DNA of 42,375 nt from positions 1 through 42,375 of IMG/VR virus record IMGVR_UViG_3300049810_000125; one strand, given 5' to 3'. A model generated the notes under the pieces. That model searched no databases. It saw nothing but the letters and a program-made list of their open reading frames with translations, and was not told the DNA's origin. The DNA comes from a virus. The position numbers and the translations under genes are program-made. This document shows positions 1 to 42,375 of this stretch, piece by piece; position 1 is the first letter of the stretch; each line of letters starts with the position of its first letter.

Positions 1-106
1 CTAAATCTTCAACACCAGCAGGTGCTTTTTCTTCTAGATTATCTGCAGGAGCGTTGGCATTCTGAGATGCTTCTAGCAACTCTTTGATTTTATCTTCTAC
101 TGACAT
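1..106 (-). CDS. gp22: Prohead core scaffold protein, gp22-like (partial, N-terminus only)
   Basis: Only the first 35 residues lie in the window; the gene continues past the left edge. The ATG is the complement of 104-106, with a strong AGGAG ribosome-binding site just upstream. The peptide starts MSVEDKIKELLEAS and is acidic and Ala/Pro-rich. It lies directly downstream of the prohead protease gene, where T4 has gene 22, the main internal scaffold that gp21 degrades. Residues 10-13 (LLE|A) fit the gp21 cleavage consensus (I/L)-x-E before a small residue. An exact late promoter octamer lies 26 nt upstream. The assignment rests on position, composition and the cleavage site, because the body of the protein is not visible. 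Confidence 0.6.
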   Translation of the reverse strand, partial: MSVEDKIKELLEASQNANAPADNLEEKAPAGVEDL

Positions 107-132
107 TTGACACTCCTATATGTTTTGTCTAT

Positions 133-140
133 TATTTATA
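133..140 (-). promoter_or_regulatory. T4-type late promoter upstream of gp22
   Basis: An exact TATAAATA octamer on the minus strand sits just beyond the end of gp21 and 26 nt upstream of the gp22-like start. In T4 this octamer is the whole late promoter, read by sigma gp55 with the gp33 and gp45 factors. It would add transcription of the scaffold and the genes beyond it. Confidence 0.75.
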
Positions 141-143
141 AGG

Positions 144-791
144 TTAAAGTTTACCCAAGAAATCATTAAATGCTTTTAGTTTTGCTTCTTCTAGAGAATT
201 CATACTAGCATTTTTAATATCTCTTTTGTATCCTTCGATATTCACTTCTTTGATGAGACCGCTATCCCATACCCATTCTTTATTCTCCATGATGCCATTA
301 ACAAATGCATCAGGTGCAGATGGGTCTGCTACGATATCGGCGGCGGTTGCAAGATAGAAATCTCCTTGCACTTCTGAAGAACCGTCTTTCCCTTGTTTAA
401 GGGAACCCATTCCTCTTGAAGATACGCCCAAGGTTGCGCCCTCGTCCATCAAATTCTTAACAATCTTACCATATGGAGTTTCCATAATTTTTGCTCTACC
501 CATGACATTAGAACCATCCATAGATAATTCTGTAATCATGTGCGATACTCTTTCAAGATTGATTGTTGGTCCATCAGGATGTCCCAACTCACCGAACGCT
601 CTGTTCTTATCGATATTTTCAGTCGTATAACGCTTAACTTCCGTTTCCATTACTGACTTCGGATATCTCCGTCCATTTCTATTTTTGAGGTCTGCCTGCA
701 TGAAGACACCTTCAATAAAGTATTTCTTCTTGCCGTCTTTTTCCTCAACTAAAAAATTTGTGTTACTAAGTTCTTCTCTAATAAGTTTCAT
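144..791 (-). CDS. gp21: Prohead core protease gp21 (215 aa)
   Basis: This is the maturation protease that, in T4, sits inside the prohead and cleaves scaffold, core and capsid proteins before DNA packaging. Recognisable blocks are FMQADLKNRNGRRYP (about 30-44), GELGHPDGPTINLERVSHMI (about 68-86, likely catalytic His71) and GVSSRGMGS (about 122-130, likely catalytic Ser124/125), as in the herpes-like S77 fold. The length matches T4 gp21 (about 212 aa). I chose the ATG at 791 rather than the upstream ATG at 839: the longer version would overlap the preceding gene by 46 nt and adds a non-family N-terminus, whereas 791 starts 2 nt after that gene's stop. Residues 200-203 (LEE|A) are a consensus self-cleavage site that would remove the last 13 residues. 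Confidence 0.93.
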   Translation of the reverse strand: MKLIREELSNTNFLVEEKDGKKKYFIEGVFMQADLKNRNGRRYPKSVMETEVKRYTTENIDKNRAFGELGHPDGPTINLERVSHMITELSMDGSNVMGRAKIMETPYGKIVKNLMDEGATLGVSSRGMGSLKQGKDGSSEVQGDFYLATAADIVADPSAPDAFVNGIMENKEWVWDSGLIKEVNIEGYKRDIKNASMNSLEEAKLKAFNDFLGKL

Positions 792-793
792 GT

Positions 794-1150
794 TTAGATA
801 CCTGCATATCCTGTTAATTTTTTCAGTACTAAGATACACGTTCCAGAACCAGTAGCAAGAGTAACTTTAATATTCTCATCGCTATCAGTTGTGTCTATTA
901 CTGGTAGTATAAAATGTCCTGCTGTTACCCCACCGGAATCAAATCTGATGGTTCCAGTAGTATGGGATTCTATTGTAACATCTCCTGACCAGTAAATTTC
1001 TTTAATACCTACTGTAGGTGAACTTGCAGTTTGACTAGTCACCAGAAAACTTGAGTGGTCAATATCGATTGACACGTTTCCGGCACCTCCGGTCACACGC
1101 ACTACATTAGTGGTTTTGGTGACTTTTAGATTGGTTGCTCCTATTGCCAT
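794..1150 (-). CDS. Small beta-rich virion-type protein, 118 aa, unknown function
   Basis: Not a family I can name. The protein has alternating hydrophobic and Thr/Ser/Gly stretches typical of a beta-sandwich, no Cys pairs, no signal peptide and no membrane segment. It looks like a distant paralogue of the 123-aa product at 9443-9814: both begin with a short VT/TT-rich lead, share an internal tract of the type I-x-W/Y-x(2-4)-D-I-x-V/I, a T-x-F/R-x-G turn region, and a near-identical end (LVLKKLTGYAGI versus ITLKKESGFTQL). It sits between the 529-aa protein and gp21 under its own late promoter. A capsid decoration or head-associated role is an inference from position. Confidence 0.7.
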   Translation of the reverse strand: MAIGATNLKVTKTTNVVRVTGGAGNVSIDIDHSSFLVTSQTASSPTVGIKEIYWSGDVTIESHTTGTIRFDSGGVTAGHFILPVIDTTDSDENIKVTLATGSGTCILVLKKLTGYAGI

Positions 1151-1174
1151 TTGTTTACCCTTTTATCTTACTAT

Positions 1175-1182
1175 TATTTATA
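1175..1182 (-). promoter_or_regulatory. T4-type late promoter upstream of the 118-aa gene and gp21
   Basis: An exact minus-strand TATAAATA lies in the 48-nt gap after the 529-aa gene, 24 nt before the 118-aa start. It would drive the 118-aa gene, gp21 and onwards. Confidence 0.75.
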
Positions 1183-1198
1183 AGATTACATTCGTTCA

Positions 1199-2788
1199 TT
1201 AAAGTTGTTTTATGAAACTTTTAAATGTAATGTTTTTTTCTACACTTTCAGACATATCGCCTTTCATGCCTTTTATTAATTTTTCTATTGTTTTTACGTC
1301 TACTTTATTTTTCGGTCTTGCTTTCGAAATCTCATCTGCAATTTCTTTTGCACTTGCACCATCTGAAACCATCTGATGAATTCTCGACATCATACTTTCG
1401 TCAATCGCAATTTCTTCTCTAATATCAGCAATAGATACTGCCATATCACCTGCGGCCATAGTAACTTTTCCATCTCTATTATAGAGATACTTCTTCATAC
1501 CAGTAGGATTGTCATCGTTCTTTAATGTAATCTTCTCTTGTTCAAAACGCTTACCTTTACCTACGATATTCTTTGCAGTCACAGTATAAGAGATAAAGTC
1601 TTTACCTCTTTCTAGTGTGGAATCGTGCTTAATCTTAATCTTAGAACCTTTCTTTAGTTTATCAAATATCTTGATTAACTTAGGATCGTCCATCTTCATA
1701 CCTTCATCAATTTCGACTTGTGCCTTGAGTACAGGATTGAAAGGTCTGTTGACTTCTTTATCTCCAACCTTTGGTGACATAGGTTCTTTTAACTTATGAA
1801 ATACACCCTTGTTTCTTTTTGCCATATCTTTTGCATCAGATTGCTTAGATGAGAACCCAATGATTTTACCTTTGGTATCTACGGCAACAAATCTGTATTT
1901 AACTGCTTCTTTAAGTGGATCATTCTCTGAAGTTAAGTACATATTAAGTTCGTACTTATTACCCATGTTGTATACTTGCACAGACCACGACTTACCTTTT
2001 TTAGTCTTGAGCATAAATGAATTTTCTTTACCCTTAGAAGGTTTCTTAGGTCCTGTTGCAACTTTGTTATCAATCTCGCTCGGATCAATCTCTTGACCTT
2101 TCTTCTTTGCAAAATCAGTAGCGTGTTGCATTGCAGATGAATAATCTTTATGAAAAATTTCGTAACCTGTAGCAGACTTTGCTTCAGTAATGTCTTCGTC
2201 AAAGAATTCGTTTTCTTTAAGTTGTTTTACTGCTTTCGCAAAATCTTGTGGCGACTTCGATAATACTTTTTGTAATTGTAATTTTGATGCTGGTTTCAAT
2301 CCTTGATATATTGATAGCATCTTCTCTGCATCTTTAGGATTAATTTTTGCTTTTTTGCCATTATCGAATGTGACTGGTTTCATACCTCTTAATGTAATTA
2401 CTTTACGCAACTGAACCATGATGTTTTTATCTGCCGCTTTCATGTCATCGGCAGTTGCATCATTATCGACATCAGCGGAATCTTTACCTCTTCTCATGCC
2501 CATTGCTTTCATTGCATCACGTTTTGCACGATTTTCTTGTAACTCTTCACCCACAAGTTTCAAGTAATCTTTTGCAATTTTTTCAACGTCTGCTTGTTTC
2601 TTATATGACCCGGCGTACTTCTCTCCATCAAAGTAAGCAAAAAACTTACCTGCTTTTGATGTGATAGTAAACTCAATCTTTTTACTACGACCAATCTTAT
2701 CAGTCTTCACAACTTTCTCACCTGAACCAATCTTAATTTTTTCAGATAAGTCTATCGTGTTTTTTACTTGGGTGAATGTGACAGACAT
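1199..2788 (-). CDS. Modular lysine-rich head-region protein (529 aa), candidate polyprotein
   Basis: It occupies the slot between portal/gp67 and protease gp21 where T4 has the small core gene 68. It is Lys-rich and appears built of separate modules: A about 1-85 (KIEFTITSKAGKFFAYFDGE), B about 118-192 (IMVQLRKVITLRGMKPVTF), C about 205-290 (GYEIFHKDYSSAMQHATDF to KYELNMYLTS), D about 297-352 (RFVAVDTKGKIIGFSS to NRPFNP), E about 368-456 (LIKIFDKLKKGSKIKIKHDS to GDMAVSIADI) and a helical tail. I recall such modules from predicted proteins of marine T4-like phages but know no established function. Four (I/L)-x-E|(A/G/S) motifs, the gp21 cleavage consensus, lie at E202|A203, E294|A295, E362|G363 and E464|S465, all in linkers between modules. 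Release of head-internal peptides is inferred. Confidence 0.75.
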   Translation of the reverse strand: MSVTFTQVKNTIDLSEKIKIGSGEKVVKTDKIGRSKKIEFTITSKAGKFFAYFDGEKYAGSYKKQADVEKIAKDYLKLVGEELQENRAKRDAMKAMGMRRGKDSADVDNDATADDMKAADKNIMVQLRKVITLRGMKPVTFDNGKKAKINPKDAEKMLSIYQGLKPASKLQLQKVLSKSPQDFAKAVKQLKENEFFDEDITEAKSATGYEIFHKDYSSAMQHATDFAKKKGQEIDPSEIDNKVATGPKKPSKGKENSFMLKTKKGKSWSVQVYNMGNKYELNMYLTSENDPLKEAVKYRFVAVDTKGKIIGFSSKQSDAKDMAKRNKGVFHKLKEPMSPKVGDKEVNRPFNPVLKAQVEIDEGMKMDDPKLIKIFDKLKKGSKIKIKHDSTLERGKDFISYTVTAKNIVGKGKRFEQEKITLKNDDNPTGMKKYLYNRDGKVTMAAGDMAVSIADIREEIAIDESMMSRIHQMVSDGASAKEIADEISKARPKNKVDVKTIEKLIKGMKGDMSESVEKNITFKSFIKQL

Positions 2789-2794
2789 TTGTTA

Positions 2795-2989
2795 TTACTC
2801 CTGAGGTACTGTTTTCTCTAAATCTAACTCGCCTTTGTCATTAAAAATTGTTTTAGATAGTGTTTCTTTTGCTGATGCAAGTTGACTTGCAATCTTATCA
2901 TTCATAACAGACTGAAACTTTGTTTCTGCGTCTACTAGATTTTTATCTGTAATATCTTTAACCATTGCGTTTACTTTTTCTTTTGCCAT
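2795..2989 (-). CDS. Small helical prohead core-like protein, 64 aa (gp67 position)
   Basis: Starts MAKEKVNAMVKDITDKN and is helical and charged throughout, with no Cys and no membrane segment. Its ATG overlaps the gp20 stop as TAATG, so translation is probably coupled to the portal gene. T4 has gene 67, an approximately 80-aa internal core protein, at exactly this position after gene 20. Sequence alone does not prove homology. It probably has a role in prohead core or scaffold assembly. The next gene starts 7 nt downstream. Confidence 0.7.
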   Translation of the reverse strand: MAKEKVNAMVKDITDKNLVDAETKFQSVMNDKIASQLASAKETLSKTIFNDKGELDLEKTVPQE

Positions 2990-4500
2990 TAAAATCCTCC
3001 ATCATCGTCATCATTTGGCGTTTCTTCTTCATCTGGAACTTCTGCTTGTATTTGATTATTTATCGCATCAATTTCAGCATCATTTTGTTTCAGAATATTT
3101 TTTCTAATCCAAGTTACACTGTAATACTTACCGATATATTCGTCTGCATCACGAACCAGTGCTAGTCTTTCTCTCAATATCTCTTGGTCTTTAAGTTCAG
3201 AGAATTGATTATCTTTTACATAATCATAATGAACGTCTTCTTTGATTGTTTCCCATTCTTCTTCAGTTATAACATTTTTTAATATTAACTGTGTACGCAA
3301 TAAGTCTTGAAATACTTCATTAAACTTCTTACGCAAACGACCAACAAACTTAGTAAACTTCAGTTCATCACGATTAATCTCTGTTGCTCTACCTAACTGA
3401 AAACCACTTTCAGGTTGCATACGAGACTGTGGTACATTAAGTGCTAAGAACATCTTCTTCTTAAAGTACTCAACATCTTCAATCTCACCGAGGTTTTGAC
3501 CACCACCTAATGTGCTAATCTCTGTACCTCTTCCGCCTTCTCTTCGTGGCATCCAGAAGTCTTCAAGCATATTCATAAACTTTTTATCGTCTTTAACTTC
3601 GCCAGTATCACCATCATAAACTAACTTATTCTTAAAGTTGTTCATAATATCTTTTAGATACTGTTCTGCTTTTAACTTAGGTAAGTTACCAACATCTACA
3701 TAGAACACTCTTCTTTCAGGTGCCCTTGCGATACGATAGATAACAAGTGCATCTTCCATCATTCTTAATTGATTAACAGGTTTGATTGCTTTATGTAAAT
3801 AACCAAGAACAATGTTATTGTTCATGTCTGTTAAACCAGAAGGTATATAAGCAACGCTATCTTTCGTGAGAGCGATAGCACCTTTCGATGCAGTCATAGT
3901 TGGACCCATGACGCTACCTTCTGAATATAAGAAGTATTCTTTGATACTCTTAATTGTAGAGACACCTTTTTCAAGTTCTCTCTTATCATCTTTTTCAACC
4001 TCACGAACAAACTTAATTGAACGTGGATCAATAATTCTTAATTTTTGAATGCCGGAAGTTTTATTAGCAGAGTCCACTACTTTATGAAAGTATACTCTAC
4101 CATCAACATACCAACGCTTGAATAATTCATGTGAACGCTTATTAAAATCAAGCATTCTTAGAATTAAATCAAATTCTTCTTTAATTTTTTTCTTGATTGA
4201 ATTCGAAAGATTAACATCATCTAACATTATATCGACTTGTCTATCTTCATCTGATACGATTGCTTCATTGATAATATCATCAATCGCCGCTTCGCACTCA
4301 GGATGCATAGAAATTTCCCGATACTTTTTGATTAGGTCTGCTTCGTTTCTAGATGCGTATCCTTGGTCTACATATGTACCAAAAGCACCACCAGAGACGG
4401 TTTGCACACCATCGTCAGGAGATGGAAGAATAATGTCTTGTTTAACATTACCCTCCCCTCCAGGTCTTGAAATTTCGAATCCAAATAGTTTTACTGCCAT
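2989..4500 (-). CDS. gp20: Portal vertex protein gp20
   Basis: Encodes 503 aa (T4 gp20 about 524), the dodecameric ring at the packaging vertex through which terminase threads DNA and to which the neck docks. Family blocks visible include EISMHPECEAAIDDIINEAI (about 67-86), the RELEKGVSTIKSIKEYF region, the YLHKAIKPVNQLRMMEDALV helix (about 238-257) followed by YRIARAPERRVFYVDVGNLP, the FWMPRREGGRGTEISTLGGG loop and the LNVPQSRM segment. The C-terminus is strongly acidic (PDEEETPNDDDDGGF). It sits between tail tube gp19 and the gp67-like gene, as in T4. This gene class is the standard marker for marine T4-like phages. Confidence 0.96.
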   Translation of the reverse strand: MAVKLFGFEISRPGGEGNVKQDIILPSPDDGVQTVSGGAFGTYVDQGYASRNEADLIKKYREISMHPECEAAIDDIINEAIVSDEDRQVDIMLDDVNLSNSIKKKIKEEFDLILRMLDFNKRSHELFKRWYVDGRVYFHKVVDSANKTSGIQKLRIIDPRSIKFVREVEKDDKRELEKGVSTIKSIKEYFLYSEGSVMGPTMTASKGAIALTKDSVAYIPSGLTDMNNNIVLGYLHKAIKPVNQLRMMEDALVIYRIARAPERRVFYVDVGNLPKLKAEQYLKDIMNNFKNKLVYDGDTGEVKDDKKFMNMLEDFWMPRREGGRGTEISTLGGGQNLGEIEDVEYFKKKMFLALNVPQSRMQPESGFQLGRATEINRDELKFTKFVGRLRKKFNEVFQDLLRTQLILKNVITEEEWETIKEDVHYDYVKDNQFSELKDQEILRERLALVRDADEYIGKYYSVTWIRKNILKQNDAEIDAINNQIQAEVPDEEETPNDDDDGGF

Positions 4501-4549
4501 TTATATTTTCTCCACTAAATCATATTATATCTGAAAACTTTGTTAGGTA

Positions 4550-5119
4550 TTAAGCAGTAGTATCAGCGGTTACATTACCACCGAAACGACCACCAACACT
4601 TTCAAAGAACTGATATGTAAATTCACAAGTAAACTCTGCAATCGCATCGTTTGTACCAAAGTCAAGTGCAATCTCACCAATGTTAGTTGGATATGCATCT
4701 TTAATTAAGTACGATTTTAGAACATCGTCATTTCTGTCAAGATGGTCAATGCGTAAATCAACAAGATATTCGGCAGGAAATTGTCTACCTCTATTTGTTA
4801 CTACGTTGTTGATACCATTCTGCCAGATTTCTAATGCGTCACGAATTGCAAAAGATGTATCATTATAGATTGTGACAGTCCAAGGTGTGAAAGTTCTCTC
4901 TCCACCAAAGTTTACTACACGTCCCCTATAGTTGACAGGTGTGTTACCTATTGTTGAACCAGGTAGTGCGGCACCTCGGCACAAGAACTCACTGTCTCTG
5001 CCTGCTACACCTGCTACTGCTCCCGACACATATGCCGGAAAAGTTAGCGTTGCTCTAAACTGGTTTGCTCTAGCACCCCCACCAATCATACGGGATTTAA
5101 AGTCTGAAATTGTTGCCAT
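4550..5119 (-). CDS. gp19: Tail tube protein gp19
   Basis: Encodes 189 aa (T4 gp19 about 163), stacked hexamers of which form the inner tail tube inside the sheath. The N-terminus MATISDFKSRMIGGGARANQF, the PGSTIGNTPVNYRGR segment and FTPWTVTIYNDTSFAIRDAL are typical of the family, as is the C-terminal pattern leading to FTCEFTYQFFES. Order sheath-tube-portal matches T4. A GATAAATA octamer, one mismatch from the late consensus, lies 22 nt upstream and could give this abundant protein its own transcript. Confidence 0.95.
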   Translation of the reverse strand: MATISDFKSRMIGGGARANQFRATLTFPAYVSGAVAGVAGRDSEFLCRGAALPGSTIGNTPVNYRGRVVNFGGERTFTPWTVTIYNDTSFAIRDALEIWQNGINNVVTNRGRQFPAEYLVDLRIDHLDRNDDVLKSYLIKDAYPTNIGEIALDFGTNDAIAEFTCEFTYQFFESVGGRFGGNVTADTTA

Positions 5120-5141
5120 TGTATTTGCTCCTATTTACCTT

Positions 5142-5149
5142 TATTTATC
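5142..5149 (-). promoter_or_regulatory. Possible variant late promoter upstream of gp19
   Basis: Minus-strand GATAAATA, one mismatch from TATAAATA, in the 32-nt gp18-gp19 gap and 22 nt before the gp19 ATG. Position is right for a late promoter, but the first base deviates. Confidence 0.4.
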
Positions 5150-5151
5150 CC

Positions 5152-7065
5152 TTATACACCAGTCTCTTCGAAACTGATTCCTGTTCTTGTTGCAACAAAA
5201 GTCAGCGTAATAAAGTTGATAGACCTTGCAGGTTTAACAAAGATATCTGCTCTGAATTCATTACCATCAATAACGGCAGGTGTATTATTAGTTGTATCAC
5301 ACACAACTTTAAAGTCGATGATACCTCTACGACCTTGAATGTCTCGTAAGAAAGGTTCTACAAGATTTCTAAAGTTCGCTCTAGTGAATGTATCATTGAA
5401 TTCAAACAACTGGAACTTCGCCGCTGTGGCAATCGCTTTTTCTAGAACAATGAAAAGTCTTCTTACATTAATTCTATCGAATGCACTTGGTGAAGTCAAC
5501 ATAGTTTTGTCTCCAAACAATGTTACGCCTTGTCCAGGGAATGCGACAACTGGATTGATTTGCTTTTTATAAAGCGTATCTCTCTCTGCTTTAGTCGGTG
5601 AGAATGCAACTTTAACTGCATTTTTAATCTGACCTCTATTAAATCCAGCAGGACTAAAGAAAGGATCAGCAACTAAGTCTGTTCTAACACAACAACCAGC
5701 AACGTCACCATTCAAAGGAATGTAACGATACACATCGTTGTATCTGTCATATTGATATTTCCAACCACTGTCCATGACTGCGAAAGATGAGTTGATATTA
5801 GCACCTACATCTCTGAAGTCTACAATCTGTGTAGCGGCGTCTGTTGCTTGAGCATCAGCAAGTTCTGGTGATAAGAATACCATACAGTCTTTTCTGACTT
5901 CTGCTACGTTATCAACAACGTACTTTGCTACTGTTCCTGATACAGGACCTACTGGAATTAGTGAAACATCATACTTTTCATCATTTGCAAAGTGAGTAAA
6001 TGCAGTTTGAAGTTCACCATCAGTTGGTGCGTTATCATCAGTACCACCAGCAAGTGAAACATATTGAGGTTTTCTGCCAGTGTGTGCAAAAGTATTATTC
6101 AGTAATCCAGCGGCGGCACCTACATCACTATCGAAATCAGTGTGATGGTCGCCCCACCAAATATATCTTGAATATGTATTGATATGGTCTTTATAGAAAT
6201 TTACAGTACCATCAGATTTTTTAGCATCACTTGCAACTGAGAGGTTTGAAAACTTCTCAAGAACAGTTCCTGCAGTTTCAGACCACAATCCATCTTCGTC
6301 AATTACGACTACATGAATTTCGTCATTCGCTCCACCTCTTGCTGTTGCTTGTGCAGATGTTCCTGGTGCGCCGTCAAAATCGTCAGCAAAAAACCATTTT
6401 ACTGATACGTTGACTGCAGAACCTGATCCATCTACTGCTGTAGTAAGACCTGTTGTCTTGCCTTTTTCTCTGATAGTGAGTGTGTTTGTTGAAATACCAG
6501 TAACTTCATATTCTGTCGTATGACCAGCAAAAGTAACGATATCTCCTGCAGTAATATTAGCGGCCGCAACTACTGCTATTGTAGTCGAACCCGATGCTGT
6601 ACTTGCTGTCGTTGTTGTTACGTTTGTCTGTGAATATGAGTTTGCATTCATGCAAACTGATACTTTGATTGAATTACCCAAAGTTCCTGGATACTTCGCT
6701 CCCCAATCTCCGATTCCACTAGCAACTGCTGAAGCGCCTAGTGTATCGTAGTGGGATTCATTCTTAATTAGGAAACCACTGCCGTCTTGTGCCGCATTGG
6801 TATTGCCTGTCGCCGCTCTAACCACTTGAAGATTAGACCCATATGACAGAAAGTTTGCCGCAGTAAAGAAGTAAGAAAATGTACTTGCATCAGGTTGACC
6901 GAATTTTTCTACTAATTCGTTCTCTGAACCTACATTAATTACCTCGTCTACAGGTCCCCACTGAAAAACACCTGCATAGGCGCCTGGTGAGGTTGCTACT
7001 GCTGGCACAACCTGTGTCAAGTCGATTTCTCGTACTAGAACGCCTGGTGAAAGTTGAAATGCCAT
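5152..7065 (-). CDS. gp18: Contractile tail sheath protein gp18
   Basis: Encodes 637 aa (T4 about 659). It starts with the sheath signature SPGVLVREIDLTQVVPAV and GAYAGVFQWGPVDEVINVGS, and has the conserved C-terminal domain (SAFDRINVRRLFIVLEKAI, about 530-548; FKVVCDTTNNTPAVIDGNEF; FVKPARSINFITLTFVATRT) that interlocks subunits around the tube. Residues about 145-222 look like an inserted Ser/Thr-rich beta module (ITAGDIVTFAG to NTLTIREKGK) in a surface region of the family. Residues KYQYDRYNDVYRYIPLNGDV are also well conserved in the family. A perfect late promoter lies 55 nt upstream and a CGGGAG ribosome-binding site precedes the ATG. Confidence is high. Confidence 0.97.
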   Translation of the reverse strand: MAFQLSPGVLVREIDLTQVVPAVATSPGAYAGVFQWGPVDEVINVGSENELVEKFGQPDASTFSYFFTAANFLSYGSNLQVVRAATGNTNAAQDGSGFLIKNESHYDTLGASAVASGIGDWGAKYPGTLGNSIKVSVCMNANSYSQTNVTTTTASTASGSTTIAVVAAANITAGDIVTFAGHTTEYEVTGISTNTLTIREKGKTTGLTTAVDGSGSAVNVSVKWFFADDFDGAPGTSAQATARGGANDEIHVVVIDEDGLWSETAGTVLEKFSNLSVASDAKKSDGTVNFYKDHINTYSRYIWWGDHHTDFDSDVGAAAGLLNNTFAHTGRKPQYVSLAGGTDDNAPTDGELQTAFTHFANDEKYDVSLIPVGPVSGTVAKYVVDNVAEVRKDCMVFLSPELADAQATDAATQIVDFRDVGANINSSFAVMDSGWKYQYDRYNDVYRYIPLNGDVAGCCVRTDLVADPFFSPAGFNRGQIKNAVKVAFSPTKAERDTLYKKQINPVVAFPGQGVTLFGDKTMLTSPSAFDRINVRRLFIVLEKAIATAAKFQLFEFNDTFTRANFRNLVEPFLRDIQGRRGIIDFKVVCDTTNNTPAVIDGNEFRADIFVKPARSINFITLTFVATRTGISFEETGV

Positions 7066-7120
7066 TTTATTTACTCCCGTTTTATATCTTTAAAATAAAG
7101 TCGTAGTTCATTTACATTAT

Positions 7121-7128
7121 TATTTATA
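7121..7128 (-). promoter_or_regulatory. T4-type late promoter upstream of tail sheath gp18
   Basis: Exact minus-strand TATAAATA in the 66-nt gap between gp17 and gp18, 55 nt before the sheath ATG. The resulting leader of about 49 nt is the longest among the exact promoters here. Confidence 0.78.
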
Positions 7129-7131
7129 CGT

Positions 7132-8760
7132 TTACCAATTGCTACTTTGATTAACTACTGACCATCTATCTCCATCTTCTACAAAGGTTTCAGCATCATT
7201 GCTGTCGCCTCCAGTTACGAACCCAAATGGAGTTAGTTCATCTTCTATCGCCTGCATCTTCTCTTTATATAGTTTTTGTCGTATGTCTGTTTCTGCAAAC
7301 TCTTTGAAATACGGTTGTCCACTTAACCATGCAAACATCACTAAACACATAACCAAATCATCGTGACTACCTTCTTGTGCTTCGTAAGAACCTTTTCTAC
7401 TTACAAAAGTTGATAGTTCGTTAATCGTATCAAAATCTTGAATGATTAACTTATTTTCTTCTATGAGGTTTTTCAGATTACTACAACCTAGTCGTTTCAT
7501 TTGACCTGTTGTACGAACACCTAGTGTGTTATTACCACCTCCGAATCCGCCTCCTAAAACTTGTCCTGCTCTACCTTTCCATTGGGTAGATAATAGATTT
7601 TCGTATTCTATCTCATTATTTAGAATATCGGCGACTTGCTGACCTATGTCATTGACCTCAACAAGCACATATGCTTGATTATAATGAGTTGCCATTTGAT
7701 TAATTATTGTAGGATACATCAAAGGAGATATTTCATTGCTCTTGTACTTACATACAACTTTGAAAGGCATCTCTGTGATATCTACAACTGTAAACGCACT
7801 GTAGTCGATTCCTACGCCCCTTGCAACGTCAACTGTACAAACATATGAATGTCCTTCTTGCGCCTTCTCATAGACAGTTACATCGTTCTTATTGTACTCA
7901 GGTTGCACATATGCTAGATTTCTTAGTGCATTAGGATTAATTAGTGTATTACTTGAACCTAAGAACTGACACTCAAATTCTTGTTGCCATTGTTCCGGTG
8001 AAGTATTTTTGATTGTCTCTTCTTTAAATCTTGCGCCTCTACCTGGAATATCATCCCATTCAACTTCAATAGTCGCATAATTACTTCTCTTCTCTTCAGC
8101 ATCTACCCACATCTTATAGAAGTGGTTCATACCATTCGGTGTAGATACGACCATAACTTTTGTATTTTTACCAGAAGTAATAGTAGGATATACAGAACGG
8201 AAGAAATCTTCTGCAAGATTAAAAGGAACAAATGCAAACTCATCTAGAAATACTAAGTTATATGATCCACCACGAACCGCACTTGATGAAGTTGATGATG
8301 CAATAATTTTACTGTCGTTCTCTAATACAATAGAACCTTTGTTCCATTCTTTGATACCTTGCTGTAACCATTCTGGTAATGCTTCATATGACATATGAAT
8401 TTTTGCAAGTAAGTCTCTTGCTAGTGCGCCTTTGTTTGCAAGAATAGCACAGTTGACAGTAGGATTAAATAGTGCATACCACAAAATGTAAGAACACACA
8501 GTAGTTGACTTACCAGACTGTCTAGGTATTTTACATATAGAAAATCTGTTCTTATGAAAAGTCTTTACCATCTTCTTTTGAAATGGATACATCTCAAATG
8601 GAATAAAACCTTCATCAAGATTAACAATCTTAATATACTTTTCGATAAAGTATCCAGGGTCTTTAGAACACTTAACATACTCTTCGATTTGTTCTGCAGT
8701 AAACTCTTGCTGAACATTAGTCTTTTTAAGATTAGGATTTCCTAAATAATTATCACTCAT
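7132..8760 (-). CDS. gp17: Terminase large subunit gp17 (packaging ATPase and nuclease)
   Basis: Encodes 542 aa (T4 about 610). It is the motor that docks on the portal, pumps DNA and cuts the concatemer at headful. The ATPase domain shows the adenine-binding Q motif (YPFQKKM, about 58-64), Walker A PRQSGKST (79-86, Lys84), Walker B NLVFLDEF (168-175, D173/E174) and coupling motif VSTPNG (205-210). The nuclease domain shows the RNase H-like acidic residues D311 (CTVDVARG), E368 (VLVEVND) and D467/D468 (SHDDLVM). All key residues are intact. The ATG overlaps the end of the 85-aa gene by 8 nt. Confidence 0.98.
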   Translation of the reverse strand: MSDNYLGNPNLKKTNVQQEFTAEQIEEYVKCSKDPGYFIEKYIKIVNLDEGFIPFEMYPFQKKMVKTFHKNRFSICKIPRQSGKSTTVCSYILWYALFNPTVNCAILANKGALARDLLAKIHMSYEALPEWLQQGIKEWNKGSIVLENDSKIIASSTSSSAVRGGSYNLVFLDEFAFVPFNLAEDFFRSVYPTITSGKNTKVMVVSTPNGMNHFYKMWVDAEEKRSNYATIEVEWDDIPGRGARFKEETIKNTSPEQWQQEFECQFLGSSNTLINPNALRNLAYVQPEYNKNDVTVYEKAQEGHSYVCTVDVARGVGIDYSAFTVVDITEMPFKVVCKYKSNEISPLMYPTIINQMATHYNQAYVLVEVNDIGQQVADILNNEIEYENLLSTQWKGRAGQVLGGGFGGGNNTLGVRTTGQMKRLGCSNLKNLIEENKLIIQDFDTINELSTFVSRKGSYEAQEGSHDDLVMCLVMFAWLSGQPYFKEFAETDIRQKLYKEKMQAIEDELTPFGFVTGGDSNDAETFVEDGDRWSVVNQSSNW

Positions 8761-9010
8761 TTATAATCTTCTGTAGTACTACTTCAAATTGGTCAATCTT
8801 CAAATTACGATTTGGCCAATATATATAATCTTTCTCTGGATTCTTTTTTAAATTAGATAACAGAGGAAGAACTGCGTTGTAAATTTTATCTACTTTATTT
8901 TCTAACTTGTTTACTTGCGAGGCATTACTTTCTGCACTTGCTGATGCTTTCTGAACAACTTCTAGTTCATCTTCATCTACCGCTGTAAAACCAAAATCAA
9001 AATCACTCAT
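8753..9010 (-). CDS. 85-aa conserved-type protein between the terminase subunits
   Basis: Function unknown. The N-terminus is acidic (MSDFDFGFTAVDEDELEVVQ). The middle, about 24-55, has heptad-like spacing (NKLENKVDKIYNAVLPLL), suggesting a short coiled coil. The C-terminus carries a KDYIYWPNRNLKIDQF segment that I associate with small proteins of marine T4-like phages. It overlaps gp16 upstream and gp17 downstream by 8 nt each, so the three are probably translated in a coupled way. A packaging-accessory role is inferred from this placement. Confidence 0.75.
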   Translation of the reverse strand: MSDFDFGFTAVDEDELEVVQKASASAESNASQVNKLENKVDKIYNAVLPLLSNLKKNPEKDYIYWPNRNLKIDQFEVVLQKIINE

Positions 9011-9434
9011 TGTCCACCACCTTTATTTCTTTCTCACCCTTAATTAATTTTTGCAACTCTGCAGTTGATCCAACAAATAATGCATTTGTTACATTCTTGG
9101 GTGCATTGTCTTCTACTTTATTTAAGTCTTTCATATTCTTTTGTAGTTTCATCAAATCTTGCGTAACATCACTAACTGTCTTAATTAATTGTCCTGCTAC
9201 TTCATATGAACGTGGGTTCTCTGCTTCTCTCGCTAGTTGTAATATACCTTCGATTGCAGTATTACCTTTCTCTATTAGTAAGTGAAAGTTGTTTCTTGCT
9301 AGTTCATAGTCAGCATCTTTGTCTTCTTTAGTCGCATCTACTGCTGGTAAATGCGTTGAAGGTGTTATATCATTTCCTGGTAATTGTTCTGCTATGTCGA
9401 ATACTCGATTTAGTTTATCATCAATTTTACTCAT
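9003..9434 (-). CDS. gp16: Terminase small subunit gp16
   Basis: Encodes 143 aa (T4 gp16 about 164). In T4 it forms rings that recognise concatemeric DNA and regulate gp17. The central part (about 45-110) is two long helices with the AREAENPRSYEVAGQLIKT segment followed by DVTQDLMKLQKNMKDLN, the coiled-coil core characteristic of the family. The C-terminus has NVTNALFVGSTAELQKLI, a conserved element of marine gp16 proteins. A short inverted repeat (tcacac at 9436-9441 and gtgtga at 9451-9456) puts its ribosome-binding site in a possible loop. It precedes the 85-aa gene and gp17, as expected. Confidence 0.9.
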   Translation of the reverse strand: MSKIDDKLNRVFDIAEQLPGNDITPSTHLPAVDATKEDKDADYELARNNFHLLIEKGNTAIEGILQLAREAENPRSYEVAGQLIKTVSDVTQDLMKLQKNMKDLNKVEDNAPKNVTNALFVGSTAELQKLIKGEKEIKVVDNE

Positions 9435-9442
9435 ATCACACC

Positions 9443-9814
9443 TTATAATTGTGTGAAACCGGATTCTTTTTTCAAAGTAATCGTCACAGTTCCATCTTCA
9501 ATAAAAATTCTTAAATCTTTTGCAGGTTCAGCAGAAAGTCCTACTTGTCCAGTATTAATAATTGAACCTGTACCTTCTCCACTAAACGTAAACACTGTAG
9601 TCAAGTTAGGTTCAGTTACACGATAAACTTGTATGTCTCCTACATTATTATCGTAATCTATCTGTAGTATAGAACAAGAAGGATCAGTTGCAGTTTCATC
9701 TCTACCAAGAGTATCTACATCTAAGTCGATATCTACTGAACCTGCAGTAAAATCTCCAGATACAGAAAATGTTGCTCTTGTTGCAGTTGTATTTAATACT
9801 GTTTTAGTCGCCAC
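9443..9814 (-). CDS. Small beta-rich protein, 123 aa, paralogue-like to the product at 794-1150
   Basis: Unknown function. It consists of Thr/Val/Asp-rich beta strands (SVSGDFTAGSVDIDLDVDTL, then SILQIDYDNNVGDIQVYRV) and ends ITLKKESGFTQL, resembling the end of the 118-aa protein (LVLKKLTGYAGI). It has no signal peptide, Cys or membrane segment. It sits between a signal-peptide protein and terminase gp16, where T4 has nothing equivalent. A virion surface or decoration role is plausible for both copies but is inferred only from composition and from lying in the late structural cluster. Confidence 0.7.
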   Translation of the reverse strand: MATKTVLNTTATRATFSVSGDFTAGSVDIDLDVDTLGRDETATDPSCSILQIDYDNNVGDIQVYRVTEPNLTTVFTFSGEGTGSIINTGQVGLSAEPAKDLRIFIEDGTVTITLKKESGFTQL

Positions 9815-9826
9815 TGTGGGTCTCCT

Positions 9827-10081
9827 TTATTGAGGTCCGAGGACCTTATCTACATTGTCAATAAATCTAATAATTCTATTATCACTATCAACTTCTACTT
9901 TAAGTTTCTTACACGCTAGTCTCATTGAACCTTTATATTCTTCTGCGCCTGGCGATTTTACATTTCGTTCTATCGTTCTTTTTGCTTTGAGACATTCGCT
10001 TAGTCCGTCTCTTACTGTATATTCTTTAAGCGTTGCTGGTGCGCCAAAGAACATCAATAATACTATTGCTGATTTAATCAT
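9827..10081 (-). CDS. Small exported protein, 84 aa
   Basis: Residues 1-18 (MIKSAIVLLMFFGAPATL) look like a signal peptide or short N-terminal anchor: one Lys, then a hydrophobic run. The remaining roughly 65 residues are basic, with Cys30 and Cys57 as the only cysteines after it, so a disulfide in the periplasm is possible (GLSECLKAKRT and MRLACKKLKVEV). There is no lipobox. It starts 1 nt after the stop of the 139-aa membrane protein and is therefore almost certainly co-translated with it. An envelope or lysis role is inferred; I do not recognise a named family. Confidence 0.7.
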   Translation of the reverse strand: MIKSAIVLLMFFGAPATLKEYTVRDGLSECLKAKRTIERNVKSPGAEEYKGSMRLACKKLKVEVDSDNRIIRFIDNVDKVLGPQ

Positions 10082-10082
10082 T

Positions 10083-10502
10083 TTAGTGCCCGTTTTGTGT
10101 CTTTATCTGTAATTGAGCATCTTTGAGTTTTTCTATCTGTTCTTCCATTGAATTAATTCTTTTTTCATAAAACTCTAGCGTCAATTTTTGTTGTTGGTCA
10201 AAAGGTGCTTGACCCGTTTCAATTTCTTCTTGCAACTTTTCTAGTTCACCTGCTAGGTGTTCTATCAACATAAATTGTTCACTGTCGGCGGGTAGACTTC
10301 CCATCTCCCCCCTCGGCCATTTTATTCTAAACTCGGTGTTCATTTGAACATCTGCAGTTTGCATAGTATAGTTAGTTTCTAATTTATTTAGTCTCTCTAC
10401 CAATCCAAAATATGCCCAAGTTGCTAGTGATGCGCCAGCAATCATACTAATCATATTTCTGAGTGGTAACGATACCTCTGTTTCATCACTTATCTTTGCC
10501 AT
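10083..10502 (-). CDS. Single-pass membrane protein with coiled coil, 139 aa
   Basis: A hydrophobic segment at about 15-35 (NMISMIAGASLATWAYFGL) follows a short soluble N-terminus. It is followed by the segment FRIKWPRGEMGSLPADSEQF and a long charged coiled coil from about 80 to the end (LAGELEKLQEEIET, then YEKRINSMEEQIEKLKDAQL). This layout (N-in, one helix, periplasmic coiled coil) resembles inner-membrane spanins, but the paired small exported gene lacks a lipoprotein signal, so a spanin call is not supported. A similar pair occurs, as I recall, in other marine T4-like phages as hypothetical proteins. It lies between gp15 and packaging genes. Confidence 0.72.
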   Translation of the reverse strand: MAKISDETEVSLPLRNMISMIAGASLATWAYFGLVERLNKLETNYTMQTADVQMNTEFRIKWPRGEMGSLPADSEQFMLIEHLAGELEKLQEEIETGQAPFDQQQKLTLEFYEKRINSMEEQIEKLKDAQLQIKTQNGH

Positions 10503-10518
10503 TTATTATCTAAACTTT

Positions 10519-11289
10519 CTATCCGTTAGGTTCTGTCCAAGTCTCTGTAAATCCATAATCATCATCACTATCGGCAGATGTAGGATCAGGTGTAGTAGTC
10601 AATCTAGAGGTCACAGTTGATGACGTACCTGCTATAGCGGCATTGTCTAAGAATGCATCTGCTACTACTGTTTTAATCACACCTTGCTCACTTATTGGTC
10701 CATAAAAATTAACTTTTGCGGTAAACGTCATAGTATATATGATACTTCTTCGTGATGCAAAATCTCCTTCATAATCATCTTCATAAGTTAAACCTTCTAG
10801 TATAAGAGGAAAGTCATCTTTAATATTCATCTCTGGAACTGCATTAATAGTCAAAGTGTATGCTGGAGTAAAGAAAGGTAATATTTGTTCTACTATTTGC
10901 AAAGCATCTTCTTGGTTCTTTGCCATAATGAATAGTGAGAAGTTAAAGTTATATGGCACTGATGTATACTGTCTCTTTACATTATTACCTGTACTTAAAT
11001 TTCTTTTAACATTAAGTTTATTTACTTTTCTTTGTCCGTCATAGTTAAAACCAGTAATCTCAAACCCCATTCTAGGTAGAGTAATTTGATGTGTATTTGT
11101 TAAACTTGGGTTTTCATACAAACGTGCTAAGAACTTTTGTTTAGGTCCATATGCAAGAGGTATCTTCAAAGATTGTGCAACCGATCCATCTGCATTTTTT
11201 CTGTGAACTTGTATATCGTTAAATACACTACCAAATGCAATAACACATCTACGAACTGTTTCGTGATAAAAATGATTTTGTCCTAACAT
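10519..11289 (-). CDS. gp15: Tail sheath terminator / stabiliser gp15
   Basis: Encodes 256 aa (T4 about 272), the ring that caps the sheath and tube and joins the tail to the neck. Recognisable segments are MLGQNHFYHETVRRCVIAFG, LKIPLAYGPKQKFLARLYEN (about 41-60), LPRMGFEITGFNYDGQRK (about 70-87) and the FNFSLFIMAKNQEDALQIVE helix-strand unit. It starts with a TAATG overlap on the gp14 stop, matching the T4 order 13-14-15. The C-terminal roughly 35 residues are Thr/Asp-rich and probably disordered. Confidence 0.94.
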   Translation of the reverse strand: MLGQNHFYHETVRRCVIAFGSVFNDIQVHRKNADGSVAQSLKIPLAYGPKQKFLARLYENPSLTNTHQITLPRMGFEITGFNYDGQRKVNKLNVKRNLSTGNNVKRQYTSVPYNFNFSLFIMAKNQEDALQIVEQILPFFTPAYTLTINAVPEMNIKDDFPLILEGLTYEDDYEGDFASRRSIIYTMTFTAKVNFYGPISEQGVIKTVVADAFLDNAAIAGTSSTVTSRLTTTPDPTSADSDDDYGFTETWTEPNG

Positions 11290-12134
11290 TATCTCTGTAC
11301 CTCACCAAATGGGTTGCTTGTGCTAAAGTCTATAATATCATCTGCACTTAGACCAAAGTCATCGTTTCTCGCTAAAGGTTCTATTGAAGCGGCAGTCGTT
11401 GCAGGAGTAGTTGTAGTTGATAAGTTATAATCTTCTTTGATTATTCTGAATCCATTCTCTAGTACCAAAGCGCCACTTACTTCATTTCTTACTCTATTAC
11501 CACTTTCGGTTAATAGAGGTTGTCCATCTTCTTGTACGATTAAGTTCTCTTCAATTAACTCATATGTAAGAGCATCAATAGAACGTGCATCTTCGATTGC
11601 ATCAATAGCGGCAATGCCAGTATCAATCTTCTCACTACTATATACAAATCTTTCTACGTCTATTCGATATGTGTATATGTTATTTGCTTGATAGAATATA
11701 TTCTCATGTTCGACAAAAGATATTTCGAATAAACCTTTTGTGAGTGGAAAGTAAATTAAGTCGCCTTCGTTAGGTCGACCCTCAATGATAAGTGATGCAT
11801 TATCATCTACTGCTTCAGTCCATCTAGATTTAACTACTACAAAACTTGCTCTGTCTCGTATTTCAACACCAAACTTAGATAAGAAGTCACCTTCACCCTC
11901 AAATCCATCTACGCTTTGCAGATACATTTCTATAGAGTGAGCGGAAGTGAACTTAGATAGTTCGTCTTCTTCAAATATTTTGTCTACGTTGACAAGTGTC
12001 CGTGGAATATAAAATACATCAAATCCATAAATCTTAATTGCTTCTGTATAAAGATTTTGAATTAATGATTGTTCTGCACTAAAACCAGAACTGTCTAATC
12101 CACCACCTTGGTCGAAATGAGCGTTAAGTGCCAT
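11289..12134 (-). CDS. gp14: Neck protein gp14
   Basis: Encodes 281 aa (T4 about 256). In T4 it forms the neck with gp13, which closes the filled head and receives the tail. The N-terminal core shows EQSLIQNLYTEAIKIYGFD, FYIPRTLVNVDKIFEEDEL and DLIYFPLTKGLFEISFVEHE, all typical of the family. Residues about 190-240 add hairpin-like repeats (NLIVQEDGQPLLTESGNR, then ALVLENGFRIIKED) similar to those scattered through the gp7-like protein at 31109-33976. It lies 4 nt from gp13 and overlaps gp15. Confidence 0.94.
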   Translation of the reverse strand: MALNAHFDQGGGLDSSGFSAEQSLIQNLYTEAIKIYGFDVFYIPRTLVNVDKIFEEDELSKFTSAHSIEMYLQSVDGFEGEGDFLSKFGVEIRDRASFVVVKSRWTEAVDDNASLIIEGRPNEGDLIYFPLTKGLFEISFVEHENIFYQANNIYTYRIDVERFVYSSEKIDTGIAAIDAIEDARSIDALTYELIEENLIVQEDGQPLLTESGNRVRNEVSGALVLENGFRIIKEDYNLSTTTTPATTAASIEPLARNDDFGLSADDIIDFSTSNPFGEVQR

Positions 12135-12138
12135 GTAA

Positions 12139-13083
12139 TCATCCTACCATCATGTTTACTGGTAATTCATATCTGAGTGACATTTCTTCTTCTATTTTAT
12201 TAATCTCTTCGGTTGCTTCTTGCATAATACGCACACCATCAAGAGTTACGCCACCTGGCATTTGAACTCCAGAAAATTTACTTAAATTGTTACCCCATTG
12301 TAACTTGATTAATGCTGTTAGATATTTTTTCAAGAACAAGTCATTATATACATCAGAGTATGTTGACGGGTCTAATATACGATATGCTTCGAATATAAGA
12401 TACTCATCGACATTAATATCTGCATCCCAATCCATATCGATATAAATTCTGTCAGTATGTCTGTTAAATCGTAGAGGTGGATTACTTGTTAAAGTCTCTT
12501 CTATAAGGGATAAATGTCTTTGTACCATATTATAATAAAGAACACTAGCATTTGCTAGGTCGAAAATCTCATTTAGTCTCAACTGATATCTTGTGTCAAA
12601 CATATCTATGTTTGCTCTATCTGCAAATGGAAACACTCTAACAACACCCATAACGGCATCGTTAGTTGTAACATAACCATTTTTAATATCTCCTGCTGAG
12701 ATTGATGTTAATGTTTGTGTCGCTGAACTTACTGCGCCAGTTAGAGTTTCATTTGCTTGAAAGTCGCCGAGTTCATTTTTAACACGAATAGTTGTTGAAG
12801 TCGGTGCATCGTGTATAAATGCAGTAGCACCAGATGTGCCACCTGTAATTTTCTCTTTCAGAGTGAAAACTGAAGAGTCCGAAACTGTTAATGTCGTTGC
12901 CGTTACTTTGTGCTTGAGATATGTTCTCTCTACACCATCAAAGTGATAATCCTGAAAATACTGTATTGCTTCGTCAGTTCTATCATCTATCTGGTCAGTT
13001 GATACGTTGATATCAATGACGCCTTTACCGAGACGGCGTAAGCAGTACTCTTGTAACGTACTTCTACTTGTAGGGTTTGCCAT
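12139..13083 (-). CDS. gp13: Neck protein gp13
   Basis: Encodes 314 aa (T4 about 309). It binds the portal after packaging to seal the head, with gp14. Family segments are LQEYCLRRLGKGVIDINVS (about 9-27), DEAIQYFQDYHFDGVERTYLK (from about 33), VVRVFPFADRANIDMFDTRY and EEEMSLRYELPVNMMVG at the C-terminus. Residues about 70-120 carry a beta insertion (ITGGTSGATAFIHDAP, then GDFQANETLTGAVSSAT) that recurs in the gp8 and gp7-like proteins. Its start lies directly after a hairpin and U7 tract containing its ribosome-binding site, described separately, so its expression may be regulated. Confidence 0.94.
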   Translation of the reverse strand: MANPTSRSTLQEYCLRRLGKGVIDINVSTDQIDDRTDEAIQYFQDYHFDGVERTYLKHKVTATTLTVSDSSVFTLKEKITGGTSGATAFIHDAPTSTTIRVKNELGDFQANETLTGAVSSATQTLTSISAGDIKNGYVTTNDAVMGVVRVFPFADRANIDMFDTRYQLRLNEIFDLANASVLYYNMVQRHLSLIEETLTSNPPLRFNRHTDRIYIDMDWDADINVDEYLIFEAYRILDPSTYSDVYNDLFLKKYLTALIKLQWGNNLSKFSGVQMPGGVTLDGVRIMQEATEEINKIEEEMSLRYELPVNMMVG

Positions 13084-13139
13084 AAAAAAATCTCCAAGGT
13101 ATATCTAGTCTATTCTTACTAGTATTTATACCTTGGAGA
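13084..13139 (-). terminator. Hairpin plus U7 in front of gp13: terminator and/or SD-hiding hairpin
   Basis: A perfect 13-bp inverted repeat (13091-13103 with 13127-13139), with an inner ctagt/actag pair (13105-13109, 13118-13122), is followed on the minus strand by seven Ts (13090-13084) and then the gp13 ATG. RNA coming from upstream would form the hairpin, which could terminate it and would pair the GGAGA ribosome-binding site. RNA begun at the late promoter overlapping the upstream arm would lack that arm. Confidence 0.75.
13123..13130 (-). promoter_or_regulatory. T4-type late promoter of gp13, overlapping the hairpin arm
   Basis: Exact minus-strand TATAAATA, 39 nt before the gp13 ATG. 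Its last four plus-strand bases (13127-13130) belong to the hairpin's upstream arm. By T4 spacing, transcription would start near 13117, inside the loop side of the hairpin, so the arm is not transcribed. Confidence 0.78.
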
Positions 13140-13179
13140 AAATAGAGTTTTAAACTATAGTCTTTTTATTATTATCTAA

Positions 13180-13575
13180 TTATGCTAGAACGCACTCAAC
13201 TTGTCCATGTTGAAGTGAATTCACTGTTAATGACCTTGCTTTAATTGCTTCAAAAGAGGCGGCATTATTTGTTTCTAACATACCTTGATATGCTGAAAGA
13301 ATTAAAATGTCACCTTTTGCGACTGTACCTCGGACATTAACAATACATCTACCCTTTAGGGCAACATATGGATTAACTGTTCTATCAAGAGAGTAAATAA
13401 CTCCGATAACACGACCATCAGTATTTCCAGAAGATACTGCTATCTCATAGTTACCAGATGATGCCATAGAGACAACTGTTCCTACTGATAACAAATTTGC
13501 TGGATCAACTGTGAACCTTTCGGAAAAGTCAGATACTTCTCTTTGTAGAATAAGTTTACCGTTTTTGATTGGCAT
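13180..13575 (-). CDS. Small beta-rich virion-associated protein, 131 aa
   Basis: Unknown family. The all-beta pattern includes RFTVDPANLLSVGTVVSMAS, GRVIGVIYSLDRTVNPYVAL and GRCIVNVRGTVAKGDILILS, which resembles small phage decoration or fibre-attachment proteins (capsid-spike-like beta barrels with a value, GxVIGV, xVxGxV pattern). There is no signal peptide or membrane segment. It follows the 291-aa gene by 11 nt and ends shortly before the gp13 regulatory hairpin, so it is probably the last gene of the fibre operon. A structural role is inferred. Confidence 0.7.
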   Translation of the reverse strand: MPIKNGKLILQREVSDFSERFTVDPANLLSVGTVVSMASSGNYEIAVSSGNTDGRVIGVIYSLDRTVNPYVALKGRCIVNVRGTVAKGDILILSAYQGMLETNNAASFEAIKARSLTVNSLQHGQVECVLA

Positions 13576-13586
13576 TATATTTCTCC

Positions 13587-14462
13587 TTACTCTTTGGTTT
13601 CTTCATCTGAAGCAGTCTCTTGTGCGTTGACATCAACGCCCTTTGATTCCAATCGTGCTTCTTCTTTATCAACGTCTTCCAGAGTGATATTTCTACTAAT
13701 AACTTCTTCTGGATTAAATCCTCTTGCGTCAAGAACTTTTTCCATTCTTTCTTCAAGTGATAATTTTGTACTTAATGGTAGTGCATCTTCTGCTTCTAAG
13801 TGAGGATTAAAAGCAATCTTTTGCATTGTTGCTTCATCAACATCTCTTAGAATATCTTCAGGTGAATTAGGAAAAATCTTTAGATATTCTTCTGACTGTA
13901 CCATCCAGTGTTTATTTTCTGGTTTAGGAAATCTTTTCTTTGTTGCAATTCTTCTTGCTTGTAATGCATTAACACCAACTTCATTACCTTCAATTATATA
14001 TTCCCACAATGCTCTAACCATCTCATTTTCACCAGGATAGTTTGCTCTACGCATATCTAGATATGCTTGTTGGTCTAGAATATCTTGTACATAAGGTCTT
14101 AACTTTTTCAGTTCTGCAAAGGTTGGTTTAGGTAACGGGTTATCTTCATCCCATTCTACTGCTTCTAAAGCACCTGGATGCAATCCACTATCTGCTACAT
14201 TCCAATCTGCTCCTGGTACTGTGTTTAATGACCAATCGCAATTTGGATATAGAATTGATAACATATTTCCTAAATTGTCTGCACGTTTATATTTTGCATG
14301 ATATTCTACTAGAATATTTAATTCTTCATCTGTGGCGGCAATACCCATTGCGCCTTTCGCCATAACTGCTTCCATCTCTTCTCTAGTAGGAGGACCTTTT
14401 CTTCTTAGTTCCTCTACTGATTTTGGACCAACAGTTTTCTTTAATGTATTTGCATCTACCAT
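13587..14462 (-). CDS. Possible tail/fibre assembly protein, 291 aa
   Basis: Not firmly recognised. It is mostly helical and acidic, with a disordered Glu/Asp-rich C-terminus (about 260-291). The centre (about 120-175: KKLRPYVQDILDQQAYLDMR followed by NYPGENEMVRALWEYIIEGN) resembles the RR-x-x-YP-x(3)-x-x-x-ALW/Y element of phage tail-assembly chaperones. The second half has FPNSPEDILRDVDEATMQKI. It sits next to the fibre genes and has a clear AGGAG ribosome-binding site and two late promoters upstream. A chaperone for fibre or adhesin assembly fits this placement but is inferred. Confidence 0.65.
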   Translation of the reverse strand: MVDANTLKKTVGPKSVEELRRKGPPTREEMEAVMAKGAMGIAATDEELNILVEYHAKYKRADNLGNMLSILYPNCDWSLNTVPGADWNVADSGLHPGALEAVEWDEDNPLPKPTFAELKKLRPYVQDILDQQAYLDMRRANYPGENEMVRALWEYIIEGNEVGVNALQARRIATKKRFPKPENKHWMVQSEEYLKIFPNSPEDILRDVDEATMQKIAFNPHLEAEDALPLSTKLSLEERMEKVLDARGFNPEEVISRNITLEDVDKEEARLESKGVDVNAQETASDEETKE

Positions 14463-14500
14463 AGTTTTAAACTCCTAATTTCATAATTTGATAACATCAT

Positions 14501-14508
14501 TATTTATA
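14501..14508 (-). promoter_or_regulatory. Late promoter, proximal copy, upstream of the 291-aa gene
   Basis: Exact minus-strand TATAAATA, 38 nt before the ATG at 14462. It is the downstream member of a tandem pair spaced by one helical turn (10 bp). Confidence 0.75.
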
Positions 14509-14510
14509 TC

Positions 14511-14518
14511 TATTTATA
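14511..14518 (-). promoter_or_regulatory. Late promoter, distal copy, upstream of the 291-aa gene
   Basis: A second exact minus-strand TATAAATA 10 bp further upstream, partly within the final codons of the adhesin-like gene ending at 14514. Two same-facing octamers may raise expression of this transcript. Confidence 0.65.
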
Positions 14519-15083
14519 CACCATCATGTGTAATACTTCCAGAACCGCCTGCCACCCTATCTTCAGGTATTCCAATTTCTTTTGCAATCATAAACAAATC
14601 AGCAACAATAAAGTCCATGTCGGTAGTACTTCTTGCTTGTACCTCTAATATAATTGCATTTGTTGCTCTAGGAATAAATGCATGAGTAAATCCTGAACTA
14701 TATGAACTATTAGTTACATGACCGTGTCTTCTTGTTGGTGCGGTTCTATCGTTACGACCACCTGTATGAGAGTGATTATTACCATATGCTTCAAAACCAC
14801 CAACATCAACAGTGAGATGTTCTTCTTGTCCGTTTGCTAATAATCTTGATTCAAACGTGTGAGATGAGTTCTGTGATGATTGCGATCCTCGAATGGTAAA
14901 CGAACAACTAAATTCAATAATAGAAGTTGGATATTGTGGGGTAATAGTAATATTTTTATTATTAACTGTCGCAAAAACATTTGAACCAGAAGAGTGTGTC
15001 CATTCACCTTCATTTTCTTCATATTTAAACTGTACTAATAAACAACCTTTTACTGACTGTTTCGTTATTTTGTGTAACGGCAT
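14514..15083 (-). CDS. Adhesin-like fibre-tip paralogue 5 (189 aa)
   Basis: Last of five tandem paralogues. It starts MPLHKITKQSVKGCLLVQFK, a lead shared by all five (M-A/P-L-x-K-V/I/L-T/K-K-x-x-V-x-G). It then has a beta core with PQYPTSIIEFSCSF and a His-rich middle: GNNHSHTGGRNDR (102-114), RRHGHV (118-123) and GFTHAFIPRATNA (131-143). The C-terminal strand LFMIAKEIG (163-171) is also conserved. HxH motifs recall the iron-coordinating HxH repeats in the T4 long-tail-fibre tip (gp37), though homology is unproven. It is closest to paralogue 4; 73 nt in the middle are 70/73 identical. Confidence 0.72.
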   Translation of the reverse strand: MPLHKITKQSVKGCLLVQFKYEENEGEWTHSSGSNVFATVNNKNITITPQYPTSIIEFSCSFTIRGSQSSQNSSHTFESRLLANGQEEHLTVDVGGFEAYGNNHSHTGGRNDRTAPTRRHGHVTNSSYSSGFTHAFIPRATNAIILEVQARSTTDMDFIVADLFMIAKEIGIPEDRVAGGSGSITHDGV

Positions 15084-15119
15084 TATAAATTCCTCTGATA
15101 GACAAAACTAAAAGTCAAT

Positions 15120-15665
15120 CTAGTTCTGTGAACCAGAAGTTGCTAGACCAATAGAAATTTCTTTACTAATGAAGAAGAAGTCACGAATTCTAATATTTCT
15201 GGTAGCAGAATTTTTACATCGAACATCTTGATCCTGAGCATTTGTTGATGCAGGAGTAAATGCATGAGTAAATCCAGCGGCAGATGACATATTTCTTACA
15301 TGACCGTGTCTTCTTGTTGGTGCTGTTCTATCGTTACGACCACCTGTATGAGAGTGATTGTTTCCATATGGTTGGAACCCTACTAAATCAATCGCTTGAT
15401 ATTCATTTTGTCCATTTACAAATAAAGCAGTTGTTATTGTATCTGTTACATTATCAGAACTATGTTGCATCTTAACTGCCATAGAAGCACTATCTTCTAA
15501 GATAGAATCCGCATACTGTGGTGTCATCACAATATTTTTACTGTTTATTTCAGTGAACGTACTTTGTGAAGAACTGATATCAAAATCACCAGTATTCTCT
15601 GTATACTTGAACTGGACTAATAGTGACCCATGTACGATATGTTTTGTTACTCTTGTTAATGCCAT
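15120..15665 (-). CDS. Adhesin-like fibre-tip paralogue 4 (181 aa)
   Basis: Starts MALTRVTKHIVHGSLLVQFK. It has the same layout as its neighbours: N-terminal lead, MTPQYADSILEDSASM strand region, QNEYQAIDLVGFQPYGNN, a His-rich loop (NNHSHTGGRNDRTAPTRRHG, then GFTHAFTPASTNA) and C-terminal DFFFISKEISIG. The His-rich stretch is identical to that of paralogue 5 over 20 residues and more, while the flanks have diverged, so the loop is either under strong constraint or recently exchanged. A role in receptor binding at a fibre tip is inferred from the HxH motifs and the location after large fibre genes. Confidence 0.72.
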   Translation of the reverse strand: MALTRVTKHIVHGSLLVQFKYTENTGDFDISSSQSTFTEINSKNIVMTPQYADSILEDSASMAVKMQHSSDNVTDTITTALFVNGQNEYQAIDLVGFQPYGNNHSHTGGRNDRTAPTRRHGHVRNMSSAAGFTHAFTPASTNAQDQDVRCKNSATRNIRIRDFFFISKEISIGLATSGSQN

Positions 15666-15677
15666 TTTATTATCCTT

Positions 15678-16208
15678 TTATGTCAAGTTATAGTGGTCGC
15701 CGGCAATTTCACTAATAGTGATAAATCCTTCTTCGAAGGTAAAGTTAGGACCAGCATTCTCACACGCTACTTCTGTTTTTACTACTTGAGCATTCGTTGA
15801 GTTGGGTGCATGAATATGGTTCATGTATAAAGCACTACCCATACCATAATGTCTCCAGTTTTGTCTACCATTGTTTTCACCAAATTGTTGATTTTGATGA
15901 TTGTGACCACCTGACCTGTTTGGATTGCCTCCAATTAGTCCTCTTTGAACATATTCTACTGAACCATTCACAACAAACTGAGCGGCACCATAGTGTTCGC
16001 CAGTTGTAATACCACTTGAAGTTGAACGAACTGATCCAGTACATACTAGTTCAAGATGACTATCTGTATATTGTGGGGTCACTGAAGTATCTGTACCCCA
16101 TTGTGCAAATGTTGCAGATGTTGTAGATACGTCTCCAAAATCTCTTCCGTAGTGTGCAATCAGAACTGAACCGAATACAACGTGTTTTGTTACTTTAGTT
16201 AGTGCCAT
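15678..16208 (-). CDS. Adhesin-like fibre-tip paralogue 3 (176 aa)
   Basis: Starts MALTKVTKHVVFGSVLIAHY. Forms a subgroup with paralogue 2: both carry GGHNHQNQQFGEN/SNGRQNW, LYMNHIHxPxSTN and a C-terminal EGFxTxxEIAGxxYNLT. HNH and HIH give the same paired-histidine pattern as the NNHSH and RHGH of paralogues 4 and 5. A 66-nt stretch is 63/66 identical to paralogue 2. There is no signal peptide or membrane segment. Like the others it is short enough to be a small trimeric tip or cap rather than a full fibre; the function is inferred. Confidence 0.72.
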   Translation of the reverse strand: MALTKVTKHVVFGSVLIAHYGRDFGDVSTTSATFAQWGTDTSVTPQYTDSHLELVCTGSVRSTSSGITTGEHYGAAQFVVNGSVEYVQRGLIGGNPNRSGGHNHQNQQFGENNGRQNWRHYGMGSALYMNHIHAPNSTNAQVVKTEVACENAGPNFTFEEGFITISEIAGDHYNLT

Positions 16209-16227
16209 TTGTTTTTCCTCATGTCCC

Positions 16228-16755
16228 TCATGTTAGATTGTATCCTTCTCCTGCAATTTCTGTCACTGTAGTAAATCCTTCTTGCAAAGTCATCTGAAAT
16301 GCTCCAGAATTTATCATTCCCCAAGTTTGCACTGTCTGTTCGTTTGTACTACCTGGTCTATGTATATGGTTCATATAAAGTGACGAACTAGACCCAAAAT
16401 TTCTCCAGTTTTGTCTACCATTGCTTTCACCAAATTGTTGGTTCTGATGATTGTGACCACCTGACCTTGAAGGGTTGGCGCCTGCAATACCTCTTAAAAA
16501 ATATTCATCTTGTCCATTTACTACATATTTAACATTACCATAGTTTCCACCTGCTGGTGCGTTAGTGTCTACTGTTACACTACCAGTTGTTACTAGTTCT
16601 AAGTGACTATCATTAAATTGCATTTGTAAAACTATATCCTCTCCCCACTGTACATATGTTGCACTTGATGTTGTCAAGTCTGATATATCTCTTCCATAGT
16701 GCGCCACAAGAACTGAACCAAATACTACAGATTTTTTTACTTTTTTCAGCGCCAT
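16228..16755 (-). CDS. Adhesin-like fibre-tip paralogue 2 (175 aa)
   Basis: Starts MALKKVKKSVVFGSVLVAHY and matches paralogue 3 along its whole length, with the strand-rich half DISDLTTSSATYVQWGED to QFNDSHLELVTTGSV, the GGHNHQNQQFGES motif, LYMNHIHRPGSTNEQ and the C-terminal EGFTTVTEIAGEGYNLT. Divergence is greatest in the middle strands, as expected for exposed surfaces. It lies 19 nt downstream of paralogue 3's start region in genomic order and shares the same transcription unit. Receptor-binding or tip function is inferred. Confidence 0.72.
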   Translation of the reverse strand: MALKKVKKSVVFGSVLVAHYGRDISDLTTSSATYVQWGEDIVLQMQFNDSHLELVTTGSVTVDTNAPAGGNYGNVKYVVNGQDEYFLRGIAGANPSRSGGHNHQNQQFGESNGRQNWRNFGSSSSLYMNHIHRPGSTNEQTVQTWGMINSGAFQMTLQEGFTTVTEIAGEGYNLT

Positions 16756-16775
16756 TATACATACCTTATCACTAT

Positions 16776-17303
16776 TTAGTTAACGAAAGCATTACCAGGT
16801 GTACCTGTTAGAATACCTCCTGCAACTTCTTTTGCCATTAAGAATCCCGACCTACACTGTAAGTTACCACCACCATGGTTCGAACCTCTAGATGTTTGCA
16901 TAGTAATAGTTTGTTGGTTTGTAGTTCCAGGTAAATGTCTGTGGAACATATTAACCGCTTTACCTTCTCTACGACCATTAGATGAAGAATATGCCATATC
17001 GGTAGTGCTAGTTGTTGCGGCATTGTTTATAATATATTCAGTTTGACCATTAATATCCATAATTAGATTAACCTGATTACTATCGAAAGTTCCTTGGTTG
17101 GGCGCAGAAGTATCAGTAAGGTTTGACATAGTTCCACTAAATCTAACTTCTAATATACTATCTGAATATTGAGGAGTAATCGTCATATTATCCCAGTTTG
17201 TTACCGAATTGTTTGCCGTATCTAGATTAGCAAGGTCCTTAAATCTACATTGAACGATAGTCGCTCCATAAACGATGTGTTTTGTTAATTTTGTCAGTGC
17301 CAT
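16776..17303 (-). CDS. Adhesin-like fibre-tip paralogue 1 (175 aa)
   Basis: First of the five in transcription order and the most divergent. It keeps the lead MALTKLTKHIVYGATIVQCR, the TPQYSDSILEVRFSG strand, one His motif (MFHRHLPGTTNQQTITMQ, where H-x-H and TN-Q align with the others) and the C-terminal GFLMAKEVAGG. The first His-rich loop (GGHNH or NNHSH) is missing and replaced by a Ser-rich YSSSNGRREGKAV segment. It starts 13 nt after the 795-aa repeat protein. The paralogy is visible in sequence; the adhesin role is inferred. Confidence 0.72.
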   Translation of the reverse strand: MALTKLTKHIVYGATIVQCRFKDLANLDTANNSVTNWDNMTITPQYSDSILEVRFSGTMSNLTDTSAPNQGTFDSNQVNLIMDINGQTEYIINNAATTSTTDMAYSSSNGRREGKAVNMFHRHLPGTTNQQTITMQTSRGSNHGGGNLQCRSGFLMAKEVAGGILTGTPGNAFVN

Positions 17304-17316
17304 TTTTCTACCTTTT

Positions 17317-19704
17317 TTATATGAACCTTACGACTTCTACCTTTGTATCATTAACAGGCAGTGTAGTTAAGTATAATTTATTTCCTACTATTATATATTT
17401 AGTTGGGTCTTGCAACTCGCCCTCATGGAAAATTAGTATTTTTTGTTCATTGTATGTATCTTGAACAGTACCATATGCGTGTTTTTCAAAAACTAAATCT
17501 GATAGGTCAAATATTTGTTGCGAACCGTTACAAGTAAACTCTAGTTTTCTAGTTTCTAAGTCGGTTGCTGAAGAAGCACCAGCGTATGTTGTAATGTCAA
17601 AGATGCCTTGTACTTCAATAAATGCATCGTTAGCAGGCGCAACATTGAATGTTAATGTTGTACTCGCAAGAGCAAATTCTTCATCTCTGAGCATTTTACC
17701 ATTGACTGATACGAGAATACCAAAGTCTTTTGGAGTTGTAGTTGATGTAAACGGAAGTGTAAATTGTGTCGCACTGCCAGTACCTCTTAATTGTACTTTT
17801 CTTCTATTTGTGGCGGCAATTTCTGTACCTTTTAGAACTTTAACATTGATGATTGCTCCGAATGCTGGATTATCTACTGTATCAAAGAAGCACAATTTGT
17901 TCTTGTCGATGAAGTATGCATCATCGTTCTGATAAACGCCATTAACGTCTACAATGACACAATCATCTGAACCTGGATGTATTTCTTTTAGTCCAGTTGC
18001 TCTGTCAAGTAGTCTAATAAACTGATGGTCACCAAGACCAGTTGTTGCGTTACCAGTCATTGTAACTTGCAAACAGTCTTGTGTATTATGTGAACCAGAA
18101 GGAATTAGTGTTTCAAAGTAAATCAATTCAACTCTGACTGATTGGTCAGATGAACCTGGTGAACCACCAACTGTCAAAGTAGTTGAAGAAATTGACCATG
18201 TGTCTCTATCCTGAATAATACCATCGACAATAACTAAGAAGCATTCTTCGTTTGCGGCGTTTGCCGCTAAGTTTGTAAATGAACCATGTGTGGTTTCTGT
18301 ACCTGATGCAGTATTGTATGCGGCGGTTGAACCGTTTGCTACCCACACTGCCCTTGATATTACTGTGTCTGCTAATAGAACACTATCGTCATTGCCGATA
18401 AGTTCTTTTAAATCTCTAATTTCAACTTTAGATGCAGTATCATCAACACCAACATATGAACCAATGTTTACAACTTGATTAGATGCTCCTGAACCTTCAT
18501 TGAAGTCTGCAGATACTACAGTGTATTGGTTAAATGGTTGAATAATACCATCTACGGCAACGATTAAATCTGCTTCATCGGCCGAATATGTATAAGTTGT
18601 TTCTTTTTGATATGTGTTATTTGCCGGATCCCAATGATGATTATTTACATCAAAGTACTTTTGACCATTTCTGTCTGTTACTGTGGTGATTGTTACTGTA
18701 GCATCATTCGTAGAACCTGCTTGAATAATTGTTAGAACTTCGTTTGCTTGATAGTTGTATGCAAAGTCGCCACCTGCTAGGGCAGTATTGATTGCTACGT
18801 TTGTTACTTGTCCACCAGAAGTTGTAATGTTAACTCTGAATCCTTGACCAGAACCACCTCTTGCTTCTAGATTACTTCCGTCTGAATATCCTGAAGTACC
18901 AGAAGAAGTAGGAGTTGCGTTGATAGCAGTAGGAACACCACTGATATGTTTTGCCATCTGCACTCTTCGTGACAGATTAGAATATGTTGTACCTTTTAGA
19001 CCTCTAAATTCGATAGGAATATTTTCTGACAATCTGCTTTCGTGAACATACTTGTAGTTGTTTACGATAGCATATTCGTTGTGATTAGACATGACTGAAG
19101 CAGACGCTCCACCTCTAAAGACTAGTAGATTATTTTCTGCATCATTCTTTTGATGCATAGGCATAATGTTTTGAAATCCGTCTGTTATACCTCTTGTTCT
19201 TTTAATAGAGAGTGAGTTAGATGCTTGTGCGTTACCAGAAGGATCGATGATATCATAGATACCACGAATTTCAATCTCTTGACCAGTAGAAGGCATATTT
19301 GTTAGTACAACTTTACTACCTTGAACTACATAATCTTTATCTTGAAGAATGTCGCCATTCTTTGTAACAATAATTGAATACTCATCAGGTGGAGTAAACC
19401 CACATGAGAATATTCTTTGTGAACCACTCGCTACATAAGTTTTACTTCGTACTGATTGATATTCAGATGCTTTAAGTGCTTGAATAACAACTTCTGCACC
19501 GTTTGCAGGTGCATCAGACAGTAGTACTTTATTCGGGTGTTTGAAAACAAAGTCTTGGTCGTTAAGATAGACGCCATCAATGTATATTGATAACTGATTA
19601 TCACTAACAGGTATAAACTCTGTCTGATATATCTTACGAACACCATCGGCAATGAACCTTTGAGTTCGAATGTTGTTTGATTTAGTTCTTCCAATATATG
19701 GCAT
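17317..19704 (-). CDS. Tail fibre-type protein with about seven repeats (795 aa)
   Basis: Built of repeats of roughly 65-110 residues. Each has a strand, a V/I-x-V-D/N-G turn, a Q/N-D-x-D-Y/F segment, a hydrophobic strand and a P-A-N/x-G-x-x-I/V-E-V end. Clear units start near residues 17 (IYQTEFIPV to EVVIQAL), 90 (IFSCGFTPP to IEIRGIYDI), 360 (TYTYSADEA), 450 (AVWVANGS), 545 (DCLQVTMTG), 645 (KVQLRGTGSATQFTLPF to IEVQGIFDI) and 720 (LEFTCNGSQQIFDL). Residues about 255-345 are a Gly/Ser-rich insert. It is probably a rod-like fibre or connector; no specific T4 counterpart is apparent. It precedes the adhesin-like genes. Confidence 0.78.
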   Translation of the reverse strand: MPYIGRTKSNNIRTQRFIADGVRKIYQTEFIPVSDNQLSIYIDGVYLNDQDFVFKHPNKVLLSDAPANGAEVVIQALKASEYQSVRSKTYVASGSQRIFSCGFTPPDEYSIIVTKNGDILQDKDYVVQGSKVVLTNMPSTGQEIEIRGIYDIIDPSGNAQASNSLSIKRTRGITDGFQNIMPMHQKNDAENNLLVFRGGASASVMSNHNEYAIVNNYKYVHESRLSENIPIEFRGLKGTTYSNLSRRVQMAKHISGVPTAINATPTSSGTSGYSDGSNLEARGGSGQGFRVNITTSGGQVTNVAINTALAGGDFAYNYQANEVLTIIQAGSTNDATVTITTVTDRNGQKYFDVNNHHWDPANNTYQKETTYTYSADEADLIVAVDGIIQPFNQYTVVSADFNEGSGASNQVVNIGSYVGVDDTASKVEIRDLKELIGNDDSVLLADTVISRAVWVANGSTAAYNTASGTETTHGSFTNLAANAANEECFLVIVDGIIQDRDTWSISSTTLTVGGSPGSSDQSVRVELIYFETLIPSGSHNTQDCLQVTMTGNATTGLGDHQFIRLLDRATGLKEIHPGSDDCVIVDVNGVYQNDDAYFIDKNKLCFFDTVDNPAFGAIINVKVLKGTEIAATNRRKVQLRGTGSATQFTLPFTSTTTPKDFGILVSVNGKMLRDEEFALASTTLTFNVAPANDAFIEVQGIFDITTYAGASSATDLETRKLEFTCNGSQQIFDLSDLVFEKHAYGTVQDTYNEQKILIFHEGELQDPTKYIIVGNKLYLTTLPVNDTKVEVVRFI

Positions 19705-19719
19705 CTGTTATCTCTCTCG

Positions 19720-20046
19720 TTATACTGTGAATTCTATTAAATTGGCAACAATGTCAATAGAACTTGCTCTTGATGCTTGTACTTTCAAGGTTTCAGTTGA
19801 TTGTAAATTAATAGGTCTTTCGATTATTGCGCCCAAGTTAGCAGGCACTGGTAACAGATATGCTACATAGTAATCTGTTGATCCATCGTTAATTAATAGG
19901 TTCACATACAAATCTTCAAGATTGTATCTGTTTGTGATGAAAATTGAGTGAAGTGTACTATACTTACCTGACGGTACTGCGTATAATGTCGCAACTGATG
20001 TTGCCGCTCCACTTACCTTTGCATTTTTAAAAATACCTGTTGCCAT
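19720..20046 (-). CDS. Small beta-sandwich virion protein A (108 aa)
   Basis: Distant paralogue of the 111-aa product at 21766-22101. Both open MA-x(2-3)-F-x-N-A and have an ATLYAVPSGKYSTLHSIFITN / DLYTTPSAVGKRSMLIGLEL strand pair, then a NLLINDG or DVDVYDAS region, a LLPVPANLGAIIE / DLAIPANSTLSFI pattern and a C-terminal LIEF/ILED strand. The pattern resembles small tail-fibre-associated proteins of cyanophages. A perfect late promoter lies 26 nt upstream. A fibre-associated structural role is inferred. Confidence 0.72.
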   Translation of the reverse strand: MATGIFKNAKVSGAATSVATLYAVPSGKYSTLHSIFITNRYNLEDLYVNLLINDGSTDYYVAYLLPVPANLGAIIERPINLQSTETLKVQASRASSIDIVANLIEFTV

Positions 20047-20072
20047 ATTTGTTAATCCTTATCTATATTCAT

Positions 20073-20080
20073 ATTTATAA
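20073..20080 (-). promoter_or_regulatory. T4-type late promoter upstream of the 108-aa gene
   Basis: Exact minus-strand TATAAATA in the 37-nt gap after the 559-aa fibre gene, 26 nt before the 108-aa start. It would drive the 795-aa repeat gene and the adhesin-like array. Confidence 0.76.
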
Positions 20081-20083
20081 TAC

Positions 20084-21763
20084 TTACGACATCGCTATCG
20101 CAAAGAAACCTAAATCTTCTGATAACCCTGGAGGAGCAACCAAAGACCTTGCTATTCTCTTCAACGCACCACCGTCTGATGCGTCAGAAATAATCAACTC
20201 ATCTGCATTTTGAATACTTGTTGCTTGTGTTAATCCTTTAATCAGATTAGTAGCGGCACCTGTTTGGTCTAGTGACGCCGCCGCAACTGCTCCAGATGCT
20301 AATGTTGTTGCTACACTAATAGTAGTGTTTTGTAAATCTGTCATTGTTGCGTTTGCAGTACCAGTTACGGCACCAGTTGTTGTCACTGTAATTACGGGAT
20401 CATTCAAAGCAACTGTAATATCAAATTGATTATTTGCATCGTCATGGTCAAGAGCAATAGTGTTTCCTGATCCAGGGAATGTCATTGTTCCGCCAGCAAA
20501 TGCGCCGATACTATCATTTAGTGCTTCTTGTCCTGCTGTAGTTAAGTTATCAAAATCTCTGTTTACTTTTGTCGCTATGCTTGTATTGATTGTCGTTGCA
20601 AAGTTTGCATCATCGTTAATAGCGGCGGCAAGTTCGTTTAATGTATCAAGTGCCGCTGGTGAACTATCTAGCATATTTGCGATTGCAGTTCTTACATACT
20701 TGGTAGTTGATACTCTATCTGTATTATCTGATTGAGGTGCAGTATATGAAGTTGCGTTGACGGTGTTTGCTATCTTTAAGTTTCTAACACGGTTCTGCGT
20801 TACTGTAACTGTTGCTCCAGCACTCTCTGTAGCAGGTAATGCACCTCCATCTGCTACAACTGTAAGCACATCTGCCGCTTTTGCTGTAACTCTAAATTCT
20901 TTATTATTTGATGCTTGTCCAGCACCTGATACTGTAATTACGTCATTTACGTTTACTGCAGAGAATGATGAACCCCCACCTGTGATTGTACCACTGTTAT
21001 TGAACGCAATGTTTGTCTGTGCGTTAACTCTTACTGCTATACTACCACTTTCATCCATCTCTTGAAATGGTAAATGTGTAGTTCTTGTACCAAGTCCTAG
21101 TGTGATACCTGAAGCACCTGCATCATCATCTTCAGTGATGAGCATTAGTTTATTATTTTCAATACCAACTTGTGCTTGTGTAGTATTCGCACTATCTACA
21201 AATGCAATCTCTGCATCAGCGGCAGTTGTCGCTGTGTTATTATCTTTAATTGTTATTATTGGTGTACCACCAGTTACGGTAAGATTTTGTGTCTGTGAAC
21301 CAGAGTTTGCTTCAAAGTCTCCAGAAACAATTAATTTAGTATTAAGTGTAAGTCCAACGTCAGGAGTATGTGTAAGCGTTACGTCTTGGTCATTACCAAA
21401 ATAGAGTACTGCACTGTCTGCAAGATATAAGTCTGAGAAACCTTTTGATGTTGATCCTAAATCTGCACCATCATTTGCATCAGGTAGCAAAGCAGTACCA
21501 ACATTAATCGTAGGAACACTTAAAGATGTTGTTGCTGTAACATCATCGACAAATAGATTTAGAAATCTAGTGCCAGTTGCACCTAGACTTCTTGTACTAT
21601 CTGCTTCAGGTAGTATGTTACCAGTAAAGGTTGTTGACGCATCAACAACTGTAATCTTTGTTCCTGTTGCATTATCGTCAATACCAGTTGATGCAAAGTT
21701 GGTAATTGTACCACCATTTAATCTATTGCCTGATACTCTCGGTTGTGCGCCTACATATTTCAT
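20084..21763 (-). CDS. Tail fibre protein (559 aa)
   Basis: The N-terminus MKYVGAQPRVSGNRLNGGTI precedes repeated elements typical of phage fibres: two LPDAD/N-G/S-x-R/D-x-LG-S/A-T units (about 49-72 ILPEADSTRSLGATGTRFLN and about 93-115 LLPDANDGADLGSTSKGFSD), a NLTVTGG beta-helix-like region, and the SPAALDTLNELAAAINDDAN helical segment (about 375-394) found in many phage fibres. The C-terminus ends LSEDLGFFAIAMS. A beta module VNVNDVITVSGAG (about 275-330) resembles those in the sheath and giant protein. It is flanked by the two small paralogous proteins A and B. Host contact is inferred from fibre type. Confidence 0.85.
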   Translation of the reverse strand: MKYVGAQPRVSGNRLNGGTITNFASTGIDDNATGTKITVVDASTTFTGNILPEADSTRSLGATGTRFLNLFVDDVTATTSLSVPTINVGTALLPDANDGADLGSTSKGFSDLYLADSAVLYFGNDQDVTLTHTPDVGLTLNTKLIVSGDFEANSGSQTQNLTVTGGTPIITIKDNNTATTAADAEIAFVDSANTTQAQVGIENNKLMLITEDDDAGASGITLGLGTRTTHLPFQEMDESGSIAVRVNAQTNIAFNNSGTITGGGSSFSAVNVNDVITVSGAGQASNNKEFRVTAKAADVLTVVADGGALPATESAGATVTVTQNRVRNLKIANTVNATSYTAPQSDNTDRVSTTKYVRTAIANMLDSSPAALDTLNELAAAINDDANFATTINTSIATKVNRDFDNLTTAGQEALNDSIGAFAGGTMTFPGSGNTIALDHDDANNQFDITVALNDPVITVTTTGAVTGTANATMTDLQNTTISVATTLASGAVAAASLDQTGAATNLIKGLTQATSIQNADELIISDASDGGALKRIARSLVAPPGLSEDLGFFAIAMS

Positions 21764-21765
21764 GT

Positions 21766-22101
21766 CTAGATGTCCTCTAAGATACTTGCAATCGCATTCA
21801 ATGATGCACTCGCACTTGATGTAACTGCTACTTTATCGCCATTCGACAGAACAATTTTTTGTCCAGATATGAATGATAATGTTGAGTTAGCAGGTATCGC
21901 AAGGTCGTTGCCCATTGTAACATATGCGGTTGCAGAAGCATCATAGACATCGACATCTACTGTAATCGCATTACCACTAATATTAGCAAGTTCTAGTCCA
22001 ATCAACATACTTCTTTTGCCAACGGCAGAAGGTGTAGTATATAAATCAGTTCGACCTGTTCCTATATTGTTTGATATAGCATTTTGAAAATCGTTTGCCA
22101 T
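21766..22101 (-). CDS. Small beta-sandwich virion protein B (111 aa)
   Basis: Starts MANDFQNAISNNIGTGRTDL and resembles protein A at 19720-20046 in layout and in key strands (TPSAVGKRSMLIGLELAN, LAIPANSTLSFI). No signal peptide or membrane segment. It starts the unit containing the fibre gene, whose ATG follows 2 nt after its stop. A possible variant late promoter (AATAAATA) lies 23 nt upstream. A fibre-associated role is inferred from its pairing with fibre genes. Confidence 0.72.
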   Translation of the reverse strand: MANDFQNAISNNIGTGRTDLYTTPSAVGKRSMLIGLELANISGNAITVDVDVYDASATAYVTMGNDLAIPANSTLSFISGQKIVLSNGDKVAVTSSASASLNAIASILEDI

Positions 22102-22124
22102 TTTTTTCCTCTACTTTATATTTC

Positions 22125-22132
22125 TATTTATT
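22125..22132 (-). promoter_or_regulatory. Possible variant late promoter upstream of protein B
   Basis: Minus-strand AATAAATA, one mismatch from the late octamer, 23 nt before the 111-aa start and overlapping the previous stop codon. Confidence 0.35.
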
Positions 22133-22460
22133 CAACCATACCATGTGCATCAAAATCACTATCAGTACCAAATACTGCTTGAGGATGCATATCATATGCT
22201 TGTGGTTCACCTTCGTTTAATCGAAATCTACTAATTGATTGATTTAAATCATTCATTGCTTCAACTAAGTTTGTTGTTACATCAGTGTTTAATGCCGCCT
22301 TGTTACCCAAGTCAGTATGAACTACGTTGATTGCATTGACTAGATTACTACCTAAGTCAGAGTTAATCACTGCAGGATCGCCTGTATTAGACCCTAATTG
22401 ATTTGTTCTATCAAACCACTGCTTGAAACTAATTAATCTACTAAAGTCTAAAACCGCCAT
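22128..22460 (-). CDS. Small helical duplicated protein 2 (110 aa)
   Basis: Duplicate of its upstream neighbour. Shared elements are W-F/R-x-K/R-TN-x-x-S/G-x-x-x-GDPA (FKQWFDRTNQLGSNTGDPAV), NLVNAINVVHTDLGNKAALN and NLVEAMNDLNQSI. The pattern of NLVxAINEL repeats with 'G-x-L-x-x-L-x-T' spacers is characteristic of coiled stretches in phage fibres. The C-terminus is different (GEPQAYDMHPQAVFGTDSDF). It overlaps the previous gene as TAATG. A trimeric fibre or linker role is inferred. Confidence 0.72.
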   Translation of the reverse strand: MAVLDFSRLISFKQWFDRTNQLGSNTGDPAVINSDLGSNLVNAINVVHTDLGNKAALNTDVTTNLVEAMNDLNQSISRFRLNEGEPQAYDMHPQAVFGTDSDFDAHGMVE

Positions 22461-22741
22461 TATGCCATCGCAATCAGAGCAGGTCTTGGTATCGCTTGAC
22501 CGCCAGTGGCGTTATCTAGAGTTGTTTTCATCTCATTGATTGCTACTACTAGATTACCTTTTGCAGTAGTGTTTAGCGAACTTAAAGTTCCTTGCTCATT
22601 ATCTAATTCGTTAATACCAGCGACTACGTTATTTGCAGACGTTGTTAGTGCCGCAGGATCGCCTAGAGTAGTAGAAATTGTATTAGTTTTACTTCTCCAA
22701 ACATCGATGCTATCTGTTGCGTTTACTACTGTAACTGCCAT
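22460..22741 (-). CDS. Small helical duplicated protein 1 (93 aa)
   Basis: Starts MAVTVVNATDSIDVWRSKTN and carries the TLGDPAALTTSANNVVAGIN and NLVVAINEMKTTLDNATGG elements also present in its 110-aa neighbour. It begins 1 nt after the 75-aa gene stop and its own stop overlaps the next start (TAATG). The strongest inference is a tandem duplication of a short fibre-stem-like coiled protein. No enzymatic motif is seen. Confidence 0.7.
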   Translation of the reverse strand: MAVTVVNATDSIDVWRSKTNTISTTLGDPAALTTSANNVVAGINELDNEQGTLSSLNTTAKGNLVVAINEMKTTLDNATGGQAIPRPALIAMA

Positions 22742-22742
22742 A

Positions 22743-22970
22743 TTATTTCTCCAATATCTGTCTTAACATACTTTTTATTTCACTCATTTCATCTTTAAGA
22801 GTATTTAGTTCATCACACATAGTCTGCATTTTAATCTTTTGAGATTGTTTACCTCTTTGAACTGACATATATGTGTGATACTCACTAGTAGAAGTATTAA
22901 CAATACCACCACTATATCTTTCTCTTACTAGGGTTTGTGATCCTTCAATTTGTATATGTCTATTACTCAT
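22743..22970 (-). CDS. 75-aa coiled-coil protein
   Basis: Begins MSNRHIQIEGSQTLVRERYS. The first half is Ser/Thr/Tyr-rich. The second half (about 40-75) is a clean heptad-type helix (MQTMCDELNTLKDEMSEIKS then LRQILEK). It starts with TAATG on the stop of the 2223-aa gene, so it is translationally coupled. It could be an oligomerisation or chaperone peptide for the giant protein or the fibre; nothing in sequence decides this. Confidence 0.68.
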   Translation of the reverse strand: MSNRHIQIEGSQTLVRERYSGGIVNTSTSEYHTYMSVQRGKQSQKIKMQTMCDELNTLKDEMSEIKSMLRQILEK

Positions 22971-25900
22971 TATAGTGCCAATGCAATTACCCTTAAATTC
23001 TTTATCTTCGGTACAAACGCTGTGTTAGTTGACTTCATAACTATCTTGATTGCTACTGCAGAAAATTCTGCTAAGTCAGATACTAAATGTGTTCTCTCTT
23101 TGAAAGTCGTTGGACTACCATCTGCACTATCTGTTTGCTCAATAGGAATCAAAGTCCATGGTATTGTGTCAAATGTTTGTTCTGAACCATCTGTGATAAC
23201 TTTACGATAAACTTCGATAGTACATGAAGTAGGTCTATTTGCTTCATATAATACTTTAATTGCAGTAGAAGGATTCTCTAAGGTAAATCTTCTTGTAAGA
23301 TAATTTGCCCCATTCGTTGCTCCTTTTGGTGCAATATCGCCTAAGAACTTCTCATGCTGAGTTATGGTTGTTCCGGTTCCTGGATTCTCATCTGTTCCAG
23401 GTGCTGGTGTTACTGATATTGTTGCAGTAGTTCCATCATTTTTGTAATTTGTAATTTGATACTTTAGTCTATTGTTTGCATTTGCACTACCAGTTACAGT
23501 AATGAACTTACCAATATCGAGTGTATCAAACAATGCTCTTGCGGCAGAGTTTGTTGTAGTTATATTACTATTTGTAGCAGAGAAAGCAACATTACTATCA
23601 TTGTTCACTGCAACTCTATCATCGTGTGTAGATAGATTTACGTCAGTTTCTACTAAGTTGTTAATTCTATTTGAGATACAACATAGTGATACTCTTTGAC
23701 CATCAATCATAGGTGATACAAAATCGTTAATTGTAGATAAGTTTGCTCTTAATTGTGCAGAATATCCAACAGTCGCACTTTCATTATCTTTTGAGAATAT
23801 AACTTTAGTACTGTCAAACTCTTTGTTTATATTTTCTGGTACTGGTTTAAATCCAGTGAATGTTCCACCAGTTCTGGATACAATATTCATATCATATGTT
23901 AGAGTTGTTTCAGAAAAACGTATATTAGTAATTGAAGGTTGCACAATATCTGCAAGTATATTTCTTGTTGCTAGAATATTAGCACCTCCAACTGTGTCTG
24001 AAGATAATCCAGAAATACCACCTGTAACATTTGCACCTGTAATTTCGATTACATATGAATCCATTGTAACTGGTGCTACAACTGTATGTGTTCCGTTTAA
24101 CTCTGATGCTGGTATACCAGCAGTAGTTGAATTAGCACCGTAGAATCCATCGCCCACATTGGCAATAGTAACTGTATCAGTTGCTACAAATCCATGATTT
24201 CTTTGTGTAACACGAACTTTATTTGTGTTTGGTGCGGTTTCAAATGGGTTAGTATTTAATGTTACAAATCCATTTCTACCATTGTTAAAGTTTACGGTCG
24301 CTACGTTACCAACAAACGATGCACGATAAAGTGTTAACTTCATATCTCTAGTTTGTTGAGGTGTCCATGTGTCACCATTTTGAGATAAGAACATCGTACC
24401 AGTCAGTGGGTTTCTACTTACTGTTCTATTATCGCCTAGATTGCTACCCCCAAGTTCTGAGAAGAATACTTTACATCCAGGTTCGTCAACTTTAACTAGT
24501 AGTGCGTAAGTTGTATCTTGTTGTAAAAATGCAGGACTATCAAACACAACAGTTGTTGCAACTGAAGCATCTGTAGAAGTTTTAACATCTGCTACTGGAA
24601 TAGTTGTCTGCGTAACAATCTTCTCTGAAGGAAATCCATCTTTAGTATTTACAATTTGTATGAGAACAGGTCTTGTACCTGCTTGGTCAAAGAACAAATC
24701 TACTTTTGAAATCATCACTCCATCTTTTGCTTCAGATATAGTGAATGTCTGAGCAAGAGGATCGTGCATACCGCAACTTGGTCCGTTGTTTCCTCCATCT
24801 CCACCATCACCACCATCTGCAGATGGAGGCGGTTGAATTCTTGAAGTTCTTTGGAATCTTGTAGAACCAGTAATGTTTCTAGTAATTTCTCTTTCGTTCT
24901 GCACACGGTCACGAACAAACTCTGCTTGTCTTAGAGATAAAATTGTTTCTTCTTTTGTCTCGTTCATACCAGTTGCACGGAATATTCTTTCTGCTTTTGT
25001 AGTATGAATACCAATATCAACTGAGTTTGTTAAATTATCAACCAAACGTAATACTCTATCTCCAGTTCTAAATTTAACTGCTTCTGTGTCTGGTACAACA
25101 TATACACCAGTGAAGGTGCCTTCTGCATCTGTAAGCAGAGTATCACCAAACTGTTTTAAGTTTTTATATACATCAGTTGATGTTGCAGTACTTACTCCGT
25201 TGATAGAAGATATACTACATAAATTCTTGACGCCAAGTGCATTGTCTACTGCACCAGTTAATTGGTCAGATATTGCAAATCCATTCTTAATGTTTGCAAT
25301 ATGAATTGTAACTGGCATACCATCTGCATTTTCTGTGCTATCTGGTCCTTGATAAGTTACAACACCAGATGCTTGTAATCTAGTAACAGTACCACCTGAG
25401 GTATATGAAGTTAGTGTAGCGATTACAGTACCAGTTGCATCACTATTTACGATTGTAAATGTGTTTGCGCCAGTATCTACACTTTCTACTCTATATTTAC
25501 CAGTGTTAAGTTCTGTAGCACCACCGACATTTGCGAAAGTTACGAGATGACCAACTGCTATACCCGATACACTTGATGCAGTTATAGTAACTGTATTGCC
25601 AGATTTGGCGGCACCTGATATACTAGTTGCAGTGTGAACATTATTTCGTACTACATCACCAATTCCAAATGCTTGTGCAGGATATGCAACAGCGGAATCT
25701 GGATCAGCAAATGTTCCAAAGAAACGACCTTCATCTGTATCTGCTTGTGATCCAGGGTCTGCTAATGGTGAGAAATTAAAATCTGTTCTATTTGTTGATG
25801 TGATTGTAAACTTATCGTCTGGTTTAACATATGCAGAAACATTCACATTATCAAAGAAAGGTTGCACTCTTGTAGAAGGTTTCATCAAATCTGCATGAAT

Positions 25901-28900
25901 ATGAATAGGTATTTCACGCATATATGGAATCATAGACATATCTACAATTCTATCACCCATTGCTTTATCAACTGTGCTATTTAAAAGTTTAGTTTCAACG
26001 CCAGTTTGTACTTGTCCGACTTGTTGTGTGCCAGTTTGTTGTAGAATGTTACCATTCCAACCACCTTGCTGAGAAGAACCGATTACTTGCTCTCCAGTAA
26101 ATATTTGTTCTCCAAACCAGTTATCTTGCCATGCTTCCCAAACTGTACCTTCAACACCAATTTCATCTGCTAAGAATTGAATTGCATCAAAGTTATTATC
26201 ATCTACAACAACCAAATCTGGTCTACGAGTTGTACTTTTCCAATCATCAGAAGCAGGTGTAAGTATCATCTCACCAGTAAAAGGTGCAACTTTATATGCG
26301 TTGACTTCCATGCTATCTGTAGCATATGGATTTTTTATATATTCTAGGTCGCTATAGTCAAGTGTAATAATACCATCTTTATGCTTTCTATAAAAAGCAG
26401 ATGTTCTTGCAGTGTCGTTATCTAAAGTTTCTGTCATAGTTGCAATTTCAGTATGCGCCATAGGTCTTGCAAGTCTACGTTTCATATCTACTGCGACACG
26501 ATAATCAGGCGATCCTACATTACCAATACCATGACCTTTGAAATTATCTACGATGAAACCATTTTTCAAACGTGGATTACCATCTGCATCAGGTATTAAC
26601 AAGTCTGTTGTTGCTTTTTCTAGCAAATTAAGTGAACTAACTTCTTCAAGATTTGAAATTCTTGTTTCAAGACGACCAATGTCACGCATTGTATAGCGTC
26701 TGTTTTTAATTTTTTTAGATAAGACTTCTGAAGTATTGACAACATAAGGTTTCATTGTCACTTCGAAAAGTGTCATTGCTTTACCAAGGTCGAGTGGTGG
26801 TTTAGGATTAATATCAGGAACACCAGGAATTCTTATAAAAGTTCCATCAAAGTTCATTGCAATCTTATCAATACGTCCTAAGAAGTATGAGAAGTCTGCA
26901 TTGAAGTTTGTACCTACCATAGGTAGTTCAGTTGCAGATGCGCCTGAAGATGTAAAGTTTACACCAGCGTCATCAATTCTTGGTCTAAAGTCTAGACAAT
27001 CTCTCAAATCGTAAGTATCACCATCACCATCAGGTGAAGTATATGATGGAATATTTTCATAAGAAACAATACCATCGTAACTGTCTACTGAGAAATAATC
27101 ACCACCAGCATGAGTGAAGTAATCGAATGTTACTAGAATACGACCAGTTGGTGCTGGACGACCAGGTTTAAGTCTAATTCTTGCTAAGTCATAAAATGCA
27201 TCTCTTTGACCATTATCGAATTCGTATCTATCTGTAACATCTTGAGAAGTTGCAGTTGCGTTTGTACTAAAGTCTGCCGCCATTTTAACAGACTTCAATG
27301 CGTAACCATCTGCTTTGGCGAGAGTTATTTCTGTTTTTTGTGCGGCGCCTTGAGTTGTTATCTGTACTGTCTGGTTAGACTGTAGTGCTTTTTGTTTCTC
27401 TGCTCCAGCGGCACCTGTGATTGTAACAGAAGCAATTAGAGTACAAGTAACACCATTAACAGGACTAGCACCAGTAGGTAGTGTCTTACTATTGGGATTA
27501 CTGATTGTAAGTGTTCTATTAGAGTTTGTTAATGCTAAGTCTGCGGCGACAAGTGGTATGACTGCGCCTACGTTACCAGATGCAAGAGTACCTGTACCTG
27601 CAGAACTCGCTATTAATATAAAGTTTTGTAAGTTAGATACAGATGCAAAACTCTCGTTAGTTGGAACTGTGAAAGTTAATTGTCCAGCAGTAATATTTTG
27701 AGATGTAAGATGTCTTCTTACTGTATAAGTTGAGGATAATACATTATCTGGATTCTGTGCATCACTACCACGAATTTTTCTTGTTCTAAAGTATCCAGTT
27801 GGAAACACTAGAATTTTCTGATGAGGTCTTAGAAGTTCTGCAGACATACGTTTTACCGTACCGCCAGCAATATTAGAAATAGCATTTGCCGCTAGTTCAA
27901 TATTAAGATTGTTAAAGGTACCTGTTGCGGCAACTTCACCAACATCAACATCATTTACGAACAGTCTATCGCCTGCTCTAAGTTGGGATAAGAATAGAGT
28001 ACCTACGCCAACTACAGTAGGGTCTGAGGTAGTTGTTACAGTACCAGAAAGCGTAATAAGTTTTGGATTGATATCACAAGAGAATGTCGTAGCAGTTGGA
28101 TCAGTATTATCTCCGAATGCTCTTGCATCTCTAGAAAAGTCTTTACCATCATTCATTTGAATATCAAAGATACCTAATTTATATTTTACATCTGAGATAG
28201 TTCCAGTAAAGTCACCATCATGTAATTGAATACCACGAATGTTACAAGTACCGATTGGTGCGGCGGCACCGCCACCTCCATTACCAGCAATAAAGTTGTC
28301 GTAAATAAAAACTTCTGGAAAATCATTAATATCAGGAAGACCTTTAAGATTTTTTACAAGAACAAAGTTACCAACATCTGTTTGAATTGGAGTATCAACT
28401 ACACTATTGAATGTTCGTGGTTTAGGGGTATTGATAAATTTTGTTACTGACGATTCAACTTCATAACCTTGAACGTATGCTTTACCAGGTTCTACACCTA
28501 GAGCAAGTTTTGTTGCATCGCCTGTTTCGGCAGAAGACCAAACGCCTCTATTTGAACCAGATGCTAAGTGTTCACGAACATCTAATCTAAATGGTTTTAC
28601 TTCATAGTCGCCACTTTCATCGTAAGTTCTTCTAGCAAACTCTTCTTGTAAAAAGTTATAAGTTGCTTTGTCAGTCATCTTAGAAATCTGACCGTCTTCT
28701 ACTCTTGTTAGTTCGATGAAGTTTACATCATCACTTGCAGTCAATTCTTTCTTAACTAGTGTTAATGTAATCTTATATCTGTGTGCGCCTGGAGCGGCAT
28801 AGTTAGATGAACCTTGAGCATTATCTTTTAATGTCGCATCTTCTTCAGGTGTTGTAGTTGATTGAGTAACTTGAAACCCGATACGATAAGAAGGATAAGG

Positions 28901-29641
28901 CGAGTAATTATCAAGTAGTATACTTTGTGCGTCATTTTGTACAAAGAATCCATTAATAAAATAAACACCTGCTTGAATTTGAATTGCAGAACCTCTACCC
29001 ACAGTATCGCTTGTGCCTGCGGCAAGTACGGCAGACCTATCGAATTTGTTTAGTAAAGCACCGGCGGCGCTGAGGTTGTTAGAAGAATTGACGGTACCAG
29101 TAGTAAATAATGATGCCGTCAATTCTGTAGTTTGATTTGTAGATAATAGAGCGTTTTTAGCAGTCGTATTGTCAGCATTCAGAGATGTTACATTTTCACC
29201 TATTGAAAAAGCAACGGCCTCATTAGATGTACCGCTATCTTCATATTTTACATATAGTGTTAATGGAGTAGTCGAGGTGGCCGCAAGTGTTCCAATAACT
29301 CTCGCTTTAACACCACTTTCAGAACCTGTAATAATCTTATTTACAAAGTCTGCTCTGTAACTTTCTACGTTTTGTGCATTAAATGTTGACTGAACTTTAA
29401 TAAAGTCGTATTGCATATCATATGCAAGGTCTCCTGGAATAACCATTGAACCTTCTTTGAAAACGTGTCGCCCATGCTTTTCAATCTGATTTTGTAAGAT
29501 TGATTGTAATTGAGTTAACTCTCTCGCCTGAACTGGAAATCCAGGTCGAAAGAGAACACGATGAAAGTCCTTTGATTTTGCACCAGTAGTTCCCTCAAAA
29601 TCATCATAGTAAGGGTCTACATTAAAGTCTATAACTGCCAT
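22970..29641 (-). CDS. Giant structural protein (2223 aa) in the gp9/gp10 position; likely baseplate-fibre connector
   Basis: The largest gene in the window. The N-terminus has VLFRPGFPVQARELTQLQS and GSMVIPGDLAYDMQYDFI, then VYFINGFFVQNDAQSILLDN (about 225-245), which I associate with the DUF4815 family of marine phage virion proteins. Residues 570-720 and about 1320-1500 contain repeated beta modules (VGHLVTFANVGGATELNTGK). A Gly/Asp linker (PSADGGDGGDGGNNG) near residue 1615 precedes CGMHDPLAQTFTISEAKDGV, and the last 600 residues are again beta-rich. It lies after gp8, where T4 has gp9, gp10 and gp11. A connector or proximal-fibre role is inferred. A GGAGC ribosome-binding site precedes the ATG. 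Confidence 0.82.
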   Translation of the reverse strand: MAVIDFNVDPYYDDFEGTTGAKSKDFHRVLFRPGFPVQARELTQLQSILQNQIEKHGRHVFKEGSMVIPGDLAYDMQYDFIKVQSTFNAQNVESYRADFVNKIITGSESGVKARVIGTLAATSTTPLTLYVKYEDSGTSNEAVAFSIGENVTSLNADNTTAKNALLSTNQTTELTASLFTTGTVNSSNNLSAAGALLNKFDRSAVLAAGTSDTVGRGSAIQIQAGVYFINGFFVQNDAQSILLDNYSPYPSYRIGFQVTQSTTTPEEDATLKDNAQGSSNYAAPGAHRYKITLTLVKKELTASDDVNFIELTRVEDGQISKMTDKATYNFLQEEFARRTYDESGDYEVKPFRLDVREHLASGSNRGVWSSAETGDATKLALGVEPGKAYVQGYEVESSVTKFINTPKPRTFNSVVDTPIQTDVGNFVLVKNLKGLPDINDFPEVFIYDNFIAGNGGGGAAAPIGTCNIRGIQLHDGDFTGTISDVKYKLGIFDIQMNDGKDFSRDARAFGDNTDPTATTFSCDINPKLITLSGTVTTTSDPTVVGVGTLFLSQLRAGDRLFVNDVDVGEVAATGTFNNLNIELAANAISNIAGGTVKRMSAELLRPHQKILVFPTGYFRTRKIRGSDAQNPDNVLSSTYTVRRHLTSQNITAGQLTFTVPTNESFASVSNLQNFILIASSAGTGTLASGNVGAVIPLVAADLALTNSNRTLTISNPNSKTLPTGASPVNGVTCTLIASVTITGAAGAEKQKALQSNQTVQITTQGAAQKTEITLAKADGYALKSVKMAADFSTNATATSQDVTDRYEFDNGQRDAFYDLARIRLKPGRPAPTGRILVTFDYFTHAGGDYFSVDSYDGIVSYENIPSYTSPDGDGDTYDLRDCLDFRPRIDDAGVNFTSSGASATELPMVGTNFNADFSYFLGRIDKIAMNFDGTFIRIPGVPDINPKPPLDLGKAMTLFEVTMKPYVVNTSEVLSKKIKNRRYTMRDIGRLETRISNLEEVSSLNLLEKATTDLLIPDADGNPRLKNGFIVDNFKGHGIGNVGSPDYRVAVDMKRRLARPMAHTEIATMTETLDNDTARTSAFYRKHKDGIITLDYSDLEYIKNPYATDSMEVNAYKVAPFTGEMILTPASDDWKSTTRRPDLVVVDDNNFDAIQFLADEIGVEGTVWEAWQDNWFGEQIFTGEQVIGSSQQGGWNGNILQQTGTQQVGQVQTGVETKLLNSTVDKAMGDRIVDMSMIPYMREIPIHIHADLMKPSTRVQPFFDNVNVSAYVKPDDKFTITSTNRTDFNFSPLADPGSQADTDEGRFFGTFADPDSAVAYPAQAFGIGDVVRNNVHTATSISGAAKSGNTVTITASSVSGIAVGHLVTFANVGGATELNTGKYRVESVDTGANTFTIVNSDATGTVIATLTSYTSGGTVTRLQASGVVTYQGPDSTENADGMPVTIHIANIKNGFAISDQLTGAVDNALGVKNLCSISSINGVSTATSTDVYKNLKQFGDTLLTDAEGTFTGVYVVPDTEAVKFRTGDRVLRLVDNLTNSVDIGIHTTKAERIFRATGMNETKEETILSLRQAEFVRDRVQNEREITRNITGSTRFQRTSRIQPPPSADGGDGGDGGNNGPSCGMHDPLAQTFTISEAKDGVMISKVDLFFDQAGTRPVLIQIVNTKDGFPSEKIVTQTTIPVADVKTSTDASVATTVVFDSPAFLQQDTTYALLVKVDEPGCKVFFSELGGSNLGDNRTVSRNPLTGTMFLSQNGDTWTPQQTRDMKLTLYRASFVGNVATVNFNNGRNGFVTLNTNPFETAPNTNKVRVTQRNHGFVATDTVTIANVGDGFYGANSTTAGIPASELNGTHTVVAPVTMDSYVIEITGANVTGGISGLSSDTVGGANILATRNILADIVQPSITNIRFSETTLTYDMNIVSRTGGTFTGFKPVPENINKEFDSTKVIFSKDNESATVGYSAQLRANLSTINDFVSPMIDGQRVSLCCISNRINNLVETDVNLSTHDDRVAVNNDSNVAFSATNSNITTTNSAARALFDTLDIGKFITVTGSANANNRLKYQITNYKNDGTTATISVTPAPGTDENPGTGTTITQHEKFLGDIAPKGATNGANYLTRRFTLENPSTAIKVLYEANRPTSCTIEVYRKVITDGSEQTFDTIPWTLIPIEQTDSADGSPTTFKERTHLVSDLAEFSAVAIKIVMKSTNTAFVPKIKNLRVIALAL

Positions 29642-29665
29642 TTATATTGCTCCGATATCTTCTCT

Positions 29666-29696
29666 AAAAAAATACTATAAGTTGTTAATAGTATTT
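29666..29696 (-). terminator. AT-rich hairpin with T-run between gp8 and the giant gene (weak)
   Basis: A 9-bp perfect inverted repeat (29670-29678 with 29688-29696) is followed on the minus strand by a run of seven Ts. The stem has only one G-C pair, so termination would be weak. A degenerate octamer (ACTAAATA, 29692-29699, two mismatches) overlaps the upstream arm, echoing the gp13 device. Confidence 0.35.
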
Positions 29697-29699
29697 AGT

Positions 29700-31058
29700 C
29701 TAGAATTCAATAACCAATTTAATGTCTTCAATCTGATCCGAAGCACGATTAATAGGTCTACGATGTTCTATGTACATAATATCACCACTGTCTACTGCGA
29801 CTTCTGGATTATTCAATGCTGAAATAGTTCCAGATGCAGATGATGTACCACCACTCACGGTTTCAGAACCTGTGAATGCAGTAAATCCAGTATTGATATC
29901 TTGATAATATCTTAGTACTCTTGTTGAAGAGTTCCAATCAATTACTTTTGCAGATGCACTAGAAGACCCACCAGTAAGTGTTTCATCAGTTGCAAATGTT
30001 CCAGATAGACCACCAGACTGAAGAGTTAGTGATTTGGTTGCAGACAAAGTTGTTGCAGACGATACAGTTGTAGTACCATGATTGAATGGATCACGAATAA
30101 GACCAATTCTACGATAGTCGTTAGAAACGGGGAAGTCTCCAGAACCATCAGCATATTCTAGTCTTACGTTATTCATTACATAGAAACCACCTAGTTCATC
30201 TACTGCAGAACTTGAGTGACCACCTGGAGGTGAGATAATTGCTTTCACTGCTCCAGAAGAACCTCCACCACCTGATACAGTGATACTCGCTTGAGTATAA
30301 TTAGAACCGGTATTAGTGATAGTGATTGCAGTAATGTTACCGCCTGAGACTGTTGCTGTTGCTGTTGCACTAGCACCATCACCAGTAATAGTGATTGTTG
30401 GTGCAGAACTGTATCCAGAACCAGCGTTAGTAATTTTAATCTGCTTGATTTGACCAGCAGTTGCGGCAGCGGCAGTATCGAACTGTGCTTTGTACGGTTG
30501 TCCGGCGCCTGGATCAGAAGCAATGTATCTGACAGGCATAAAGTCGGTTGACAAGAACTTCAGTGCATCAGCGGCAGATACAGTATACATATATTTCCAA
30601 ATGTATCCATCTGCAGTTGTGATATAACCAGTTGAAGTGCCAGTCGGTTTAACTGTACTTGCGGTGTTGCCATCGTTGTTGATGACCTTGTATACGTTAT
30701 AATCGTCAGTCAACACATAGAATGTTGCGGCGAATAAACTTGTTGCTCCTGAGTTTGCAGTATTTGATGATGAATAGTCATGTGCGTATTCGTCATATGT
30801 AGTTCCCGAAACCCAATCTCTTCTTACTACTGCGTGTGTGATATCTGTAGATGCCACACGCTTCATTGCTACCATATCGTCATACGCATTAAACGCTGTG
30901 TCGTTATTGTCTGCAGGAGTAGGAGGAGAGGTATCATCAGTCCACGCTTGTGGTCTACCGATGAAAAGATATATATTTGTTCCGGCACTTTCACTGAATG
31001 CTTCGATGTATTGCTCGGCATTGTGAATACGGAACTTGTTGGTAATGATTGCGGCCAT
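29700..31058 (-). CDS. gp8: Baseplate wedge protein gp8-like
   Basis: Encodes 452 aa (T4 gp8 about 334), a wedge subunit of the baseplate. The N-terminal region is the best match: MAAIITNKFRIHNAEQYIEA, AGTNIYLFIGRPQAWTDDTS, the VAMKRVASTDITHAVVRRDW segment (about 68-87) and TTADGYIWKYMYTVSAADAL (about 148-167). The C-terminus (VDSGDIMYIEHRRPINRASD) is also typical. About 210-275 holds two GSGY/GSNY-type beta repeats (IKQIKITNAGSGYSSAPTIT, ITAITITNTGSNYTQASITV) and 335-420 two GGTS/S-SAS-type modules, which explain the extra length. An exact late promoter lies 35 nt upstream. Confidence 0.88.
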   Translation of the reverse strand: MAAIITNKFRIHNAEQYIEAFSESAGTNIYLFIGRPQAWTDDTSPPTPADNNDTAFNAYDDMVAMKRVASTDITHAVVRRDWVSGTTYDEYAHDYSSSNTANSGATSLFAATFYVLTDDYNVYKVINNDGNTASTVKPTGTSTGYITTADGYIWKYMYTVSAADALKFLSTDFMPVRYIASDPGAGQPYKAQFDTAAAATAGQIKQIKITNAGSGYSSAPTITITGDGASATATATVSGGNITAITITNTGSNYTQASITVSGGGGSSGAVKAIISPPGGHSSSAVDELGGFYVMNNVRLEYADGSGDFPVSNDYRRIGLIRDPFNHGTTTVSSATTLSATKSLTLQSGGLSGTFATDETLTGGSSSASAKVIDWNSSTRVLRYYQDINTGFTAFTGSETVSGGTSSASGTISALNNPEVAVDSGDIMYIEHRRPINRASDQIEDIKLVIEF

Positions 31059-31093
31059 TTTATCCTCTCTTAATTAATAAGTACTTATTACAT

Positions 31094-31101
31094 TATTTAT
31101 A
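31094..31101 (-). promoter_or_regulatory. T4-type late promoter upstream of gp8
   Basis: Exact minus-strand TATAAATA in the 50-nt gap between the gp7-like gene and gp8, 35 nt before the gp8 ATG. Confidence 0.77.
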
Positions 31102-31108
31102 AGACTTT

Positions 31109-33976
31109 TTAACTACTTCGTAGAAAGATTTCACTATCAAATACTAAAGGTGTCTTTCTTCCTGGGTAGTTTACCAAGTCATCAGCGATTAAATATTCGG
31201 ATAGGTGCGATATGTTTGTATTTGCAGGTCCATCCCAATATGTATCATTTGCAGTATTACTACCACTATAGTTCGCTGTGAGTATCGCACTGTTGTACGT
31301 TGCTCTATGTATACGACCACCACGGTCGATTTGTCTCGTTCCTGCCGAGTAAGGTGGGAACAAAAATTTAAATCTGTCTAATGAATATCCTGTGCTTCCT
31401 AATCGGGCAGAACCATAGGATTCATGTAGATGTGCATCTTCTAATCCCAACTGAGAGATTATATGAAGTTTTGAACTTGCCTGTACTAATGCTTTATCGC
31501 TAGAAGTAATAGTTGGCAACAATAAAACAACTGCCCTTTGAATTGCTATTGCAACTTGTGATAGTTGTTTATATATTTCTATTTCACGTTTCACTGAAGT
31601 ATTTACAGTCAACTCTTGAACGAACTCTTCAAAAGCGGCAATAATAATCGTAACATCTGGTGTTGCAGAAGAACCTAGTGAAGGTAGTTCTACATCTGCT
31701 TTCACTGAAACATTTTTTATTAACAGAATAATTTCTTTTAGTAATTGCATTGTAGCATCAATATTAGTCATAGGTGTTGGACTACGAGGGAATATCAAAG
31801 TAGGTAATAGACCACTACCTTTTTCTGTTCCATTAATACTATCTTCTCCAAGTAAGAATTGTGCGCCTTTATTAGACATAGTTTCATTACTATCTTCTAG
31901 AAGTATAGCACCATCACTTTCTTTCATAACTCTAGTTGGGAACATTGTAGTCTTTACTGCTTCAACAAAAATTTCTAATTCTATCGCTTGTTCTTGCGTT
32001 GTCATTAACACTTGTCTTGAAATGTTGATAAGTTGTAAAATTTGTTTAAATCTAGGATCATTAGCATTTAGTCTTACATCAGAACCCCCATACACTGAAG
32101 CACGAACAGAAGTTTGAACAGAAACTTCACCGAATAGTGCAAGACCTACTGGATGCAATATTCTCTTGACTGCATCTCTCCATATATTAATTGAGTTACC
32201 AACTTTAATAACGTAAGAAAAATCTTGAAAGTATTTACTATCTTGAATACTCTTAGAACTTTCTGAAATACGTCCATCTGCACCTGTGAGAACACCTTCA
32301 CTTGTAGATAGTGTTCCAACAACTGGAGTAACAGTCGCAGGAGAACTTTGAAATATAGTTGCAGTAGCACCAGATGTGCCGCCTGTAACTCTTCCTCTTC
32401 TTGATGGTGTACTAAATTTATCTAATGCAGTATCAGGTTTTACTTTATATAAAGACCTTGTTGTATCAATAGTAGTAATAGTACCATTCTCTACAACTGC
32501 ATTTTCACTGATTAATAAGTCTCCTGTTTCTAGTTTAATAGCACCAGCATCTTCTTTTAATTGTCTATAAGGTTGTGAAGTAAGTGGTTCACCAGCAACA
32601 AATGTTCCAGTTATATCTTCTAATATCATATTTGTATCAGAAGTAACAAGAGGTGCTTGAGTATACCCACTACCTAAATTGGTTCTTGCTATTCCAGTTA
32701 TTCTTCCTACATCTGAAGAGGTAGCAAATATAGTTGCACCTGTACCACTTGTAGATGTGATAGAAACTGTAGGTAACTGGTCATAGTTGTTACCTTCATT
32801 GACTATAAGTATTTCGTGAACTTCACCAGAGAAGTCTGCAAGTTCAGGAATAACTTTACCACCATCTTCCATTAAGAGATTATCACCATCTTCCTTGACT
32901 AATTCAACTAAGTTACCGGCGAGAATACTATGACCGTTTTCTAATAATACACCATCACCGCTATTCTCTTGTATCAATCTACCTTCAACTCTTGCAACTT
33001 TAGATGAAGCACTAGAACCTTGACCAGAGTTTGTATATGTAATTTCATCTCCTACTGCATAACCTTTACCTTTAGTTTCTATGAGATACTTGTCAATTTT
33101 ACCTTTACCAACAGATGTAATATCAAAAGCGGCGGCAGTTCCTATCTCTTCGGTTATAAGTGTTTTACTATCTTCGGTTAAAATATTATCACCATCTTCT
33201 TTGAGAATAAATGGTGTGACGTTCTTTGTGACTAATGCATCTCCAGCAGTGAAGTAAGCACCAGAGGTTGTTATATTCACATCAGTAATGATTTCATCAA
33301 TAATTCCAGTAACAGTTCCATTTGGTGTAGAAATTGTGACTTCTTGTCCGGCAACAAAAGTTCCATTCACACTATTCTGCGTTAGTGCTAGTTCATATAC
33401 TGTATCTGCACCAACTTGAAGACCTAAAAAGTTTTCAATACCACCACTTGCAAGATTGATAGTACTTTGAGATGGGTTGTTTGCTTGAATAACACTAGCA
33501 CCTACAATGTCTGAAATAGGTCCTGTTACATTTTTTATATTAAGAATAATATCTGTAGAGAACTGACCATCAGAAACCCGTAACATATCTTTCTTTGGAT
33601 AGTAAATACTGACTTCTTCGTTAAACAACATTCTAAAGAGTAGAATGATTGACTTATCAGTACCCTTTGCTTGATAGAAGTTCTTAATATTTTTAAGAAG
33701 TGTTCTCTTATCGTTTGTTACTGTATCAGGAATGTCTACAAGATAATTCTTTTTGAAGTAATTAACAAATGCATCAACAGTTAAATCAATATCATTATAT
33801 ATTTTTGCGTTTCTTGTAACCTCAACTGCATTACCATGTTGTTCCAACCACTCATAATACGCATCTAAAAACGTGATGAACGTAGGATGGTCTGATTGAA
33901 CAAATTCAGGTAATTGTTCAGATATAACTGAAGATATCTTACCTTTGATAAGGTCGTTGTCGAGGTTGAATGCCAT
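31109..33976 (-). CDS. gp7: Baseplate wedge protein, gp7 position (955 aa)
   Basis: T4 gp7 is about 1032 aa and lies between gp6 and gp8, as here. The N-terminus HPTFITFLDAYYEWLEQHGN, then FVNYFKKNYLVDIPDTV and LLKNIKNFYQAKGTDKSIIL (about 90-110), FRMLFNEEVSIYYPKKDM, is typical of marine gp7-like wedge proteins. Region 160-500 is a chain of beta modules with hairpin-like 'L-x-E-D-G-x-x-I/L-L-x-E' motifs (about 258, 340-385, 470-495 and 682-712). One GGTSGATATI module lies near 535. It starts as TAATG on gp6. Assignment rests on order and N-terminal pattern; sequence identity to T4 gp7 is not checked here. Confidence 0.78.
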   Translation of the reverse strand: MAFNLDNDLIKGKISSVISEQLPEFVQSDHPTFITFLDAYYEWLEQHGNAVEVTRNAKIYNDIDLTVDAFVNYFKKNYLVDIPDTVTNDKRTLLKNIKNFYQAKGTDKSIILLFRMLFNEEVSIYYPKKDMLRVSDGQFSTDIILNIKNVTGPISDIVGASVIQANNPSQSTINLASGGIENFLGLQVGADTVYELALTQNSVNGTFVAGQEVTISTPNGTVTGIIDEIITDVNITTSGAYFTAGDALVTKNVTPFILKEDGDNILTEDSKTLITEEIGTAAAFDITSVGKGKIDKYLIETKGKGYAVGDEITYTNSGQGSSASSKVARVEGRLIQENSGDGVLLENGHSILAGNLVELVKEDGDNLLMEDGGKVIPELADFSGEVHEILIVNEGNNYDQLPTVSITSTSGTGATIFATSSDVGRITGIARTNLGSGYTQAPLVTSDTNMILEDITGTFVAGEPLTSQPYRQLKEDAGAIKLETGDLLISENAVVENGTITTIDTTRSLYKVKPDTALDKFSTPSRRGRVTGGTSGATATIFQSSPATVTPVVGTLSTSEGVLTGADGRISESSKSIQDSKYFQDFSYVIKVGNSINIWRDAVKRILHPVGLALFGEVSVQTSVRASVYGGSDVRLNANDPRFKQILQLINISRQVLMTTQEQAIELEIFVEAVKTTMFPTRVMKESDGAILLEDSNETMSNKGAQFLLGEDSINGTEKGSGLLPTLIFPRSPTPMTNIDATMQLLKEIILLIKNVSVKADVELPSLGSSATPDVTIIIAAFEEFVQELTVNTSVKREIEIYKQLSQVAIAIQRAVVLLLPTITSSDKALVQASSKLHIISQLGLEDAHLHESYGSARLGSTGYSLDRFKFLFPPYSAGTRQIDRGGRIHRATYNSAILTANYSGSNTANDTYWDGPANTNISHLSEYLIADDLVNYPGRKTPLVFDSEIFLRSS

Positions 33977-35943
33977 TAGTAACTGCTTCCACTACTACCG
34001 CTTCCTGAAGAACTTGATGAACTAGACGAACCACTACCAACTGATATAGTAGAAGTTTGTCCTGCGGCACCTGTTCCTCCAGTCTTACTTAGTTCACTAC
34101 TTGATGTAGTAATATATTCAACACCTGCAGAGGATTCTCCAGTTGCTACTTTATCAACGATTGTATTTACAACAACTGTCAATGGATTAATCATAAGAAG
34201 AATTTCACGAACACTCACAATATCATTAGAGTTAAGTGTTACAAATATCTCAACTTCACCACCATCAACAACTGTACTAGTAATATTTAGTTGGTCAATA
34301 ATAATCTTTCCTGCGGCGTAATCAATAGCACCTTGCGTTGCATTAACAATAACTTTTGTTGATGAACCTTCTTCAAGATAATATGAACGAATATTACCAG
34401 CACCATCATCATCTAGATAAAGCGTCTGTGTTCTACCGGCGATAGTGAAACCAGTTGATGATAAGTTAGTAGGCGCACCAGCACCTTGAGTAAATAACGG
34501 ATTATAGAAATTTAACGTATACTTACTTTCTTGATTTAGAATGGCATCAAAGTGCCTCTCACATCTAATCGTTGTGACGTTGGAAACGATACCAGGATCA
34601 GCAAGGTCAATTCTATTCACGAACTGAGAATATCTGAAGACACTATCAAAATTCTTGATATCGTTCTGAGCATATGTTTGAACTACATTACGAACTTTAG
34701 TTGCTATCTCTGTAGAGGTTGCAGATGTAATGTTTGGATTCCAATACACATTTATTGTAGGTAGAATACAGATATATCCAGCGTCTACAATTTCTGGTGT
34801 AATTGACACCATTGTTTTACCTGCAAGATAAGTTGACTTAATAGCATTCTTTGTAGATGTTGTCAATGTTTTTCCTGTTTTAGGTTTGATTGCCATAAAG
34901 ACTTTACCATAAACAGGCGGATCATTATCTTCACCGCCCCATACTTGCATAGTATCTACGTTATTATATAACTTAGGTAGAATAACTTTAAAGTCTTCTG
35001 CGGTAACTGCACGATTTTGTGATGAGTAATACTTAGGAGCATTAAATTTAATACTATCTAAAGTCTCTCTAGGACCACCATTCTGTGCATTAATAACTGT
35101 AGTAATTGTAGCATTGGTAGAACCACCAATTGCAGATTGTAATGTAAAATCTGAAGCACCATTAGGATCATCTTCATTACATACAACATATTCTAAGATT
35201 ACGATATTACCATCTGCAAGTGCTTGACCTAAAACATCATCACCAAATGTTACTTCATAGTGACCACTCTCTACTGCGTCTAAGAAATACACTTTACTAG
35301 TTGCACCAATATCTAAAATATTACTTGCTTCAGTAAATGTATTTTGTGTTATATCAGTTACGCTAGTTTGAATTGTTACTTTTAATGTGGTGATATCGAT
35401 ATTTGGTTCGTCTAGTAAAAATCTTTGAGATGCAGTATTACTATCTTTAGTATATTGTAGGTTTAGAAGTGTTCCTTCTTTAACATCTAAGTTAGTGAAT
35501 TGATAAACTCCTTCAGTAGGTGTAATAGTAGTTGCTGATAAGTTTACAAATTGATAGTTAGTTCCAGACACTCTTGCTCTAAAGACTGTACCCTTAGGCA
35601 TAGTCAAAGTAGCAGGACTACCACTAGGTGAATTGACTGTTACGTTCAATCTAGCAGTAGATGAAACTGAAGAGCGAGGTGTGTATCCTAAATGTTTAGC
35701 AAGTGAAACGACACTATCTCTCTTGACGGCACTATCAAGAAACATCTCGTTTGCTACCATATTACCGTATATTGCATTATAGTGCGTATTATAAGATAAT
35801 ACATCTAACAATGTATTCATCGCAGAACCTTCAAAGTTATAATCTCTGAAAGCATCTTGCGATTGCATATGAGTTTTTAAGTTTGTTTTAATTTCGTCAA
35901 AGTCGAGTTCTGTAACTCGTAGTCTTTTAGTTGTCTGTGCCAT
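33976..35943 (-). CDS. gp6: Baseplate wedge protein gp6
   Basis: Encodes 655 aa (T4 gp6 660), the central wedge that dimerises to form the inner baseplate ring. Family segments: VTELDFDEIKTNLKTHMQSQ (about 10-29), FEGSAMNTLLDVLSYNTHYN (about 38-57), MVANEMFLDSAVKRDSVVSL, AKHLGYTPRSSVSSTARLNV and the conserved YYSSQNRAVTAEDFKVILPK segment (about 307-326). The last 20 residues are a Ser/Gly-only tail (SSSSSSSGSGSSGSS). It overlaps gp25 and the gp7-like gene as TAATG at both ends. Confidence 0.95.
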   Translation of the reverse strand: MAQTTKRLRVTELDFDEIKTNLKTHMQSQDAFRDYNFEGSAMNTLLDVLSYNTHYNAIYGNMVANEMFLDSAVKRDSVVSLAKHLGYTPRSSVSSTARLNVTVNSPSGSPATLTMPKGTVFRARVSGTNYQFVNLSATTITPTEGVYQFTNLDVKEGTLLNLQYTKDSNTASQRFLLDEPNIDITTLKVTIQTSVTDITQNTFTEASNILDIGATSKVYFLDAVESGHYEVTFGDDVLGQALADGNIVILEYVVCNEDDPNGASDFTLQSAIGGSTNATITTVINAQNGGPRETLDSIKFNAPKYYSSQNRAVTAEDFKVILPKLYNNVDTMQVWGGEDNDPPVYGKVFMAIKPKTGKTLTTSTKNAIKSTYLAGKTMVSITPEIVDAGYICILPTINVYWNPNITSATSTEIATKVRNVVQTYAQNDIKNFDSVFRYSQFVNRIDLADPGIVSNVTTIRCERHFDAILNQESKYTLNFYNPLFTQGAGAPTNLSSTGFTIAGRTQTLYLDDDGAGNIRSYYLEEGSSTKVIVNATQGAIDYAAGKIIIDQLNITSTVVDGGEVEIFVTLNSNDIVSVREILLMINPLTVVVNTIVDKVATGESSAGVEYITTSSSELSKTGGTGAAGQTSTISVGSGSSSSSSSSGSGSSGSSY

Positions 35944-36347
35944 TAGCGTGTCCTTGTCAAGTAGGTTTCGAATACCTCTTGCTGTGTATGATTAACTACA
36001 TAAAAATAAATTCTCACTCTATATTCATTGTTATCTGAACCATCTGTTACATCGACTTGCGTAATTTCTGCTCTAGGTTCGTGATTTTGTATAACTTCTT
36101 CTACTGACTTTCTAATACTTCTTTGTGTCATCGGAGTGTTATTTTCAAATAATAATCCTGCAACAGAGCAACCTAATTCTGGATGAAAAGGTCTATCGAA
36201 ATAGTTTGTTTGTATTAGTGCTTTCATTGACTGCTTCACTGCTTCTACGTCAGTCTTCTTCGCCACATCACTAGTACTACTCAATCTAGTAAAGTTGAAG
36301 TCTAAGTCGCTAAAATCAGCAGTTTTTCTTGTTACAGTCGTTGCCAT
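35943..36347 (-). CDS. gp25: Baseplate wedge protein gp25
   Basis: Encodes 134 aa (T4 132), the small wedge subunit homologous to type VI secretion TssE, which helps hold sheath to baseplate. Conserved parts are ADFSDLDFNFTRL, VEAVKQSMKALIQTNYFDRP (about 34-53), FHPELGCSVAGLLFENNTP and the C-terminal beta part ITQVDVTDGSDNNEYRVRIY. There is no good ribosome-binding site at normal spacing: an AGAGG lies 13 nt from the ATG, and a perfect late promoter ends only 5 nt before the ATG, so a leaderless transcript is possible. Confidence 0.94.
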   Translation of the reverse strand: MATTVTRKTADFSDLDFNFTRLSSTSDVAKKTDVEAVKQSMKALIQTNYFDRPFHPELGCSVAGLLFENNTPMTQRSIRKSVEEVIQNHEPRAEITQVDVTDGSDNNEYRVRIYFYVVNHTQQEVFETYLTRTR

Positions 36348-36352
36348 ACTAC

Positions 36353-36360
36353 TATTTATA
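36353..36360 (-). promoter_or_regulatory. T4-type late promoter immediately in front of gp25
   Basis: Exact minus-strand TATAAATA with only 5 nt to the gp25 ATG. With the usual T4 start spacing, transcription would begin about at the ATG. Confidence 0.6.
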
Positions 36361-36363
36361 CCT

Positions 36364-36756
36364 CTAATCTAAACAGACGCCAGCGTTCCAGTCATATGAG
36401 GCACATGACCCATTTGCTGTAATACTTGTAATAGGTCCTGAAGTAGCAGGTGCAGAACCTCCGCCGTTTGCAAATACATTACCTGATGCAGATGCGGCGG
36501 CATTTGGTACCCATGACCCATGACCGCCAGTACCATCACCTAGTCTGTGTACTTTGATACCATTCACAAACACGTTAGGCGAACCAGCAGTAGCAGGATC
36601 ACCACAAGAAGTTGTATCACCTACACGAACTGTCTTCGCACTGTTTGTAAACACGTTAGGCGAACCAGACGCATAAGACGTTCTATGAAAAGCACTAGGT
36701 GTAGGACTTGCATGACCTACATGACTGTCTACACCTACTCGTACAACTCCTGGCAT
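36364..36756 (-). CDS. PAAR-like baseplate spike tip protein (130 aa, gp5.4-like)
   Basis: Carries the PAAR-like layout: GVVRVGVDSHVGHASPTPSA, then repeated units ASGSPNVFTNSAKTVRVGD (about 30-48) and AGSPNVFVNGIKVHRLGD, followed by SGNVFANG. His and Cys residues (H13, H16, Cys near 51, H near 69 and 79) could bind the metal ion that caps such cones. T4 gp5.4 (about 97 aa) sharpens the gp5 spike; this one is longer by a C-terminal part with two Cys (GSCASYDWNAGVCLD). It sits close to gp5 as expected. Confidence 0.85.
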   Translation of the reverse strand: MPGVVRVGVDSHVGHASPTPSAFHRTSYASGSPNVFTNSAKTVRVGDTTSCGDPATAGSPNVFVNGIKVHRLGDGTGGHGSWVPNAAASASGNVFANGGGSAPATSGPITSITANGSCASYDWNAGVCLD

Positions 36757-36897
36757 CTATTTACCTTGTCCTATATACTTCTTCCAACTTTTACGTTTAT
36801 GTTTGTTCATTGTAGATGTTATAGGTTTTCTTCCTATAGAAGTACCTTTATATGTTCTCTCATGTATCGCCGTTGTCTGTCTTACTGTCTTTGCCAT
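36757..36897 (-). CDS. Small basic protein, 46 aa
   Basis: An ORF of 46 codons fills the gap between the spike tip and gp5 genes: MAKTVRQTTAIHERTYKGTS onward, ending NKHKRKSWKKYIGQGK. Thirteen or so Lys/Arg residues make it strongly basic. A good AGGGAG ribosome-binding site overlaps the end of the gp5 gene, and its stop codon directly precedes the spike-tip ATG (no gap), which supports it as a real gene. I recall similar short basic peptides in marine T4-like phages near the baseplate hub; function unknown. Confidence 0.7.
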   Translation of the reverse strand: MAKTVRQTTAIHERTYKGTSIGRKPITSTMNKHKRKSWKKYIGQGK

Positions 36898-36909
36898 TAT
36901 TTAGTCTCC

Positions 36910-37815
36910 CTAGTTCAAGTTAATAATCGGTGCATCAGCATCAATCTCTGCGCCACCATTTAAGTCTATCACGTTACTTGCATCAACTCTGAAGTTCACA
37001 CACTTAGCACGAATGTCGTTAGATGATTCCATATCGATATTGCCTTCTGCTTTAATAGTTGCAGTACCACTCACATATATGTTAAAGTTTCCTTTTGTAT
37101 GTTGATTGTGATCCTTCTCAATCAGCAATTCATGTGTGCCTTCATTTAAAATTCTTATAGAACCATCAGGATGCATCTCAATAAAACTACCAGACATATG
37201 TTGTATGTTTATTCGTTCACCGTTTGGTGTATCATCTAGTTCGATAACATGACCGCTCTCTGTTTGATTAACTCTATTGAATGGATATCGTGCATTATAT
37301 GGATTAGACATTGTAGTCCATGTACCACCATCCCATGCAATAGGGTGTGGTGGATGTTCAGATGCAGATAGATGTTCGTTCTTCTTTTTTAATAGTTTTG
37401 AATTTCTATCACCTCTTGATAAACGAGATGTATCGGGTTCTTCAATCTCTATAGGATGAGTTCCAGTAGGATCACAGAAACCTAAAGATGTATTAGGTCT
37501 TTCCATAGGGTACCCAGGAAAGGACCCCATAACAACAGGTTCTTGACAACTGTTACCATCTCTGAACCAACCCATAACCCAAGACCCTTTGAGAAGTCCT
37601 GATGGAGAATGACCAATCTGCGAAACTGAAGCAGATGTAGTTGGCATCATTACCATCGCCCACGGCAAATCATCAGTAGGTAAAGTTTCTTTGTCTTCAG
37701 TGTGAATACCTACACAACGAACTTTTACTCTACCTATTTGCTCTGGATCATTGTGGTCTTCGACTACACCTTGAAACCAAGTGAATCCATCGAATCCCAT
37801 AACATTACGGTTCAT
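36910..37815 (-). CDS. gp5: Baseplate central spike protein gp5, without lysozyme domain (301 aa)
   Basis: An N-terminal OB-fold (WFQGVVEDHNDPEQIGRVKV, about 13-32, followed by RCVGIHTED and LPWAMVMMPTTSASVSQIGH, then GSWVMGWFRDGNSCQEPVVM) is followed by a linker (about 130-180) and a C-terminal beta-helix spike (about 185-301, with repeating I-x-I/V units and 'NGGAEIDADAPIINLN' end). T4 gp5 is 575 aa and has a lysozyme domain between these parts; no such domain or its catalytic motif is present here. It probably forms the needle under the hub, tipped by the PAAR protein. Confidence 0.9.
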   Translation of the reverse strand: MNRNVMGFDGFTWFQGVVEDHNDPEQIGRVKVRCVGIHTEDKETLPTDDLPWAMVMMPTTSASVSQIGHSPSGLLKGSWVMGWFRDGNSCQEPVVMGSFPGYPMERPNTSLGFCDPTGTHPIEIEEPDTSRLSRGDRNSKLLKKKNEHLSASEHPPHPIAWDGGTWTTMSNPYNARYPFNRVNQTESGHVIELDDTPNGERINIQHMSGSFIEMHPDGSIRILNEGTHELLIEKDHNQHTKGNFNIYVSGTATIKAEGNIDMESSNDIRAKCVNFRVDASNVIDLNGGAEIDADAPIINLN

Positions 37816-37836
37816 GCTTATTCCTCTTATTTGTAT

Positions 37837-38223
37837 TTAGACTGACAAAACATCACTTGTAGTTTTAAACCCTTTCTTACGCATTACTGTTTTTGCGATA
37901 AGTTCAAACTCTTGCGACTGTTTATCCCACTTGAGAACGAATGGCATATTTATATCAGTTCTCATATCTTTAAGAACACCCTCGGCATCTGGACCTAATT
38001 GAGGTATCTTCTTTCCATGTTTATTATACGTCTGCTTAAATAGTCTTGTAAGTTCTGCTGGTGTAATATCTTTCTTATTACGAGCATCATTTACTCTATC
38101 AATAAAATGTCTAGTAAACTCTACATCAATACCTACTTTTGCAAATAGTCTATCTGCAAACTTTTCTATTTGGTCTAATTCTTGTTGAGAAATGTTTTCT
38201 CTGATACTTTTAAAACTACGCAT
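37837..38223 (-). CDS. Unknown 128-aa protein between hub genes
   Basis: A compact alpha/beta protein. Key segments are FTRHFIDRVNDARNKKDITP (about 36-55), AELTRLFKQTYNKHGKKIPQ, LGPDAEGVLKDMRTDINMPF (about 75-95) and KTVMRKKGFKTTSDVLSV at the C-terminus. I recall this as a conserved hypothetical protein in marine T4-like phages. The pattern of an N-terminal HF-x-x-R and a C-terminal basic K-T-V-M-R-K-K resembles small RNase-like (RelE/PBECR-type) folds, but this is speculative. Start overlaps the gp27-like gene stop as TAATG. Confidence 0.72.
   Translation of the reverse strand: MRSFKSIRENISQQELDQIEKFADRLFAKVGIDVEFTRHFIDRVNDARNKKDITPAELTRLFKQTYNKHGKKIPQLGPDAEGVLKDMRTDINMPFVLKWDKQSQEFELIAKTVMRKKGFKTTSDVLSV
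37947..37954 (-). promoter_or_regulatory. Intragenic TATAAATA, possible gp5 promoter (weak)
   Basis: Exact minus-strand octamer inside the 128-aa gene, 131 nt upstream of the gp5 start. It could serve gp5, but the location inside a gene and the AT-richness make chance occurrence possible. Confidence 0.3.
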
Positions 38224-39623
38224 TAGAATCCGTCCCTTACAATATTCATATCTACTTTATATGTTGCAGTTGCATTTCCTATAGGTTTAAATATATGAAT
38301 ACAATCTCTAATTAAATATAGTCCAGTATACTTTTTTTGATATACATCATCATTACCTTCAATTTTTCTAATTGCAGGATAGTTAAACTCTAGCAGTCTA
38401 CCTGCTTCAATAAGATTAGTACCTGGTACTTGAAAGTTAGAAATAACCATATCGTTAATCTGGTTCATCATATGCTTTCTCATAAGTCCATAATCATCTG
38501 CCCATAGAGTTCTATCTCCAGGTTGATTTTTTATTAAAGAATGCATCTTCGATTGTCTCGGACTGACACTAACTTTAACATTAGGATCGTGAGGTTCAGG
38601 ACCATCTCCATAGTATTGTGGACTATTCGATAGTCTGGTTCTTTTAGGATACTCACCATCCATCTCTTTAAAATAATTATACTCATTCGTAGTTAAAGAT
38701 TTATGAAATATATCATGTGTTATATGTTTAGAAAACAAGTGACCATTAACAACATCTTCTCCAACATTCGCTCTAGTAAATACTCTGAAGTCATCGATAT
38801 TTTGTGTAGTCTCACTACCTACCATACCTGATTGAGGTTTTCCATCTGCGCCATAAGTAGGCACACCAGGAATCTTAAATAAATAACCTTTTGTTAATTT
38901 TCCTTCTTTTCTATCTGATTTAGTCTCACCCATTGTATCGGTGATAGGTACATTTTTTCCTTTGTCGAGCATAGTTGCTAAAGATAGAAATCTAAATCCT
39001 GTATTAGTTTCAAAGAAGAAAAGACCAGGCATATCATCATCTAAATCTATTGCTTTATCTGTAACCCACTTAATGACTTGACTAGGTTTCCATCTAGGGC
39101 AAACTAATTTTAAGTTACCAGCAGACCCATCAAGAGAAATATTCTTTTTAGTACCAGAAGGACCATAGATATAATTATCGAACACTGTTTTAATAATATC
39201 TGAAGGCGATCCCTTGAAAGCAGTGCTAAGAGATGTGTGCATATTATGCCAACCTGCCTCACTAATTAGATTTAAAGTGAATGACTGTTTTCTCTCATTA
39301 ATAACAATATTTTTTACTTTAGTAACTCTGAAGTATTGACTAATTTCAGTTTCTTTAGGTCCTTCTTTCACATTATATTTTATGTGTAAGATATTACCAC
39401 CAATAATAGGGTAATCAGGAACCATGTCGTTACTATCGTTTATTAAAATTTCTGCAGATTGAAAAGGCGTGAGTATACTATCGTATATTGTGAATTGAGC
39501 AAATACATCCAATAAGTCTAAGAAGTCTTTTGATTTTTTTGTGCTTGGCACGTTATTGATATATGGGTGATACAAATCTAAAGCAAGTATCTGAACTTCA
39601 CCTCCACCTTTCACATTTGCCAT
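38223..39623 (-). CDS. Baseplate hub protein, gp27-like (466 aa)
   Basis: T4 gp27 (391 aa) is the trimeric hub that joins spike gp5 to the tube; this gene sits next to gp5 and has the matching fold pattern: a first barrel (FAQFTIYDSILTPFQSAEIL, about 41-60; LHIKYNVKEGP) and FRVTKVKNIVINERKQSFTL, then NLISEAGWHNMHTSLSTAFK (about 118-137), GSPSDIIKTVFDNYI and CPRWKPSQVIKWVTDKAIDL. The C-terminus (LIEAGRLLEFNYPAIRKIEG, KYTGLYLIRDCIHIFKPIGN) is also hub-like. Its order with gp53 and gp5 supports the call. Direct identity to gp27 could not be tested. Confidence 0.78.
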   Translation of the reverse strand: MANVKGGGEVQILALDLYHPYINNVPSTKKSKDFLDLLDVFAQFTIYDSILTPFQSAEILINDSNDMVPDYPIIGGNILHIKYNVKEGPKETEISQYFRVTKVKNIVINERKQSFTLNLISEAGWHNMHTSLSTAFKGSPSDIIKTVFDNYIYGPSGTKKNISLDGSAGNLKLVCPRWKPSQVIKWVTDKAIDLDDDMPGLFFFETNTGFRFLSLATMLDKGKNVPITDTMGETKSDRKEGKLTKGYLFKIPGVPTYGADGKPQSGMVGSETTQNIDDFRVFTRANVGEDVVNGHLFSKHITHDIFHKSLTTNEYNYFKEMDGEYPKRTRLSNSPQYYGDGPEPHDPNVKVSVSPRQSKMHSLIKNQPGDRTLWADDYGLMRKHMMNQINDMVISNFQVPGTNLIEAGRLLEFNYPAIRKIEGNDDVYQKKYTGLYLIRDCIHIFKPIGNATATYKVDMNIVRDGF

Positions 39624-39624
39624 A

Positions 39625-40185
39625 CTATGCTCCTATAATCTCATCAAACTCTTTTAGAAAATCACCTACTAATTCTGGTCGTAATATTTTAATTGTTCTC
39701 TTCTTCTCGTTTTCACGTTCTTCGTATTGACGATTACTTACAGAAATACTAGCAAAGTTTTGAGTAGTACCTATACCGGTAACTAAGTCATAGAAATTTG
39801 CAGTAGTTTTAACCATAACAGAGGTATCGCCAGATGCTTGTGGTCTTTCTTTATGATGCTCTGCATCAGGATTAGTATACTTTTTGTTTATCATCTTTTT
39901 AAGTTCACGCTCAGTTCTTGGCCAATCTTCATATACATCATGTATTTCATTTGTGACTAGAATAATCCAAGCAAGTTTTGATGAACTATAAAACTGATGT
40001 GCGAGAATATCAGGCCTCTCACCTTCTTGAATATCATAAGGGTCATATGCAAATATATTATCGGCAACACCACCCTTTAATTTAACTCTACGAATAATAT
40101 CTTTTGTGACAATAATTTTTTGTTCATTGACACCTGGTTTAGATATATCATATATGATATCTGGAAATCTGTTAAAGTAACTCAT
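39625..40185 (-). CDS. gp53: Baseplate wedge protein gp53
   Basis: Encodes 186 aa (T4 196), a wedge subunit that joins wedges to the hub ring. Family pattern is clear in FNRFPDIIYDIS, DIIRRVKLKGGVADNIFAYD (about 29-48), DIQEGERPDILAHQFYSSSK (about 51-70) and AWIILVTNEIHDVYEDWPRT (about 72-91). The C-terminal roughly 60 residues (TANFYDLVTGIGTTQNFASI onward) are basic and more variable. Only 1 nt separates it from the gp27-like gene. Confidence 0.92.
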   Translation of the reverse strand: MSYFNRFPDIIYDISKPGVNEQKIIVTKDIIRRVKLKGGVADNIFAYDPYDIQEGERPDILAHQFYSSSKLAWIILVTNEIHDVYEDWPRTERELKKMINKKYTNPDAEHHKERPQASGDTSVMVKTTANFYDLVTGIGTTQNFASISVSNRQYEERENEKKRTIKILRPELVGDFLKEFDEIIGA

Positions 40186-41283
40186 TTAGAAACCTTCTGC
40201 AATTCTGTGTTTGTGTAGTGGTTCAATCTCTCTAAAGTTCATTGTAATCTGAACTTCAGTAGGCATACCATTTCTTAATGTAGAAAAAACACCAGACGAT
40301 GTGTAGTTAGTCGTGAAACTTGTTAGATAACAAGATGATATCTTTTGTAGAAACTTATTTTCTTCATCTTTGAACATAAGAGATATATCAAACAAAGATG
40401 GGTAGTCATAAAACAACCCACTCTTAATGAGTTCTGGATGCATATGAAATCTAAATGTCTTAATGATGTTATCGATTGCGATTGCTTCTGCTTCAGACCT
40501 TGCCGCCATGTCATATACAAATGAAAACTCTCTGAATGCTACACTTTCAAATCTCTGTTCAATGTGTGGGTTTGAAACTCTTCGGGTAGTAACTTCCATT
40601 ATATTATTTAAATTAACACCAAACATTTCTGGTATCTGTGCGACACCTTCCATTACAAGTCTAGCAGTTTGACCGGCGAGTGTAGCACCATCTTCACCAC
40701 CTGTATTACTAGTTACTGCTCGTCCAATAGCACCAGCAATAGCACCTAGTTTTGTTTCAGTATAGTTTGCCGCTGATGTTGAAGTCATTGTCTGAGGAAC
40801 TGCAAGAGCGATTGATGAATTCAATTTTTTTAGATTTCTTGCACCTGCAAACATACCAGAAGTAAATTTCGTAGTGGAAGCAAATGCCTTTTTTGCTGTC
40901 TTCTCAACAACTCCTGGTTCCTCAGCATTATCTGCTTTATCGCCTCCAATAAAATTATTAACTCCCTTTACAATAGTCGAACCTAATTCATCACCTGCTT
41001 TTCCTAACGCTGGAGATATTAATGAAGTGTGACCTTTCCATGCTTTAGGTTCACCCTTTTTACCATCTAATTGAAAAGCAGAGGACTCATCAAAAAAGAT
41101 ATCAAATATAACATGATTGTCTAATTCGGGTCCAGCATCAATACCCATATCAATAGGGTACGTTAAATTTTCCGTACCATATACTCTACCTGTTTTCTGA
41201 ACTTCTCTTCTACTCGCACCTCTGTTGAATTTACCTGAGCGATGGTTAGAGTTTAATGCTGATGGTCTGGTAAGATAACTCAT
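40186..41283 (-). CDS. gp48: Tail tube-baseplate junction protein, gp48/gp54-like (365 aa)
   Basis: T4 gp48 (364 aa) and its relative gp54 (320 aa) cap the baseplate and start tube assembly. This protein has the tube-like C-terminal pattern: SFVYDMAARSEAEAIAIDNI (about 254-273), KTFRFHMHPELIKSGLFYDY, SLMFKDEENKFLQKISSCYL, and VQITMNFREIEPLHKHRIAE at the end. The N-terminus is basic (LNSNHRSGKFNRGASRREVQ). Residues about 85-215 are Ala/Gly/Ser-rich. Which of the two T4 genes it matches is not settled. It has a strong GGAGAAG ribosome-binding site and is the first gene after the strand switch. Confidence 0.85.
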   Translation of the reverse strand: MSYLTRPSALNSNHRSGKFNRGASRREVQKTGRVYGTENLTYPIDMGIDAGPELDNHVIFDIFFDESSAFQLDGKKGEPKAWKGHTSLISPALGKAGDELGSTIVKGVNNFIGGDKADNAEEPGVVEKTAKKAFASTTKFTSGMFAGARNLKKLNSSIALAVPQTMTSTSAANYTETKLGAIAGAIGRAVTSNTGGEDGATLAGQTARLVMEGVAQIPEMFGVNLNNIMEVTTRRVSNPHIEQRFESVAFREFSFVYDMAARSEAEAIAIDNIIKTFRFHMHPELIKSGLFYDYPSLFDISLMFKDEENKFLQKISSCYLTSFTTNYTSSGVFSTLRNGMPTEVQITMNFREIEPLHKHRIAEGF

Positions 41284-41296
41284 TTCTTCTCCGTCC

Positions 41297-41304
41297 TATA
41301 AATA
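41297..41304 (+). promoter_or_regulatory. Plus-strand T4-type late promoter upstream of gp4
   Basis: Exact TATAAATA 35 nt before the gp4 ATG. It lies upstream of, and points toward, the opposing minus-strand octamer at 41320-41327. Confidence 0.75.
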
Positions 41305-41319
41305 GTATACTATAATGAT

Positions 41320-41327
41320 TATTTATA
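41320..41327 (-). promoter_or_regulatory. Minus-strand T4-type late promoter upstream of gp48
   Basis: Exact TATAAATA on the minus strand, 36 nt before the gp48 ATG. It would launch the long baseplate transcript and faces the plus-strand octamer 15 nt away; a 12-bp palindrome (41302-41313) lies between their cores. Confidence 0.76.
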
Positions 41328-41339
41328 AGAGATTTTAGC

Positions 41340-41774
41340 ATGGCATACAAAGGAAGATATTCCCCTATCAATAAAGAGAAATATCAAGGTAACCCTACAA
41401 ATGTTATTTATCGTTCTTTATGGGAACGTAAATTTATGAAATGGTGCGACTTGAATGCGAGTGTATTAAAATGGGGTAGTGAAGAGACTATTATACCCTA
41501 CGTTTCTCCTATAGATAAGAAGATACACAGATACTTTGTAGACTTTTATGTGCAACTTCAAGATAAGAATGGCACAATAAAGTCATACTTAGTAGAAGTC
41601 AAACCTAAGAAATACACAAAACCTCCATCTAAGACACCTAAGAAGAAGACTAGAGCATGGTTCTCTGAAGTTAAGAATTGGGGTGTCAACGAAGCAAAGT
41701 GGAAAGCGGCAACAGAATATGCTAAAGACAAGAAGTGGGAATTCATAATTCTTACAGAAGACCATTTAAACTAG
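41340..41774 (+). CDS. gp4: Head completion protein gp4 (TnsA-like nuclease fold)
   Basis: Encodes 144 aa (T4 gp4, also called gp50, about 150). In T4 it is needed to finish DNA-filled heads before tail joining. The sequence has the TnsA-type PD-(D/E)xK pattern: YRSLWERKFMKWCD (24-37, Glu29), KIHRYFVDFYVQL (61-73, Asp68) and YLVEVKPKK (83-91, Glu86-x-Lys88). All likely catalytic residues are intact, so nuclease activity is plausible. It is the first plus-strand gene, with a late promoter in the gap to gp48 and an AAGAGA ribosome-binding site, and precedes gp2 as in T4. Confidence 0.93.
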   Translation: MAYKGRYSPINKEKYQGNPTNVIYRSLWERKFMKWCDLNASVLKWGSEETIIPYVSPIDKKIHRYFVDFYVQLQDKNGTIKSYLVEVKPKKYTKPPSKTPKKKTRAWFSEVKNWGVNEAKWKAATEYAKDKKWEFIILTEDHLN

Positions 41775-41782
41775 CATAAATA
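41775..41782 (+). promoter_or_regulatory. Possible variant late promoter immediately in front of gp2
   Basis: Plus-strand CATAAATA, one mismatch from the late consensus, lies between gp4 and gp2 with 5 nt to the gp2 ATG, and no ribosome-binding site is apparent there. This spacing matches that of the gp25 promoter. Confidence 0.35.
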
Positions 41783-41787
41783 CTAGT

Positions 41788-42375
41788 ATGGCAGAGATAA
41801 GAGTACTAGAAGAAATCAGAGCGGCGACTGGAGACCAGCGTAAGTCTGCACAGTGGTATCAAAACCAAGTGCGTCAACTTGTTGGAACAGTTTACAGTGG
41901 TCAAAAACTTATGAGTGATTATTCTGATAATTTGACTAATAGACTGTTACCAGGAAGAATGTATTTGATTAACTATATGAATCCTATCACAAAGGCAAAG
42001 TTGCCATACTATGACCAGTTTCCTTTAATACTTCCATTTAACTTTGAAGGTAATCTAATAAGTGCTTTGAATTTTCATTACTTACATCCAGTTCAAAGAA
42101 TTATACTATTAGAAAAACTAAGCAGATTTAAAATAGGCGATACAGACATACAGACAAGAATTCGTGCAGACTGGAAGATACTGAGCAACTTTGCAAGGTT
42201 CAGAGAAGTTAGACCTGCAGTAAAGAAATATAGAACAGATGTAATCAAAGGTAGAAAACTTTTTATACCACCTGATGATTGGACAGTTGCGGCAATCTTA
42301 CCAACGGAATCATTCAGAGGAAAAAGTAAACAAGCAGTATACTTAGATAGTAATAGAAAAATGAGGCAGAGACCA
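41788..42375 (+). CDS. gp2: DNA end protector gp2-like (partial, 3' end outside window)
   Basis: Open reading frame of 196 codons from the ATG at 41788 to the right edge, with no stop. In T4 gp2 binds packaged DNA ends and protects them from host RecBCD during infection; gene 2 is next to gene 4 there, as here. Recognisable parts are RRAATG-type N-terminus (MAEIRVLEEIRAATGDQRKS), LPGRMYLINYMNPITKAKLP, YYDQFPLILPFNFEGN (about 75-90), LNFHYLHPVQRIILLEKLSR and the C-terminal SNFARFREVRPAVKKYRTDV and PPDDWTVAAILPTESFRG segments. These agree with my memory of gp2 annotations in marine T4-like phages. Confidence 0.8.
   Translation, partial: MAEIRVLEEIRAATGDQRKSAQWYQNQVRQLVGTVYSGQKLMSDYSDNLTNRLLPGRMYLINYMNPITKAKLPYYDQFPLILPFNFEGNLISALNFHYLHPVQRIILLEKLSRFKIGDTDIQTRIRADWKILSNFARFREVRPAVKKYRTDVIKGRKLFIPPDDWTVAAILPTESFRGKSKQAVYLDSNRKMRQRP

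Follow-up and report, generated by a model that had tools for sequence, protein, structure and literature searches.

The stretch of DNA from a marine T4-like virus analysed here, a 42-kb IMG/VR fragment (IMGVR_UViG_3300049810_000125, positions 1 to 42,375; hereafter the window), encodes near its prohead protease gene a protein of 529 aa that raises the question of whether it acts as one chain or is cut by the protease into several small proteins. The first-pass annotation had read it as a processed polyprotein. This reading is supported by the reordering of its modules among relatives, by a C-terminal tag resembling that of gp21, and by N-termini of the capsid-targeting-sequence (CTS) type in the relatives, and on the basis of sequence we consider the protein to be probably a gp21-processed polyprotein of prohead-core cargo. 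The open reading frame placed by that annotation at 1199–2788 is real, and its strand, which had been left out, is minus. The genes that frame the argument are as follows.

2989–4500, minus strand: portal protein gp20 (Pfam Portal_T4, 4.5e-180)
2795–2989, minus strand: gp67-like prohead core protein, 64 aa (weak match to PHROG 1064 'prohead', E = 0.0036; T4-like position)
1199–2788, minus strand: 529-aa multi-module protein, the putative polyprotein (ORF with ATG start, 59 kDa, pI 9.57)
794–1150, minus strand: ORF of 118 aa with no assigned function, between the polyprotein gene and gp21
144–791, minus strand: prohead protease gp21, 215 aa from MKLIREEL (Pfam Peptidase_S77, 4.2e-40; PHROG 207, 3e-83)
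147–185, minus strand: C-terminal tail of gp21, AKLKAFNDFLGKL, preceded by SLEE (from a comparison of C-termini)

On the minus strand the order is thus portal gp20, gp67-like ORF, 529-aa gene, 118-aa ORF and gp21, and the Pfam and PHROG matches, weak in the case of gp67, confirm the earlier placement of the gene between the portal/gp67 genes and gp21. The same virus encodes gp21, the Peptidase_S77 match region extending over 144–839 of the window. By position, the T4 counterpart of the 529-aa gene is gp68, and small ORFs occupy the place of the 118-aa ORF in P-RSM4 and other cyanophages. No homology of the 529-aa protein to T4 gp67 or gp68 was found in PHROGs or Pfam. Its Pfam matches to DUF1699 and DAXX fell below the curated cut-offs and were dismissed.

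Four [IL]xE|[AGS] motifs, the number given by the first-pass annotation against about one by chance, are present in the 529-aa protein (DEDITE202|AKS, NDPLKE294|AVK, QVEIDE362|GMK and EIAIDE464|SMM), and no others; composition predicts 0.82 and shuffled sequences give 0.85 (shuffle P(≥4) = 0.009). With module cores (residues 17–80, 88–190, 205–287, 296–350, 364–456 and 466–510) set by homology to differently ordered proteins, module A being delimited only as the remainder, all four sites still lie in linkers and none within a module. The relaxed pattern [ILM]xE occurs ten times, nine of them at boundaries (16, 85, 192, 202, 294, 362, 458, 464 and 514), and the tenth, at 335, lies within a strand with Pro next. 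E16, E85 and E514, overlooked at first, are probable additional sites, which divides the protein into the following predicted parts.

2741–2788, minus strand: N-terminal segment, residues 1–16, MSVTFTQVKNTIDLSE then K ([IL]xE at 16; pLDDT < 50)
2534–2740, minus strand: module A, residues 17–85, ending LQE85 then N (beta strands, then a helix in the model)
2183–2533, minus strand: module B, residues 86–202, ending DEDITE202 then AKS (starts of homologous B modules follow [ILVM]xE)
1907–2182, minus strand: module C, residues 203–294, ending DPLKE294 then AVK (follows various modules in relatives)
1703–1906, minus strand: module D, residues 295–362, ending VEIDE362 then GMK ([IL]xE|[AGS] before D in relatives)
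1397–1702, minus strand: module E, residues 363–464, ending EIAIDE464 then SMM ([ILVM]xE before E in relatives)
1247–1396, minus strand: module F, residues 465–514, HTH-like, ending DMSE514 then SVE (helical in the model)
1202–1246, minus strand: C-terminal tail, residues 515–529, SVEKNITFKSFIKQL, with F-x-x-F-[LI]-x-x-L (gp21-like end)

The predicted fragments have molecular masses of 5.5–13.2 kDa and pI values of 9.2–9.8, and each contains 16–22% K, in agreement with the Lys-rich modules described earlier. The HTH matches of module F are weak and under the curated cut-offs. The N-terminal segment is a possible targeting propeptide; compared by eye, MSVTFTQVKNTIDLSE|K resembles MSLKFTDLSKRLQE|A in the cytidylyltransferase of a sister virus (L095). 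Internal duplication was rejected as the origin of the modules, which the relatives show to be distinct families.

The AlphaFold2 model of the full protein, built on a 30-row alignment (alignments A2 and A3 were used for structure prediction), is of modest confidence, with a mean pLDDT of 60.7 and a pTM of 0.33. Most modules are predicted to be folded, module E with low confidence. The expectation that the sites would lie in linkers rather than in folded cores is borne out for the original four, with 202, 294 and 362 falling in segments with pLDDT below 50 and 464 at the start of a helix between two modules. The low-confidence segments (1–34 nearly throughout, 194–206, 288–295, 340–367 and 513–529) also contain sites 16 and 514, and site 85 is inside a helix. 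A separate model of residues 349–529 agrees in outline with the full model. Foldseek searches with the predicted folds returned zero matches in the PDB at E ≤ 0.001 and just two in BFVD, both to unannotated viral proteins, and therefore gave no module identities.

Relatives were found among the Melnitz phages in the phages collection, where the homologue, gene 20 (QZI94753 in Melnitz EXVC044M), has the module order B, E, H, C rather than A-B-C-D-E-F and lies near a DnaB-type helicase rather than gp21. Scans of IMG/VR added about 80 loci with shared modules in varied order. The orders across the window and its relatives include ABCDEF, BEHC, GBEC, BEHCD, GED, HCE, CB and GBCEH, among others, and one relative (L005) lacks module D and carries module G between E and F. 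Because of this reordering, the module boundaries rest on homology and do not depend on the motif. The window protein belongs to the family in that its modules are homologous to those of differently ordered members and have [ILVM]xE at their joints. A close relative, the 102-kb contig L004, is 95% identical in the 529-aa protein and additionally holds gp22 and gp23; in a search of 16 IMG/VR records, most of which are fragments, it alone contained gp21. Whole-protein PHROG and Pfam scans of the relatives were mostly empty, and the module census is only rough because single-linkage clustering of in-silico fragments fused unrelated modules into one cluster.

Several module types were seen along the way. 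An EF-hand-like module, DIDNDGDVDKSDEYL, occurs in L081:3732-6362 and in Melnitz gene 21 (L002:7330-8085), and in several marine T4-like phages; it was called by eye from its DxDNDGD loop, and its PHROG matches (phrog_22379 and phrog_4359, to 7e-16) have no assigned function. Modules resembling ribosome modulation factor (RMF) occur in L050:3487-6096 and L006:4537-6336; their Pfam RMF matches (E = 5e-4 and 6e-3, respectively) do not reach the curated cut-off. A close relative of the window virus encodes a 959-aa multi-module protein fused to a cytidylyltransferase (L095:9358-12237) with several [IL]xE|A/G/S sites, which makes it a second candidate polyprotein.

We then compared motif positions with homology breakpoints (203 in 31 non-redundant relatives totalling 16,973 aa), scoring distances of up to 10 aa against a circular-shift expectation. 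Near breakpoints lay 62 of the 83 [IL]xE[AGS] motifs (21.5 ± 4.1 expected) and 134 of the 201 [IL]xE motifs (53.9 expected), compared with 141 of 421 for a polar-P3 control (104.5 expected), counts that are not independent because the relatives share ancestry. In unique contexts, [ILVM]xE stands upstream of module B in 12/12, of E in 21/22, of G in 16/16 and of C in at least 11/20 while the upstream modules vary, and [IL]xE|[AGS] precedes module D in all seven; module C of L009 and L010 is an exception in having no preceding [IL]xE. In the last linker, EEIAIDE|S of the window corresponds to EAVEIDE|S of L004, with IDE|S retained. Alignment of homologues, which had been suggested as a check, thus shows junction sites kept while the neighbouring module varies. 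The A/G/S rule of the first-pass annotation does not hold for many linkers in relatives, where P1' is K, M, R or T.

The commonest linker in the relatives, KE[ES]VELDE, is also conserved at the codon level as the DNA word GAA(GAA/TCT)GTTGAACTTGATGA(A/G) (L051, L054, L076, L080, L053 and others), in which Leu is always CTT against 32% in the background and Val is GTT in 81% against 49%. Because of this, the protein conservation of the canonical linker alone is no proof of a protease site, and the word may be a recombination seam, perhaps besides another role. Given that linkers coincide with module breakpoints, they might be kept solely as short DNA homology for module exchange in a chain that stays uncut. 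We consider this unlikely, since motifs outside the canonical word are equally concentrated at breakpoints: with canonical linkers removed, 33 of 46 [IL]xE[AGS] are still located there against 11.8 ± 3.2 expected, with Leu codon usage close to that of the background (53% CTT). Moreover, three of the window's four linkers lack the word (ITE|A, LKE|A and AIDE|S), and all four still fit the rule at P3, P1 and P1' despite having drifted in sequence (ITE|A, LKE|A, IDE|G and IDE|S). A role in exchange alone would also leave the gp21-like tail and the CTS-like N-termini unexplained.

These terminal segments link the protein to the prohead. In six relatives, gp23 carries at the expected position an LxE whose next residue is A or T, and gp21 of this group therefore plausibly retains the L-x-E rule. 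The C-termini of gp21 in seven Kyanoviridae read F-x-x-F-L-x-x-L, with [LI]xE just before in six. Mosig gp21 ends in QLAE|AKVNVFKNFLEKL, that of P-RSM4 in NLQE|RKVSAFEAFLKSL and that of the window in SLEE|AKLKAFNDFLGKL, and the Melnitz tail VSALAFAKFLSKL has no preceding cleavage-type site. The 529-aa protein ends in MSE|SVEKNITFKSFIKQL, whose FKSFIKQL matches the gp21 tails (FNDFLGKL, FEAFLKSL and others). Within the window only gp21 and the 529-aa protein carry F-x-x-F-[LI]-x-x-L ends, and the strict pattern, applied to 3,089 ORFs, retrieved only gp21, the 529-aa protein and two spurious reverse-strand ORFs. We propose this tail as a candidate C-terminal prohead-targeting tag.

A CTS was defined as N-terminal, with targeting residues 4 and 7 and processing residues 8 and 10. 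Polyprotein relatives start with MTRYSKTM[MS]E|[SA] or MKNIFQFIKE, in the same register as T4 IPIII (MKTYQEFIAE|A), and a register pattern fits 15 of the 31 relatives against 65 of 750 background ORFs, with kin sequences counted together; the N-terminus of the window protein does not match it strictly. In Melnitz, CTS-like starts are found in 4/8 genes of the gene 20 cluster and 4/191 elsewhere (p = 7e-5). This cluster also holds a cytidylyltransferase gene, and in most relatives the polyprotein gene lies in a cluster other than the window's, adjoining such a gene. The S-SM1 homologue of the Melnitz enzyme, SSM1_190 (L105:1857-3020; genome record GU071094), starts with MKKFSAFLNE|A, a T4-like capsid-targeting sequence, and has been reported, as T4-GC190, to be a virion protein (PMC3037559). 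The L004 contig has its own cytidylyltransferase-type cluster, containing MSLKFTDLSKRLQE|AKDD. Melnitz gene 2 (L011:82-1131), a RimK-like ATP-grasp protein, starts with the CTS-like (L/M)TQKFSQFITEE and may therefore be packaged as well.

The gp68 position between gp67 and gp21 would also suit a core protein of the gp67/gp68 type that gp21 shreds and whose peptides mostly leave the head, the modules not being cargo. In T4, gp21 cuts gp22 and the small core proteins into several fragments, which are for the most part removed (PMC9026906). The polyprotein is much larger than gp67 and gp68, and its modules, unlike core peptides, are structured and swappable. We regard such a scaffold role as improbable, because the modules, of 50–117 aa, are basic, mostly predicted to be folded, and conserved and swapped as units, and because in most relatives the gene is found in another cluster, beside a cytidylyltransferase gene whose homologue in S-SM1 has been reported in virions. 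That the protein is a conventional multidomain chain, never cleaved, with flexible Glu-rich linkers that fit a short motif fortuitously, is very improbable: any Glu is enriched by breakpoints (566/1204 vs 315 expected in the 31 relatives) and the window protein alone, conditional on Glu positions, gives P of only 0.045 for the strict motif (0.0025 for all [ILM]xE), weak because its linkers are Glu-rich, but [IL]xE lies closer to breakpoints than does Glu in other contexts (odds ratio 2.6, p = 1e-9), xE[ILV][DE]E occurs 80 times against 2.0 expected in the wider relative set, and the protein has the gp21-like tail. The decisive motif statistics are those of the family, not those of the window protein itself.

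For the gp21-processed polyprotein, we infer targeting, cleavage by gp21 and retention in the head as follows. The terminal segments, the CTS-like N-terminus and more clearly the C-terminal FxxF[LI]xxL tail, would draw the protein into the forming head. Inside the prohead, gp21 would cleave the joints on the C-terminal side of the [IL]xE glutamate (E85, E202, E294, E362 and E464), and probably at E16 and E514 too. This would free about six basic proteins of 5–13 kDa that are retained with the packaged DNA and may reach the host, as T4 internal proteins do, and viruses would exchange modules at the linkers. The modules could bind DNA in the head or act on the host after ejection; injection and any host function are speculative. 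Our literature search found no mass spectrometry or cleavage assay for any member of the polyprotein family.

Both the loading of cargo and its maturation by proteolysis have been described in T4 and giant phages, and the scheme is probably a variation on the T4-type system of targeted, protease-matured internal proteins. The polyprotein resembles T4 IPI, IPII, IPIII and Alt in its small basic predicted products, Glu-specific [LI]xE sites and, in relatives, IPIII-register N-termini, although sequence searches found no homology to them. Whereas the T4 internal proteins have one gene each, one gene here comprises about six site-joined modules in shuffled order. Alt and gp21 of T4 undergo C-terminal processing (PMC9026906). 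In phiKZ and SPN3US, inner-body and ejection proteins are extensively matured by the gp21-type proteases gp175 and gp245, respectively, which act at a three-residue Glu motif and cut some proteins several times (PMC9026906, PMC10052503), in parallel with the several sites predicted here. In contrast, the extra cuts in those phages lie mainly in propeptides and are described as redundancy, with no string of site-separated domains. The T4-GC190 cytidylyltransferase cluster of cyanomyoviruses adjoins genes of the polyprotein family in Melnitz, in HTVC008M and in further contigs, and amounts to an enzyme with appended modules, whereas the window gene lies within the head-gene cluster. The literature searched contained no description of head cargo encoded as a string of shuffled domains that the prohead protease cuts apart.

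The polyprotein would bear on the question, raised in PMC9026906, of whether the propeptide of gp21 is itself a targeting signal, because another protein has the same tail. It would also explain how many small proteins are packaged with one tag in marine T4-like viruses, and would make testable head cargo of a large set of 'hypothetical' genes; a practical test is possible because Melnitz has been isolated. More tentatively, marine T4-like viruses might draw on a common, quickly reshuffled stock of several dozen small modules, some HTH-like, some EF-hand-like and some possibly RMF-like, kept as head-protease polyproteins, in which one targeting tag imports many different proteins into the capsid and the linker serves as both protease site and recombination seam. 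If true, new head-delivered proteins could be plugged in at the linkers.
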